A program made the position numbers and the translations under genes. Of a DNA stretch of 51,632 bases, positions 1-51,632 are shown one piece after another (position 1 is the stretch's first letter; each line of letters begins with the position of its first letter). The DNA comes from Candidatus Poribacteria bacterium. GTDB lineage: Bacteria; Poribacteria; WGA-4E; WGA-3G. The DNA lies in contig JAGWBV010000029.1 of NCBI GenBank assembly GCA_021295715.1, forward strand, positions 532 to 52,163, written 5' to 3'. The notes under the pieces were generated by a model. The model did not search any database, had not been told where the DNA came from, and worked only from the letters and a program-made list of their open reading frames with translations.

Positions 1-625
1 CATCGTGTAAACTTTCCGATATCAGACACCATTGAATGGTTACATTTTCACAATGGTAGATAGAGACTGTTTCATCAACACTCCAACTTGCCGACACATG
101 GTCAAGGATTATATTTTTCTGATACCTGCCTGCTATGGCATCTGCATCATTATCCGTTTCATTTCCCAATCTTACCCTTATGTACCTGATGATTACCTCA
201 CTGGCATTAATTGAAAGCTGATATCTCCTAAGGCAAATACCGTCTCCAGGGGCTGTCTGTCCGGCGATGGTGATATAGGGGTTGGAAATTTTCAATGGGC
301 TTTCAAGGGTGATAGTTCCCGAAACTCTGAACACAACGATCCGCGGTCCTTCTGCTTCACAGGCTTCGCGTAAGCTGCCGGGTCCGGAGTCGTTCAGGTT
401 CGTCACCATGATCACTTTTCCACCTCTACCGCCGCGTGTCACGGCACCATAACCTTCAGCACCCGGAAACGCTGGAACAGATGGAGCATCCGCGAGAATA
501 CCAATACATATAAAAAACCAGCATCTGTTCAGAAATGCTGGCTGGCGAAAATAGTTTCGGAAAATGATGTTACCGACGAAGCAAAATAAATCCAATTGCT
601 TTGTTATGAAAGATTTCTTTTTCAT
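1..625 (-). CDS. Pectate lyase-like exported protein, 3' end cut by window edge
   Basis: Reading the minus strand from the ATG at 625 gives 208 open codons to the window edge; the gene continues outside. An upstream AGAGGT five bases from the ATG supports this start. After an N-terminal part of about 50 residues with a hydrophobic stretch (WFFICIGILA), likely an export signal, the mature part opens with FPGAEGYGA and TRGGRGG, then TNLNDSGPGSLREA, ITIAGQTAPGDG and LDHVSASWSVDE. These are the hallmark blocks of the right-handed beta-helix pectate lyase family (PL1-like), which cleaves polygalacturonate or related uronic-acid polymers by beta-elimination. The putative Ca-binding and catalytic strands lie partly in the missing portion, so activity cannot be judged. 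The protein is probably secreted. Divergently oriented to the small gene at 944. Confidence 0.85.
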   Translation of the reverse strand, partial: MKKKSFITKQLDLFCFVGNIIFRNYFRQPAFLNRCWFFICIGILADAPSVPAFPGAEGYGAVTRGGRGGKVIMVTNLNDSGPGSLREACEAEGPRIVVFRVSGTITLESPLKISNPYITIAGQTAPGDGICLRRYQLSINASEVIIRYIRVRLGNETDNDADAIAGRYQKNIILDHVSASWSVDETVSIYHCENVTIQWCLISESLHD

Positions 626-875
626 TTTTACCTCTCTTATCAGAATCAGTAGGTTGTGTTTCCATTTTGTGAGTGGTTACGAGTATTGCTGCGAAATAGA
701 CGAATCCGAGATACCGAACCCCTATCGGTATCTACTATATGATTTCTTGTTCATTTTCAATCCTCAAAATAAGCTTCAGAATGGTCAAGGAGATTATCGC
801 TTTTACTTAATAGAATTATAGCGTATTTGATGAGGACATTCAAGGAAGCGTCGCGATCCGACAGAACTCCCTAAC

Positions 876-904
876 TTGACTTCCAGAAGTGAATCTATTA
901 TAAT
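876..904 (+). promoter_or_regulatory. Sigma-70-type promoter for the 944 gene
   Basis: TTGACT (876-881), a 17-base spacer and TATAAT (899-904) match the housekeeping consensus almost perfectly. The ATG at 944 follows at a normal distance, with AAGGAG at 933-938 as ribosome binding site. The rest of the 626-943 gap shows no coding sequence and nothing else I can name. Confidence 0.75.
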
Positions 905-943
905 TTACTATAAAACTTTGGTCGTCTCTATAAAGGAGAATCT

Positions 944-1165
944 ATGAGTCAAACAACATCCAAACAACGTGATCCAGATATGCTTGATGAATATGATTTC
1001 AGCGAAGGGGTTCGGGGAAAATATGCGAAACGATACCATGCAGGAACAAACCTGATTCGGCTTGACGACGACGTAGCCGAAATGTTCCCAGACGCGAAAT
1101 CTGTTAACGATGCCTTGAGAGCGTTAGGAAAAATCATCGCCGAGCACCAGCAAAAAACTTCATAA
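944..1165 (+). CDS. Small antitoxin-like protein (orphan)
   Basis: A 73-residue acidic-then-basic protein with a strong promoter and an AAGGAG site six bases from the ATG. It contains the blocks LDEYDFSEGVRGKYAKRY and LDDDVAEMFPDAKSVNDAL. From memory, this layout is typical of small conserved proteins often annotated as toxin-antitoxin antitoxins: a short N-terminal tail followed by a ribbon-helix-helix-like segment. No toxin ORF follows it; downstream lie only repeats. It could be a solitary antitoxin or a regulator left after toxin loss. No other function can be read from it. Confidence 0.6.
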   Translation: MSQTTSKQRDPDMLDEYDFSEGVRGKYAKRYHAGTNLIRLDDDVAEMFPDAKSVNDALRALGKIIAEHQQKTS

Positions 1166-1330
1166 GCCAGAGCCAATTTCTCTCCGGTGTCCCTCTCAAA
1201 CTTACCCAACACCCTTGTTAAGGGAGCACCCCTGTTATACACTTGCCGCCCCGCTGGGGCTTTGTCTTTTCTGAAACGTTTTCTACACACATGTCGCCCC
1301 GCTCGGGCTGAAGATACCGCAATACACAAT

Positions 1331-1382
1331 TACCAAAATCCGCGCAATCCGCGCAATCCGTGTCATCCGCGATTCAGACAAT
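1331..1382 (+). repeat. ATCCGYG heptad repeat ending GATTCAGACA
   Basis: Tandem imperfect units AATCCGCGC, AATCCGTGTC and ATCCGCG end in ATTCAGACAA. The same terminus recurs at 1564-1608, 17825-17865 and 48920-48964, with degenerate forms at 16944-17047 and inverted at 44086-44127, always between genes. Confidence 0.8.
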
Positions 1383-1563
1383 GAACACCCACATTCCCCA
1401 ATCACAATTCTTATCTTCATTTTCAGAGTAACTTTCTATAAACCGCCCATCAAAACCATCAAAAACCCAGTCATCATCTATATTCACAACTTTTTTCAAA
1501 TCCACCCTTTTTCAGAGTTTACTCTGAATACTCTGAAACTCACAACATCAGCAATAACACCAC

Positions 1564-1608
1564 AATCCTGAAAATCCTTGAATCCTGAAAATCCTGATTC
1601 AGACAATA
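1564..1608 (+). repeat. AATCCTGAAA variant of the heptad repeat
   Basis: Units AATCCTGAA(A) repeat and again end in GATTCAGACAAT. This is the CCTGA subtype of the same family; the inverted copy at 44086-44127 has the same subtype. Confidence 0.75.
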
Positions 1609-1657
1609 AATTTCCCAACGACTGATCGCTGAAATCCGACAGTTATCCGCGAAAGAC

Positions 1658-1686
1658 TTGACATGCACCGCACTTTCTGATACAGT
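1658..1686 (+). promoter_or_regulatory. Promoter directly upstream of the peroxiredoxin start
   Basis: TTGACA (1658-1663), a 17-base spacer, then TACAGT (1681-1686). The in-frame ATG at 1693 lies only six bases beyond the -10 box, so transcription would begin at or next to the start codon. The mRNA is therefore predicted to be leaderless or nearly so. Confidence 0.55.
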
Positions 1687-1692
1687 ATGCCC

Positions 1693-2190
1693 ATGCCACG
1701 GAAAAACAAAGTTCTCAACATCGGTGATACCGCGCCACCCTTCACGCTCCCATCACATCAACGCGGAGAAGTATCGCTCGAAACGTATCACGGGACACAC
1801 CACGTCGTCCTAACCTTTTTTCGGGGGACGTGGTGACCGAACAGCCGTCGTCAGTTGACGGCAGTACAAGAAAACGTTGAAGGCTACGCCGCGTACACAG
1901 CCACCCCGCTCGCCATTGCCGGGCAGTGGCCCCGTGAACTTCGAGGCTATGCCGATAAAAACGGCATCACATTCCCGCTACTGGTAGATAAAACAAGGGA
2001 CATCATCAGAAGCTACGGTGTCTACCACTGGCTCAGTTTAGAGGCTTACAACATCGCACGTCCGGCAACATTCATCATTGACAAGACAGGGATTATTAAA
2101 TATATGTACATCGGTTCGCATCAATTCGACCTCGCAAAGCAGTCAGAAATCCTCGAATCCCTGAAAGAGATCGCCGCGTCACAAAAATGA
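1693..2190 (+). CDS. Peroxiredoxin (AhpC/TSA-like) with in-frame TGA at the catalytic position; candidate selenoprotein
   Basis: From ATG 1693 the frame reads a thioredoxin-fold peroxiredoxin of 165 residues: IGDTAPPFTLPS, then LTFFRGTW, then codon 48 = TGA (1834-1836), then PNSRRQLTAVQ and a normal C-terminal half (RPATFIIDKTGIIKYMYIG). In the family the motif is RG(T/S)WCPxC, so TGA falls exactly on the peroxidatic Cys; the second Cys is Ser. A stem-loop begins a few bases after the TGA (1841-1865). Decoding as selenocysteine would give a Sec-containing peroxide reductase with a UxxS motif. Conservation of both flanks without other stops argues against an old pseudogene, but a recent nonsense mutation or sequencing error is possible. 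A conventional caller would wrongly start at TTG 1855. The product would reduce peroxides in the cytoplasm. Confidence 0.65.
1841..1865 (+). promoter_or_regulatory. SECIS-like stem-loop after the TGA
   Basis: GCCGTC (1844-1849) pairs perfectly with GACGGC (1857-1862). Two more pairs (AC/GT) lie beyond one A-A mismatch. The seven-base loop GTCAGTT starts with GU, as many bacterial SECIS loops do. The loop begins 13 bases after the TGA, slightly closer than usual for bacterial elements, so support is moderate. Confidence 0.45.
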
Positions 2191-2192
2191 TT

Positions 2193-2220
2193 TTGACTTC
2201 TCATCGAAATGTGATATAAT
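2193..2220 (+). promoter_or_regulatory. Promoter of the riboflavin operon
   Basis: TTGACT (2193-2198), a 16-base spacer and TATAAT (2215-2220). Only about 38 bases separate the -10 box from the ribD ATG, too short for an FMN riboswitch, and none of the RFN sequence blocks is present. Confidence 0.75.
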
Positions 2221-2258
2221 TTAATAAATAGACTTTCGGGTGTAGATAACACATCGCC

Positions 2259-3362
2259 ATGGACGAAACACACATAGCCTTTATGCGACGTGCCCTGGAT
2301 TTAGCACGACAAGCAATAGGACGCACGAGTCCCAACCCTCTCGTTGGCACGGTCATTGTAAAAGACGGAAAGATTATCGGTGAAGGGTATCACCAGAAAG
2401 CAGGAGCCCCACACGCCGAAGTCCATGCGCTTAACGCTGCTGGTGAGGATGCCAAAGGCGCGACGCTTTACACAAATCTTGAGCCGTGTTGCCACTGGGG
2501 ACGGACACCGCCCTGTACAGAAGCACTGATTCACGCAGGCATCGCGCACGTCTACATCGCAGAGGTCGATCCGAACCCGAATGTTGCTGGCAAGGGGGTT
2601 CAGCAACTCCAAGATGCCGGTATAAGCGTCCACGTAGGTGTTTGCGAACAGGAAGCGTCAGACCTAAACGAGGCGCATCGGAAATACATTCAAACCGGTA
2701 GACCCTTTGTAATCCTCAAAATCGCTATGAGCCTCGACGGGAAAATCGCCACCCCTTCTGGGGAATCGCAATGGATTACGTCCGAGGCATCACGGCAACG
2801 AGGACATGAGGTACGGGACGCAGTAGATGCGATCCTCGTCGGTAGAGGTACAGTCGCAAGCGATAATCCCGCGCTGACGACACGACTTCAGGACAGAGAA
2901 GGGCGGGACGCAATCCGGATTGTATTGGATTCTCTCGGGAGAACACGCACGGATGCACGGATTTTCAATCCCGAAAGCGAGGCAGATGTTATCGTGGTAG
3001 TAACGCCAAAGGCACCCTCTGAAAATGTTGATGCCCTCGAAAAGGCAGGCGCGGAAGTGATAACCGTTCCAGCAGCGCACGGAAACAGCGTCTGTTTCAA
3101 GCGTTTGATGGAAGTATTGGGGAAACGTGAAATAACAAGCGTCCTCATAGAAGGTGGCGGCGAAATTAATGCCTCGGCACTCGCCGCAGGGGTCGTGGAC
3201 AAAGTTATGTGTTTCATCGCACCGAAACTCATCGGCGGACAGAATGCCCCTGGACCGATCGGGGGTGTAGGAATCCGCAGTTTAACCGATGCAACGAACC
3301 TACAGCGAGTAAGCATCACACCGATTGCTGAACACAACTTTCTAATTGAGGGGTATCTATAG
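2259..3362 (+). CDS. ribD: Bifunctional riboflavin deaminase/reductase RibD
   Basis: 367 residues, normal for the family. The N-terminal cytidine-deaminase-like domain carries H52-A-E54 and the zinc-binding C77 and C86 in EPCCHWGRTPPC. It deaminates the GTP-derived diaminopyrimidine. The C-terminal half (from about residue 148, starting FVILKIAMSLDGKIA) is the NADPH-dependent reductase, with GRGTVASDNPAL and LIEGGGEINA. It is first in ribD-ribE-ribBA-ribH; its stop overlaps the ribosome binding region of ribE, suggesting coupling. Cytoplasmic. The ATG at 2259 fits the family N-terminus, though its ribosome binding site is weak. Confidence 0.97.
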   Translation: MDETHIAFMRRALDLARQAIGRTSPNPLVGTVIVKDGKIIGEGYHQKAGAPHAEVHALNAAGEDAKGATLYTNLEPCCHWGRTPPCTEALIHAGIAHVYIAEVDPNPNVAGKGVQQLQDAGISVHVGVCEQEASDLNEAHRKYIQTGRPFVILKIAMSLDGKIATPSGESQWITSEASRQRGHEVRDAVDAILVGRGTVASDNPALTTRLQDREGRDAIRIVLDSLGRTRTDARIFNPESEADVIVVVTPKAPSENVDALEKAGAEVITVPAAHGNSVCFKRLMEVLGKREITSVLIEGGGEINASALAAGVVDKVMCFIAPKLIGGQNAPGPIGGVGIRSLTDATNLQRVSITPIAEHNFLIEGYL

Positions 3363-3363
3363 C

Positions 3364-4035
3364 ATGTTCACCGGGATCGTCGAAGAACTCGGAACGATTA
3401 GAAGCATACAGGTTAAATCTCAAGATGCTATCGTTGAGATTCAGGCGACCGATGTTCTCAGTGATGCGAAAGTCGGCGACAGCATCTCCATTGACGGTGC
3501 CTGTCTGACGATCCGTTTCCTCACATCCGAAACATTCACCGTGGATGTATCCGCGGAGACCTTGCGTCGCACGACTTTAGGTGAACGGAAGGGAGGAGAG
3601 CACGTCAATTTAGAACGTTCACTCCGACTCAGCGATAGATTGGGCGGACACCTCGTCCTCGGACACGTTGATGAGGTCGCGACAATCCGCTCGTGGAAAG
3701 ATGAGGGGGATGCCTCTGTGATGCAGATAACAATGAGTCGCACCGCCAGACCTTATGTCGCATACAAAGGATCCATCACCGTTGATGGTGTCAGTTTAAC
3801 GGTATCAAATGTCCACGCGGATGCCTTTGAAGTCACGCTGATTCCGCACACAAAAGACGTTACGACCTTCGGAACAAAACGGACAGGTGATACGGTTAAC
3901 CTCGAAGTCGATATCGTCGCGCGTTATCTCGAAACGCTGTTAAAAAATACCGAAGAGGAGACAGAGTTGCGTAAACAATCCTCTTCTGAAACCCTTAATT
4001 TAAGCTTTTTAGCGAAACACGGCTATATCGATTAA
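3364..4035 (+). CDS. ribE: Riboflavin synthase alpha chain
   Basis: Joins two molecules of 6,7-dimethyl-8-ribityllumazine into riboflavin. The canonical start MFTGIVEELG is at ATG 3364, two bases after the ribD stop, with GAGGGG inside the end of ribD; a longer TTG start at 3346 is unlikely. Two lumazine-binding repeats are visible: GDSISIDGACLT...SAETLRRTTLG and GHVDEVA...GSITVDGVSLTVS. The length, 223 residues, is slightly long owing to a C-terminal tail after YLETLL. The first repeat has the SxxT pattern expected of the active subunit half. Confidence 0.96.
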   Translation: MFTGIVEELGTIRSIQVKSQDAIVEIQATDVLSDAKVGDSISIDGACLTIRFLTSETFTVDVSAETLRRTTLGERKGGEHVNLERSLRLSDRLGGHLVLGHVDEVATIRSWKDEGDASVMQITMSRTARPYVAYKGSITVDGVSLTVSNVHADAFEVTLIPHTKDVTTFGTKRTGDTVNLEVDIVARYLETLLKNTEEETELRKQSSSETLNLSFLAKHGYID

Positions 4036-4166
4036 ATGGTTTTCAGCACGGGTTGCTACGCAATCTTTTCAGTTTTTAGTCATTGTTAAGAGGTTTTCGT
4101 TTAACAAAGGTTGCCTCTTGTTCCGATAACCATTAAATCACAGAAGGCGTCATTTAACGCTTGGCG

Positions 4167-4172
4167 TATAAT
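4167..4172 (+). promoter_or_regulatory. Possible -10 box immediately upstream of ribBA
   Basis: A perfect TATAAT ends seven bases before the ribBA ATG at 4180; no clear -35 hexamer lies at 16-18 bases. It may be an internal promoter giving a near-leaderless transcript, or chance in an AT-rich spacer. Confidence 0.3.
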
Positions 4173-4179
4173 TAATAAA

Positions 4180-5412
4180 ATGTCAGACACATTTAATACC
4201 ATTCCTGAAGCACTCTCTGCAATCCGAGACGGTGAAATGATCATCGTCATTGATGACCCCGATCGCGAGAACGAAGGTGATCTCATCATGGCGGCAGAAA
4301 AGGTGACAGCAGAGCGGATCAATTTCATGGCGAAATTCGGCAGAGGGTTGATATGCCTACCGACCTGTTCAGAACGCCTTGCCGAACTTGAACTCCACCC
4401 TATGGTAGCGTCCAACACTGCGCAAATGCAGACCGCCTTCACAGTCACCATCGATGCGAAAGAGGTGACAACCGGTATCTCTGCACAAGAACGCGCCTAT
4501 ACCATCCGGAAATTCGTTGAGTCCAACGCTGAACCCGCAGACTTCGTCCGACCCGGACACATCTTCCCCTTAGAAGCAAAACCCGGAGGCGTCCTCCGAC
4601 GCGCAGGGCATACCGAAGCCACTGTCGATTTAGCGCGAATGGCAGGGCTATACCCAGCGGGGGTCCTCTGTGAAATACTCAACGAGGACGGCAGCATGGC
4701 ACGCGTCCCTGAACTCATGGAATTTGCCGCGCAACACCAGCTCATAATCATCACGATTGCTGACCTCATCGCATACCGGCGTGAGACAGAAACACTGATC
4801 CGACGCGTCGCAACCGCTGATATACCAACCGCACACGGTGAATTCAAACTATACGCCTACGAAAGCACCGATACAGGCGGTGAAACCGTAGAGGGAGATA
4901 AAACGCACATTGCTCTCACAAAAGGAGATTTGACCGATCCATCTCCAATTTTGGTCCGAGTACACTCGCAATGTCTCACGGGCGATGTTTTCGGATCCCT
5001 GAGATGCGATTGTGGCGAACAACTCGAAATCGCGCTTAAAACCATCGAGCAGGAAGGCAGAGGTGTCCTTGTCTACATGCGACAAGAGGGTAGAGGCATG
5101 GGACTCAAAGGGAAACTCAGGGCATATCAGTTACAAGACAACGACGGATTAGACACCGTCGAAGCCAATGAACATCTTGGGTTCCCCGCAGATCTGCGTG
5201 ATTACGGCATCGGGGCACAGATATTGGCCGATTTAGGCGTTCAGAAAATGCGATTGATGACAAACAACCCGCAAAAGGTTACAGGATTGTCAGGACACGG
5301 ACTTGAAATCGTCGAACGGATCCCGTTGCAAACCAAGCCGAATGCATTTAACCGCCGATATTTAGAAACCAAACGTTCCAAACTCGGCCACCTCCTCCTA
5401 CATGAGGAATAA
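4180..5412 (+). CDS. ribBA: 3,4-dihydroxy-2-butanone-4-phosphate synthase / GTP cyclohydrolase II
   Basis: A two-domain enzyme of 410 residues feeding both branches of riboflavin synthesis. N-terminal DHBP synthase (about residues 1-200): [42 protein letters not shown]-terminal GTP cyclohydrolase [21 protein letters not shown] supplies the three zinc cysteines, and [16 protein letters not shown] and LMTNNPQKV the GTP-binding parts. ATG 4180 ([11 protein letters not shown]) is preferred to the longer reading from 4111 because it matches the family N-terminus. The 145-base gap after ribE holds a GTTAAGAGGTTTTCGTTT segment that recurs near 31727. Confidence 0.96.
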
Positions 5413-5423
5413 AGAATGGAGAG

Positions 5424-5453
5424 TGTAGGGGCAGCCCTTGTGGCTGACCTCCC
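5424..5453 (+). repeat. GTAGGGGCAGCCCTTGTGGC repeat
   Basis: Sits between ribBA and ribH. An inverted copy, GGGCAGCCACAAGGGACTGCCCC, lies at 51588-51617, where it abuts the truncated end of an ATPase gene. The sequence can fold on itself. Confidence 0.65.
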
Positions 5454-5461
5454 ATAAAAAT

Positions 5462-5941
5462 ATGCCAAACGTTTATGAAGGACATCTTCTCGGCGAAGGT
5501 CTCACGTTCGGTATCGTCGTCAGCCGATTTAATAGTTTCGTCACCGAAAAACTCCTCGCTGGTGCCTTGGATGCCCTAAAACGGCACGGCGTCGATTTGG
5601 ATTCTGTCGATGTTTTCTGGACCCCCGGTGCCTTTGAAATTCCGGGAATTGCCAAACGTCTCGCAGACAGCGAACGCTATGACGTCGTCCTCTGTCTCGG
5701 GGCAGTTATCCGAGGAGCGACCCCCCATTTTGATTATGTCGCCGCCGAAAGCGCGAAAGGAATCGCCAACGTCTCATTCAACACCAACATTCCCGTTATC
5801 TACGGTGTCATCACCACAGATACAATAGAACAAGCACTTGAACGCGCCGGTATCAAGGCAGGGAACAAAGGGTCTGAAGCCGCTATCGCAGGAATCGAGA
5901 CCGCTAACCTTTACAAAGCAATTGAAAAGGCGATTACATAA
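5462..5941 (+). CDS. ribH: 6,7-dimethyl-8-ribityllumazine synthase
   Basis: 159 residues, normal length. It condenses the butanone phosphate from RibBA with the pyrimidine from RibD into lumazine, the substrate of RibE. Family blocks: [53 protein letters not shown] and FGVIT-like [18 protein letters not shown]. The ATG at 5462 (MPNVYEG) is favoured over a GTG at 5438, which would begin inside a repeat. No clear Shine-Dalgarno. Last gene of the riboflavin operon; hisH follows after 18 bases. Confidence 0.95.
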
Positions 5942-5959
5942 CTGATAACTATAAAATAT

Positions 5960-6580
5960 ATGATTGCAATTATAGATTACGAAGCCGGGAACCTTACGAG
6001 TGTTGCGAGAGCCTTAACACACCTCGGATATAAAAACGAAATTACATCTGCCGCAGAAAAGATACTCACTGCTGAACGCGTCATTTTCCCCGGGGTCGGT
6101 GCCGCAAAAGCCACGATGCAAACACTACAGAAACGCGGATTGAACCAGGTCCTCGCAGACTGCTACCGCACAGGTAAACCGATGCTCGGTATCTGCATCG
6201 GTATCCAAATCCTCTTTGAACACAGCGAGGAAGAGGATGCCGAATGCTTAAACCTTCTACCGGGACGTGTAAAGAAATATCCTACGACAGATACAGAAAC
6301 ACAAACCGAAACACTCAAGGTGCCACAAATCGGTTGGAACGAAGTGTATCAGACGAAACCGCACGCAATTTTTGAAGGTGTTCCGAATCCCGCACACTTC
6401 TATTTCGTCAATTCCTACTATCCTGAGCCAGCATCAGAGGATATCGTCATCGGAAAGACGACGTATGGTCTTGAATTCTGTAGCGCGATTGCCCACGAGA
6501 ATCTCATTGCAACACAGTTCCACCTTGAAAAGAGTGGGAGCGTTGGTCTAAAGATGCTCAATAACTTTCTAAAAGAATAG
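5960..6580 (+). CDS. hisH: Imidazole glycerol phosphate synthase, glutaminase subunit HisH
   Basis: 206 residues, class I glutamine amidotransferase. It supplies ammonia to HisF in histidine biosynthesis. Visible: the N-terminal IDYEAGNLTSVARAL, oxyanion strand PGVGA, nucleophile C79 in LGICIGIQ (usually GICLGMQ), HFYFVNSYY, and the His/Glu pair in QFHLEKSG. hisF is not adjacent, so the partner must be encoded elsewhere. Co-directional with ribH and only 18 bases after it, so probably in the same transcript. ATAAAATAT directly precedes the ATG and no Shine-Dalgarno is visible. Confidence 0.95.
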   Translation: MIAIIDYEAGNLTSVARALTHLGYKNEITSAAEKILTAERVIFPGVGAAKATMQTLQKRGLNQVLADCYRTGKPMLGICIGIQILFEHSEEEDAECLNLLPGRVKKYPTTDTETQTETLKVPQIGWNEVYQTKPHAIFEGVPNPAHFYFVNSYYPEPASEDIVIGKTTYGLEFCSAIAHENLIATQFHLEKSGSVGLKMLNNFLKE

Positions 6581-6666
6581 CCATCAGCAAATTGGCTCTC
6601 TGCAAAGAGGTGTTCTCGTGAATCTACCCTCTCTTTCTACTGGCTGATTGCTGACCGCTGACTGCC
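6581..6666 (+). repeat. Degenerate TCAGCAG/TGCTGA heptad repeat between hisH and the kinase
   Basis: CATCAGCAAATTGGC on the left and GGCTGATTGCTGACCGCTGACTG on the right enclose about 40 bases. This is the main intergenic repeat family of the window (built from CAGTCAG, CAATCAG and CAGTCGG units), seen in most gaps between 21 and 38 kb. Confidence 0.7.
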
Positions 6667-6674
6667 CCAAAAAA

Positions 6675-8288
6675 ATGCTAACATTCTTTCTCGCAGTCTT
6701 TGTGCTTCTCATTAACGTCAGTGTGCATCTGTTCCAGATATCGGAGTACTATCCGGCGATAAGTCACTGTTATTATGGCGTGATCGTTCTGTCAGTTTTT
6801 TACACGAAACCTCGCGGGCAGAACATTTTATTCGGGATTACGACCGTAGCCAATTGGATTTACGTCTTCCGTTATCCGAACCACACTGAAAGTATTATCA
6901 TAGCATTGCTCTATCCGTTTGTCGCCTATGGCGTTATCCGCATTATTCGACACTTACAAACCCAAAGGCGTAGTAGGGTCGAACAGATAGAGGAGATAAA
7001 CAGTGTCAACGCAAATTTAGAAAAACAGGTCCGGGACATCTCTACACTTTTTGAGGTCAGCCAATCCGCGAATGCCAATCTTGATCTGGAGGGGCTCTTT
7101 GAGCGAATCATTGAAATTCTATCCAAGCGACTCGGTATCTACCGCGGGGCTTTGCATCTCTATGAAAACGGGCAGGTCGTTACTTCCACAGAAGTTGTTT
7201 TAGGGCTTACACCCGCAGAGATGAAACGCGGTACCGACAATCAGATAGAAGATATCCAAAAACAGGTGCTCGCATCAGGGAAAGCGATAGGCGTTCCACA
7301 AACCCGAAGCCCACTGAGTTCCATTAAACTCTTTGAGCCGGAACGCGTTGAATCCAAAGACGGGATAGCTTTCTGGTGCATTCCGATTATCGTAGAGGAA
7401 AACGTCATTGGGACACTGACGATCGATAAAGCCTCTGATGAATTCTCCGCTGAGGATGACCGGCGACTCTTGACAATTATCGCCTCCATTATCGCACAGC
7501 GCGTCAAAATCCAACAGACAATTGATGCCCTCGTTGAATCCGAACGCATGGCGACCTTGGGGCGGTTGGTCCGAACTATCGCACACGAGGTCCGAAATCC
7601 TTTAGGGAGCATCCGACTCGGCACACAACTGCTTCAACACAGCGACGCAGAGTTCGGTTCAGCGGAAGCACGCCATCATGATGATCGTGATCGCGCGACT
7701 TTCGAGCCAGTCGAAACCTATTCTGGAGACATCCAACTCTCTCAAAATGAGATTGAGGAATACACAGGAATCATTATAAAAGAGGTGGACAGGCTAAACC
7801 GATTCATTGAACAATTACTTGCCTTCAGTAAACCCGCGATGGAGGTCGCAAAACTGAGCGATATCCATCAACTCCTTGAGAGTAGCTTGGCTATCTGCCG
7901 ACCAGAGTTGGAACTTCGCGCGACGACAGTCATCACGCAATACGGCGACTGCCCAGAGGTCAATGTCAATGCGGATGGGATTACACAGGTGCTTCTGAAT
8001 CTATTCTACAACGCCATAGAAGCAATGGACACAGATGGAACTTTGACAATTCAGACAGAATACGTCCCAGAAACGGAAACCGTGCGCGTCCGAGTTCAAG
8101 ATGATGGACCCGGGATTCCATCTGAAGATATACCCATGCTGTTCGATCCGTTTTATACCACTAAACAGAAAGGGACGGGGTTAGGACTTTACATCAGCCA
8201 AAAAATTCTCGCCGAACACCGAGGTGGCATTGAAGTCGATGCCAACCTTGAGGTAGGGACAGCGTTTGTCATGTCACTTCCCGTATAG
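6675..8288 (+). CDS. Membrane-anchored sensor histidine kinase with GAF domain
   Basis: 537 residues from ATG 6675; the longer TTG start at 6648 would lie in a repeat. Order: three or four hydrophobic membrane segments (about residues 1-85), a coiled coil (EQIEEINSVNANLEKQVRD), a GAF domain (about 115-280), a DHp domain with phospho-acceptor His304 in TIAHEVRNPLGS, and a HATPase with QVLLNLFYNAIEAM, DDGPGIP and GTGLGLYIS. NtrB-like in type. It autophosphorylates and should pass phosphate to the adjacent NtrC-type regulator at 8442. A 50-bp palindromic insertion (7661-7710) lengthens the loop between the two DHp helices with SAEARHHDDRDRATFEPV. The signal sensed is unknown. Confidence 0.92.
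   Translation: MLTFFLAVFVLLINVSVHLFQISEYYPAISHCYYGVIVLSVFYTKPRGQNILFGITTVANWIYVFRYPNHTESIIIALLYPFVAYGVIRIIRHLQTQRRSRVEQIEEINSVNANLEKQVRDISTLFEVSQSANANLDLEGLFERIIEILSKRLGIYRGALHLYENGQVVTSTEVVLGLTPAEMKRGTDNQIEDIQKQVLASGKAIGVPQTRSPLSSIKLFEPERVESKDGIAFWCIPIIVEENVIGTLTIDKASDEFSAEDDRRLLTIIASIIAQRVKIQQTIDALVESERMATLGRLVRTIAHEVRNPLGSIRLGTQLLQHSDAEFGSAEARHHDDRDRATFEPVETYSGDIQLSQNEIEEYTGIIIKEVDRLNRFIEQLLAFSKPAMEVAKLSDIHQLLESSLAICRPELELRATTVITQYGDCPEVNVNADGITQVLLNLFYNAIEAMDTDGTLTIQTEYVPETETVRVRVQDDGPGIPSEDIPMLFDPFYTTKQKGTGLGLYISQKILAEHRGGIEVDANLEVGTAFVMSLPV
7661..7710 (+). repeat. Protein-coding palindromic element, copy A (in the kinase)
   Basis: Its core 7671-7695 is a 25-base near-perfect palindrome (11 of 12 pairs counting one G-U). 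Homologous copies at 25985-26034 and 29862-29911 lie in unrelated genes, read in the same frame. Shared flanks are GCGGARG.A before the core and AC(C/T)T(C/T) after it. Confidence 0.8.
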
Positions 8289-8330
8289 ATGTGTTTACAC
8301 ACGTATAATGCAACAGAGCGGAATCATAGC

Positions 8331-8353
8331 GAACCGCAAGTAAAATTAAAAAT
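8331..8353 (+). repeat. GAACCGCAAG-TAAAATTAAAAAT repeat
   Basis: First copy of a short element found again at 8420-8441, 10051-10073, 10074-10094 and 21643-21664. The core is CCGCAAGG(T)AAAATTAAAAA. This copy has lost one G of AAGG. Confidence 0.65.
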
Positions 8354-8419
8354 ATAGTCCCAAGCAACGCGCCGGGACGGCTCAACGGAGAGCACGTGAA
8401 AGTATCAAAATGCCTTATC

Positions 8420-8441
8420 GAACCCCAAGGAAAATTAAAAA
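8420..8441 (+). promoter_or_regulatory. Repeat-borne ribosome binding site of the NtrC-like gene
   Basis: GAACCCCAAGGAAAATTAAAAA ends directly at the ATG 8442. AAGGA is the only Shine-Dalgarno candidate, about ten bases from the start. The same cassette precedes the gene at 10095. Confidence 0.6.
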
Positions 8442-9872
8442 ATGTCAAATCTTGTGTTGATTGCTGACGACGACGACAGCCTCAGACAAATACTCGCCGC
8501 GACGCTCCAGAGAGCAGGCTATGAGACACTCAAAGCCCGAAGTGGAGCGGAGACGCTCGCCTGTATCAAGGAAACGAATGTTGATGTCATTCTGCTTGAC
8601 ATTTGGTTAGGGGATGCCAACGGAATTGAACTCATCGAGGACATTCAGGGGCACAATACCACCGCATCTATTATTATAATCACTGCCCACGGAACGACTC
8701 AGACTGCTATCGATGCCGCAAAGCAACGCGCCTATGGATACCTCACAAAACCAATTGATCAGCGACAATTGCTTGAGCTTGTATCGCGCGCTGCGGATGC
8801 CAGCAACCAAACGAAAAACGTCAAGACATCTACAACGCCTATTGATGTGGAGGGGCAGGGGAGAATGGTCGGTCAAAGTCCGGCAATGCAGGAAGTCTAT
8901 CATAAAATTGGACGCGCTGCCGTCAGTGACGAAACAGTCCTCGTTTTAGGTGAAAGTGGAACGGGCAAAGAACTTGTCGCCCAACTCATCCATCAAAACA
9001 GTGACCGATCCCAAAATCCATTCGTCGTTGTTGATTGTGGTGCCATGCCTTCGAGTCTTATTGAAAGCGCGCTCTTTGGACACGTCAAAGGTGCCTATAC
9101 CGATGCACATACCGCAAGGAAGGGGAAATTTCAACAGGCAGACAGCGGGACAATCTTTCTCGATGAAATCGGTGAATTGCCGATTGAAGTTCAGATGAAA
9201 TTGTTGCGCGTCCTACAAGAACGAGAGGTTGAACCGATGGGCGGGACCGAGACCCACGCGGTTGACGTCAGAATCATCGCGGCAACCAACCGACGACTGG
9301 AAACCGCGATTGAGCAGAAAGCCTTCAGGGAGGACCTCTACTATCGTCTCAACGTCATTCCCATTTCCTTGCCACCTCTACGAGAGCGAAAAGGGGACAT
9401 CCCGGAACTCATAGATCTGTTCATTCGCAGGTTCGTTGAAGAATACCAACTCCCCAAAATCGGCATCTCCGCGGAAGTCACAAAACTTCTTACAGCGCAT
9501 GAGTGGCCCGGGAACGTGCGCGAATTAGAAAATGCCATCAAACGAGCACTCGTCATGTGTTCAGGGCAAATGTTATTACCTGAGCATTTCGATCCGATAC
9601 TCGAAAAATCGATCCCTGCCAGTGAACTGGGAAATCTTGACACACAAATTTATAATTTGCTTCAAGCGCACATTCAGCACTATATGGAATCCGAGACATC
9701 GCCAGACGAACTGTATGCTGAAATTCGAGCGATCTTTGAGAAACCGCTCTTTAAGATCGTGCTTGAGCATACCAAAGGAAATCGGAGCAAAGCGTCAGAC
9801 ATCCTTGGGATTAACCGGAATACGCTCCATACAAAACTTGTTGAATACAATCTCGTTTTTGAGAAAATATAG
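8442..9872 (+). CDS. Sigma-54-dependent response regulator, NtrC family
   Basis: 476 residues. Receiver domain (1-120) with the acidic cluster D9-D12, phospho-acceptor D53 in LLDIWLGDANG, and a conserved Lys in YLTKPID. The AAA+ domain has Walker A GESGTGKE (170-177), Walker B IFLDEIGELP and the arginine-finger region PPLRERKGDIP. The sigma-54 contact loop reads GAYTDA (217-222) instead of GAFTGA. The C-terminal Fis-type helix-turn-helix is GNRSKASDILGINRNTLHTKL. Presumed partner of the kinase at 6675, as cytoplasmic activator of sigma-54 promoters. The deviation in the GAFTGA loop (Gly to Asp at position 5) may weaken or alter sigma-54 activation. No target promoter was identified. Confidence 0.94.
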   Translation: MSNLVLIADDDDSLRQILAATLQRAGYETLKARSGAETLACIKETNVDVILLDIWLGDANGIELIEDIQGHNTTASIIIITAHGTTQTAIDAAKQRAYGYLTKPIDQRQLLELVSRAADASNQTKNVKTSTTPIDVEGQGRMVGQSPAMQEVYHKIGRAAVSDETVLVLGESGTGKELVAQLIHQNSDRSQNPFVVVDCGAMPSSLIESALFGHVKGAYTDAHTARKGKFQQADSGTIFLDEIGELPIEVQMKLLRVLQEREVEPMGGTETHAVDVRIIAATNRRLETAIEQKAFREDLYYRLNVIPISLPPLRERKGDIPELIDLFIRRFVEEYQLPKIGISAEVTKLLTAHEWPGNVRELENAIKRALVMCSGQMLLPEHFDPILEKSIPASELGNLDTQIYNLLQAHIQHYMESETSPDELYAEIRAIFEKPLFKIVLEHTKGNRSKASDILGINRNTLHTKLVEYNLVFEKI

Positions 9873-9979
9873 GCGTGTTCTCTTCATTAGAAAAATATAT
9901 GTCTTAAACTAATTTTCGTAACCGTAGTCCGTAATGAAATTATGCCTTAAATGGCATAATTTGTCTTTGCTTTACATTT

Positions 9980-10009
9980 GGAGGTGTTTTTGCTTGGGGG
10001 TTTCCCCTA
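9980..10009 (+). repeat. GGAGGTGTTTTTGCTTGGGGGTTTCCCC-type repeat
   Basis: A second copy, GTAGGTGTTTTGCTTGGGTGTTTCCCCAGG, lies at 27797-27825 near the aldolase start. The terminal GGGG...CCCC can pair. Confidence 0.55.
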
Positions 10010-10050
10010 GATATACGTAAAGGAACTTCAAGCCTGAAACCTACCTGTCC

Positions 10051-10094
10051 GAACCGCAAGGTAAAATTAAAAATCCGCAAGGAATAATTAAAAA
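10051..10094 (+). repeat. Tandem CCGCAAGGTAAAATTAAAAA cassettes before the BMC gene
   Basis: Two head-to-tail copies (10051-10073 and 10074-10094). The second, CCGCAAGGAATAATTAAAAA, ends on the ATG 10095 and supplies its AAGGA ribosome binding site. Confidence 0.65.
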
Positions 10095-10397
10095 ATGGAT
10101 TTAGGAAAAGTGATTGGAACCATCGTCGCAACTCGAAAAGACCCGAGTTTAGAAGGTTCACGCCTCCTCATCGTGCAACCCTTGGACGAAAAACGCGACC
10201 CCATTTCTGAACCGCTCGTCGCTGTGGATACGCTCCACGACGCAGGCGTTGGCGAAACGGTCTACTATGTTACCGGCGGCGATGCCGTAAGTGTCACTCC
10301 CGGTAAGCGGATGCCGGTCGATGTTGCCATAGTTGGTATCGTCGATTCTATTTCGCTGGTCGACACAGAGAACGGCGGTCAGCCGTCAGAGGAATAA
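10095..10397 (+). CDS. EutN/CcmL-type microcompartment vertex protein
   Basis: 100 residues with the BMC-P (pentamer) signature: LGKVIGTIVATRKDPSLEG at the N-terminus, LLIVQPLD, LVAVDTLHDAGVGETVYYVTG and VDVAIVGIVDSI. Such pentamers cap the vertices of bacterial microcompartment shells. A second, divergent copy follows at 10502. No BMC hexamer or encapsulated enzyme is nearby, so the cargo cannot be told. The start is set by a repeat-borne AAGGA. Confidence 0.9.
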   Translation: MDLGKVIGTIVATRKDPSLEGSRLLIVQPLDEKRDPISEPLVAVDTLHDAGVGETVYYVTGGDAVSVTPGKRMPVDVAIVGIVDSISLVDTENGGQPSEE

Positions 10398-10501
10398 CGA
10401 TCAGCAGTCAGTTGGCAGTAGCGGGAAACGTGTGGAATTCACGCAACACGTAACTGCCACACATCTTAACCGATAACCGGAGATCGATAAGAAATAAAAA
10501 A

Positions 10502-10789
10502 ATGTACATTGCCAAAGTAATCGGAAAAGTCGTTTCTATCGTTAAACATCCTGCATACGAAAATCGTACACTACTGCTCATCCAACCGTTGAGCGTCAAA
10601 TCTCAACTCGTTCGCACCCCAACGATTGCTGTCGACTATGTCGGTGCTGGTGAGGGGGATACAGTGATAGTCGGTGCAGGTCCCGGTGTAGCACAAGAGG
10701 TATTCGGCATTGAAGACGCACCGATCCGAGAACTCGTCATGGGGATTGTCGATCGGGTTGATATAACACTTCAGGAGGAACCAACATGA
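10502..10789 (+). CDS. Second EutN/CcmL-type microcompartment vertex protein
   Basis: 95 residues: MYIAKVIGKVVSIVKHP, LLLIQPL, IAVDYVGAGEGDTVIVGAG and ELVMGIVDRVDI. It is clearly in the BMC-P family but well diverged from the neighbour at 10095, so it probably occupies different vertices or tunes shell composition. Its end overlaps the start of the lipoprotein gene by four bases (ATGA), implying translational coupling. The ATG is preceded by an A-rich stretch (AAGAAATAAAAAA) with no strong Shine-Dalgarno. Confidence 0.9.
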   Translation: MYIAKVIGKVVSIVKHPAYENRTLLLIQPLSVKSQLVRTPTIAVDYVGAGEGDTVIVGAGPGVAQEVFGIEDAPIRELVMGIVDRVDITLQEEPT

Positions 10790-11379
10790 GACGCATGACG
10801 CTAATTATCTGCTGCCTCATAGCGATCTGCTTACACCTCAATGCGTGTAGAGTTGCACAGGTGTTATCCACACAGTATAGCGAAAATATAGCGAGTGCCG
10901 CCTACGGCACCGAAGCAAACCATCCCGGCATGAACGATGGAAGTTTGGAAACGCTGGCAACACTCCCGGCGCGCAATGAGCGGAATTTCATCATCAGATT
11001 CGCTGAGGTCCATCCGGTCCGAAAAATTATTATTCACAATAGCAACCTCTTCCGGTTCGAGATGGATTACCTGAACCCTGAAACCGGCGAATGGGAGACT
11101 TTTCATACAGTCATTCAGCGACGCAATATCGGCGATGAACGGGCACAAGCCGAATTCGTCTTTGACAGGTTGAACTTCCAAACGAAGATGATTCGCGTCG
11201 CCGTTACTCGAACTGTTGATGATGTCATTGTGAATAAAATAGTAGCGGAACCCGGTGACAAAATCGTTGACCGGCGGACAACACTCGTGGGTCAATACTA
11301 TCCACACTATCGCGTTATGCAACCCGCAATCGCCCAAATCCGAGAGATTGAAGTCTATCACCTCGCCGATAATAAGTAG
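10786..11379 (+). CDS. Lipoprotein with discoidin-like beta-sandwich fold (predicted)
   Basis: 197 residues. The signal peptide is followed by a lipobox LNAC with Cys21 as the lipidated residue, so it is an envelope lipoprotein. The body (HPGMNDGSLETLATLPA, FAEVHPVRKIIIHNSN, DYLNPETGEWETFHTV, TKMIRVAVTR, AQIREIEVY) has the spacing of F5/8 type C (discoidin-like) carbohydrate- or ligand-binding domains; that assignment is by pattern only. The ATG overlaps the stop of the upstream BMC gene. The coupling of an envelope lipoprotein to a cytoplasmic shell gene is odd. Confidence 0.7.
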   Translation: MRRMTLIICCLIAICLHLNACRVAQVLSTQYSENIASAAYGTEANHPGMNDGSLETLATLPARNERNFIIRFAEVHPVRKIIIHNSNLFRFEMDYLNPETGEWETFHTVIQRRNIGDERAQAEFVFDRLNFQTKMIRVAVTRTVDDVIVNKIVAEPGDKIVDRRTTLVGQYYPHYRVMQPAIAQIREIEVYHLADNK

Positions 11380-11385
11380 GGAACT

Positions 11386-11475
11386 GTCAGTAATCAGCAA
11401 TCAGCATCGAGGGATAGGGTGGAAGGATGGGTACCCACTCTTCCACCCTTCCAATCTTCCATTCCCCACATTATT
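11386..11475 (+). repeat. Mixed intergenic repeats (CAGTAATCAGCA heptads, then TTCCAATCTTCCA)
   Basis: A short heptad-repeat tract (11386-11408) is followed by GGTGGAAGGATGGG and CTTCCACCCTTCCAATCTTCCATTCC, a second family also present at 18865-18925, 23366-23440 and 23890-23960. The two families are often adjacent. The halves can pair as a hairpin. Confidence 0.7.
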
Positions 11476-11534
11476 TAAAGAAAAACGAAACCTATCGCAA
11501 CAAACACTGTAAAAAGGTCCATCTGATTACGGAT

Positions 11535-14500
11535 ATGAGAATGAAACTTCATCCCATAGCACTGCGCGCGCCTGCGTATAAACGGTTACCACTCCTATTA
11601 ATAACGTTCTTCCTTTGTTTTAATATCTTCCCCCTTCCCATCCTGAACCCGGAAACCGATTCTTTTGGGCTCGCAGCTGCAGCACCGACTTCCTTAAGAA
11701 ACCAAAGTGCTCGCACTTTGACAAGTAACAGCGCAAAAACCCGAAGAGAGATTGAATTAGTCAGTAGTACCTTGCAGGGTGTAACGATCCAACTCATCAT
11801 CCCTAAATCCGATTTCCTTCTCGAAAACAGCGGAATGGCAGTCGGCAGTCAGCAGTCGGCAGTCAGCAAGGACACTTTGTTAAACGCAGATCTCTTTGCC
11901 GAAAGCCGAGAGCCGAAAGCCGAGAGCCAATCTATATCTTTTCCTGGATGTAACTTCACTACCGAATTCGGAACACTGCACCTCCCGATGCAATCTACAC
12001 TTATAAGTGTTCCACCCGACGTTGATTTCCAATTGCGGGTGATTGATAAGGATTTCAGCACACGTAAAATAGAAGCACTCCCTCTCACGTCAGCCAAACA
12101 AAAGGATAGTTTCTTCCCTGCGCGTCTCGCAGAAATCGGAGAAGCGGGTTGGATCCGAGAGAATCGCGTCCTCCCGATTCAAATGAATCCTGTCCAGTAC
12201 AATCCTGTCCGGCGTGAAGTCAGACTCTACCACCGACTCGTTGTAGAAGTGCGCTTTCGCGGGACTCGGATGTCTGTACAACCTAACGTGTTATCGACGA
12301 CACCGATCGGTTCACATACCGAATCCACGGTATTTGACGCAATTTTCGCTGATATGCTCGTTAACCCACAGAGTGCCACGAAATGGCGTTCCCGCCCTAT
12401 TTCACCAGGAACAGCGCGAGCACCAGCGGCACCAAGCGTTCCATTCACAGGACCCCGCTATAGAATCAGGGTCACCGACTCTGGAATGTACAGCATTACG
12501 GCGCAGGATCTCGCAGCTGCCGGTGCCAATTTAGAAACGATAGTTCCAAGAACATTGACACTGACAAATAAAGGGAAACAGATACCGATTTTTGTCCGTG
12601 GCGAAGACGACAAAAGATTCGACCCAACAGACGAAATCATCTTCTATGGGGAACGTCAGCACGGAGAAAATAGTTATATCGATCCCTATTCCGATGAGAA
12701 CATCTATTGGCTTTCTTGGGGGGCAGGACCAGGGATCCGAATGGCTACAAAGACCTCACTCCCAAAAGCAAATAACGCGCAAACTTACCGGTGGTTTCTC
12801 ACACGCGCACATATTGAGAAAGACCTACAGTTCAGACGTTTCCGTAATGTGAACCTAACAGCAAGCCAGACATATATAGAATTTAGTCAAGGGTTATTAC
12901 AGCGTCAGTTTACGCTGACCGAGCTGCCACCGCTTCCAGATGACAGCTGGTTCTGGTCCCAACTCGCCGCTCCCGCATTGAAAACATTCACCTTCAAGCT
13001 TCCAGGTGTCTCTGAGACAGCGCTACCTACAACAGTCCGAATCAGCCTGCACGGGAGATCCAACACGCCGCACCTATGTACGATTTGGCTAAACGATAAA
13101 ATCGAATTTGGGGAAGCCCGCTGGAATGGCGAAACCGAATACCAAATTCATAACCAAGATATACCGCAGTCGTTTCTTAATGAAGGACAAAACGCGATTC
13201 GAATTACAAATCCCGGTAACCCTGAAGCCCCTATCGATATTATCCTGTTCAATTGGCTTCAAATCGACTATTGGCGTGATTTTGAAGCAGAAACGGATGT
13301 GCTACCCTTTGCAATTACCCCATTCCGGGACGAAACAGGTGCTGTAAACGCAAGTTTCGAGGTCGAATTAAAGAACTTTTCCGTCCCAAATATCGAAATT
13401 TATGGCATCGACGGCACACGTTACGTAGGCTTATCCGCGCTTGTTGACGAAGATGTTCCTGGAACGTATCGGGTCTTCTTCCGCTCGTCCCAAATTCGTC
13501 CTAAAGCCGCGGACGATCCTACGATCCAATACATTGCCCTCACCCCGAACCAGTTCCAAAAACCGAATATCTCGGTAGACACGGCATCCGATCTGCGCAG
13601 CACGCACAACGCGGCGGACTACATTATCATTACACATGACCACTTTATTCACGACGTTCAGCCACTCGCCGACTATCGCGCCCAACAAGGACTACGCACC
13701 AAAGTTGTTGATGTCCAAGACATCTACGATGAATTTAATGAGGGCATTCTCAATCCCAAGGCTATCCGTGAATTCCTCAATTACGCCTATCACAATTGGC
13801 AGCCCCCTGCTCCGACCTATGTCTTTCTCATAGGCGATACAAATATCGATATCAAAAATAAACCTAATTTCGTCCCGACGATGCAGGTGCAAATCCCAGG
13901 CTACGGATCCAGTGGGTCCGACCATCAATTTGTTACATTTCGAGGGGAAGATAGTTTTCCAGACATGCTTATCGGTAGAATGCCCGCGAATAATCGCGTA
14001 GATCTCCGCATATTCATCGAACGCACCATCAGTTATGAGACTTCCGCTTCAGTCGGTTCTTGGCACAAACGGTTCCTCATGCTCGCAGGTTCAGATCTCA
14101 GATTCCACTGGCAAACCAGTCAGCTTATCACCCACAATCAGCTGAATGCCAGATACGAAACCCAACGTATCTACGCCCCCCATACGGACGAACCAACTTT
14201 GAGTGACGATACTGTCCTTACCCCTATCGGTAGGCGGGTGATCGACGGCTTTAATGACGGTGCGAGTATAGTGAACTATATTGGACACGGTGGCGGCGGT
14301 ATATGGTCATCCAGCCGGATGCTCGACTTTGCAGATCCCGAACAGAACTTAACCAATATTTCACAACTCCCCTTCGTTATCAGTATGACCTGCTACACAG
14401 GGGCGTTTGAAGGGAATAAAAACAGTCTCGTTGAAGAACTCCTGCGCTCGGAAAACGGTGGTGCCATCGCCGTCATCGCCGCAACCAGTATTGGACTGTT

Positions 14501-16715
14501 AGATGGCGACTATATACTGAATGCCGAAATATTTGACGTTATCTTCAACAAGCAGACCCGCAATTTCGGTGCCATCCTCGGACAGGCGAAAACCCAGTTC
14601 CTCATCAATGCGCCCAGATTCCTTGATCTCGCCGAAGTCTTCACGCTTTTCGGGGATCCAGCGACAAACTTGAAAATACCGAGCAATGAGATTCAGGTCA
14701 CCGCAGACATTAGTCCCCAGCAAGGACGAAACGCCTCTCACGGAGATACTTTTCTCTCCGTTTCCGGGACGCTATCGGATAGGAACTTTAATGGAGATGC
14801 CGAAATTACTGTTGTCCCGACAACTGAAACCGCACTTTCAAAAGATATAAAACTGGAACCGGAAATCGTTTCTATCGCCAATGGACAGGTCAACACGGAA
14901 ATACGGGTACCCGCTGATCCCGACTTTGATGTCGGGGCTGTCCAGATTTACGCATGGGATGCAGATGAAGAGGCTTTAGGGCATGCAACCTACAAGGTCT
15001 TAGATCGGTATGTCAAAAACGTCCGTCTTACACCTTTTCCCGTTGACTTAAATCAGCCCACGCACCTTTACGCAGAAGTCGTTGACGAAGATGCTATTGA
15101 CCAAATAATGCTCTATTGGAGTTTGGATGGTCACGAATTCTTTACAATCCCCGTTGTGCCGCATAGAGGCACTACCTATAGGAGTGAGCGACCTATCCCC
15201 GGATATTCCACCGAGGAAATTATCGATTATTACGCCGAGATTAAAGTTAAAAGTGGGCGAGCATTTCAAACCGAGCTTATCACTTACGATGTGGGATATG
15301 AGGAAATTGACATTGACCTCCTCCTGTTAAATCAAACCCTTACATGGGATACAACACCTCCCTTTACACTCTCAGTCCAAATCCGAAACCCAGAGAACCA
15401 AACGGTTCAAAACGTACCTGTCCAGTTCTATGTAAAGACGTTGAGCGGTGACACCGATATCTCCAATACAAACGTCAACCTTGCGTCAATACTCACCGCA
15501 CTCCAAGGTGCTACGCCAATCGGAGATCTCCAGATACTTCCCGAAGTTCTACCGGGGAGTCAAGTTGTCGTAAGCGTTCCGTGGCAACCGCCACCCGGTG
15601 AATATCTTGTCATAGCCTACGTAGATCCGCCATCTGCTGAACTGCCAAACGGAAGTATCATTGAAAAACGTGAAAGGAATAATTGGGCATCGAAACAGTT
15701 CTCGGGCAATCGTATCATTCTTACACCCGAAACGCTCGATCAGCCCATCCAGAGTCCAGATGGTATCTTTCGTATTGCTGTTCCGTCTGGCAGTGTGGAA
15801 ACAGGTGCCGTCCTGACTTATAGCGAAGAAGCTCTTACCGTTACCAACCAACCCGATATTACAGCAGTACTCTCAACGTCTGTCCTCGCCTATCAATTTG
15901 ACGTGGAGGCATTGGGGTTGCAAAACCTTCCTACACTGGCGGTAACCGCCACTTTCCAAAAAGTGGGAGAGAACTCCGATTCCCGAAAAGATGCTCATAT
16001 CTATCAGCGCGACAGTGACAACGGGAATTGGATTCGTGTCGGCGAGGAAGTCAAACTGCCGGGGACATTTGCGTTGCTCTCACATAATGACACAAGTCCA
16101 CCCGCACTTGAGTTAACCCTCGACCACCAAGGTTTCGTCGATGGCGACTATATCTCCGATACACCAACGATCTCAGTGCGGATTGAGGACGCAAACGGGA
16201 TTGATCCACGTTCAGAGAATATGATCCTCACCAAAAACGGTGAAAACGTGCCGCAAGATGAGTATGTGATTGCAGCATCGCCGACGAACAACAATCTACT
16301 CCTGATTACCTACACGCCGGTCCTGGAACCCGGTGAATACCGCATCCGTTTACAGGCACAAGACGCAAACGGCAATATCTCAGATACGGAGCGCACTGCG
16401 ACTGTCGCTGGGGAATTTGAAATCAAAAATATTGCCAACTTCCCGAATCCTTTTCTGCCCGGAAGCGGCACTTACTTCGCTTATTACCTCACGGGAAGTG
16501 CGGACGAAGTCAGCCTGAAAATCTACACGATTACAGGTCGCCGTATCATCGCCATTGACACACTCGATGCGTCCGTCTCCTTCAACGAATTCCACTACGA
16601 CGGCTATGACGGTGATGGCGAACCGCTTGCGAACGGGGTCTATCTCTACAAATTTACCGCCCGAAAAGGGGATATCCGCAAACAGAAGGTCGGAAAAATC
16701 GCCGTGCGGAAGTAG
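11535..16715 (+). CDS. Very large exported C25 (gingipain/PorU-like) cysteine protease
   Basis: About 1,726 residues from ATG 11535 (11541 is equally possible; the reading from 11427 runs through a repeat). N-terminal signal segment RLPLLLITFFLCFNIFPLPIL. The peptidase C25 core runs from about residue 690 (DYIIITHDHFI, PTYVFLIGDTN) with catalytic His918 in YIGHGGGGIW and Cys953 in SMTCYTGAFEG. Ig-like beta domains follow, and then a FlgD-like C-terminal domain (NFPNPFLPG...NGVYLYKF...QKVGKIAVRK), like PorU and type IX cargo tails. Family role: sortase of the type IX system or secreted protease. No por/spr genes are nearby. Repeat-derived peptides (GSQQSAVS, ESREPKAES) sit at about residues 103-135. 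Confidence 0.88.
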   Translation: MRMKLHPIALRAPAYKRLPLLLITFFLCFNIFPLPILNPETDSFGLAAAAPTSLRNQSARTLTSNSAKTRREIELVSSTLQGVTIQLIIPKSDFLLENSGMAVGSQQSAVSKDTLLNADLFAESREPKAESQSISFPGCNFTTEFGTLHLPMQSTLISVPPDVDFQLRVIDKDFSTRKIEALPLTSAKQKDSFFPARLAEIGEAGWIRENRVLPIQMNPVQYNPVRREVRLYHRLVVEVRFRGTRMSVQPNVLSTTPIGSHTESTVFDAIFADMLVNPQSATKWRSRPISPGTARAPAAPSVPFTGPRYRIRVTDSGMYSITAQDLAAAGANLETIVPRTLTLTNKGKQIPIFVRGEDDKRFDPTDEIIFYGERQHGENSYIDPYSDENIYWLSWGAGPGIRMATKTSLPKANNAQTYRWFLTRAHIEKDLQFRRFRNVNLTASQTYIEFSQGLLQRQFTLTELPPLPDDSWFWSQLAAPALKTFTFKLPGVSETALPTTVRISLHGRSNTPHLCTIWLNDKIEFGEARWNGETEYQIHNQDIPQSFLNEGQNAIRITNPGNPEAPIDIILFNWLQIDYWRDFEAETDVLPFAITPFRDETGAVNASFEVELKNFSVPNIEIYGIDGTRYVGLSALVDEDVPGTYRVFFRSSQIRPKAADDPTIQYIALTPNQFQKPNISVDTASDLRSTHNAADYIIITHDHFIHDVQPLADYRAQQGLRTKVVDVQDIYDEFNEGILNPKAIREFLNYAYHNWQPPAPTYVFLIGDTNIDIKNKPNFVPTMQVQIPGYGSSGSDHQFVTFRGEDSFPDMLIGRMPANNRVDLRIFIERTISYETSASVGSWHKRFLMLAGSDLRFHWQTSQLITHNQLNARYETQRIYAPHTDEPTLSDDTVLTPIGRRVIDGFNDGASIVNYIGHGGGGIWSSSRMLDFADPEQNLTNISQLPFVISMTCYTGAFEGNKNSLVEELLRSENGGAIAVIAATSIGLLDGDYILNAEIFDVIFNKQTRNFGAILGQAKTQFLINAPRFLDLAEVFTLFGDPATNLKIPSNEIQVTADISPQQGRNASHGDTFLSVSGTLSDRNFNGDAEITVVPTTETALSKDIKLEPEIVSIANGQVNTEIRVPADPDFDVGAVQIYAWDADEEALGHATYKVLDRYVKNVRLTPFPVDLNQPTHLYAEVVDEDAIDQIMLYWSLDGHEFFTIPVVPHRGTTYRSERPIPGYSTEEIIDYYAEIKVKSGRAFQTELITYDVGYEEIDIDLLLLNQTLTWDTTPPFTLSVQIRNPENQTVQNVPVQFYVKTLSGDTDISNTNVNLASILTALQGATPIGDLQILPEVLPGSQVVVSVPWQPPPGEYLVIAYVDPPSAELPNGSIIEKRERNNWASKQFSGNRIILTPETLDQPIQSPDGIFRIAVPSGSVETGAVLTYSEEALTVTNQPDITAVLSTSVLAYQFDVEALGLQNLPTLAVTATFQKVGENSDSRKDAHIYQRDSDNGNWIRVGEEVKLPGTFALLSHNDTSPPALELTLDHQGFVDGDYISDTPTISVRIEDANGIDPRSENMILTKNGENVPQDEYVIAASPTNNNLLLITYTPVLEPGEYRIRLQAQDANGNISDTERTATVAGEFEIKNIANFPNPFLPGSGTYFAYYLTGSADEVSLKIYTITGRRIIAIDTLDASVSFNEFHYDGYDGDGEPLANGVYLYKFTARKGDIRKQKVGKIAVRK
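11838..11928 (+). repeat. Intergenic-type repeats read in frame inside the C25 protease
   Basis: GCAGTCGGCAGTCAGCAG (11839-11868) encodes QQSAVS. Two 14-base tandem GCCGAAAGCCGAGA units (11899-11928) encode ESREPKAES. The same sequence families fill intergenic gaps elsewhere, yet the frame stays open. Confidence 0.8.
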
Positions 16716-16756
16716 CACAGCAATTTATAGTAAAGTCGAAAAATATGTAGACGGTA

Positions 16757-16778
16757 GGAGCGGTTTCCTAACCGTTCC
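16757..16778 (+). repeat. Hairpin repeat GGAGCGGTT-TCCT-AACCGTTCC
   Basis: A nine-pair stem with a four-base loop. Compared with the copy at 16830 one stem pair changes from A-T to T-A and a G-U becomes G-C, so pairing is kept while sequence varies. Confidence 0.7.
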
Positions 16779-16829
16779 ATAGGTGTCAATTTAAAAAAAG
16801 GGTGGTTTTCCCATCTCCCAGGTCCGGTA

Positions 16830-16851
16830 GGTGCGGTTTCCCAACCGCACC
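16830..16851 (+). repeat. Hairpin repeat GGTGCGGTT-TCCC-AACCGCACC
   Basis: A perfect nine-pair stem, four-base loop. There is no T-run after it, so not a normal terminator, although it could protect the 3' end of the protease mRNA. The GCGGTTTCCTAACC core recurs at 50880-50893. Confidence 0.7.
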
Positions 16852-17210
16852 GGATCGTCCAAAAAAGGCGTGAAATTCGATAATTTCTTAAAACTGAATA
16901 ACCCTACTGGGAGGCTGGATCCACTTGACAAATTGTCTCTTCTCCTGAAAATCCTAAAATCTTGTAAATCCTGATTCTGACGACTCTTCTTCACCCTTAC
17001 CAAAATCCGCGCAATCCCTATAATCCGTGAAAATCCGCAATTCAGATTTTTCCTTGATACATCACTGCTTTTCTGGTATAACTTAATAAAGTGAAGAGAG
17101 AGGATGAAGCCTGTTCTACACCAAAGCCGGGTCTATCAATTTCGGTTTGACTTTCTTATTCTACCAGAAAGGTCCTACCGATATCGACAAAATTTGAGGA
17201 GGTGAAACCT

Positions 17211-17573
17211 ATGAGATCTATTGAAAACCAACAAACCCATGTCAATCCTCAGCCAGAACACAAAGGTGAGAACACACAATTTCAGCGCGCCACAATTCTC
17301 GATCCTGTCTATGAGGAACCCTACATCGCACACCTCGAAAAAGAATCTGTTGGATGGCACGGATGGATGCCTCAATTTCCTGAAGTCGAATGCACGGCAA
17401 AAACGAAAAAAGAACTCCTGAACACGCTTGCAATCAGACTCCGTGAAGCGCTGCAGGCACGTGAGGACGCTTGGGATAAACAGCTTGAAGCGGACATAGA
17501 AGCGGGAAAATTGGAGCATCTACGAGAGGACGCACGCCGCGCAAAAAAGGCTGGAAAACTCATTGATCTATAA
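17211..17573 (+). CDS. Putative type II antitoxin upstream of a ParE/RelE-like toxin
   Basis: 120 residues from ATG 17211, seven bases after a strong GAGGAGGT (17196-17203); the GTG at 17202 is inside that site. The middle, YIAHLEKESVGWHGWMPQFP, VECTAKTKKELLNTLAIRLRE, resembles the HicB-like fold (partly degraded RNase H-like antitoxins that bind and silence the toxin). The charged C-terminal tail (ARRAKKAGKLIDL) may wrap the toxin. It overlaps the next gene by 11 bases. Such pairs usually autorepress their promoter. Confidence 0.7.
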   Translation: MRSIENQQTHVNPQPEHKGENTQFQRATILDPVYEEPYIAHLEKESVGWHGWMPQFPEVECTAKTKKELLNTLAIRLREALQAREDAWDKQLEADIEAGKLEHLREDARRAKKAGKLIDL

Positions 17574-17820
17574 GACAACGCCTGAGTTCTGGGAGTATTA
17601 TCACAGACTGCCACAGGACATTCAAAGACGCGCTGATAAACAATTTCAACTTCTAAAGCAGAATCAGAGCCATCCGTCACTTATGTTTAAAAAAACGCGA
17701 CGATCGAATTATTGGTCCGCAAGAGTTAACGACGACTATCGTGCAATCGCAATCCAAGATGGACAGGTTTTCACTTGGGTTTGGATCGGAAAACACGGCG
17801 AATACGACCGCCGGATTTAA
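17563..17820 (+). CDS. ParE/RelE-like toxin with TTG start
   Basis: 85 residues. It starts at TTG 17563, inside the last codons of the antitoxin gene, giving the family-typical N-terminus MIYKTTPEFWEYYHRLP. Later blocks: RADKQFQLLKQNQSHPSL, FKKTRRSNYWSARVNDDYRAIA and WVWIGKHGEYDRRI, matching the RelE/ParE fold, which either cleaves ribosome-bound mRNA or poisons gyrase. The conserved basic and aromatic residues (R, Y, H near the C-terminus) are present, so it may be active. The rare start and overlap would keep toxin below antitoxin. Confidence 0.8.
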   Translation: MIYKTTPEFWEYYHRLPQDIQRRADKQFQLLKQNQSHPSLMFKKTRRSNYWSARVNDDYRAIAIQDGQVFTWVWIGKHGEYDRRI

Positions 17821-17824
17821 AACA

Positions 17825-17865
17825 AGAAATCCGTATAATCCGTGAAAATCCGCGATTCAGACAAG
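17825..17865 (+). repeat. ATCCGTG heptad repeat ending GATTCAGACAAG
   Basis: Fills the whole gap between the toxin stop and the 3' end of the convergent acetyltransferase gene. Confidence 0.8.
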
Positions 17866-18798
17866 TTACCCCCGCCCAAACACCAAGACATCGTAATACT
17901 GTCCACTATACGTGAATTGGTCTTTGAACCTTCCCTCACAGGTGAATCCGACATCTTCCAAAACCGCCGCCTTCTTCTCAGCACCACTGTCAACATAACA
18001 CTGAACCTTCACATCAGGAAACACTACCGCTGAAAGCAACGCCGGAACAGCGTCCGCAAAATTCGGATGAAAAAAGAGATCCAACCCAGCAGTCGCTGGG
18101 TGCCAACGCGTATCGCGACCGACAGTTGCCCATCCGACAATCGCGCCCTCCGACGAAATTAGCAATTTCGCATCATCGTAGACATCTGCTGCTTCCAAAT
18201 CGTGTTTGAAGCTGAGAAACCCGCCCTCAAGATTCGTGGGACCGTAAACATTCCACTTAAGACTCCGCAGCGTGTCCCATCCGACAATACCTGATAACGC
18301 CGTGACTTTCGGCCAATCGTGCCATTCCACGGGCTTCGGATATGCAGATGTAGGCGCGAAATAGCGTTTCTCGAAGTCTTCATTCACCTGATACTTCATA
18401 AAACCGGATTCTGAATAGACACTCTCAAATCCGAAACTATGATAGATGTAATACGGCGGGCTATTGTAGCCCGTCCCGAGATAAAGTCCCCTGCCTGACC
18501 GTTGTCGGAAATCCTCCATCTGATACCCCATCACACCTTTGCACGCGCCTTTTCTCCGCTGCTCTGGAAGCGTGAAAACGTGTCCTAAAATACCGACCCC
18601 TTCATACTCGACTGTCATGATGTTGGTAATCACATTTCCGTCAAGTTTGCCGACATAGAAACGCGTCTCTAACGCATCAAGCACCTCCATGACACACCGC
18701 TCAATGTGCCACTTATAGTTACCCGGCTTATGTCCAAGGAATTGCTTCAGCTCCTCGGCATAGTGTGCGTCGGGGGCGGTAATCACACCGACTTCCAT
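17866..18798 (-). CDS. GNAT-family acetyltransferase, two-domain
   Basis: 310 residues. The N-terminal half holds a GNAT acetyl-CoA site: GILGHVFTLPEQRRKGACKG (motif A, Q/R-x-x-G-x-G/A-like) followed by DFRQRSGRGLYLGTG and the aromatic YYIYHSFGFE that packs on CoA. The C-terminal half (about 190-310; LLISSEGAIVGWATVGRD and KKAAVLEDVGFTCEGRFKD) looks like a second, degenerate GNAT fold. The substrate is unknown; small molecules or protein N-termini are usual. It lies alone, convergent to the toxin-antitoxin pair and divergent from ndk. The N-terminal 30 residues lack a signal peptide, so it is cytoplasmic. Confidence 0.85.
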   Translation of the reverse strand: MEVGVITAPDAHYAEELKQFLGHKPGNYKWHIERCVMEVLDALETRFYVGKLDGNVITNIMTVEYEGVGILGHVFTLPEQRRKGACKGVMGYQMEDFRQRSGRGLYLGTGYNSPPYYIYHSFGFESVYSESGFMKYQVNEDFEKRYFAPTSAYPKPVEWHDWPKVTALSGIVGWDTLRSLKWNVYGPTNLEGGFLSFKHDLEAADVYDDAKLLISSEGAIVGWATVGRDTRWHPATAGLDLFFHPNFADAVPALLSAVVFPDVKVQCYVDSGAEKKAAVLEDVGFTCEGRFKDQFTYSGQYYDVLVFGRG

Positions 18799-18864
18799 CC
18801 GAGTTTATCGTACATAACCACCTCTAAACAATTTTAAGAAACAAATTTTAGGTTTTGAGGAAGG

Positions 18865-18925
18865 ATGGAAGAAGGAGGGAAGGAGGGATGACCAGCCTTC
18901 CAATCTTCCAGTCTTCCACCCCACT
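18865..18925 (+). repeat. GGAAGGAGGGA...CTTCCAATCTTCCAGTCTTCCA repeat
   Basis: Lies in the gap upstream of both the acetyltransferase and ndk. The purine-rich half and pyrimidine-rich half are complementary and can fold back. The rest of the 18799-19112 gap holds the ndk promoter. Confidence 0.7.
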
Positions 18926-18987
18926 TGCGGATTCAAAACGTGAAGGTTAATATTGAAACTTGCTTAGATTAACCTTAAGAAATAAAA

Positions 18988-19016
18988 TTGCACCACGCTG
19001 AAAAATATGATATACT
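18988..19016 (+). promoter_or_regulatory. Promoter of ndk
   Basis: TTGCAC (18988-18993), a 17-base spacer and TATACT (19011-19016). The leader is about 90 bases; GGAGG lies six to ten bases before the ndk ATG. Confidence 0.55.
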
Positions 19017-19112
19017 TAAAATGGCTTGAGGTCAAGCCTGAATGCTTGTATTGTAGGCATTAATATAGGTGTGCTGTGTAGTAGGCACATGCCAAGGTGA
19101 AACGGAGGAACT

Positions 19113-19577
19113 ATGGAGACAGAACAGACGCTGGTTCTCATCAAACCGGACGGTGTTCAACGCGGGCTTATCGGTGAAGTCATTACCCGCTATGAACACA
19201 AGGGACTCAAAATCGTTGGAATGAAATTGTTGCAGCTCCCGCGCGACACAGCAGAAAAACTCTATGCTGTCCATCAGGGCAAGTCTTTTTACGATGTACT
19301 TATAGAATTCATGACTTCAGCGCCTATTGTTGCCTTAGCGGTTGAAGGGCGCGACGCAATAGAATTGGTACGCATCCTTAACGGGGAAACCGACCCAAAG
19401 AAGTCGCAACCCGGAAGTATCCGAGGCGATTTCTCAATCAATATCACGCATAACGTCGTGCACGCATCGGACTCTCTCAGGAGTGCTGAGCGTGAATTGG
19501 AGATCGTGTTCGCTCCAGATGAACGTTACAATTATCACCGAATAGATGAAACAATCCTGCATCCTTCGGTGGTATAA
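19113..19577 (+). CDS. ndk: Nucleoside diphosphate kinase
   Basis: 154 residues, slightly longer than the usual 140-150 because of a short C-terminal tail. Transfers the gamma-phosphate of ATP to NDPs through phospho-His117 in NITHNVVHASDS. Other family blocks: TLVLIKPDGVQRGLIGE, HQGKSFYDVLIEFM, ILNGETDPKKSQPGSIRGDF and FAPDE. All active-site residues appear intact. It has its own promoter and a clear GGAGG. Cytoplasmic. The downstream exported-protein gene is 106 bases away and has its own ribosome binding site, so co-transcription is possible but not evident. Confidence 0.97.
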   Translation: METEQTLVLIKPDGVQRGLIGEVITRYEHKGLKIVGMKLLQLPRDTAEKLYAVHQGKSFYDVLIEFMTSAPIVALAVEGRDAIELVRILNGETDPKKSQPGSIRGDFSINITHNVVHASDSLRSAERELEIVFAPDERYNYHRIDETILHPSVV

Positions 19578-19683
19578 CCGATACGCATCAAACTACGTTT
19601 TTTATTCACCACGCACAGTTCCAAAATCTTATTTCGAGAACTTTTGTGCAAAAAACACGAAAAACAGATGGAGGTCAAAACAA

Positions 19684-20460
19684 TTGAAAACTCTTAATGT
19701 ATGCGCGCTTATCCTTATGCTGACCCTTGGATTCGCTTTCAGCGTCCATGCCGCGAAAAGCGACTGTGAAAACATAGATGGCGACGGCGCGAAGCCTATT
19801 AAAGAGGTCGCTAAAGAAGATGCTGGGAAGCAGAACGACTATGACGAGGTTGTCGAAGAAGATGACCGCAAGGGTGTTACCTATCTGGCTTTCATTGGCG
19901 GCAGCACACCAAAACCGAATAAGTGTGGACTTAATCCCAAAAACTCGGAAGCTGAATGGACGGGGTGGGGCGGTCCCCTTGATGTAGACAACGCGACTAT
20001 CGGTGAAGGTGGCGGTACCCGTAACCATATCGTGATTGGTGGTATCTACTTTGAACGCGGGATCGGCTCGCATGCCATTGCAACCATGATCTACGATCTT
20101 GGTGGAGACAATTACCTCAAGTTTGAAGGCTACGTCGGTATGTCAGACGAGAAAGATCCAGTAGAATGTAACCACGGTGGTAGTAGCGATTTCATTTTTA
20201 GTGTTGACGGAAAAGAGGTTTTCAAATCCGATACACTGCAAGGCACCGATGGCGGAAAACAGGTTGAGGCTGTGAAAGTGGAATTTGACATTCCTGCCAA
20301 CGCGAAAGAACTTGAAATCATCATGGGTGATGGCGGCGACGGAATCGGCTGCGACCACTCCGCGATTGGCGATGCCAAACTCCTCAATGCCCAAGCACTT
20401 GCCGTTGAACCCGCTAACAAACTTCCGACAATCTGGGGACATTTGAAAGATAGTTATTAG
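19684..20460 (+). CDS. Exported NPCBM-domain protein with shared C-terminal motif
   Basis: 258 residues from TTG 19684, eight bases after GGAGG (19670-19674); the reading from 19546 has no support. Signal peptide with AxA-type site (FAFSVHA/AK). An acidic linker is followed by an NPCBM-type carbohydrate-binding fold: EWTGWGGPLDVDNATIGEGG, IVIGGIYFERGIGSHAIATM, LGGDNYLKFEGYVG, SDFIFSVDGKEVFKS and LEIIMGDGGDGIGCDHSAIGD. The C-terminus LAVEPANKLPTIWGHLK matches that of the next gene's product (LAVDPEGKLGTTWGKIK), although the preceding domains are unrelated. Likely secreted or surface-bound, binding glycans. A terminator follows. Confidence 0.85.
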   Translation: MKTLNVCALILMLTLGFAFSVHAAKSDCENIDGDGAKPIKEVAKEDAGKQNDYDEVVEEDDRKGVTYLAFIGGSTPKPNKCGLNPKNSEAEWTGWGGPLDVDNATIGEGGGTRNHIVIGGIYFERGIGSHAIATMIYDLGGDNYLKFEGYVGMSDEKDPVECNHGGSSDFIFSVDGKEVFKSDTLQGTDGGKQVEAVKVEFDIPANAKELEIIMGDGGDGIGCDHSAIGDAKLLNAQALAVEPANKLPTIWGHLKDSY

Positions 20461-20515
20461 ACGCTGAGAATCTTTTGACCATTGTAACAGAGGGAAATTC
20501 TAAACAATGTTCTTA

Positions 20516-20580
20516 AACCTGATTTAGAAAAGCCACAATGTGTACAAACATATCAGGCTTTGCTGAGTCAGGTTTTTTCT
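20516..20580 (+). terminator. Terminator after the NPCBM gene
   Basis: AACCTGA (20516-20522) pairs with TCAGGTT (20568-20574) and AAAGCC with GGCTTT inside it, followed by a T-rich run. The apical loop is large, so strength is uncertain. Confidence 0.65.
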
Positions 20581-20689
20581 TGCAATTTCGTGCTATATAC
20601 GTTATCATAATTAAAAGTAGGATATCAATCTTAATCCCGTAGACGTGCGTTTCAAGCACGCTCTCGGCAAACATAAGAAGGAATTAATT

Positions 20690-21460
20690 ATGAAAAAGGT
20701 ATTATTAACGCTCGGCGTGATATGTTTCAGCCTCATCGCTGTTCATATCAGCACCGCCGAGATTGACTTCGATACTGCGGTCGGTATCTGGCTCTTTGAT
20801 GAAGGCAAAGGCGGTGTCGCTAAAGACATATCAGGTGAAGGAAACGACGGCGAAGTCGTTAAAGCCCCATGGGTAGATGGTAAATTCGGCAAGGCTCTCG
20901 AATTTGATGGCAAAGCCGGATGTGTCAAGACTGGAGCGAAACTTCTTGAGGCACTCGAAGAATTCACGATTCTTTCATGGATACAAAGCACGGACGATCC
21001 ACCCGCACGGACTGGACTCGTCGGACAGAACAACGCACCGGAGTTCGGCTTTATTACGACAAATGAGCTGAGCCTCTGGACCCCCTCGGCTGGCTTGACG
21101 AATAATCCTTGGAAACACAAACACGGTGATGGTAATTGGCATCACGTCGGGTGTGTCGCTACGCAGGATTACGTCCATACTTATATCGATGGTGAATACG
21201 TTGAACAGAAGGGGAAGTGGGCGAATCACGGCGCAGCGCCGTTTGATGTTAACATCGGGGGATGCGGAGTCTGGGATCCAGGTGGAAACTTTTTCCCGGG
21301 TCTCATGGACGAAGTCATGATTTTCCACTCAGCATTGGAACAAGAAGATATTCAGGAGTTAATGGACAAAGGCTATGTAAATTATTTGGCTGTTGACCCC
21401 GAAGGTAAACTTGGTACAACCTGGGGGAAAATTAAAGCAACGCATCATATGAGTCAATAG
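20690..21460 (+). CDS. Exported LamG/concanavalin A-like protein with shared C-terminal motif
   Basis: 256 residues from ATG 20690, preceded by AAGAAGGA. Signal peptide MKKVLLTLGVICFSLIAVHI with cleavage after STA. A single LamG-like jelly roll: VGIWLFDEGKGGVAKDISG, GKFGKALEFDGKAG, FTILSWIQST, NWHHVGCVATQDYVHTYIDG and FFPGLMDEVMIFHSALEQEDI. Such domains bind sugars or act as adhesion modules outside the cell. After the fold comes YLAVDPEGKLGTTWGKIKATH, nearly the same tail as in the neighbour at 19684. The gap upstream contains a terminator, so the gene is likely transcribed separately. Confidence 0.88.
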   Translation: MKKVLLTLGVICFSLIAVHISTAEIDFDTAVGIWLFDEGKGGVAKDISGEGNDGEVVKAPWVDGKFGKALEFDGKAGCVKTGAKLLEALEEFTILSWIQSTDDPPARTGLVGQNNAPEFGFITTNELSLWTPSAGLTNNPWKHKHGDGNWHHVGCVATQDYVHTYIDGEYVEQKGKWANHGAAPFDVNIGGCGVWDPGGNFFPGLMDEVMIFHSALEQEDIQELMDKGYVNYLAVDPEGKLGTTWGKIKATHHMSQ

Positions 21461-21477
21461 CCTCTCCTTTTTTTATG

Positions 21478-21523
21478 CTCGTAGACGGACTGGGTATCGT
21501 AAATTCCGCAGTCCGTCTACGAG
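21478..21523. repeat. Perfect 15-bp inverted repeat after the LamG gene
   Basis: CTCGTAGACGGACTG (21478-21492) pairs exactly with 21509-21523 around a 16-base loop. No T-run follows, so it is more likely a palindromic repeat or bidirectional end structure between the convergent LamG and TPR genes than a standard terminator. TGTAGACGG also occurs at 16747-16755. Confidence 0.7.
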
Positions 21524-21642
21524 TAACCTTTCCGATCACATAATTCTACACTTTACTATAAAATTAGTTTAAAAAAGCAGCCTGCAACAACGGCGCAGGC
21601 GGATCTACCCCAACCCTTTTTAAAGTTCCAACCCGTATATCT

Positions 21643-21664
21643 CTCCGCAAGGTAAAATTAAAAA
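21643..21664 (+). repeat. CCGCAAGGTAAAATTAAAAAT cassette without a gene behind it
   Basis: Identical in core to 10051-10073, but here it points into the 3' end of the convergent TPR gene, showing that the cassette is a dispersed repeat and not only a ribosome binding site. Confidence 0.65.
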
Positions 21665-21665
21665 T

Positions 21666-23453
21666 CTACCTTGATTCATGCAGTTCCCTGAGTTTGTCTA
21701 ACGCAACCTTGTTCCTCGGCTCTAATTCTAAAACCCGTTCAAAGATACCAATCGCCTCTGATATATTCCCAAGTTCCTGATAAGCAACACCTAAAGCACC
21801 ATAAGCGCGGACGTGCGTCGCCTCGATTGCGATTACCTTTTTAAAGAGCGAAACGGCTTCGAGGTAATTCTCCTTCATCAGAGAAATTAAGCCGAGTCTA
21901 TAAATGGCTTGGACATCCGTTGCGTCATGCGTGATAACCTGTTTGTAGTGCGGTTCCGCTGCTGTATAACGCCGTGTTTTCCAATAGGCACCGGCAAGAT
22001 CGCGATGCACGGACAGTTGAGATGGCACGAGTTTAAGTGCATCCTGATAGTGTCGAATTGCCTCTCCAAGCTGCCCTGTGTTCTCATACACCGTCGCAAG
22101 ATTCGCGTGGACATTTGAGTAAAAAGTGTCGTAATCCGAAGGGTTCAACCCGCCGCGAGATTCGCTATCTGTTGTATTTCTTTTAAACTGGAGTGCCATT
22201 CGGCAGGCGCGGATCGCTGCAGCGGTCTGTCCGGTTTCATAATAAATCTGTCCCATATAGTTATATGCCTGCGCATTCAAGTAGGCTATCTCGGCTGTGC
22301 TTCTCTCCTTCTGAACCTCTCTGTCCTTGTCGAGTAGCGATAGGAGGTGTTCTAATGCTGCTAAGGCTTCCTTGTGCCGGGTCCCCGTATAGAGGAGTGA
22401 AACGCCATAGTCGAACCAGACCTTTATATCTTTCTGTTCGTCTGAGATAAGCGGCTCAAATTCAGCGACTGCTTTTCTGTACTTGCCTTCCGACATATAA
22501 CGTCTACCGCGTTCGGCATACAGTGGAGCAGTGACACCCGCTTTAAGCACGTCCCACCATAACGGATCTATCAATTCACCGTATTGACTGGGCTTCCGGG
22601 CTGCCTGCGCGTGCTGTTTCGCCGCTTGGGTATCTCCGAGGGCAATAGCGACCTGTGTCATGAGCGCGTGCGCTTCACTTTGTCCTGGATTCAAGCGGAG
22701 TGCCTTCTCTAAATGCGTTCGAGCGAGTTTCATCTGCTGTTTCGCAAGTGCGATTTCACCGAGCCAGAGTTCAGAGAATGGGTTGTTCGGTTGGAGGCGT
22801 TTGGCGTGTTCCAAATGTTCTTGTGCTTCATCGAATCTCCCCAAAATACGGAGCGCAGAAGCCAGATAGAGATGTGCAGGTGCGGATGTTGAATCCAAGG
22901 TAAGCGCACGGGTGAGGTGGTTCACTGCCTCTTCGGGTTGACGCTGTTTCGTCAAACGTCCAAGAAAGTAGAGCCACTTGAATTCATCAGGGGCGAGTCT
23001 GCTTGCTTGACGATAACACGGTATTGCTGTGGCTTCCCAGCCATGGCTGAGGTAGACATGCCCGAGTTGTCCCCAGACATCCGCAGTATCGGGAGACTTC
23101 CGAACGGCTTTTTGGGCGTTTTCAATCGCCTCTATAAGCGGTTTTTCTTCAACCAAGTCAAGATCTGCAGGTTGGGGAATAGTTGTCAGCACGGATTTTT
23201 TTTCAAAAAATCCTTTCAGTTGTCGGTTGTCAGTAACAAGAGGTTTCTCGTCTGTGTATACCCTCTTTAACTGACTGCTGACTGCCGATTGCCGATTGCT
23301 AATTTCACTATCCGCAAAAACAGGCACATTGATCAGAATTAAATAAATAAAGAGCATCTGATGAAGGATGGAAAAATGGAAGGATGGAAGGATCGGGCTC
23401 CCCAATCTTCCTACCTTCCAAGCTTCCTGCTTTCCGATCTCCAATTTCTTCAA
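21666..23453 (-). CDS. Exported tetratricopeptide-repeat protein
   Basis: Up to 595 residues. Two starts are possible: TTG 23453, overlapping the upstream CRTAC1 stop (TTGA) with AAGGAGAGGGG before it, or ATG 23357, which begins a clean signal peptide (MLFIYLILINVPVFA). The first 32 residues of the long form are encoded by a TTCCAATCTTCC-type repeat, so the short form may be native. The body is about twelve TPR units (DVWGQLGHVYLSHGWEATAI, AIYRLGLISLMKENYLEAVS, AYGALGVAYQELGNISEAIG), a protein-interaction scaffold. Residues about 50-90 contain further repeat-derived peptides (SNRQSAVSSQL, QLKGFFEKKS). It probably works with the adjacent CRTAC1-family protein; the exact role is unknown. Confidence 0.85.
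   Translation of the reverse strand: MKKLEIGKQEAWKVGRLGSPILPSFHFSILHQMLFIYLILINVPVFADSEISNRQSAVSSQLKRVYTDEKPLVTDNRQLKGFFEKKSVLTTIPQPADLDLVEEKPLIEAIENAQKAVRKSPDTADVWGQLGHVYLSHGWEATAIPCYRQASRLAPDEFKWLYFLGRLTKQRQPEEAVNHLTRALTLDSTSAPAHLYLASALRILGRFDEAQEHLEHAKRLQPNNPFSELWLGEIALAKQQMKLARTHLEKALRLNPGQSEAHALMTQVAIALGDTQAAKQHAQAARKPSQYGELIDPLWWDVLKAGVTAPLYAERGRRYMSEGKYRKAVAEFEPLISDEQKDIKVWFDYGVSLLYTGTRHKEALAALEHLLSLLDKDREVQKERSTAEIAYLNAQAYNYMGQIYYETGQTAAAIRACRMALQFKRNTTDSESRGGLNPSDYDTFYSNVHANLATVYENTGQLGEAIRHYQDALKLVPSQLSVHRDLAGAYWKTRRYTAAEPHYKQVITHDATDVQAIYRLGLISLMKENYLEAVSLFKKVIAIEATHVRAYGALGVAYQELGNISEAIGIFERVLELEPRNKVALDKLRELHESR
23191..23300 (-). repeat. Composite intergenic-type repeat read in frame in the TPR gene
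   Basis: Contains the hairpin CGGATTTTTTTTCAAAAAATCC (about 23192-23213) and CAGTTGTCGGTTGTCAG, AACTGACTGCTGACTGCC heptads. The same composite occupies intergenic sites at 31651-31811, 33524-33655 and 37078-37217. Confidence 0.75.
23366..23440 (-). repeat. TTCCAATCTTCC repeat at the TPR gene 5' end
   Basis: GGATGGAAAAATGGAAGGATGGAAGG and CCAATCTTCCTACCTTCCAAGC form complementary halves. On the minus strand it reads in frame between the TTG and ATG start candidates. Confidence 0.7.
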
Positions 23454-25210
23454 AAAGACACCCCCTCTCCTTGATAAACCACCGCGCGCTGATTGGGAGT
23501 CGCGCCGGGAAACTTTTCTCGACTTCCATCCTGCCAGTGCACCTCAATCGCTTGAACTTCATCAATTTTTCCTAATCCGAAATGCACGTTCGACTCACTG
23601 CTACTGAGATAACTCGTCCCCGATAGCACATATCCGGTTAACGTCCCTGAGGCCGTCCGAAGCATCACTTGCGCGCCAAGTGCATCGCGATTCTCGGTGA
23701 TCGCTCGCACGGATAGATAGTGATGTTGTGGTGGCGGAGCATCGTTTCGGAAAAAGCGGAGTCGATTGTCGAGACCACTCACCACCATATCAATATCGCC
23801 ATCTTTATCAATATCGCCGAAAGCCATTCCGCGGCTGACCTCAATCCGTCGAGTGAAATCGGTGGCTCGCGAACTCACATCGGTGAAATTTGGTTGGAAG
23901 GTTGCAAGATTGGAAGATTGGGCCCCCATTCTTCTCTTTTTCCTCTCTTCCATTCCAGTCTCTTGCTGACGGTTTCCGACTGCTGACTGCTGACCGCTAT
24001 TCTGAAAAAGAAGGTTCGGTTCCGCGTAGAAGTTCCAGAATTCACCGGTGTTCGCACCCGCAAGGATAGGACCGCGCTTCACCCGTCCGTTGACGAGCGC
24101 GATGTCCAGATCTGCATCATTGTCGAAGTCCACGAAACCGCATCCAAAACCTGTAAAGGGTAGATCTCGACCGGCGAATCCCGACATCTCCGTCATATCA
24201 ACGAATACAGAGAAGGTAGCGGTACCCGTATAAAATGTATTTGTTTCACCGGACAGGTGTGTCACAAATAGGTCAGGATGCGTATCACCATTGACATCAC
24301 CGACAGCGATACCCATACTTCCTTCGGGCTGTCCATAGGCGTTAAACGCCAGACCGTGCAATATGGCTTCCTCAGCAAAAGTGCCATCCTTCTGATTTAC
24401 CCAGAGTTGGTTCGCTTCACCGTCGTTGGCGACATAAAAATCCGCCCAACCGTCGCCTGTCAAATCGAGACACACAACACCGAGACCTCTCCCCGGCATT
24501 GCGGCGATACCCGTCTGTTCCGATACATCTGTGAAAGTGCCGTCGCCGTTGTTTCGGAACAACCTGTCCGCGGCGGGTTCAAAGACTTGTGGATTGCAAT
24601 AATCTGGAGCACCATGTTTTCCACGACATACCGACGCTGGATCGAACTTAACGTAGTTGGCGACATAGAGATCGAGGTATCCGTCTCTGTCATAATCGCC
24701 AAAGGTCGCAGATGTTCCCCACGCTTCGTTTGAGAGTCCGGCTTCCTGTAAAGCAAACGTCCCATCACCGTTGTTCCGATAGAAAACATCGGTATCTCCG
24801 TAGTTCGTTACATAGACATCCGCATCCCCATCATTGTCTACATCACCGATTGCGACACCTTGTCCGTAGCCTTCGTGTCCGATACCAGCGGTTTCCGTAA
24901 CGTCAACAAAAGTTCCGTCAGGTTGTTGACGAAAAAGCCGATTCGGTGCGGGAGTATTCTCTTCCCCGGGTCGCGGAAATCGGACATGCAGAACATCAAG
25001 CGCGTCATCGTTATCGTAGTCAAACAGGGCAACCCCACTCCCGATTACCTCCGGTAGGGCGTGCGTCCCGGCGTGCCAATGTGTCTCCGGCTGCGGAAAC
25101 CCGAGCGCAGCGGTCACTTCCGTAAAAAAGGGCTTGTCCGTCTCCGCGTCTGCTGTCCATAAACAGAGCGCAATAAGGATGAGTGTTATAGCAAATAGTT
25201 TAGTAAGCAT
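23450..25210 (-). CDS. Exported CRTAC1-family protein (FG-GAP/VCBS repeats plus ASPIC/UnbV domain)
   Basis: 586 residues with signal peptide MLTKLFAITLILIALCLWTADA. A beta-propeller of Ca-binding FG-GAP repeats is marked by DYDNDDALDVLHV, GDVDNDGDADVYVTNYGD, GDYDRDGYLDLYVANY, LDLTGDGWADFYVAND, GDVNGDTHPDLFV, DFDNDADLDIALVNG and GDIDKDGDIDMVVSG. The C-terminal ASPIC/UnbV domain has LGAQVMLRTASGTLTGYVLSG and VHFGLGKIDEVQAIEVHWQDG. Extracellular; family members bind metals and mediate adhesion. A repeat-derived insertion (SGQQSAVGNRQQETG...AQSSNLATFQPNF) occupies about residues 403-440 between two propeller strands. Its stop overlaps the TPR gene start, implying joint expression. Confidence 0.9.
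   Translation of the reverse strand: MLTKLFAITLILIALCLWTADAETDKPFFTEVTAALGFPQPETHWHAGTHALPEVIGSGVALFDYDNDDALDVLHVRFPRPGEENTPAPNRLFRQQPDGTFVDVTETAGIGHEGYGQGVAIGDVDNDGDADVYVTNYGDTDVFYRNNGDGTFALQEAGLSNEAWGTSATFGDYDRDGYLDLYVANYVKFDPASVCRGKHGAPDYCNPQVFEPAADRLFRNNGDGTFTDVSEQTGIAAMPGRGLGVVCLDLTGDGWADFYVANDGEANQLWVNQKDGTFAEEAILHGLAFNAYGQPEGSMGIAVGDVNGDTHPDLFVTHLSGETNTFYTGTATFSVFVDMTEMSGFAGRDLPFTGFGCGFVDFDNDADLDIALVNGRVKRGPILAGANTGEFWNFYAEPNLLFQNSGQQSAVGNRQQETGMEERKKRRMGAQSSNLATFQPNFTDVSSRATDFTRRIEVSRGMAFGDIDKDGDIDMVVSGLDNRLRFFRNDAPPPQHHYLSVRAITENRDALGAQVMLRTASGTLTGYVLSGTSYLSSSESNVHFGLGKIDEVQAIEVHWQDGSREKFPGATPNQRAVVYQGEGVSF
23890..24003 (-). repeat. Intergenic-type repeats read in frame inside the CRTAC1 gene
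   Basis: Both families are present: TTGGAAGGTTGCAAGATTGGAAG with CTCTTCCATTCC, and GACGGTTTCCGACTGCTGACTGC. They encode QQSAVG and SNLATFQPNF. The frame is kept through about 110 bases of repeat. Confidence 0.8.
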
Positions 25211-25217
25211 GTTATTT

Positions 25218-25313
25218 AAGGGCTGTCAGCGGAGCGGCTTTCAGCAGTCGTTTCATTCCGAAAACGTCAGCACGCGGTTTTCTTTGCTGACTGCTAACTG
25301 CTGATTGCTATTC
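25218..25313. repeat. Heptad repeat gap between ATP-grasp and CRTAC1 genes
   Basis: GGCTGTCAGCGGAGCGGCTTTCAGCAGTCG, a spacer, then GCTGACTGCTAACTGCTGATTGCTA. The whole intergenic gap is this repeat; no promoter is obvious. Confidence 0.65.
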
Positions 25314-26627
25314 TCACGCTAAAATCACAAATTCCAATCGTCGATGTGCTTCACGCAGTGCCGCCTCCGCCGCCTTCGGTGTTTCAGCACGAGCGAAAAT
25401 GAAACCGAGGTATCGCGCCCCCTCTGGTAGTGGGACGACCTCCCCACCGATAGGGATTGTGATGTTGACCTCTACGATTCCGTCCACGCAATACGCCGAC
25501 GTTTTGCCACGCACTTCGCCCAAAATACCTGCCTTCGGGACAGGGATCATCATCACACCTGCTGCCTGCTGCTCACGCTGCAATTCCTCCACCTGCTGCC
25601 CAATCGCATGTCGGATAACGAGTTCCTCAAGCGACATTCCGGTTCCGAACCGCAGGCTCCTGGCACAGAGTCCACCAATCGTCCGTGCAGCGATCTCGAT
25701 CAGATGCGCCCCTTTGTCGTTATAGCGCAATTCGGCATGAATCGGTCCGTGTCTTAACCCCAAGGCATCGGCAGCTTCCGCAGTCGCTCGATGCAACGCC
25801 GCTTGGATCTCTATTGATAGACGGGAAGGCGTAACATAGAGCGTCTCTTCGAAAAAGGGACCTTCCAGCGGATCGGGTTTATCAAAAAGCGCGAGTGTCT
25901 TCAACTCACCGTCTAACAGGATGCCTTCCAATGCTACCTCTATCCCCGGAATATAGTCCTCAACGAGCAGATACTGTACCAGAGGAGCCTCAGAGGTCAT
26001 GCGATCACAATCATTATGAGAGTGTGCCTCCGCCGCGGATTCTTGTAAAGTTCGGAGAAGTTTGGCTGTCCGCCCGAAGGCTTCAATAAATTCGGTGGGT
26101 GTATCTGCCCTGATGACCCCGCGGCTGGCGGAGAGAGACAACGGCTTAATAATACACGGAAAACTGACGTGTGTATCTGTTCCAAGTTTCGCTGCTATTT
26201 CAGCAGGATTCTCTTCAATGGAAAAGCGTTGATAGGCAGGCACCGACACACCATTTGTCGCTAATGTGTCCCGTAAAAGATACTTGTTGCGTGTCGCTTT
26301 TGCGGAATCAACGGGGTTATGCGGAAGTCCCAACGCTTCTGACGCAGCCGTTGCCAACAGTGTCGTATCATCGTCAACGCCAACGATTGCCTTGATCGGA
26401 TAGGTTTCGGCGAATTCAACGATTGCCTGTGTTGCGGCAGTTGGCGTACTGAAATCAAGCACAAGCGTGTGTCGTGGCGATACATCTGCTGTTGTCGCCG
26501 CTTCCTCCGATGCGACGACCACCTCTACATTCAACTTCAGGGCTGCTTCGAGGAAATCCGTCGCTCGGTATGTGCGTGTTGGAAGGAGCAGGAGGACACG
26601 CGGTTTTTCTGAGAGTTGATGCTGCAT
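25314..26627 (-). CDS. ATP-grasp ligase of unknown substrate
   Basis: 437 residues with CAGGAGA before the ATG. The N-terminal pre-ATP-grasp Rossmann part (VLLLLPTRTYRATDFLEAA) is followed by an ATP-grasp core: KYLLRDTLATNGVSVP, PCIIKPLSLSASRGV (Lys for ATP), YLLVEDYIPGIEVALEGIL, and the metal/ATP site HAELRYNDKGAHLIEIAARTIGG. This is the layout of amino-acid ligases of the BacD/DdaF kind and of PurK/carnosine-synthase-like enzymes, which join carboxylates to amines through an acyl phosphate. The substrate cannot be read. A palindromic in-frame insertion (25985-26034) adds SAAEAHSHNDCDRMTSEAP just before the LVEDYIPG strand. The next gene (aldolase-like) may belong to the same pathway. Confidence 0.88.
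   Translation of the reverse strand: MQHQLSEKPRVLLLLPTRTYRATDFLEAALKLNVEVVVASEEAATTADVSPRHTLVLDFSTPTAATQAIVEFAETYPIKAIVGVDDDTTLLATAASEALGLPHNPVDSAKATRNKYLLRDTLATNGVSVPAYQRFSIEENPAEIAAKLGTDTHVSFPCIIKPLSLSASRGVIRADTPTEFIEAFGRTAKLLRTLQESAAEAHSHNDCDRMTSEAPLVQYLLVEDYIPGIEVALEGILLDGELKTLALFDKPDPLEGPFFEETLYVTPSRLSIEIQAALHRATAEAADALGLRHGPIHAELRYNDKGAHLIEIAARTIGGLCARSLRFGTGMSLEELVIRHAIGQQVEELQREQQAAGVMMIPVPKAGILGEVRGKTSAYCVDGIVEVNITIPIGGEVVPLPEGARYLGFIFARAETPKAAEAALREAHRRLEFVILA
25985..26034 (-). repeat. Protein-coding palindromic element, copy C (in ATP-grasp)
   Basis: Aligns without gaps to copies A (7661-7710) and B (29862-29911), in the same reading frame. Core 26000-26024: inner pairs are conserved, with one G-C to A-T compensatory change relative to copy A; outer pairs are degraded. 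Confidence 0.75.
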
Positions 26628-26640
26628 GCGGAAATCTCCT

Positions 26641-26790
26641 GGAGAATGGCTGGCGACTGGAGGCGGGAATGGTTACCAGTCATCAGTTACAAGAGGTTAT
26701 TGTGAATCGAGCGGAAACATCCAAGCAACACCTCTTAACTGAAAACTGAAAGGATCTCGTAGAAATCCGTCCTAATAACTGATAACTATT
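26641..26790. repeat. Composite repeat between aldolase and ATP-grasp genes
   Basis: Contains CCAGTCATCAGTTACAAGAGG, AACACCTCTTAACTGAAAACTGAAAGGAT and a GGATCTCGTAGAAATCCGTCC hairpin (26752-26772): the same modular composite as at 31651 and 33524. Confidence 0.65.
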
Positions 26791-26793
26791 CTG

Positions 26794-27753
26794 CTAACCG
26801 TTCCGTGAACCGCGTAACAACTTCTGATACTCCGCATGCGCATTCTGTGGATCGTCCTCGCCATCAAGAACACGGCGCAGGCACTGCACAAAGCCTATCG
26901 GGTCATCTTCACCGAAGATCGTCCGTCCGAACAGGATAGCACGTCCGCCGTTGCTGACGACATTGTGCCCAAGCGCGAATGTGCTACGCGCATTTTGACG
27001 GGGACCGCCCAATGCACCAATCACCAACGTCGTGTCGAACTGGCACAACTCGGTCCAGACATTAGCGGTTGTATATGCCGTTTTGATAAAGCGCGGGCGT
27101 TGGTGTTTTCGGAGATAACTCATCGTGCGGACAATAGAATCGGCGACATACATGCCCCGTTTCTCCTCATCCATCCCCGGCATCTTTACATTCGGCAAAA
27201 ATACCTCTAAGAGGTGATCGAAGCCCTCAATTTCACCGACGACGTGTGCGAACTGCACATACGCTTGTAACATGCGTTCATCAGCGATCGGATCGTTGTT
27301 AAGCGTAATGGAATACAACCCAAGGTTGACTCGGCATTCAAGTGCCGGACCGATGAGTGCCTCACAATAGCGTTGCATGTCCTCGGGAAACACCGTCTGA
27401 AACGGCATTGACGGACTCGAAGTATAGACACCAAACCTCGGATTCCAGATAGCCGTCTCTGAGTTCATCCGGACGATGGGTGTAATCGGCGTGTCTTCAA
27501 AGAGGTTTTCTTCAAGTGCGAGGGTTTCGGCATCGGCGGGTGTCATGAGAAGCCCGTCTAATTTACCATCTGCAACGAGGTCGCGCTGGAGTTGCAAAAA
27601 CTCTGCGTGTGTTCGATAGTGCGGTTTCGGGTGTTGTACTTGTCCAAGCCCTTTAATCCCAGCAGACGCGAGCGGATCCGCCGCAAAAACCAGAATCGGG
27701 CTACGGGCAAGTAAGTCAGTATCAGCAAGTTTGTCAAATATCCGGTTACCCAT
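26794..27753 (-). CDS. Class I aldolase-like TIM-barrel protein
   Basis: 319 residues with AAAGGA before the ATG. No signal peptide. Segments ILVFAADPLASAG, GKLDGLLMTPADAETLAL, ECRVNLGLYSITLNND, FDHLLEVFLPNVK, RPRFIKTAYTTANVWTEL and TLVIGALGGPRQNARST follow the beta-strand order of class I fructose/tagatose-bisphosphate and DeoC-like aldolases. The Lys in FIKTAY is at the place of the Schiff-base Lys (KVPY in relatives), and GALGGP resembles the phosphate-binding loop. The reaction is probably aldol cleavage of a sugar or keto-acid; the substrate is unknown. It lies upstream of the ATP-grasp gene in the same direction. Confidence 0.7.
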   Translation of the reverse strand: MGNRIFDKLADTDLLARSPILVFAADPLASAGIKGLGQVQHPKPHYRTHAEFLQLQRDLVADGKLDGLLMTPADAETLALEENLFEDTPITPIVRMNSETAIWNPRFGVYTSSPSMPFQTVFPEDMQRYCEALIGPALECRVNLGLYSITLNNDPIADERMLQAYVQFAHVVGEIEGFDHLLEVFLPNVKMPGMDEEKRGMYVADSIVRTMSYLRKHQRPRFIKTAYTTANVWTELCQFDTTLVIGALGGPRQNARSTFALGHNVVSNGGRAILFGRTIFGEDDPIGFVQCLRRVLDGEDDPQNAHAEYQKLLRGSRNG

Positions 27754-28236
27754 GTATTATTATTCCTTTTTTATCGCCAGTTTGAAAATAAATCTGTAGG
27801 TGTTTTGCTTGGGTGTTTCCCCAGGTAGAGCGGTAAACACCCATAGAAAGCCGCGTCATGTGAACAGATATTTCGTTTTTCAAGACCACTTTCTGTATCA
27901 ATGCCGGTAGCGAAACCCAACTTGACACTTTTATCAAACTCACGTTTTTTTATCACTACTGGCTTTCAGTTAAAAGGGATATGTGATTTTTCAAAATTCC
28001 TCTTAACTGACTGCCGAAAGGAAAACCTGAATGCAGATTAAGAATTTAATTCGGTAATATTTATTTTTCCCAGGCCCGGTTGGTGCGGTTTTGCGGCGTA
28101 CTCGCCCAAATGCGATCTGCATTCCTAACCAGGGTTCCCACCCGTTACTGGGAAGGGACGCCGGATATGGTTGTGGAATTACCGAAATATTTATTTAAAC
28201 TTCATAAAGGTTTTCCGACCTGATGGCTGACGGCTA
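27754..28236. other. Gene-free repeat stretch between priA and the aldolase gene
   Basis: Holds the GTAGGTGTTTTGCTTGGGTG repeat (27797-27825), heptad units with CCTCTTAACTGACTGCC (about 27962-28016), a GGTTGGTGCGGTT fragment of the hairpin family followed by the GGTTTTGCGGCGTACTC repeat (28087-28122), and CCCGTTACTGGGAAGGG. The last repeat has a second copy at 43638-43673. No gene seen. Confidence 0.65.
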
Positions 28237-30897
28237 TCAGAGGATATTCGTCGGATCGATGTCGATCACAAATTCAATTGCATTCGATTTAATCGCGACG
28301 GGTGGCTCGTCAGATAAGTGCTTAAGGAGTTGACTGATTCTTTCAACGGAGTTGCTTCGAAGTAGAAAATGCCACCGAAATTTCCCTTCGATTTTCGAGA
28401 GTGGCGCTGGGGCGGGACCGAGGATTTCTACCGCGGACGCTCCAACGTCGTCTTCTTTCTCATTGGGCTGAGTGGTAGGTGCTTGATCTGTCAACCAAAT
28501 CTGAAGTTGATTTTGGACAGCATGCGCAGCCGCTTCAACCTGTTTTTCGTCCTTGCCGCGAAGGAGAAGCGTCCCGACATGTGAGAAAGGTGGATACCGT
28601 AAAGCACCGCGTGATTCGACCTCCTGCGCATAGAAACTGAGGTAATCGTGCTTTTGTGCGGCGGAAATACAGTAGTGATCAGGCATATAGGTCTGAATGA
28701 TGACCTTTCCTTCAAGTTCGGCTCGTCCGGAACGTCCAGCGACCTGTGTCAACAGGCTAAACGTCTGTTCACTCGCCCGAAAGTCCGGCAGATTCAAACT
28801 GGTATCCGCGGCGATGACCCCAACAAGTGTGACATTCGGGAAGTCTAACCCCTTTGATACCATCTGCGTGCCTATGAGAATATCAATCTGCTGCTGCTCA
28901 AATGTCCCTAAAATCTGCTGATGCGCATTTTTTCGTGCTGTTGAATCGGCATCAAACCGCTTCACACGTGCCTGTGGGAACGCTTTCCCCACCTCTTGCT
29001 CAACAGCCTCGGTTCCCAGCCCAAAATACCGAATCGCAGGGCTGCTACACTCTGGACAGGTCGGATGCGTCGGACGTTTATCACCACAGTGGTGACAAAC
29101 GAGACGTTTCGTCTCAAAGTGGAAAGTCAATGAAATAGAGCAATTTTCGCAGCGTTCAACATAACCACACGTTCGGCAGAACACATGCGTGGAATGCCCA
29201 CGTCTGTTGAGAAATAGGATAATTTGCTCTCGCCTTTCCAATCGTTCTTCAATCGAATTTCGAAGGACATCTGAAAAGATAGTTCTGTTGCCTTTTTTCA
29301 ATTCAGTCCGCATATCAACGATGTGGACATCAGGCATCTTTCTATTAAGAACGCGATCTGGCAGGCTGAGAAGCCGATACCGCCCATTTTTCGCACGATG
29401 AAAACTTTCAAGTGACGGGGTCGCACTCCCAAGTACGACAGGACAGTTTGCGAGTTCACCCCGCTTCTGCGCGACATCCCGTGCGTGGTAACGCGGGACT
29501 GTATCCGATTTATAGGAATCCGAATGTTCTTCGTCTATAATTAGCATACCCAGTTCTTTCACTGGGGCAAAGACAGCAGAACGCGGTCCAATCACAATGT
29601 CCGCATCTCCCTTTTGAATACGATGCCACTGATCATAGCGTTCCCCATCACTCAACCGACTGTGCAGCAACGCTACCCGTTCCCCGAATCGTCCAACAAA
29701 TCGAGAGGCAGCCTGCGGTGTGAGTGATATTTCCGGCACTAATACGATGACAGATTTCCCGTTTCCAAGGACTTTTGTCATCGCTTGCATGTAGACTTCG
29801 GTCTTTCCACTTCCCGTTACACCGTGGAGCAGAAAGGTGGGCGCACGTTCAGCAGCACGGACGGATTCCGAGGTAACGCGATCGCGCGCATCGCGATGGT
29901 GTCCCTCCGCTGACGCGTCTATAGTCTGTGGAGAAAGTATATTTTGAATCTCCGCGAACGCCATCAATTGCGCAGCGTTCAAGTCAAGCGGTTGTGTTGC
30001 AGCGATCGGTTCAGAACTCAAAGGATTACGAACGGCTTCTGCACGTGTGATGTGAAGAAAACCGCGTCTTTCAAGCGTGCGAAGCAGAGAGATACTGGTA
30101 TTCACGCGTTTGGTGAGGTCGGTTGTCGTCAAAGGACCACCTTCATCAAGCAGGAGTTGCAGTATTTCGGCATGCTTCGCAGCGGCAACGTTCCGACGCC
30201 TGCCCGGTAACCGACCAGACGAATCTTTGGAATCGTCCGCCTCACACCTGAGTAGATCAATTTCCGCTTCAATATCAGCAGTCGGTGCAGCTAAAATTGC
30301 CACAGAGGTTAACTGCGTGTTGGCTTTCGGTTTGTGGGTGACATCAAGGCTAACGATGCCCTTTTCTTGGAGCGCAGTAATCTTCGGACGGAGATTTTGG
30401 TAAGTGACACCCATACGTCGGGCAAGTTGATTCAGAGACAACTCACCCTCTGCTTCCAATAGCGAGACGAGTGCCTTTTGCACTTTTCCCTGTGACGCAG
30501 GTGCTCCTGATAAGAGTCGCACTTTCTGTTCTTTCTGCGTTCGCACAGCCGCCGGCACGGCGCAAAAGAGCGAGAGACCCCACGAGCAGACATAATATTC
30601 TGCCATCCATTTCGTAAGTGCGAGCAGTTCAGTGGAGAAGGTCGGGGTTTCATCAAGGCAGGCGGAAATATTTCTGATAATATCAGGAGCAAGATCGGTT
30701 TCATCGAGTCGCTCAACGACAACGCCTTCTTGACGTGTCCCACGGAAAGGTGCTAACACCCGGGTCCCGAGTTGTAAAGCTGCATCCATCTGCGGCGGCA
30801 CACCGTAGGTGAAAACTTGATCGACCGATAGCGGAAAAGCAATGTTTGCATATTTTAATTTATTGCCGCTTGGGCTGTGCTCCACTACATTCCGCAC
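28237..30897 (-). CDS. priA: Primosomal protein N' (replication restart helicase PriA)
   Basis: 886 residues, longer than the usual 730-820. The N-terminal 3'-DNA-end-binding domain (IAFPLSVDQVFTYGVP, GTRVLAPFRGTRQEGVV) is followed by a winged-helix region, the helicase with Walker A HGVTGSGKTEVY (about 357-368), DEEH box LIIDEEHSDSYK, and two zinc clusters (CRTCGYVERCENC and CHHCGDKRP...CPEC). A lower helicase lobe with GTQMVSKGLDFPNV and QVAGRSGRAE completes it. It reloads the replisome at stalled forks. Extra length comes partly from an in-frame palindromic element (29862-29911) encoding SAEGHHRDARDRVTSESV just before the Walker A strand, and from linkers near residues 220-260. Confidence 0.96.
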   Translation of the reverse strand: MRNVVEHSPSGNKLKYANIAFPLSVDQVFTYGVPPQMDAALQLGTRVLAPFRGTRQEGVVVERLDETDLAPDIIRNISACLDETPTFSTELLALTKWMAEYYVCSWGLSLFCAVPAAVRTQKEQKVRLLSGAPASQGKVQKALVSLLEAEGELSLNQLARRMGVTYQNLRPKITALQEKGIVSLDVTHKPKANTQLTSVAILAAPTADIEAEIDLLRCEADDSKDSSGRLPGRRRNVAAAKHAEILQLLLDEGGPLTTTDLTKRVNTSISLLRTLERRGFLHITRAEAVRNPLSSEPIAATQPLDLNAAQLMAFAEIQNILSPQTIDASAEGHHRDARDRVTSESVRAAERAPTFLLHGVTGSGKTEVYMQAMTKVLGNGKSVIVLVPEISLTPQAASRFVGRFGERVALLHSRLSDGERYDQWHRIQKGDADIVIGPRSAVFAPVKELGMLIIDEEHSDSYKSDTVPRYHARDVAQKRGELANCPVVLGSATPSLESFHRAKNGRYRLLSLPDRVLNRKMPDVHIVDMRTELKKGNRTIFSDVLRNSIEERLERREQIILFLNRRGHSTHVFCRTCGYVERCENCSISLTFHFETKRLVCHHCGDKRPTHPTCPECSSPAIRYFGLGTEAVEQEVGKAFPQARVKRFDADSTARKNAHQQILGTFEQQQIDILIGTQMVSKGLDFPNVTLVGVIAADTSLNLPDFRASEQTFSLLTQVAGRSGRAELEGKVIIQTYMPDHYCISAAQKHDYLSFYAQEVESRGALRYPPFSHVGTLLLRGKDEKQVEAAAHAVQNQLQIWLTDQAPTTQPNEKEDDVGASAVEILGPAPAPLSKIEGKFRWHFLLRSNSVERISQLLKHLSDEPPVAIKSNAIEFVIDIDPTNIL
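29862..29911 (-). repeat. Protein-coding palindromic element, copy B (in priA)
   Basis: Gap-free homologue of copies A and C. In its core (29877-29901) two stem pairs differ from copy A by paired substitutions (A-T to G-C and T-G to C-G), keeping the hairpin arms complementary. Confidence 0.8.
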
Positions 30898-30923
30898 AGG
30901 TTTCCGATCCTCCTATCTGACTG

Positions 30924-31640
30924 CTATTCCGCTAAAAAAGCAAGCACCTTTTTCACATCTTCCCACACGTCACGTTTGCCATTCGGGTTTCTAAGGAGGT
31001 ATGCCGGGTGATACGTCGGCATGACGACTGGCGGTTTTTTATGTGGAAGAACGCGGAGTCCTGGCACGTTACACGGATGAAACTCTCCACGAAGTTTTGT
31101 AATACCGGTTTTTGTCCCAAGTATCATCTGTGCTGCAAAAGATCCGAGTGCCACAATCACCTTCGGCTGAATGAGCTCTATCTGACGCACCAAATAAGGA
31201 CTACAGGTTTCGACCTCGATGGGTTGAGGATTCCTGTTGCCGGGTGGACGACACTTAAGCACATTCGCGATATAGACATCCTCGCGTTTGAGTTTCATCC
31301 CCGCCTCAATGATCTGCGTCAGCAATTGGCCTGCTCTACCGACAAAGGGTTCTCCCTGTCGGTCTTCATCCGCACCGGGTGCCTCTCCGATGAACATAAG
31401 GTCAGTATCCGTGTTTCCAACACCAAAAACGACACTGTTCCGTGTCTCGTGCAACGGACATTTAGTGCAACTTGCGGCATCGGTAGCCAGCGTAGGTAGA
31501 TCGAAGTTCGCATAGGGCGATTCCCGCTCTGGCTCGCTTAGTTCTGATTCTATGAAACCGAGTTGAAGTTGTTCTTCCACGTGTTCCCTCACACTTGCAA
31601 TAAGTTCTACATATTCTTTTCTGAGACTGTCTCTATCCAT
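30924..31640 (-). CDS. Uracil-DNA glycosylase, family 4 (Fe-S)
   Basis: 238 residues. Removes uracil from DNA, starting base excision repair. Motif A IGEAPGADEDRQGEPFVGRAG, a 4Fe-4S ligand set CTKCPL...CRPPGNRNP...C, and motif B HPAYLLRNP are all intact, as in the thermophile-type UDGa proteins. The N-terminal 50 residues are a charged helix seen in many members. It sits 26 bases upstream of priA, so the repair and restart genes are probably co-expressed. The ribosome binding site is weak (AAACATT before the ATG). Confidence 0.95.
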   Translation of the reverse strand: MDRDSLRKEYVELIASVREHVEEQLQLGFIESELSEPERESPYANFDLPTLATDAASCTKCPLHETRNSVVFGVGNTDTDLMFIGEAPGADEDRQGEPFVGRAGQLLTQIIEAGMKLKREDVYIANVLKCRPPGNRNPQPIEVETCSPYLVRQIELIQPKVIVALGSFAAQMILGTKTGITKLRGEFHPCNVPGLRVLPHKKPPVVMPTYHPAYLLRNPNGKRDVWEDVKKVLAFLAE

Positions 31641-31650
31641 AATGTTTTCA

Positions 31651-31811
31651 GGTCGGATTTTCTGCGAAAACCCTTTCAGTTGTCAGCAATCAGAGGAAAT
31701 AGTTATCAGTTTTCAGTCTTTAGTTATCGGTTAAGAGGTTTTCGTTTGACAGAACTCTCTTGTAACTGACGGCTGATGGAAACCGATGGCTGACTGCTAT
31801 TTTGTCGACCG
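31651..31811. repeat. Composite repeat between rseP and udg
   Basis: CGGATTTTCTGCGAAAACCC hairpin, CAGTTGTCAGCAATCAGAGG, GGTTAAGAGGTTTTCGTTTGACAGAAC (also near 4085) and GACTGCTATTTTGTCGACCGCTA. The modules appear in the same order as at 37078 and 23191. Confidence 0.7.
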
Positions 31812-33503
31812 CTAATTTCGTAGATCGTGAATCAGGGACATACCATCGAACCAAGTGATGTACAGGAAAAGGGCAATCAGGAGAACAATACAAACCTGTT
31901 GAACAATCTCTTGTGCTTTCCGAGGCATCGGTCTGCCACGGATCTTCTCGACAGCGAAAAACAGCAACTGCCCCCCGTCAGCAATCGGAATCGGCAACAG
32001 ATTGACAATGCAAAGATTGATACTAATAAACCCAATGAAAAAGAGAACACTGCTTAACCCGACCCTGTCAAACATACGACTCGTGGCGTTCGCGATACCG
32101 ATTGGACCGGCGAGATGTTTCGGTGATACCTCTCCACCTACCAACTGTTGCAAGGTTCTCCCGACAGTTGTAAAGGTCAACCATGTCGCTTCAACGCCTT
32201 TCCCGAACCCTGCAAAAAGGTTATAATCCGGCAAAGGTGCTGTTTTTGCACCGAATTCCATTCCACTCAGGGACGTCTGCCACGCCAATCCGAAGAGCGC
32301 TCCTTCGGTATCTACCTCTGAGCCTTGAATCTCTGCGGCGAGCGTTACCTTTTTCAGGCTACCGTCTCGCAGCAATCCAACTTCGATCGGTTGACTGGTG
32401 TCCATTGTCTTGAGTTCTGAATAGAGCGTCGCATTGTCTACTGGCACTCCGTTAAGCGTCGCAAGCACATCTCCATCTTGGATCCCAGCGTTATGTGCGA
32501 TGCTATTTGCTTGGATACTCGCTTTCACACGCCAGCGCACAGGCAGTTCAAGTGTGAATGTCTCATCACCACGGCGAATACCAAGCGTCAACGCTTCCTG
32601 ATTTTCGTTAATACTTTGATAAAGGGTCTGATATTTCTCATTACGCCAGTCTTGCGAAGCGTGCCAGACGCCGTATCCAAAATAAGGAACGTTGTGGAGT
32701 TTCTTACCGTTGATGCTCACAATCTGGTCGCCGACTTGGATTCCCGTCTGTGCCGCGAGACTCCCTTCTTCGACATGATTGACAATTGTTTCCGTTCTAC
32801 TGCTCACTCGAATGACGCCAATATCGCCTCTGACACTCGGCTCCGCATCGGGTATAACAGAAAGGAACTTGCGTTCGCCATCGCGTTCCACAACGAGATC
32901 AACAGGTCTATTGGCACTGGTGAAAATCCGCGTTTGGAACATCGCCCAATGGCTAATTGGATCCCCATTGACGGAAACAATTGTATCGCCAGGCATTAGC
33001 CCACCCACAGCACCCGCTCCATCATCAGCCACCCAGCCAATCTGAATTGCCTCTTTTTCACCAAGCGGTAAGCCTGTTAATCCACCGATCAACCGAGCGG
33101 AATCCGCGTTAATCCCGGTAGTAAAGACAAGCCAATATACCAAAAAACCGAACAACAGATTAACTGCGGGACCCGCGGCGACGACATAGGCACGACTGCC
33201 GATCGGGGCACTCGCGAATTCACCCTGCGCGCCGGTTTGTTCCGTTGGACTCTCCCCTTCCATTTGAACATAGCCACCGAATGGCAATAGTGAGAGTCTA
33301 TAATCTGTTTCACCTCGCTGAAACCCAATGAGTTTCGGACCGAAGCCGAGAGAGAAGGTGTTTACTTTGATACCAGACCGTTTCGCGGCATAAAAATGAC
33401 CAAGTTCATGAATGAAAATAATAAATCCGAGAGGAATAATCGCAAGAAATGCCGTTTTTATGTAGGGAACTATGGAGCTAATCAGGTCAACAAAGAATTC
33501 CAT
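31812..33503 (-). CDS. rseP: Site-2 intramembrane metalloprotease RseP
   Basis: 563 residues, about 110 longer than E. coli RseP. N-terminal membrane helix with zinc site HELGH (IIFIHELGHFYAAKRSG), SLGFGPKLIGF, and the C-terminal helix with the third ligand in NLLPIPIADGGQ (usually NLLPIPVLDGG). It cuts transmembrane segments of anti-sigma factors or remnant signal peptides. Between the helices lie three PDZ-like segments (GLMPGDTIVSVNG, GIQVGDQIVSING and GIQDGDVLATLNG), one more than usual, which may gate substrate size. It is in the conserved rpsB-tsf-frr-cdsA-dxr-rseP order. An in-frame ATG after CGAGGAAA marks the start. Confidence 0.95.
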   Translation of the reverse strand: MEFFVDLISSIVPYIKTAFLAIIPLGFIIFIHELGHFYAAKRSGIKVNTFSLGFGPKLIGFQRGETDYRLSLLPFGGYVQMEGESPTEQTGAQGEFASAPIGSRAYVVAAGPAVNLLFGFLVYWLVFTTGINADSARLIGGLTGLPLGEKEAIQIGWVADDGAGAVGGLMPGDTIVSVNGDPISHWAMFQTRIFTSANRPVDLVVERDGERKFLSVIPDAEPSVRGDIGVIRVSSRTETIVNHVEEGSLAAQTGIQVGDQIVSINGKKLHNVPYFGYGVWHASQDWRNEKYQTLYQSINENQEALTLGIRRGDETFTLELPVRWRVKASIQANSIAHNAGIQDGDVLATLNGVPVDNATLYSELKTMDTSQPIEVGLLRDGSLKKVTLAAEIQGSEVDTEGALFGLAWQTSLSGMEFGAKTAPLPDYNLFAGFGKGVEATWLTFTTVGRTLQQLVGGEVSPKHLAGPIGIANATSRMFDRVGLSSVLFFIGFISINLCIVNLLPIPIADGGQLLFFAVEKIRGRPMPRKAQEIVQQVCIVLLIALFLYITWFDGMSLIHDLRN

Positions 33504-33523
33504 GGTATTTATTTCCTCGTTAT

Positions 33524-33655
33524 GAGTTTTCAGTTTTCAGTGACTCGCTTGTGGTATGATTCTCATTGCGAAGTAGTTTTCAACCGCCATACCTCTTAAC
33601 TGACGACTGACGACCGAAAGGATTTTTTGAAAAAATCCGTCCTGATAACTATTTT
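33524..33655. repeat. Composite repeat between dxr and rseP
   Basis: GTTTTCAGTTTTCAGTGAC, CCGCCATACCTCTTAACTGACGACTGACGACC and the hairpin GGATTTTTTGAAAAAATCC (33620-33638). Orientation is inverted relative to the copy at 31651. Confidence 0.7.
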
Positions 33656-34816
33656 TTATTTTTTAATTATTGAATGTGCTGTTGATTTTGCCCACCGGTC
33701 AACCTCGAGGATATCCGAAAGTGTTGGATCAGCGACCACCTCATGTGCATCCATCACACGCTTGAGGATCGCCGGAATATCCATAAATCCGATGCGTGTA
33801 TCAAGAAAAGCCTCCACGACCACCTCATCTGCGCTACTGAGCACTACAGGGAGTGTGCCACCGACTTCTGCAGCGGTATACGCCAGCGAAAGGCATGGAA
33901 ATTTCTCAAAGTCAACCGGTTCAAAGTGTAGCGTGCGTGCTTGCCTTAAATCCAAACGTGGCACGGGTGCCGAAAGTCTACGGGGATAGGTTAAAGCGTA
34001 TTGGATCATAATACGCATATCTGTGGGTCCCAGTTGCGCGAGTGTGGAGCCATCTTTCCATTCCACCATAGAATGGACAATACTTTCTGGATGGACGACG
34101 ACATCAATCTTTGAAAGCTCCATATCGAACAACCATTTCGCCTCAATGACTTCCAGCCCTTTGTTCATCATTGTCGCCGAGTCGATTGTAATTTTCTGCC
34201 CCATCTTCCAATTCGGGTGCCGGAGTGCTTGCTGCGGCGTGACGGAATAGAGTGATTCTTTGGGTACCTCTCGGAAGGGGCCTCCTGACGCGGTAATCAG
34301 GAGCCGATGGATATCTGCCTGTTGATCGCGTGCCCCCTCCAAACATTGGAAAATGGCACTCATTTCACCATCTATCGGTATTAAGTTAACACCGTTTTTT
34401 TGCACAGCCTTATTCACAAGAGCTCCCGCCATCACCATGACCTCTTTATTAACAAAAGCGATGTCCTTTCCGGCGTTAATCGCTGCCAAGGTCGGCAACA
34501 GACCCGCAGTTCCGCCCATTCCATCCAAGACTTGCGTCGCTTGCGGCATTGTCGCTACGGCTTGAAGTCCCTCGGTGCCAGCGAGTACGTGTGTGCAGTT
34601 GAGATCTCGGATCCGTTCTCGGAGTTGTGACGCTGCTGTGGGTTCATTTAGAGCCACCAACGCAGGACGATACTGTCGAATCTGTTGTTCAAGGGTATCA
34701 ATATCTCGGTTCGCAGCGAGACCGACTACCTTAAATTCGTCAGCATGCGTTTCGACAACGCTGAGGGTGTTCTTTCCAATAGAGCCCGTGCTACCGAGTA
34801 TGGCGATGTGCTTCAT
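33656..34816 (-). CDS. dxr: 1-deoxy-D-xylulose-5-phosphate reductoisomerase with altered active-site motif
   Basis: 386 residues, normal. Makes MEP from DXP with NADPH in non-mevalonate isoprenoid synthesis. Visible: NADPH-binding ILGSTGSIGKNTL, NKEVMVMAG, SGGPFR, HPNWKMGQKITIDSATMMNKGLEVIEA (metal Glu and substrate Lys/Asn) and HPESIVHSMVEWKDGS. The second metal-binding block reads D149-G-E151-M (IPIDGEMSAIFQCL), where nearly all family members have D-S-E-H; the two metal acids are kept but the substrate-contacting Ser and the next His are replaced. It is still clearly Dxr by every other block. Standard position between cdsA and rseP. Confidence 0.95.
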   Translation of the reverse strand: MKHIAILGSTGSIGKNTLSVVETHADEFKVVGLAANRDIDTLEQQIRQYRPALVALNEPTAASQLRERIRDLNCTHVLAGTEGLQAVATMPQATQVLDGMGGTAGLLPTLAAINAGKDIAFVNKEVMVMAGALVNKAVQKNGVNLIPIDGEMSAIFQCLEGARDQQADIHRLLITASGGPFREVPKESLYSVTPQQALRHPNWKMGQKITIDSATMMNKGLEVIEAKWLFDMELSKIDVVVHPESIVHSMVEWKDGSTLAQLGPTDMRIMIQYALTYPRRLSAPVPRLDLRQARTLHFEPVDFEKFPCLSLAYTAAEVGGTLPVVLSSADEVVVEAFLDTRIGFMDIPAILKRVMDAHEVVADPTLSDILEVDRWAKSTAHSIIKK

Positions 34817-34817
34817 T

Positions 34818-34925
34818 TATTATAGCCGTCAGCCGTCAGCAATCAGCGGTCAGAATTAGCAAAACGGTGTAGGTTCATCAAAAACTATATTACCGAAAGC
34901 CGACAGCCGATGGCTGACAGCCAAT
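34818..34925. repeat. Heptad repeats between cdsA and dxr
   Basis: AGCCGTCAGCCGTCAGCAATCAGCGGTCAG and, 60 bases on, CGAAAGCCGACAGCCGATGGCTGACAGCC. The last part is self-complementary. Confidence 0.65.
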
Positions 34926-35756
34926 CTAAATGTGTCCTGTCAATGCCAGATAGTAATAAAGCACGGGTGTACTAAAAATTAAACTATCGCACCTATCAAT
35001 AAATCCACCATGACCGGGGATGACCTGTCCGGAATCCTTAACACCGGCAGTTCGCTTCATCAGAGAGGCACTGAGATCTCCAAGTTGTCCCAAAACACTC
35101 AGTAGCAGCCCAATAAAGACAGCGTGCCCCCAAGAGAGTGTTCCTTTCAGAAGAATTGCATTCAGCAGGAAACTCGTCAAGGTGCCGACAACCAATCCAC
35201 CAATCGTTCCTTCAATCGTTTTCCGTGGACTGACGGGGGTGCCGAGTTTGTGTTTACCGAACGCTCTGCCAACGAGATACGCGCCGGTATCGCTACACCA
35301 AATGATTCCAGCCAATAGGAAAATCAGTTGCCTACCGATCGGTTCCGCGTTTCGGAGTAAGATGAGATGATAGCCTAATGCCCAACCGATTGTTAAAATG
35401 CCGGTTAATTTGAGTGTGACAGCGAGCAATTCACCAGCGACCTTCGCCCTAAAAATACTTTCTGCGAAAATATAAATGAATACGAAGGTAAAGTAACTGA
35501 ATATGACCGTTGAGGCAGACGTTGTCTGTGTGAGTGTAGGCAGAAAATACGCGAACAAACAGAACACACCTGACAAGAGTGTCGGCATCACTGGATTCAA
35601 TTTTTCCGTGAAGTGCTGTGCTAAACGACAGTACTCAACTTGCATCATCACCACCGCGACAGATACAAGTATCAGGTAGAGCCAGTTCCCCATATAAACA
35701 ATTAGGAGGACTAACGGTGCCAGCACAACTACACTCAAGGCTCGCCGCCAAAACAT
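34926..35756 (-). CDS. cdsA: Phosphatidate cytidylyltransferase
   Basis: 276 residues, an integral membrane protein with about eight hydrophobic helices. Forms CDP-diacylglycerol from phosphatidate and CTP, the branch point of phospholipid synthesis. The family signature is complete: LGDLSASLMKRTAGVKDSGQ followed by IPGHGGFIDRCDS, with upstream CSDTGAYLVGRAFGKHKL and SPRKTIEG. Inner membrane. Only 16 bases separate it from frr upstream, so translation is probably linked. uppS, often found just before cdsA, is absent. Confidence 0.96.
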   Translation of the reverse strand: MFWRRALSVVVLAPLVLLIVYMGNWLYLILVSVAVVMMQVEYCRLAQHFTEKLNPVMPTLLSGVFCLFAYFLPTLTQTTSASTVIFSYFTFVFIYIFAESIFRAKVAGELLAVTLKLTGILTIGWALGYHLILLRNAEPIGRQLIFLLAGIIWCSDTGAYLVGRAFGKHKLGTPVSPRKTIEGTIGGLVVGTLTSFLLNAILLKGTLSWGHAVFIGLLLSVLGQLGDLSASLMKRTAGVKDSGQVIPGHGGFIDRCDSLIFSTPVLYYYLALTGHI

Positions 35757-35772
35757 ATTTTTTAGCTATCCC

Positions 35773-36360
35773 TCAAGTTTCTAATAATTCGGACTCTTTC
35801 GCCTCCGTCAACTCGTTAATCTGGTCGATGTACTTATCCGTAAGCTGCTGAACAGGATCCGCGCTTGCTTTCCCGCGCTTCTTATCCCCTCCACGTCCTC
35901 GGCTTTTACCGCCGCCGCCAGCATCACCACCCTCGGCTTTTTTAACGGCTTCGTTAGCATCGCGTCGGATATTCCGAATTGCCACCTTCCCCTCTTCGGC
36001 GAGTTTACGGACGACCTTCGTTAACTCGGTCCTCCGCTCCAATGTGAGCTCGGGGACTTGGATGCGGATAATGTTTCCGTCATTGTTCGTTGAGAGTCCC
36101 AAATCTGAGTGGGCGATCGCTTTCTCAATTTCTGTAATTAGTGTTTTGTCCCAAGGTTGAATGACAAGCTGCCGCGGTTCAGGCGTGGTAATCGTGCCGA
36201 CCTGACTCAGCGGGCTTTTACTACCGTAATAAGTAACGCTAACCTGATCCAAGAGTGCCGGTGTCGCACGCCCTGTTTGTACATGCGACAATTTCGTCGC
36301 TGTCGCTTCGATTGTCTTCTTCATCCGGGACTCAGTCTGTTGAAGAATTTGCTGTTGCAT
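35773..36360 (-). CDS. frr: Ribosome recycling factor with Gly/Arg-rich insertion
   Basis: 195 residues, about ten more than usual. Splits post-termination ribosomes with EF-G. Blocks: MKKTIEATATKLSHVQTGRATPALLD, LVIQPWDKTLITEIEKAI, DLGLSTNNDGNIIRIQVPELT, RRTELTKVVRKLAEEGKVAIRNIRRDA and QQLTDKYIDQINELTEAKESEL. Between the last two helices the normal acidic linker is replaced by GGDAGGGGKSRGRGGDKKRG (about 144-163), a basic low-complexity segment. Follows tsf with pyrH missing from the usual order. Confidence 0.95.
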   Translation of the reverse strand: MQQQILQQTESRMKKTIEATATKLSHVQTGRATPALLDQVSVTYYGSKSPLSQVGTITTPEPRQLVIQPWDKTLITEIEKAIAHSDLGLSTNNDGNIIRIQVPELTLERRTELTKVVRKLAEEGKVAIRNIRRDANEAVKKAEGGDAGGGGKSRGRGGDKKRGKASADPVQQLTDKYIDQINELTEAKESELLET

Positions 36361-36374
36361 CTGGTTTTTCCCTT

Positions 36375-36467
36375 AAATGGCTGTCGGCTCTCAGTCCTCA
36401 GCAAAGATACCGAATTTCCGCTGCGGCGTTCCTTCTCTTTGCCGACTGCTGACTGCTGATCGCTATT
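36375..36467. repeat. Heptad repeats between tsf and frr
   Basis: GGCTGTCGGCTCTCAGTCCTCAGC, then GCCGACTGCTGACTGCTGATCGC directly at the tsf stop. pyrH, usually in this position, is not here. Confidence 0.65.
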
Positions 36468-37061
36468 TTACTGTCCAAGGACGTAGAGCACAAAACGTTT
36501 GACGACAATGTTCTCACCCAATTGGGCTATTGCGTCCTTGACGAGACCCTCAATGGTCTTGTCTGAATCTCGGATATAAGGCTGCTGTAGGAGGCAGGTC
36601 TCTGTATAGTATTTAGAGATGCGTCCTTCAACAATCCGTTCAGCGATGTGGGAGGGTTTACCCTCTTGCTCGGCTTGTGCTTTCAGAATTGCTTTCTCTG
36701 ATTCAAGATCTTCGGCAGGTACATCTTCCGATTTAACATATTTCGGTTTCGCAGCGGCGACCTGCATTGCGATCTCTTTCGCCAATGTTTGGAATTGCTC
36801 CGTTCGCGCGACGAAATCGGTTTCACAATTCAGTTCGACCAATGTGCCAACACGGCTGCCGGGATGGATATAGGAAACAATTAATCCTTCTTCTGTCGTT
36901 CTACCGCCTTTGAGCTCGGAGGCTCTCAATCCCTGCTCCCGTAATTTCTGAATTGCTGCGTCAATATTTCCGTTCGTTTCTGTTAGCGCCTTTTTGCAGT
37001 CCATAATCCCTGCCCCCGTGCGCGAACGGAGGTCGCTAACAAGCTTTGCTGTAATTGCCAT
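36468..37061 (-). CDS. tsf: Translation elongation factor Ts
   Basis: 197 residues, the short form seen in several phyla (E. coli has 283). Nucleotide-exchange factor for EF-Tu. N-terminal UBA-like domain and EF-Tu contact TGAGIMDCKKALTETNGNIDAAIQ; the core has GLIVSYIHPGSRVGTLVELNCETDFVAR; the C-terminal part ends QPYIRDSDKTIEGLVKDAI with LGENIVVKRFVLYVLG. A strong GAGGAGG lies before the ATG. Directly follows rpsB after a 156-base repeat-filled gap. Confidence 0.97.
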   Translation of the reverse strand: MAITAKLVSDLRSRTGAGIMDCKKALTETNGNIDAAIQKLREQGLRASELKGGRTTEEGLIVSYIHPGSRVGTLVELNCETDFVARTEQFQTLAKEIAMQVAAAKPKYVKSEDVPAEDLESEKAILKAQAEQEGKPSHIAERIVEGRISKYYTETCLLQQPYIRDSDKTIEGLVKDAIAQLGENIVVKRFVLYVLGQ

Positions 37062-37077
37062 GTATCCTCCTCTTATT

Positions 37078-37217
37078 TATTGGCGATCAGCAGTCAGGAC
37101 AGATTTTTTTTCAAAAAATCCTTTCAGCAATCAGTTAAGAGGGTATTCTATAACGAAGGTTCCCCTTTGCTGACTGCTGATTGCTGACTGTTGATTGCCA
37201 TCTTGCTGATTGCCAAT
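37078..37217. repeat. Composite repeat between rpsB and tsf
   Basis: GATCAGCAGTCAGGACAG, hairpin GATTTTTTTTCAAAAAATC, CAGCAATCAGTTAAGAGGGT, then GCTGACTGCTGATTGCTGAC. It has all modules of the composite seen at 23191 and 31651. Confidence 0.7.
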
Positions 37218-38123
37218 TTATTGAGACTGTCGTCGAGGGGCTCTTCCTCTCCGTCGTTGACGTGGCGCACGTGTCTGACGCTGCTCTCCATCGCCAATCG
37301 CCTCTGGTTCTGCGGACAGTTGTGCTTCTTCGAGAATCGCGACACTTTCTTCCTCGTGCTTTTCCACCGCAAGTATAGCATCTACTTGCGGGACAGTCGC
37401 TGCGGGCTGATCTGCTTCCGTTGCAACCTCTGCGCCTTCTAACGCATCTCCCCTGCCACTAATTACTGCATCGGCTAAGACAGAGCAAATGAGGCGAATC
37501 GAACGGATAGCGTCATCGTTCCCCGGAACCGGTAAATCAATCGGATCAGGGTCACAGTTGGTATCAACGATAGCGATGATCGGAATGCCGAGTTTGTTTG
37601 CTTCTGCGATCGCTGTATGCTCCTTCCGTGTATCAGTAACAACGACGACTTCAGGGAGATTTTTCATCTCTCTGATACCACTCAGGTTGCTGTCGAGCTT
37701 GCCTTTCTCACGTCGCAGACGCATTACTTCTTTTTTGGGCATCTGATCGAAAAGCCCATTGGTTTCATCAGCATCCAATTTATCTAATCTGTTGATGCTT
37801 CGACGGATGGTTTGGAAATTCGTTAGCATACCACCGAGCCACCGATGATTTACGTGGTACATACCAGATCGCACTGCTTCGCCTCGCACGGCTTCTTGCG
37901 ATTGCCGTTTCGTGCCCACAAATAATATCCCACCCCCGTTCGATGCGATCTCCTCAACGAAATGGGCGGCGGATTCGAGCATACGTAGCGTCTTTTGCAA
38001 ATCGATAATATAAATCCCGTTTCGTTCAGCGAAGATGTATTCTGCCATCTTCGGATTCCAACGACGGGTTTGATGTCCGAAGTGAACTCCACATTCAAGG
38101 AGCTCTTTCATTGTAACTGCCAA
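37218..38123 (-). CDS. rpsB: 30S ribosomal protein S2, TTG start
   Basis: 301 residues from TTG 38123, seven bases after AGGAGG (38130-38135 on the complement), giving the family N-terminus [26 protein letters not shown]. The longer ATG reading from 38189 has no ribosome binding site. Body: [77 protein letters not shown] and [14 protein letters not shown]-terminal extension of about 70 residues, acidic then strongly basic ([17 protein letters not shown]), exceeds E. coli S2. First gene of the translation/envelope cluster. Confidence 0.96.
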
Positions 38124-38417
38124 AAAAAACCTCCTAAGTTTGCGGGGACTCTGTCGTCCCCACTGGGTTTTCGCGTCCACCCCTTTCATGTCTGCATCAG
38201 ACTCTCAACACGAGAGAACCCGCTGTGCAAATCGAGAGGTGTGTCGTATCCAGTATTGATTGTGTAACTCCCGATGAACGTTTTTCATCAGAATTGATGC
38301 AAATATTTTACCACAGAAATGATTGAATTTCAAGTTTTTATAACACGCGTCTTACTTGGTGTCAAGAAAATTGTAGAATCCAGACCGATTCTGTGGTATA
38401 AAACGGTAGGAGGGAGA

Positions 38418-39473
38418 ATGGTGAAACACCTCGTTGAACAGATCGCAGCGCACTTCAAGACAGAAGTAAATGCCCTGCAACTTGAACCGATTCAGCACGG
38501 CAGTCAGCAGAAACACAATGTCTGTCGTTTGAAATGCGGTTCTGTGAACTACCTACTCAAACAGCACGACATCACCACACCCGTCGTTCAAGCAGGTTAC
38601 ACCCCTTGTCAAATTGAATCCACTGCCCTGTCAATATTACACCGCAACGGGTGTCGGGTCCCGAAAATCATTTGGAAATCAGATGCCTCACATGCTCTGT
38701 TGTTGGGATGGTGTGGTGAATTGACCCTCGATGCCATGGCACAAAGCAGACCGTTATCTACTCTCAAACCCATCTTACAGTCCGCACTCACGGAACTCTG
38801 TCGGGTTGAAACCGTGTTCGCAGAAAACACGGAACTTCTTACGCCATACGCTTTCCGCTTTGATCTGGAAGTTACACTGCAACGTTTACTTGAACAAGGC
38901 AGAAAAACCTTGGGATATCTTTGTGGCACCATGACCGCATCACAAACGGCACATCTCGATGCTGTATGGGCTATCCTTTCCAACCGACTCCGAACGGCAC
39001 CACCGACTTTCGATAGCCTTGACTACCAGAGTCGCAACATCGTTATTTCAGATGAAACCCCTTTTTTAATTGACTTTTCGAGTGTTGGCTGGGATTGGCA
39101 GGAAAGGCGATTGGTCCAATTTTTCAATAGTATCGGAGCAAATCAAGAGGGGGCAAACTTCGTCTCGTTGTTAAATCGAGAGTTGGTCAATACTTATGCA
39201 GCGTGGGTTACCGCACATCGTGAAACCTGTTCATCTACGGAGATCGCGGCACGTGTTGACGGGCATCATCTTCTCTTTTACCTCTCGGTTATACATCAAA
39301 TTTTGCGTGCCGTTGCGCAACCGGAAGTTTCCGAAAGCAGAATACTCCTCAAGGCGTGGGGTGATCTCAAGGCGAGATACCAAAACGCGCTGAGGCAGGT
39401 TATTCGGACAGGATTGAGTGACGACGTTCACACAACTCAAATTCGAGAGATGATTGCCAATCGAAATTCATAA
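38418..39473 (+). CDS. Aminoglycoside-phosphotransferase/choline-kinase-like protein
   Basis: 351 residues from ATG 38418, directly behind AGGAGGGAGA; the ORF extends upstream to 38319 but without support. A protein-kinase-like fold: an N-lobe with HGSQQKHNVCRLKCGSVNYLLKQ (glycine-rich loop and ATP Lys), then STALSILHRNGCRVPKIIW, and a C-lobe with FDSLDYQSRNIVISDETPFLIDFSSVGWDW, where Asp/Asn and IDF supply catalysis and metal binding. The canonical HGD is replaced by SLD. The substrate is unknown (sugar, choline, or antibiotic-like small molecule). Divergent from rpsB and alone in its direction. Confidence 0.75.
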   Translation: MVKHLVEQIAAHFKTEVNALQLEPIQHGSQQKHNVCRLKCGSVNYLLKQHDITTPVVQAGYTPCQIESTALSILHRNGCRVPKIIWKSDASHALLLGWCGELTLDAMAQSRPLSTLKPILQSALTELCRVETVFAENTELLTPYAFRFDLEVTLQRLLEQGRKTLGYLCGTMTASQTAHLDAVWAILSNRLRTAPPTFDSLDYQSRNIVISDETPFLIDFSSVGWDWQERRLVQFFNSIGANQEGANFVSLLNRELVNTYAAWVTAHRETCSSTEIAARVDGHHLLFYLSVIHQILRAVAQPEVSESRILLKAWGDLKARYQNALRQVIRTGLSDDVHTTQIREMIANRNS

Positions 39474-39510
39474 GCGATCAGCCAGTAGGCAGGATGATGG
39501 CGTTCAAACA

Positions 39511-39912
39511 TCACTCCTTGATTGTATCCTTAAGAATTGTTCTCTCAAGTTCAATAAGGAACGTTTGCACCTCTGGGGTGGACGGTTTGGTGGTGTGGAA
39601 CTCGGTCTGATAGGATTTTAGTACCCTATAAAGAGACGTTAGGCTAACTTTCCGTTCCTTGGCTGCCTCACGCACGTTGGCAAAGACCGCAATTACCTGA
39701 TCCTCCGAGATACCGTCAGGACGGTTTTTTGACTTAAGGTGTTTCTCGACACCGTTCAATGCCCGTTCTGCCATCCAATAGCGGGCACCTTCAGGACCGC
39801 CGACTCGGCGGTAAACCACGCCACCCGCGATTATACTGACTGCCACAACCACTAATAGAAAAGTCAGGACACGTCTATAACAACCGCTTAGTTTTTTGTT
39901 CGTACTCGCCAT
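39511..39912 (-). CDS. Small single-pass membrane protein of unknown function
   Basis: 133 residues. A basic N-terminus is followed by one membrane helix (VLTFLLVVVAVSIIAGGVVY, about 15-34), then a soluble helical part (ARYWMAERALNGVEKHLKSK, ISEDQVIAVFANVREAAKERKVSLTSLYRVLKSYQTEF). The N-in orientation is suggested by the positive charges before the helix. I do not recognise the family. The gap of 80 bases to the Rpn nuclease gene upstream, same direction, allows co-transcription but says nothing on role. Confidence 0.6.
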   Translation of the reverse strand: MASTNKKLSGCYRRVLTFLLVVVAVSIIAGGVVYRRVGGPEGARYWMAERALNGVEKHLKSKNRPDGISEDQVIAVFANVREAAKERKVSLTSLYRVLKSYQTEFHTTKPSTPEVQTFLIELERTILKDTIKE

Positions 39913-39992
39913 GTTTGTATGTATTTATACCTAAATCACTCTGTGAAGGTTATACTTGCGGAGCGTTAATCTTAGACAACCGCCTCAACTTT

Positions 39993-41066
39993 TTAGTTGT
40001 TACGGATTTGCCAATTAATCCCATCAAGCGTGTCGGCTTCCCAGACCGCTTCAAAGAGCGAGTCAAGGCGGGATCCGCTCTGGATTGAGGTAACCTGATT
40101 CACAACCGATTCTGGAACGTCCTTAAATCGGAACTGCAGCAACTTGAGGACTGCTGCCTGTTTCGCTCGAGTTTCACCTTGTTCAATGCCTTGTTCAATG
40201 CCTTGTTCAATGCCTTGTTCTCTGATAACATCAGCCATTGATTTTGCCATTGTTTCTACCTCCAACTCATGCGTATGTTGGTCCACTAACTTTATCAATT
40301 CTTGATGTTCTTCCGCAGGACGACGATGCAGAATCAACAAAAGCATATACGTAATAGCGCGCCGCCACTGACCAGATGCCGCCGTATCAAGCGCATTCAG
40401 GCGGGATATTGCTTCTATAAGTGCTCCTACTAATTTCTCTTTACTTGCACGCTCCTTTTGAAGAACCGTAAGCAACCAGCCAAACGGATGGTTCGTTTTC
40501 GTTAAATCCGAGACTTCTGTTCTCTTGACATCTAAAAACAGTATCTCACACTCCGGAACAAATTGAGACATATCTTCAGGGGTATCCATTATCGCCTCAA
40601 GCGTCAACGGAGCATTCCACACCTGATCTCCACTGTAAAAGACTATCGGCAGAATCGGGCGTAAACGCCGCGCATGCTCTGGAATAGTGTTGGACACCCA
40701 TTCCCGCTGCTGCGCAGTCCAAATATCCATCATGTAAGACATCACCCGCAAGCCCATTGAAAGGTCAACTTTGGATTGGTGTTCAATCAGGATATAGATA
40801 AGCAGGTCGTCTGTTTGAGTTTCACGCGTATAGGGCACCCGGAAAAGTAAGTCGGCTTCCTGTTCGCGAAGGGTATCGACAATCAAACTCCTATTGAGTT
40901 GGGTGAGTTGACTGAAATCAATGTGCTCAAGGAATGCTCTGGGAACAACGATTTCTAACAACCCTTGGACGAATTCTATATATTGCAGCAGCCATCTCGT
41001 GCTCCGATCAGGAAAATGTGTGATAGGGATGTCAAAAAAACTACGTATATCTGTATCTTCGAGCAT
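39993..41066 (-). CDS. Rpn-family PD-(D/E)XK nuclease (transposase_31-like)
   Basis: 357 residues from ATG 41066 with AAGGAG before it. Rpn proteins are recombination-promoting DNA endonucleases of transposon origin. Blocks: FFDIPITHFPDRSTRWLLQ, VDTLREQEADLLFRVPY, then LLIYILIEHQSKVDLSMGLRVMSYM, with the D...E-x-Q-x-K-type catalytic core, and LRPILPIVFYSGDQVWNAP. C-terminal MADVIREQG is followed by three-and-a-half EQGI units from a 12-bp tandem repeat (40178-40220). Typical of mobile, expanding families; tandem slippage there would change the protein length in steps of four residues. Confidence 0.85.
   Translation of the reverse strand: MLEDTDIRSFFDIPITHFPDRSTRWLLQYIEFVQGLLEIVVPRAFLEHIDFSQLTQLNRSLIVDTLREQEADLLFRVPYTRETQTDDLLIYILIEHQSKVDLSMGLRVMSYMMDIWTAQQREWVSNTIPEHARRLRPILPIVFYSGDQVWNAPLTLEAIMDTPEDMSQFVPECEILFLDVKRTEVSDLTKTNHPFGWLLTVLQKERASKEKLVGALIEAISRLNALDTAASGQWRRAITYMLLLILHRRPAEEHQELIKLVDQHTHELEVETMAKSMADVIREQGIEQGIEQGIEQGETRAKQAAVLKLLQFRFKDVPESVVNQVTSIQSGSRLDSLFEAVWEADTLDGINWQIRNN
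40178..40220 (-). repeat. 12-bp tandem repeat inside the Rpn gene
   Basis: Three identical CTTGTTCAATGC units plus a partial fourth, in frame as EQGI. The length being a multiple of three means copy-number change preserves the frame. Confidence 0.85.
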
Positions 41067-41176
41067 GTGCTCTCCTTCCGCTGATATAATAGGATAACAC
41101 GATTTACTCGAGAAAACCAACATAAATCGGTTGCGAGTTCATGAGACCTCGCCATCGGTGGATCCCAATAGAAAAC

Positions 41177-42292
41177 TTAGATTTTTCCTTCGCGTATCGT
41201 TAACGCCGCTTTCAATTTTTTATTGCCGATAAATTTTGTGTCGTGTGCGTCAAAGAATTCAAATTCACCGTCCAGCACCTCAAAGACAGCGACATCTGCA
41301 ACGGTTCCAACTTTCAGATGACCGAGTTGTTCCTCATGTCGGATAGCCTTCGCCGCGCTAAGAGTCGCCTTTTCAATCACTTCCTCAAGTGAAAGTCCCA
41401 AGTGCATCAACTTCGATAGGACTGTTGGTAAATCGTAGACGGGTCCGTTGATGTTCCCCGTGTGGAGATCGGTACTGATAACATCGGAAATGAACCCCTG
41501 TTCCATGGCGCGTTGTGCAACCTCATAGTGAAAACTGCCTGCCCCGTGTCCGACATCAAAGAGAATGCCGTCTTCGCGAGCCTTCCAAGCTTCAGGAATC
41601 ACTCTCCCTTTTTCGTCAACAATATTATCACCGTTGCCTTGGAAACAGTGGGTAATAACATCGCCGGGACGGAGTAACCGCAGAATATCAGGGAGCGGCA
41701 CGCCAGCACCGATATGGCACATGACGGGGGTTTCTGCGCGTTTAGCGGCTTCAATGGCAAGTTTCAACGGTTCAACGCCGTTATCGCCAACCTGCATTTT
41801 CCCTTGACGCACCTTGACCCCCACCGTCATATCACGATGTGCTTCTAAGGTCTCCGCTACGCGCCCCGGGTCAGCATAAGCCATATCGTGCATTTCACCG
41901 ACAGGACCATACACAAGCCCAATTCCAGAGATGTGGATATAGGTGAGAATATTCGTCTGCGCGGGTTCGGCAATGAATTCACGGAAACCGGGGAACGTCA
42001 CCCAACTTGGACTGCCAGCATCGACAACGGTGGTGGTCCCTGTTGTTGGACAAACGCCGTCTGCTCTGATCCCCCACGTTGTTACACCGTAATAGACATG
42101 CGTGTGAATATCAACGAGTCCCGGTGTCACGAATTTACCCTTAACATTGATGGTCTGCGTCGCTGCGCCTTTGGGAATATCCTGTTCAATCGCAGCGATG
42201 ATACCGCCAGTAATTGCGACATCGCGCGGTGCATTCAAGTTCTGTGCGGCATCAATGACAGTGCCACCTTTTAGCAGAAGGTCATACTTCAT
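41177..42292 (-). CDS. Amidohydrolase/deacetylase-family metallohydrolase
   Basis: 371 residues, TIM-barrel amidohydrolase superfamily. Metal ligands: H63-T-H65 in GLVDIHTHVYYG, Lys in VGVKVRQGK (bridging carbamate), His in VMCHIGAG and ITHCFQG, and Asp in ISTDLHTGN. A composite beta-sandwich is formed by the termini (LLLKGGTVIDAAQNLN and GTVADVAVFEVLDGEFEF). This subfamily (EF_0837-like) includes enzymes acting on N-acetyl or cyclic amide substrates; the exact one is unknown. Cytoplasmic. Followed upstream in the same direction by queE with a 49-base gap, although no shared pathway is evident. Confidence 0.9.
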   Translation of the reverse strand: MKYDLLLKGGTVIDAAQNLNAPRDVAITGGIIAAIEQDIPKGAATQTINVKGKFVTPGLVDIHTHVYYGVTTWGIRADGVCPTTGTTTVVDAGSPSWVTFPGFREFIAEPAQTNILTYIHISGIGLVYGPVGEMHDMAYADPGRVAETLEAHRDMTVGVKVRQGKMQVGDNGVEPLKLAIEAAKRAETPVMCHIGAGVPLPDILRLLRPGDVITHCFQGNGDNIVDEKGRVIPEAWKAREDGILFDVGHGAGSFHYEVAQRAMEQGFISDVISTDLHTGNINGPVYDLPTVLSKLMHLGLSLEEVIEKATLSAAKAIRHEEQLGHLKVGTVADVAVFEVLDGEFEFFDAHDTKFIGNKKLKAALTIREGKI

Positions 42293-42341
42293 TTTCGTGC
42301 CTATCTTGGTTTTCGGGTGTTTCTACAGAAGAACTAACTCC

Positions 42342-43022
42342 TTAGACGCCGCGTTTATCTCCCCATATATCCACGTGGACACGAGGGGAATAACGATAAC
42401 CGTTCTCTTTGCAGAGATCCACCAACCATTCCTGTTTCTGTTGTAGCAGGGTCGGCGTTGTCCCTTGAGGCATTAAGAGGATGGTCTCGGCAGGAATATC
42501 AATCTCCGTCTGTAACGCTTGGATCTCCGCTAAATCTTCAGGGGCATCCACGACAAATTTCACTTGGCATGGATAGTTATCCAAAAATTTTCGGATAACA
42601 TCCGGACGGATGCGTCCACGTTCGTGACGTTTGAAAAATCGGTTGTCTGTTGGTGGATTAGAGTTACGCAACTTAGGACTCATGGAAATGAGATGTGCCG
42701 CTACCGCCGCAAAAAGAGTGGCGTTCGTTTCAATTGTGATGTGATGCCCCCGTTTATCCAATTCACAACAGAGTTCCATCAACTCCCTTGCCTGAATAAA
42801 CGGCTCTCCACCGGTAATAACGACGTGCTGACAGCCGTATTGCGAGATCGCTGCAACGCTTTCAGAGACAGAGATGTCCCGGTCTTCAGGGGTCCAAGAT
42901 GTGTAAGGTGTATCACACCAAACACATCTCAGATTGCAATAACTCGTTCGGAAGAAAACAGAGGGAACACCGATAAATTGTCCTTCACCCTGAATCGTAT
43001 GGAAGAGTTCGCTAAATTTCAT
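42342..43022 (-). CDS. queE: 7-carboxy-7-deazaguanine synthase
   Basis: 226 residues, radical SAM. Converts 6-carboxytetrahydropterin to 7-carboxy-7-deazaguanine for queuosine or archaeosine-type bases. C29-x3-C33-x2-C36 (SYCNLRCVWCD) holds the 4Fe-4S; FSELFHTIQGEGQFIGVPSVFFR is the typical N-terminus, and VVITGGEPFIQA and ITIETNATLF contact SAM and substrate. GAGGGGACGAAAG precedes the ATG. The other que genes are not in the window, so the pathway must be completed elsewhere. Confidence 0.94.
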   Translation of the reverse strand: MKFSELFHTIQGEGQFIGVPSVFFRTSYCNLRCVWCDTPYTSWTPEDRDISVSESVAAISQYGCQHVVITGGEPFIQARELMELCCELDKRGHHITIETNATLFAAVAAHLISMSPKLRNSNPPTDNRFFKRHERGRIRPDVIRKFLDNYPCQVKFVVDAPEDLAEIQALQTEIDIPAETILLMPQGTTPTLLQQKQEWLVDLCKENGYRYSPRVHVDIWGDKRGV

Positions 43023-43159
43023 TCTTTCGTCCCCTCGCGCAACGTTCAGTCAAGGTGATGTGTAGCTGACAACATCTTGTTAGATCGGTCTTGGATATTA
43101 GGGAAATTAGACGCGAGTGCTATTTACGAACGGTGCGAGGTAGCGATTGCCGCGAACGA

Positions 43160-43531
43160 TTATGCCTCAATGAGTTCAATTTGAACGTTGTCGGGTCCCT
43201 TGAAAAACGCCATCATGAGTCCATTGGGTTTCAAATCTTCAAGTTCCGCGCCTTTCGCTTGGAGCTTCGCGACTTCCGCGTCCAAGTCTTCTACGGTAAA
43301 GGCGAGTTGATAGACACCCCAACGTGGATTTCCACTGGTGTCCTCGACTTCCATATCTCCCAGCTTCGGTGAGAGAAAGATCCGTTCGCCGCCGATTTCC
43401 ATCCGAGTGATCGGTAACCCGCGGACCTCTACGGTTTCTGTGACCTTTCCATCAAACATCTCTTCATAGTAACGAACTGCACCTTCTAAATCTTCACAAC
43501 GAAGATGAACGTGGTGAAATGTAACTGCCAT
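43160..43531 (-). CDS. VOC (glyoxalase/bleomycin-resistance) family protein
   Basis: 123 residues, two beta-alpha-beta-beta-beta modules. FHHVHLRCEDLEGAVRYYEEMFDGKV begins module 1 with metal-ligand-type His; module 2 has GVYQLAFTVEDLDAEVAKLQAKGAELE and ends DNVQIELIEA with the usual Glu ligand. Such proteins bind a divalent metal and catalyse isomerisation, epimerisation or ring opening; the substrate is unknown. AAAGGA before the ATG. Upstream lies the long gene-free region. Confidence 0.88.
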   Translation of the reverse strand: MAVTFHHVHLRCEDLEGAVRYYEEMFDGKVTETVEVRGLPITRMEIGGERIFLSPKLGDMEVEDTSGNPRWGVYQLAFTVEDLDAEVAKLQAKGAELEDLKPNGLMMAFFKGPDNVQIELIEA

Positions 43532-43942
43532 TTTTAGAATTTCCTTTCTTTATAGGGCTTACGCAGTTTTGACCATAGCACGCTTTATGAGATGGAGATG
43601 CCAAAAAAACGCAGACGGTCTTCTGGCACAAACTCACGGTTTTGCGGCGTACTCACCCAGATGCAACGTGCATCATGCTACAGAAGAGTAGCGTGCGTAA
43701 GTCCTACCTTAGAAGAATCGCGCGTGTCACGCGCGAGTTGAAATATCGTATAGGATAGGTAATTATCACATAATCGGTAGAATGTGTCAAACTATTTTTT
43801 TATCCGTGTCCGTTCAACCCAATCTACGATTTTATCAATTTTCGCAGCGCATTTTTTGTAACAGACCCTACAATTTCTGCGTATTTCCATAGGAGTCGTC
43901 AGAGGTCATCACCCAATGACATAAGTTCTGTTTAGTTTAGGT
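43532..43942. other. Gene-free stretch upstream of the STAS remnant
   Basis: Contains the GGTTTTGCGGCGTACTCACCC repeat copy (43638-43673, partner at 28087-28122), a CGCGCGTGTCACGCGCG palindrome near 43720, and T-rich sequence. The stretch directly before 43943 may be decayed coding sequence of the STAS pseudogene, but I cannot follow it reliably. Confidence 0.5.
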
Positions 43943-44023
43943 GTCAACTTGGGTTATATAGAAATACACTTGCTTGAACTCTTTGATAGTGAGAACGCTG
44001 CAGTTTCGGCATTATCCGCATAA
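43943..44023 (+). pseudogene. 3' remnant of a second STAS (anti-anti-sigma) gene
   Basis: 26 codons, VNLGYIEIHLLELFDSENAA then VSALSA and stop, match the C-terminus of the intact gene at 44378 (INVG...MFEHYDTEDAAVLGLSA). About ten residues are missing in the middle and upstream frames contain stops. The remnant is followed, like the intact gene, by a GACCGGTTTTACCGGTCC-type terminator, showing that a whole gene unit was duplicated and one copy decayed. Confidence 0.65.
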
Positions 44024-44052
44024 TATCTAAAACTCAATGCCATGTCAAATGA

Positions 44053-44078
44053 GGACCGGTTTTACCGGTCCTTTTTTT
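44053..44078 (+). terminator. Strong terminator behind the STAS remnant
   Basis: GGACCGGT-TTT-ACCGGTCC, an eight-pair perfect stem, followed by seven Ts. Homologous to the terminator at 44746. Confidence 0.9.
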
Positions 44079-44085
44079 GTCCATT

Positions 44086-44127
44086 GTCTGAATCAGGATT
44101 TACAGGATTTTAGGATTGTCAGGATTA
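44086..44127 (-). repeat. Inverted AATCCTGA heptad repeat
   Basis: TTGTCTGAATCAGGATTTAC, AGGATTTTAGGATTGTCAGG is the reverse complement of the 1564-1608 type. After it comes a short GAGTCAGGAGTCAGCG heptad tract, then an AT-rich leader before the STAS gene. Confidence 0.7.
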
Positions 44128-44377
44128 TGAGTCAGGAGTCAGCGAAATAGTCATCAACGGTCAGCACACTACAATTTGAAGTTAGGATGCAGAAATCTCT
44201 GAAAAAGTCGAAGTATTATTCATGAGTTATGAATAAAAAAAATGAAAAAAAATCTAACTTTTTTGTACGAAATGCGTCTAAAGTAACGAATACATCAACT
44301 GAACATTCAAATTGTGTAAAAAGTAAAAAAGAAAATAGACCCTTTCAATGTTTTCCTAAATAAAAAAGGAGAAAATA

Positions 44378-44719
44378 ATGTCAACCCAAATTCGTAGACA
44401 AGGCGACGTAGCGATTGTGGAACCCAATGGAAAATTAGTGGGATCCTCCGTGGTAGAATTACGAGAGGCAATCGCACCGCAAATAGAGACTTACGACGAG
44501 CCACGTATCCTTATCAACTTTGAGAACGTCAATATGATTGACAGTTCAGGACTTGGTGCTCTCATGGAAGCACGTGCGATCACGACCCGAAAGAAGGGGC
44601 GCATCGGGGTCATCAACGTTGGCAAAAACATCAAAAACTTGGTCCTTCTGAGTCGTCTCGTGAGTATGTTTGAACATTATGACACTGAGGATGCGGCAGT
44701 CTTAGGGCTATCCGCATAG
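44378..44719 (+). CDS. STAS-domain anti-sigma factor antagonist
   Basis: 113 residues with AAAAAGGAG before the ATG. SpoIIAA/RsbV-like: binds an anti-sigma kinase unless phosphorylated on Ser in NMIDSSGLGALMEAR (Ser56/57). N-terminal IVEPNGKLVGSSVVELREAI and C-terminal RIGVINVGKNIKNLVLLSRLVSMF complete the fold. No cognate kinase or sigma factor lies nearby. The upstream 130 bases are strongly AT-rich and may hold its promoter. A paralogue remnant lies 350 bases upstream; both end in related terminators. Confidence 0.92.
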   Translation: MSTQIRRQGDVAIVEPNGKLVGSSVVELREAIAPQIETYDEPRILINFENVNMIDSSGLGALMEARAITTRKKGRIGVINVGKNIKNLVLLSRLVSMFEHYDTEDAAVLGLSA

Positions 44720-44745
44720 AACACAGAGCGCAAGCGCATCAAAAG

Positions 44746-44772
44746 GGGATCGGTTTTACCGGTCCCTTTTTT
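44746..44772 (+). terminator. Terminator of the STAS gene
   Basis: GGGATCGGT-TTT-ACCGGTCCC, nine pairs with one G-U, then six Ts. It ends only 18 bases before the next ATG (44790), so the heparinase gene depends on readthrough or on a promoter within this region. Confidence 0.9.
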
Positions 44773-44789
44773 GTTGAAGGGTCCACAAC

Positions 44790-46913
44790 ATGTCGCTGGA
44801 AAAATGGACAACGCTCCAAACGGAACATATCCAACACCTCGCAGAAACCCTTGCGAAACGGGAACTTCCTGCAATCGGGCAGCTGGAACCAATAGCGGAT
44901 TTTGAGGAACTCCTCACGTTTGACGAGGCACAACCGACACCGATCGAATTCACACCACAAAATCCTGCATGGCGGTTAGAATCGGTTGCCGCACGGGTCA
45001 TTGAGGCGGTCGCGATCGCGGCACATGAACCGCTTACTGAATTCGGATACCACGAACTCGCGCGTATCCTGTCAGCGCACGCTGAATATCTCTATACCTA
45101 TCCAGACGGTGAACCGCGTCCGAGACTCGAAGCGGGAGGCGCGCTGGCATTGGTAGGCGGTGTCTGTGCATCGCTTCCGCAATCTCAACTCTGGCGACTG
45201 GCGGGTTTCGGAAGGGTCTCAACGGTGCTGGCAGAGGTTGCGCCGGTGCAGACTGATGCGCATCTCACCGATCCAATTGACATTGCTTTCTCGCTGGCGA
45301 ACGAACGAAACCTTCCAATTCTGGAGTCCGCCGTGACTGCCTATAACAGCGTTCTCAAACGCGACCTAACACCTCAGCATCAATACAATTTACCCTTCAG
45401 CGATAGCGACTTCTTTGACGCGCTTAATCTGGATTATCCCGGAATGGCTGCCGTGAAATCCGCCTTCCTCGCAGAGGATACACCCACCGCAATATCCGCA
45501 TATACGGACTTTCGGAGAAAATTTTTAGATTCACAGATTGAACGTAAATCATTGCCGCTAACAGATAGATCCGATACCTATACGACTGCGAAAACCTACC
45601 TTGAATGCCTGATTCGATTATCCATCCATCCGACACCGGCGATCACAGCAACAACAGAACTGGGTATCGCTGCACACCTCCTCCCTGAATTCCGTGGGAG
45701 TGAACAACTTCGCATGCTCGCGCGCCGTCGCTATAAATGGATAGTGGACGCGTTTTTCCACTCGGATGGATTTCACAAGGATCGCTCACTCCGTTCCCAC
45801 GTCGAGGCAATTGCTGATTTCGTCAGATTCCTATCTGTTTATGAAGAATCCACGGCGCGTGACGATTCCCGTGAAGAGATACAGGCATCACTCGAAAAAC
45901 AGGTGGAAACATGCCTCCTTTTGCGTCAACCCGATAACTCGTTTCCGCCGCTGGAACCGCTCCCTGCCCCGAACTTCGATGCCGATGAACTCCGCACAAT
46001 TGCCGATAGCAGCTTTCAGCGTGAGGGTTTTCCGTCCGCTGACATCACTTCACACGCGCTTCCTGAGACCGGCTGTTATGCGATGCGGGATAGTTGGGAA
46101 CCCGAGGCACAATACCTGTTTTTCGATACACATCCATCCGGGAAACCCAGCCATACGGATACCTCGACGCTGGTGTTACACGCACACGGACGGCACTTGA
46201 CAACAGGTACTGTTCGCGTGCTTGATGCGCCGCTCTCCGCATCCGATAGGATTGACACGCAATGGATAACAACCCCTGCTTTCGACTTCGTTGAAAAGTG
46301 GCATCAAACGACAACTATTCACCATAAACGCGCCATCTTTTACCTCAAAGGCGAATACTTCATCTTGCATGACCTCGTCCTCGGCGACGGCGCGCAGACA
46401 TTAGAACAGATCTTCCGTTTCGATCAAGGCGCAGCCGCTCATACTGCACCTCACACGGGGCACATACAGACACAAGACCCACGCCGTAGCAATCTGTTCA
46501 TCGGTGCAGTGGATGCGACCAACCTAACCGTAGCCTCGGACGCGGACACTGTTATCTATCGGAAGCATGAGGAATCGCCGGTCGCAATGAACACATTGTT
46601 ATTTCCTATGAAACCTGAAGTTAGATTTAATCCGACGCTCTCCGCTATTGAGGTGCATACGAATCCCGATGTTTTGGGGACAGGTTTCACTCTCCAGTCG
46701 CACAACGCAATGGACACGTTCCTCATCTCTGACGACGGTTTGGCGGAGATGTCCGCTACAGATATTCGGTTTGTCGGTGAATACCTCTTCTTACGGAGGG
46801 ATGCCGCCGGTTCAGCCGTTCAATTTGTGATGCTGAAGGGTCGGTTCCTACAGGTGGATGGGAACGTCCTCGCCGATTTCGATGAAGCCTGCGAGAGTTA
46901 TGTGGGGATGTAG
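44790..46913 (+). CDS. Heparinase II/III-like protein
   Basis: 707 residues, no signal peptide visible. The N-terminal two thirds is an alpha/alpha toroid (LARILSAHAEYLYTYPDG, ADFVRFLSVYEES, GIAAHLLPEFRGSEQL, RRRYKWIVDAFFHSDGFHKD, where the last block fits the polysaccharide lyase catalytic groove). The C-terminal beta-sandwich (ETGCYAMRDSWEPEAQYLFF, GKPSHTDTSTLVLHAHGRHL and KGEYFILHDLVLGDG) matches the heparinase II/III C-terminal domain. Family members eliminate uronic-acid-containing glycans such as heparin, heparosan or alginate. The lack of a signal suggests it acts on imported oligosaccharides. It may work on the same glycans as the left-edge pectate-lyase-like protein. Confidence 0.82.
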   Translation: MSLEKWTTLQTEHIQHLAETLAKRELPAIGQLEPIADFEELLTFDEAQPTPIEFTPQNPAWRLESVAARVIEAVAIAAHEPLTEFGYHELARILSAHAEYLYTYPDGEPRPRLEAGGALALVGGVCASLPQSQLWRLAGFGRVSTVLAEVAPVQTDAHLTDPIDIAFSLANERNLPILESAVTAYNSVLKRDLTPQHQYNLPFSDSDFFDALNLDYPGMAAVKSAFLAEDTPTAISAYTDFRRKFLDSQIERKSLPLTDRSDTYTTAKTYLECLIRLSIHPTPAITATTELGIAAHLLPEFRGSEQLRMLARRRYKWIVDAFFHSDGFHKDRSLRSHVEAIADFVRFLSVYEESTARDDSREEIQASLEKQVETCLLLRQPDNSFPPLEPLPAPNFDADELRTIADSSFQREGFPSADITSHALPETGCYAMRDSWEPEAQYLFFDTHPSGKPSHTDTSTLVLHAHGRHLTTGTVRVLDAPLSASDRIDTQWITTPAFDFVEKWHQTTTIHHKRAIFYLKGEYFILHDLVLGDGAQTLEQIFRFDQGAAAHTAPHTGHIQTQDPRRSNLFIGAVDATNLTVASDADTVIYRKHEESPVAMNTLLFPMKPEVRFNPTLSAIEVHTNPDVLGTGFTLQSHNAMDTFLISDDGLAEMSATDIRFVGEYLFLRRDAAGSAVQFVMLKGRFLQVDGNVLADFDEACESYVGM

Positions 46914-46917
46914 GGGC

Positions 46918-47157
46918 TTACGGTTTTGTTGCCGTGATACGCTTTGATCGGCAAACATCTTGATATTCTACATATACATCGGGAAGTTTCCGCTTCGTAT
47001 GTAATGCTAATCCTTTGCCCATTACCCCACTTATGTTGACTGGAATTGTCAATGTTTGAAGTCTGGAGGAAAACAGGTCGCCATCAACAAGGGAGAGATT
47101 ATCTCCGATCTGCTTTCGGCTGCGAGGTAGGATAGACACGTTGGTTATTCCTCTCAA
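46918..47157 (-). pseudogene. Truncated macro domain (DarG-like)
   Basis: 79 residues at most, opening at TTG 47157 with no clear ribosome binding site. LSLVDGDLFSSRLQTLTIPV then NISGVMGKGLALHTKRKLPDVYVEYQDVC matches the first third of macro domains of the DarG antitoxin type (NTVGVMGKGIA in intact ones), which remove ADP-ribose from DNA. The product stops after about 70 residues; the rest of the domain and the C-terminal inhibitory domain are missing, and no DarT toxin is present. Probably the relic of a DarTG toxin-antitoxin pair. Confidence 0.6.
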
Positions 47158-47204
47158 TCTCTAACCAAAAAGGCATAATTAAACTTGGCTCTTAATTCGA
47201 TTGA

Positions 47205-47966
47205 TTAATCCTCAATGACCTCTAACGCTTGCATTCGCTCAAGTGCAAAGACGCGGGTATCCTGTCGTAACTCGCAAAATCCTTCTACACACAAGGTCTC
47301 ACCGGACTCTCGGTTGTTCGGAATATTCAGGAACCGTTCTGGGACAACCACACGTGTCGTCCACCGTTTAGCCCTCGGTTTTTTGTACTCGAACCGAATC
47401 CGCTGGTCGTTGTCAATCGCCGATTGGATGTCCGCGAATTGTTCCGAGAATTCTGACTGTGATGGCTTTAGCGTAAAACTGCCGAACATATCGACTTCCC
47501 GGTACATACCCCTGTAACATTCAGCGCAGACGAGTCGGAGAGTATCTAACTCGTTCGTACCACCTTCAAATACCGGAATATCATGCAGTAGATAGACATC
47601 CTGCTCCTCGTCACAATGTGAACAGATCGAACCGTTTTCCCGGATAACCCGCCGTTTCCGTTCATCCCAATCCGGGGGCCAACACGGCAAATGGTCATAG
47701 ATTCCGGTTAAAACGGATTTTACCTTCTCGAGTGTGGCACGTAAATCTTCAACATCAGTTTCTGAGGTTATGTCTTGTGCTACACCCTCATTTGGCACAA
47801 AGAGCGACAGAATGAGTTGTGACTTCTGTTTTTGCAGGGCAGTTTCAATCTCATGTTTTCGCATTTGCAATAGGATGATACACGAATAATGCAGGGAGTC
47901 CCCGTTGGAAAGTGCTATATCGTATTCATAATCGGTCTCTATCTTGCACACACTGCAATAAGGCAT
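47205..47966 (-). CDS. Zinc-finger HNH-like protein fused to a WYL domain
   Basis: 253 residues from ATG 47966 behind AAGGAGG; the ORF up to 47987 is longer but has no site. N-terminal MPYCSVC may pair with a later Cys as a zinc knuckle, and a helix follows. The middle NGSICSHCDEEQDVYLLHDIPVFEGG, TNELDTLRLVCAECYRGM has HNH-endonuclease spacing (C-x2-C, HDIP, G-G, L-D-L, C-x2-C) but the usual second H is Asp and the last His is Tyr, so catalysis is doubtful. The C-terminal part (SAIDNDQRIRFEYKKPRA...VEGFCELRQDTRVFALERM) fits a WYL ligand-sensing domain as found in defence regulators. The combination suggests a regulator or effector in the defence region. Confidence 0.7.
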   Translation of the reverse strand: MPYCSVCKIETDYEYDIALSNGDSLHYSCIILLQMRKHEIETALQKQKSQLILSLFVPNEGVAQDITSETDVEDLRATLEKVKSVLTGIYDHLPCWPPDWDERKRRVIRENGSICSHCDEEQDVYLLHDIPVFEGGTNELDTLRLVCAECYRGMYREVDMFGSFTLKPSQSEFSEQFADIQSAIDNDQRIRFEYKKPRAKRWTTRVVVPERFLNIPNNRESGETLCVEGFCELRQDTRVFALERMQALEVIED

Positions 47967-47983
47967 TTGACCCTCCTTGAATG

Positions 47984-48214
47984 TCAAGCATCAGGAAGAC
48001 GTTCATCTGAAGGTCGTCCCTGCACAACAGGAATCACATAACTCCGAACTGTTACAGCGTCGATCGTCTCGGTCTCCCGACGCGGCTCTGGATCTTGGCG
48101 ATGATCAAAGACGACAGAGTACCCTTCTGTTGCTCCTTCCACCTTGAGGTATGCCGCTAATTGCTTCTTTCCTGCTTGATAGCGACTATTGCCTCGCCAA
48201 ATCTTTGTCTCAAC
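47984..48214 (-). pseudogene. Detached C-terminus of a second ATPase-nuclease copy
   Basis: VETKIWRGNSRYQAGKKQLA and YSVVFDHRQDPEPRRETE...VRSYVIPVVQGRPSD align through their length with the C-terminal 75 residues of the intact protein at 48977-50578. The rest of the gene is missing; at about 48214 the match ends where the transposase remnant begins. It lies 17 bases upstream of the HNH-WYL start. Confidence 0.8.
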
Positions 48215-48816
48215 TGCGTATTGATGAAATCTCGCGATTCTTTGCTTTTCCTTCATCTGTGAGGTGGCGACCTTTGGGTTTCTTTTTCGGTGGAATGATC
48301 TGAACATCGAGGCAGGTAACCCCTTGGAAACCCGAATCTTGATACAGCAGGCTCCCAGGCGGCGGAGAATCGCCTGCTGTGTCAGCGATACGCTTGTCGT
48401 GGATGCGACCTTCATACGACGCTGTGAGAAACACGACTTTGCTATCGGTATGTTGTTTCTTTTTCCCACTGTAATATGCCTTTTGTGCCTCTACGTCTTT
48501 CGGACGCTGAATCGGACGTTCCGTGCCATCCTGAAAAAAAGGATGTGATGCCTGAGCCGCCACCGAGAGTTCCGCAGATTTATCAAAGGGTGCGGCGGGT
48601 GTTTCCCGGGATGGCAACTCGCCAAGGTCTGCCAATATTTTTGGAGTGGGTATAGCGTCGCTTTTTTCGGTCTTTCCCCTGAAGCGTCTTTGTTTCGACG
48701 GATGCCAAAAATCGCTTGGAGAAATAAGGAACGAGTGCCGAGAACTCTTCAAGGGTATAACCTGTCAGCGACAGGAAGCGTTTCGGTTTATCCTTCAGAG
48801 TTTCATAACGGGTCAT
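48210..48816 (-). mobile_element. Decayed IS5-type transposase gene
   Basis: The N-terminal segment (MTRYETLKDKPKRFLSLTGY, TLEEFSALVPYF, from 48816) is in one frame. The catalytic part (FFQDGTERPIQRPKDVEAQ, YYSGKKKQHTDSKVVFL, RIHDKRIADTAGD, LLYQDSGFQGV) is in another frame from about 48650. Between them about 50 codons of the normal protein are absent, and the third acidic residue and everything after SSIR are missing. Two Asp of the DDE triad remain. Inactive. No clear terminal inverted repeats were found by eye; a nuclease-gene fragment abuts its left end. Confidence 0.85.
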
Positions 48817-48919
48817 CAGTTGGGCTCCACTATGATATTTCTTCTGATTTTATCATAAACCAACTAAAACTTACAAGTAAATCGGAGCTAAGACGATCTG
48901 GATACAAATATGTCTTCTA

Positions 48920-48964
48920 ATTCGCGAAATCCGTGTCATCCGTGAGAATCCGCGATTCAGACAG
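48920..48964 (+). repeat. ATCCGTG heptad repeat ending GATTCAGACA
   Basis: Lies between the transposase remnant and the 3' end of the ATPase-nuclease gene. Nearly identical in layout to 17825-17865. Confidence 0.8.
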
Positions 48965-48976
48965 TTGACAAAATAT

Positions 48977-50578
48977 TTATTTATCTGAAGGACGTTCCTG
49001 AACTACAGGAATGACGTAACTCCGAATCTTTACACCTGCTACCATCTCTGTCTCTACGCGCGGGACTGCGGGTTGGCGGTGATCGAAAACGACGTAGTAT
49101 CCTTCGTTTGCCTTTTCTAATTTCAGATACGCGGCAAGTTGGGTCTTGCCTGTCTGGTAGTGCTGCTCGTTTCCCCAAATCTTCGTTTCGACAATGTACT
49201 TCTGTCCTTTGTGAAGGATGAGGAGGTCCATCCGGCCGCGTCCGGTTGGGACTTCCATGTACATCGCGCCATCCACGCTCTCAATGAATTGATCGAGATA
49301 GGCAAAAAGCAAATGCTGCCCAATGAATTCTTGTGGAGTATCGGGGACCTGGAGTATCTTAAACCCGGCGCGGGCAATAAATGCGCCGAAATTATCAAGG
49401 AGCCGCTCCATCTGGATATGGCCGGTGGGCGTAAGGTATTGAAAACTCACTGTGCCTTCCGGGAAGTAGTCGCGCTCCAGCCCGTTAACTATCGGCTTGA
49501 AGGCTTGTAGAATACGGTAGAAATAGATCGGATTGACAATTTCACACCTTCTGTCAGTCCCTCTCGTGATGACCCCGTAGGTTGCGAGTTCATCAATGAT
49601 AGGATTGTCAGGGTTGAATCGGACACTATTCTCATAAGAGACGATTTGCATCAGGAGGGTTTCAAAGCGCGGATCTCTGCGAATATTGGATAAGAGATGG
49701 TCGATATTGGTGTTTCGCTCGTCGAGAAGCCATCTGTGTGCAGTCGTAAAGTGATCCATCGTAATCGTTTCTGTCTTAGGGATGTCCAGTTCCTCGGTAA
49801 GAATCTGGGCAAGCCGATTGACGAGGAAGGGTTGGCCTCCGGTTTGGTTCCAGAGGGTTTTGATGACTTCTGGTGCGAAGGCTTGGCCACCCTCAGCGGT
49901 ATATTGTCCAAGAAGTTCGCCGACCTGTTCCAAACTAAAGTTCGGTAAGTGAAACTCGTCTTGGATATTGAAGGGAGAGATAGACCTATCGTAGTTGAGT
50001 TGCCGGATGCTCTTGACCCCGACAATACTCACACTATGCGGACATCTATCGGTAGAGCCAGGGAGGTAGATACGGCGGAGCGCATGCAGAAAACCTCTCA
50101 CGGCTTCTTGCGGGATTCCATCAAATTCGTCGATGATGAGGATAACCTGTTGCTCGCCGTATTCAGCGTTTAGAAGATTTCCAAATTGCCTAAAGAATCT
50201 TCCCATTGAGAGGTGATCCGTTATTTTTGTATCTTGTAAGAATCGTGTGAGTGCCTCAGTCGGCACATTTCCACGCTGCTGAAAGGTATTCTCAATTTCT
50301 TCGCGAATATCTTCGTAGATGCCGTTATAAAAAACTGAGGGCGTACAATCTTCATAGACCTCAAAATTCAGTTGGATTGGGAAGTAAGTTGTTTCCGCCG
50401 CTGAAAGTGTATCCAGGGCACGTTGGAAGAAGGTTGTTTTTCCTGTCTGTCGTGGTGCGAAGATAACAATGTAGCGGCCCTTTTTGACACGGTCAATGAA
50501 ATCCTTCACCTTCTCGGACCGGCTAACAATGTAGTTTTCATCAGGGTGCACGGGACCTTGCGTTCCAAAGGTCTTCAT
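48977..50578 (-). CDS. P-loop ATPase fused to a PD-(D/E)XK nuclease-like domain
   Basis: 533 residues with GGAGAAAAGGAA before the ATG. N-terminal STAND/AAA-like NTPase: Walker A FAPRQTGKTTFF (about 40-51), Walker B VILIIDEFDG (about 144-153), a sensor region VSIVGVKSIRQL and the winged-helix-type WNQTGGQPFLVNRLAQILTEEL. C-terminal nuclease core: GRMDLLILHKGQKYIVETKIW with D...E-x-K, then LAAYLKLEKANEGYYVVFDHRQ (Q-x3-Y-like strand and the final motif). Such two-domain proteins occur in many copies in some genomes and are thought to be mobile or defence-related nucleases; the role is unproven. A partial second copy is at 47984. Confidence 0.85.
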   Translation of the reverse strand: MKTFGTQGPVHPDENYIVSRSEKVKDFIDRVKKGRYIVIFAPRQTGKTTFFQRALDTLSAAETTYFPIQLNFEVYEDCTPSVFYNGIYEDIREEIENTFQQRGNVPTEALTRFLQDTKITDHLSMGRFFRQFGNLLNAEYGEQQVILIIDEFDGIPQEAVRGFLHALRRIYLPGSTDRCPHSVSIVGVKSIRQLNYDRSISPFNIQDEFHLPNFSLEQVGELLGQYTAEGGQAFAPEVIKTLWNQTGGQPFLVNRLAQILTEELDIPKTETITMDHFTTAHRWLLDERNTNIDHLLSNIRRDPRFETLLMQIVSYENSVRFNPDNPIIDELATYGVITRGTDRRCEIVNPIYFYRILQAFKPIVNGLERDYFPEGTVSFQYLTPTGHIQMERLLDNFGAFIARAGFKILQVPDTPQEFIGQHLLFAYLDQFIESVDGAMYMEVPTGRGRMDLLILHKGQKYIVETKIWGNEQHYQTGKTQLAAYLKLEKANEGYYVVFDHRQPAVPRVETEMVAGVKIRSYVIPVVQERPSDK

Positions 50579-50729
50579 TTCCTTTTCTCCAAAAGCCGGA
50601 TATTCCTTGAGATCACCCGTGAACGGGGCATGTTGCCCAACTTTAGATAGCCGGGCGAATTGAGGCTTGGCAGTTTATTTGGATCATATCTAATTCTTCA
50701 TTTTATCATATTGCCGTAGGAAAGTCAAG

Positions 50730-50891
50730 TGTCGGAATTATGAGATCGGTGCGTATCAGGTGTGTGAGAAGTGGTTGAAGGATCGGAAGGGAGAGACGTT
50801 GCGTCGCGAAGATTTGCAGCAGTATCGTGCAATTTTGGTAGCTATAGCGGAGACGTTGCGGGTTATGGCAGAGATTGATGCGGTTTCCTAA
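50730..50891 (+). pseudogene. C-terminal scrap of a restriction-modification (type ISP-like) enzyme
   Basis: In one open frame: NYEIGAYQVCEKWLKDRKGE, then LQQYRAILVAIAETLRVMAEID and stop. This matches the C-terminal segment of large Eco57I/type ISP-like R-M proteins (IGGYQVxxKWLKDRKG, HYQ.IV.AL.ETI.LM.EID). The rest of the gene (>800 residues in relatives) is missing. The stop falls within GCGGTTTCCTAACC, the core of the hairpin repeat at 16757-16778, so a repeat may have truncated it. Promoter and start absent. Confidence 0.65.
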
Positions 50892-50985
50892 CCTCGCCTA
50901 CTGCCAATATCTAAGTGATTATGGGTTTTACTATAATTTCTCCTTATCAACAACAATGGTGAAACGCGAAGCAATCTCATTTTCC

Positions 50986-51014
50986 TTGCAATTGATCGCA
51001 AATGCGCCTATAAT
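50986..51014 (+). promoter_or_regulatory. Promoter of the broken AAA ATPase gene
   Basis: TTGCAA (50986-50991), a 17-base spacer and TATAAT (51009-51014), then AAAGAAG before the ATG 51049. The promoter is intact although the gene is not. Confidence 0.7.
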
Positions 51015-51048
51015 TGATTCAAAGCCAGCACCAATACGGAAAGAAGCA

Positions 51049-51582
51049 ATGAAAACCTACATTACCGTCTGAAATTTCGGTCCCATAGAAAAAGCAGAGA
51101 TAGACCTACGTCCGCTGATTGTATTTGTCGGTGAGAGCAACACCGGCAAGACCTATCTCGCGGCGCTCATCTATGCATTACACCAACATTTTGAAGGGTT
51201 TTCACAATTACCTTGGGCAGGCTCTATTCCTTCTTATGTTGATTATTTTTACCGTTCACGAGAACGTAATTCACAGGACCGACAAGAAGCGTTAGAACAA
51301 GAAGTAGAGGTACTCGAAAAATTAAACACGCCTGAGCGTCCGTTCAAATTTTCCGATTTAACTCAGTGGATACACTCTATGTGGAAGTTTAAACTCACAG
51401 ATCAGGAAGACGTCACAAACCAACTCAAAAGGTGTTTCGACCTTGAATCCGATTCTAAGTTAATTAGATTTACTGGAAGTCGAAACAAGAAAATGAACGT
51501 TTCACTATCGGTTCGCGAGGGCGATCAAAGGTATTGGGATTTTGAGGCGACGACCACTAGTGCTGTGTCACTCCTAAAATGA
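51049..51582 (+). pseudogene. AAA/ABC-type ATPase N-terminus with early TGA, truncated
   Basis: From ATG 51049: MKTYITV, TGA (51070-51072), NFGPIEKAEIDLRPLIVFVG, then Walker A GESNTGKTYLAALIYAL. This is the start of OLD/SMC-like AAA ATPases (ITVKNFGPI, PLTVFVGxNNSGKS), common in abortive-infection systems. The TGA replaces a usually basic residue (for example Arg CGA to TGA), not a Cys, so recoding is unlikely. The frame runs on to 51582 (about 170 further codons), ending at the start of the 51588 repeat, and lacks the ATPase signature and Walker B seen in full proteins. Likely dead. Confidence 0.75.
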
Positions 51583-51587
51583 TGGAT

Positions 51588-51617
51588 GTGGGCAGCCACA
51601 AGGGACTGCCCCTACAG
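51588..51617 (-). repeat. GGGCAGCCACAAGGGACTGCCCC repeat (inverted copy)
   Basis: Inverted partner of 5424-5453. It begins five bases after the truncated ATPase stop, near the right window edge. Confidence 0.65.
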
Positions 51618-51632
51618 GGAAAATCCCTTCAA

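Follow-up and report, generated by a model that had tools for sequence, protein, structure and literature searches.

The peroxiredoxin (Prx) fold is a thioredoxin (Trx) fold with an N-terminal extension and a helix-strand insertion. What defines a Prx is the motif Pxxx(T/S)xxCP together with an active-site Arg (PMC5302317). When members of the Trx fold are set in correspondence, Prx present TxxC with Arg replacing the cis-Pro, and the arsenate reductase ArsC presents CxxS (PMC2757866). Among the selenoproteins, UxxC Prx-like proteins and TxxU Prx are the better known types (PMC1088965, PMC2398784). A UxxS 'Peroxiredoxin-like family protein' (AhpC/TSA, cd02970 / earlier PF13911) has already been catalogued in Table 1 of PMC13188914 and in Table 1 of PMC9312934, which trace it to work on the Olavius algarvensis delta-1 symbiont (Zhang & Gladyshev 2007). 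Selenoproteins are mostly sporadic in their distribution (PMC1088965). The published model of the bacterial SECIS (bSECIS) places the hairpin 16-37 nt after the UGA, with a loop of 3-9 nt that has a G within its first two positions, a stem of 4-16 bp and an MFE <= -7.5 (PMC13188914).

Here we analysed a stretch of 51,632 nucleotides (the window) from a Candidatus Poribacteria bacterium, in which a gene with an in-frame TGA had been singled out as a candidate selenocysteine (Sec) peroxiredoxin. Poribacteria are prominent sponge symbionts, and our literature search found no paper treating them together with selenoproteins. By the published description of the catalogued family (MDX2448127.1), the protein joins the known UxxS Prx-like selenoproteins, being likewise a Prx-like protein of thioredoxin fold with one Sec and a UxxS site, and UPNS is invariant in the TGA orthologues. 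The arrangement had been thought uncommon, which is true only in part given that catalogued family. However, the window protein matches PF00578/PF08534 and has no PF13911 match at E<=1, whereas a PF13911 domain is given for the catalogued family in PMC9312934. With the Prx-like thiol:disulfide oxidoreductase selenoproteins (PF00578, UxxC/UxxU), to which two further genes of the same genome on contigs C66 and C111 belong, it shares a site of the FRGxW-U-PxC type, but it carries an invariant Ser for the second Cys. TlpA, ResA and CcmG have in common with it the TW-C/U-xx-C/S motif and a cis-Pro position, and ResA is among the sequence-profile matches; unlike these proteins of the cytochrome maturation type, the window protein has no leader peptide, a Prx-like overall fold and UxxS. 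Lastly, the monoselenol UxxS arrangement is shared with the UxxS form of ArsC, a different family that is absent among the Pfam matches of the window protein.

Reading frame and conservation

The window lies on contig C29 of the source genome (G000), an assembly of 5.1 Mb that is 96% complete and whose close relatives are metagenome-assembled genomes named Candidatus Poribacteria. Translation of the forward strand at 1693-2190 gives MPRKNKVLNIGDTAPPF...HHVVLTFFRGTW-TGA-PNSRRQL...ASQK, in which TGA 1834-1836, within the motif FFRGTW-TGA-PNSRRQL, is the sole internal stop (Table 1). The open reading frame and the RGTW-U-PNS site are those originally predicted, with no further stop until 2188-2190, and so is the Ser at the second position of the CxxC, which gives UxxS. 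Read through, the protein is a strong match to Pfam PF00578 (AhpC-TSA, 6e-28). It contains zero Cys residues and a single predicted Sec, at codon 48. A warning that automatic annotation would cut the gene down also proved sound: mechanical ORF calling moves the start to the TTG at 1855, and the 111-aa remnant aligns with PF00578 only from profile position 45. The gene is a clear example of annotation dropping an active site.

Table 1. Features of the predicted selenoprotein gene and its surroundings (window coordinates).
Feature	Position	Strand	Description	Basis
Predicted selenoprotein CDS	1693..2190	+	165 aa, one Sec, no Cys; AhpC/TSA (Prx-like) fold; terminator TGA 2188-2190	translation, Pfam, orthologues, AF2, Foldseek
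In-frame TGA, codon 48, predicted Sec	1834..1836	+	TGA in 65/66 orthologues, TGT in one; N-terminal Cys position of CxxC	alignments
Truncated ORF, TTG start	1855..2190	+	111 aa; expected output of automatic calling; active site missing	
Putative bSECIS-type hairpin	1844..1862	+	apical AGUU 1853-1856, stem 1847-1852/1857-1862; alternative register 1844-1849/1857-1862	synonymous constraint, pairing counts, energies
Ser51 codon AGC	1843..1845	+	falls on the peroxidatic Cys of true Prx; Ser throughout the Poribacteria family, Cys in homologues from outside Poribacteria	
Pro124 codon	2062..2064	+	Trx-type cis-Pro position; catalytic Arg there in true Prx	alignments
Predicted -35 box TTGACA	1658..1663	+	kept at -35..-30 from start codon across family-f1 orthologues	
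Predicted -10 box TACAGT, 17-nt spacer	1681..1686	+	TA[A/C]A[A/G]T at -12..-7 from ATG; predicted TSS about 1693	
ribD, next gene downstream	2259..3362	+	Pfam RibD_C 1e-51; adjacency kept in most f1 genomes	

We searched 146 genomes for orthologues and extracted and aligned 66 genes, the window gene among them. These are present in families f1, f2 and f4, all of one order of Poribacteria that live in association with sponges. Codon 48 is TGA in 65 of them and TGT in the remaining one (L064 of G038), scattered further stops are absent, and FFRGTW-U/C-PNSRRQL is nearly invariant, with Ser51 fully so. A variable Cys occurs at position 156 in nearly half of the orthologues, so that across the set no Cys is conserved. 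In a pattern search of 387 genomes, FFRGTW-TGA was found in 66 of the 73 genomes of the order and outside it in G131 alone, a distant genome whose motif continues U-KSC. The predicted selenoprotein is fixed across nearly a whole order. Beyond the Poribacteria, the closest homologues are CxxC proteins, for example that of Brevibacillus daliensis (FFRGTWCPNC); the far homologues found carry CxxC or UxxC, and the UxxS of the window type was found only in Poribacteria. The in-frame TGA is kept among the orthologues, and Cys stands at the matching position in the distant homologues.

In comparisons of the window gene with its orthologues, omega 3′ of the TGA is 0.03-0.17, about equal to that of the 5′ part, and by this estimate both purifying selection and the frame extend beyond the TGA. 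We considered whether the TGA could be a sequencing error, the stop of a pseudogene or a reassigned codon (e.g. TGA=Trp), and give these explanations a negligible probability. The identical TGA occurs in 65 genes from independent assemblies, single-contig genomes included, selection continues past it, and the same gene terminates with TGA. Moreover, the TGT of G038 and the Cys of distant homologues imply that the residue is Cys-like. All three explanations were rejected.

A hairpin downstream of the TGA

Codon choice immediately behind the TGA is far from that of the rest of the gene. Counted over the 66 orthologues, which are related sequences so that the counts are not independent, the Ser51 codon is AGY in 66/66 (36% in the remainder of these genes), the Arg52/53 codons are CGY in 98% (39%), the Gln54 codon is CAG in 66/66 (51%) and the Leu55 codon is TTR in 66/66 (26%). 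This choice at codons 51-55 preserves the apical loop AGUU, which occupies positions 20-23 when the T of TGA is taken as 1. Constraint of this kind on synonymous sites is strong evidence of an RNA element and is what a bacterial SECIS should show. Across the same related sequences, the stem is paired in 80% of cells and its alternative register in 79%, compared with 32-40% for slid controls.

By single-sequence folding, the hairpin of the window is unremarkable (z = -1.05). Its MFE fold, at about -12 kcal/mol (-11.9), has a loop of 5-7 nt starting G/U and is a register isomer of the AGUU form; in the AGUU register the window has a spacing of 16, a 6 bp stem, G second in the loop and -8.4 kcal/mol. 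The stem-loop with a GU-starting loop that was first noticed is this MFE form and does follow the TGA, but the conserved element is its register-shifted isomer with the AGUU loop. Over the 66 orthologues the mean MFE of the 36-nt region is -9.3 kcal/mol versus -6.2 kcal/mol in synonymous recodings, and 18/66 hairpins agree with the published bSECIS model by MFE versus 8% of the recodings. Strict single-sequence bSECIS folding discriminates weakly, and the codon constraint is much stronger. A search of Rfam around the window gene returned only sub-threshold snoRNA matches.

The orthologue with TGT at codon 48 (L064) is a natural Sec-to-Cys swap that has retained both the AGUU hairpin and Ser51, in a genome where tRNA-Sec and selA are present. 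The retained hairpin is consistent with a recent change from Sec to Cys. With this natural Cys orthologue for comparison, what Sec contributes and what Ser51 does become open to direct test.

Selenocysteine machinery

Two genes for Sec decoding are found above cut-off in the source genome, selB (349.6 bits) and selD (359.5 bits), the latter on the same contig about 7 kb past the window end. This selD (L027, C29 59245-60168) appears to be a selenoprotein gene itself, with an in-frame TGA at KCAG-U-ASK. Among the 82 genomes searched, tRNA-Sec was found over cut-off in 72 and selA in 68, and the closest relative of the source genome (G010) has both. Of the four machinery genes, selB and selD are thus present in the source genome; its selC is truncated in the assembly and its selA was not found, both being intact in relatives.

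Concerning selA, no true copy was found in the G000 assembly. From its first base on, contig C150 runs collinear with G010, starting at a point 2.7 kb downstream of selA there, and the missing gene is therefore most likely to be found in DNA that was left unassembled. Next to selB, on its downstream side, the tRNA-Sec gene (L010 1501-1606, on C54) is correct to the TTCG of the T-loop and then passes into unrelated sequence, with about 13 bp at the break where G010 has about 199 bp. Its 3′ part was found nowhere in the G000 assembly, and ARAGORN reported no tRNA-Sec in the window nor at the candidate sites of this genome. In other assemblies (G002, G063) tRNA-Sec lies at contig ends, and it is nearly identical across these species; misassembly therefore seems likelier than a recent real loss.

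The truncation inside C54 and the missing selA could also be taken to mean that this strain has lost, or is losing, the ability to decode Sec, so that the TGA is now a stop here and Sec in the relatives. We weighed this reading with care and consider it improbable, faults of the assembly being likelier, given the position of the selA site at the beginning of C150, the case for misassembly of tRNA-Sec, the intact selB, Sec-containing selD and several further TGA-containing genes, and the presence of tRNA-Sec and selA in the closest relative. Taken together, the conservation of the TGA, its Cys variant, the SECIS-type constraint, selB, the Sec-containing SelD and the tRNA-Sec and selA of close relatives make it almost certain that the window gene encodes a selenoprotein with Sec at TGA 1834-1836.

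Position of the predicted Sec in the active site

The AlphaFold (AF2) model of the window protein (pLDDT 92.7) has a Prx fold, its best Foldseek matches being Bcp4 (TM 0.88-0.92) and AhpE (0.83-0.91); against a viral structure library the only matches were distant ones to Prx/GPx. In both profile and single-sequence alignments the active site aligns without gaps with Bcp4, PrxQ and AhpE, FFRGTWUPNS standing over FFPLAFTGIC. Sec48 then falls over the Thr in Pxxx(T/S)xxC and precedes the column of the peroxidatic Cys (CP) by three residues, with Ser51 over CP itself and Arg44 over the Pro. Pro124 falls over the catalytic Arg, R116 of AhpE, a column marked by the R116A entry 4xih. The AhpE-like Prx of the same genome (L005, FYPLAFSPVC) aligns in the same way as AhpE, its Arg over Pro124, and in the genome's TlpA-like proteins (L007/L008; ATWCGPC, IPSTF) it is the first Cys that stands over Sec48 and the cis-Pro over Pro124. 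Pro is found at position 124 in 27 of 28 homologues, and Gln78 is conserved in 24 of the 28, CxxC ones included.

Both the true-Prx motif and the active-site Arg are thus replaced in the window protein, and a TlpA/thioredoxin-type site, TWU with P124, is found in their stead. Judged by these alignments, the active site is thioredoxin/TlpA-like (Trp47-Sec48-Pro-Asn-Ser51 plus Pro124) on a Prx scaffold. The original prediction had placed the TGA exactly on the peroxidatic Cys codon of an otherwise intact peroxiredoxin. Neither part of this survives: Sec48 occupies the N-terminal Cys position of the Trx type, and at the active site Pro, Thr, CP and Arg have all been replaced. Because AhpE, Bcp4 and the genome's AhpE-like Prx all align here without a gap, Sec at the peroxidatic Cys was rejected.

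It follows that a genuine 1-Sec peroxiredoxin, with Sec in the peroxidatic role that it has in PxxxTxxU Prx from other bacteria, is an improbable identity for the window protein. The scaffold is indeed shared with Sec-Prx (TxxU, PF00578) and with AhpE, as the AhpC-TSA match and the top structural matches show, and AhpE is likewise a one-Cys enzyme with a single catalytic chalcogen residue. However, the four defining residues are replaced (R44/Pro, U48/Thr, S51/CP, P124/Arg), and the same genome offers a true PxxxTxxU domain of PrxQ type for contrast (FYPKDFTGGU).

On balance, we lean towards reading the window protein as a Sec protein with a Prx scaffold and a Trx/TlpA-type site that works as a one-selenium reductase recycled by an external thiol. 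In the mechanism we propose, TGA 1834-1836 would be read as Sec under the downstream SECIS hairpin, via SelB, tRNA-Sec, SelA and SelD. The Sec48 selenolate would attack an electrophile, for which a hydroperoxide is the most probable candidate, to give a selenenic acid. Because Ser51 stands for the partner Cys, this selenenic acid would have no intrachain resolution and would be recycled by an external thiol, which may be a low-molecular-weight thiol, thioredoxin or glutaredoxin. With modest confidence we favour a hydroperoxide as the main substrate, given the Prx scaffold and the role that selenoproteins of this sort usually play. Thr and Arg being absent from the aligned site, the activation of peroxide must differ from that in Prx. 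The predicted enzyme would be a natural case of catalysis with Sec alone and no Cys.

A serious rival, which we hold to be less likely, is a thiol/disulfide or oxyanion reductase of monothiol (CxxS-like) type, comparable to monothiol glutaredoxin or to ArsC (UxxS), and not a peroxidase. The Trx/TlpA-type site with its cis-Pro position, the CxxS/UxxS arrangement of ArsC (PMC2757866, PMC2398784) and the CxxC of the closest homologues would all suit such an enzyme. Its fold, however, resembles Prx more than it does ArsC or glutaredoxin, no partner gene is conserved across the whole order, and Gln78 would suit a peroxide site if it lies near Sec. Also doubtful is a one-selenium peroxidase of GPx-like logic (possibly Sec-Gln78-Trp) that arose separately from Prx and GPx, is made from a leaderless mRNA and is found lineage-wide. 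Under that proposal the design would be a Prx-type scaffold with Sec at the Cys-N position of Trx and the peroxidatic position fixed as Ser.

Promoter and gene neighbourhood

Promoter-like boxes precede the gene (Table 1), and nearly every f1 orthologue keeps their spacing to ATG 1693. Because the distances to the ATG are exactly those of a -35 and a -10 box and are conserved in this way, the mRNA is probably leaderless in family f1, with the A of ATG as its predicted start. A leaderless mRNA had been raised as a possibility from the window, and the conserved phasing lends it support. The phased promoter was not seen in f2, f4, the Cys orthologue of G038 or its genus mate G041. A strict-pattern search of about 95 kb of the source genome found no other leaderless-type promoters for ORFs > 60 aa. 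A second promoter-like sequence lies between the window gene and ribD. In family f4, a SelA-like/aminotransferase V gene precedes the orthologue (L213 1741-2955; same place in G064, G066, G068 and G070); its protein (PF03841, 34.6 bits) is not a canonical SelA.

Further selenoprotein candidates

The source genome has additional genes with TGA at active-site Cys positions, on contigs C66, C111 and C62. Those on C66 (L002, FYRGGW-U-PFC) and C111 (L004, FYRTGT-U-GDC) are UxxC Prx-like paralogues, and their TGAs are followed by shared GCAACTCGG.GAGTTGC hairpins, which differ from the AGUU type seen in the window gene. The gene on C62 (11649-12473, minus strand; L003/L006) encodes a single protein of two tandem PrxQ-like domains with two in-frame TGAs, in the motifs FYPKDFTGG-U-TTELC and FYPRDFGRG-U-TAQVC, the second domain being without the Thr. 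Its product is a candidate double-Sec peroxiredoxin.
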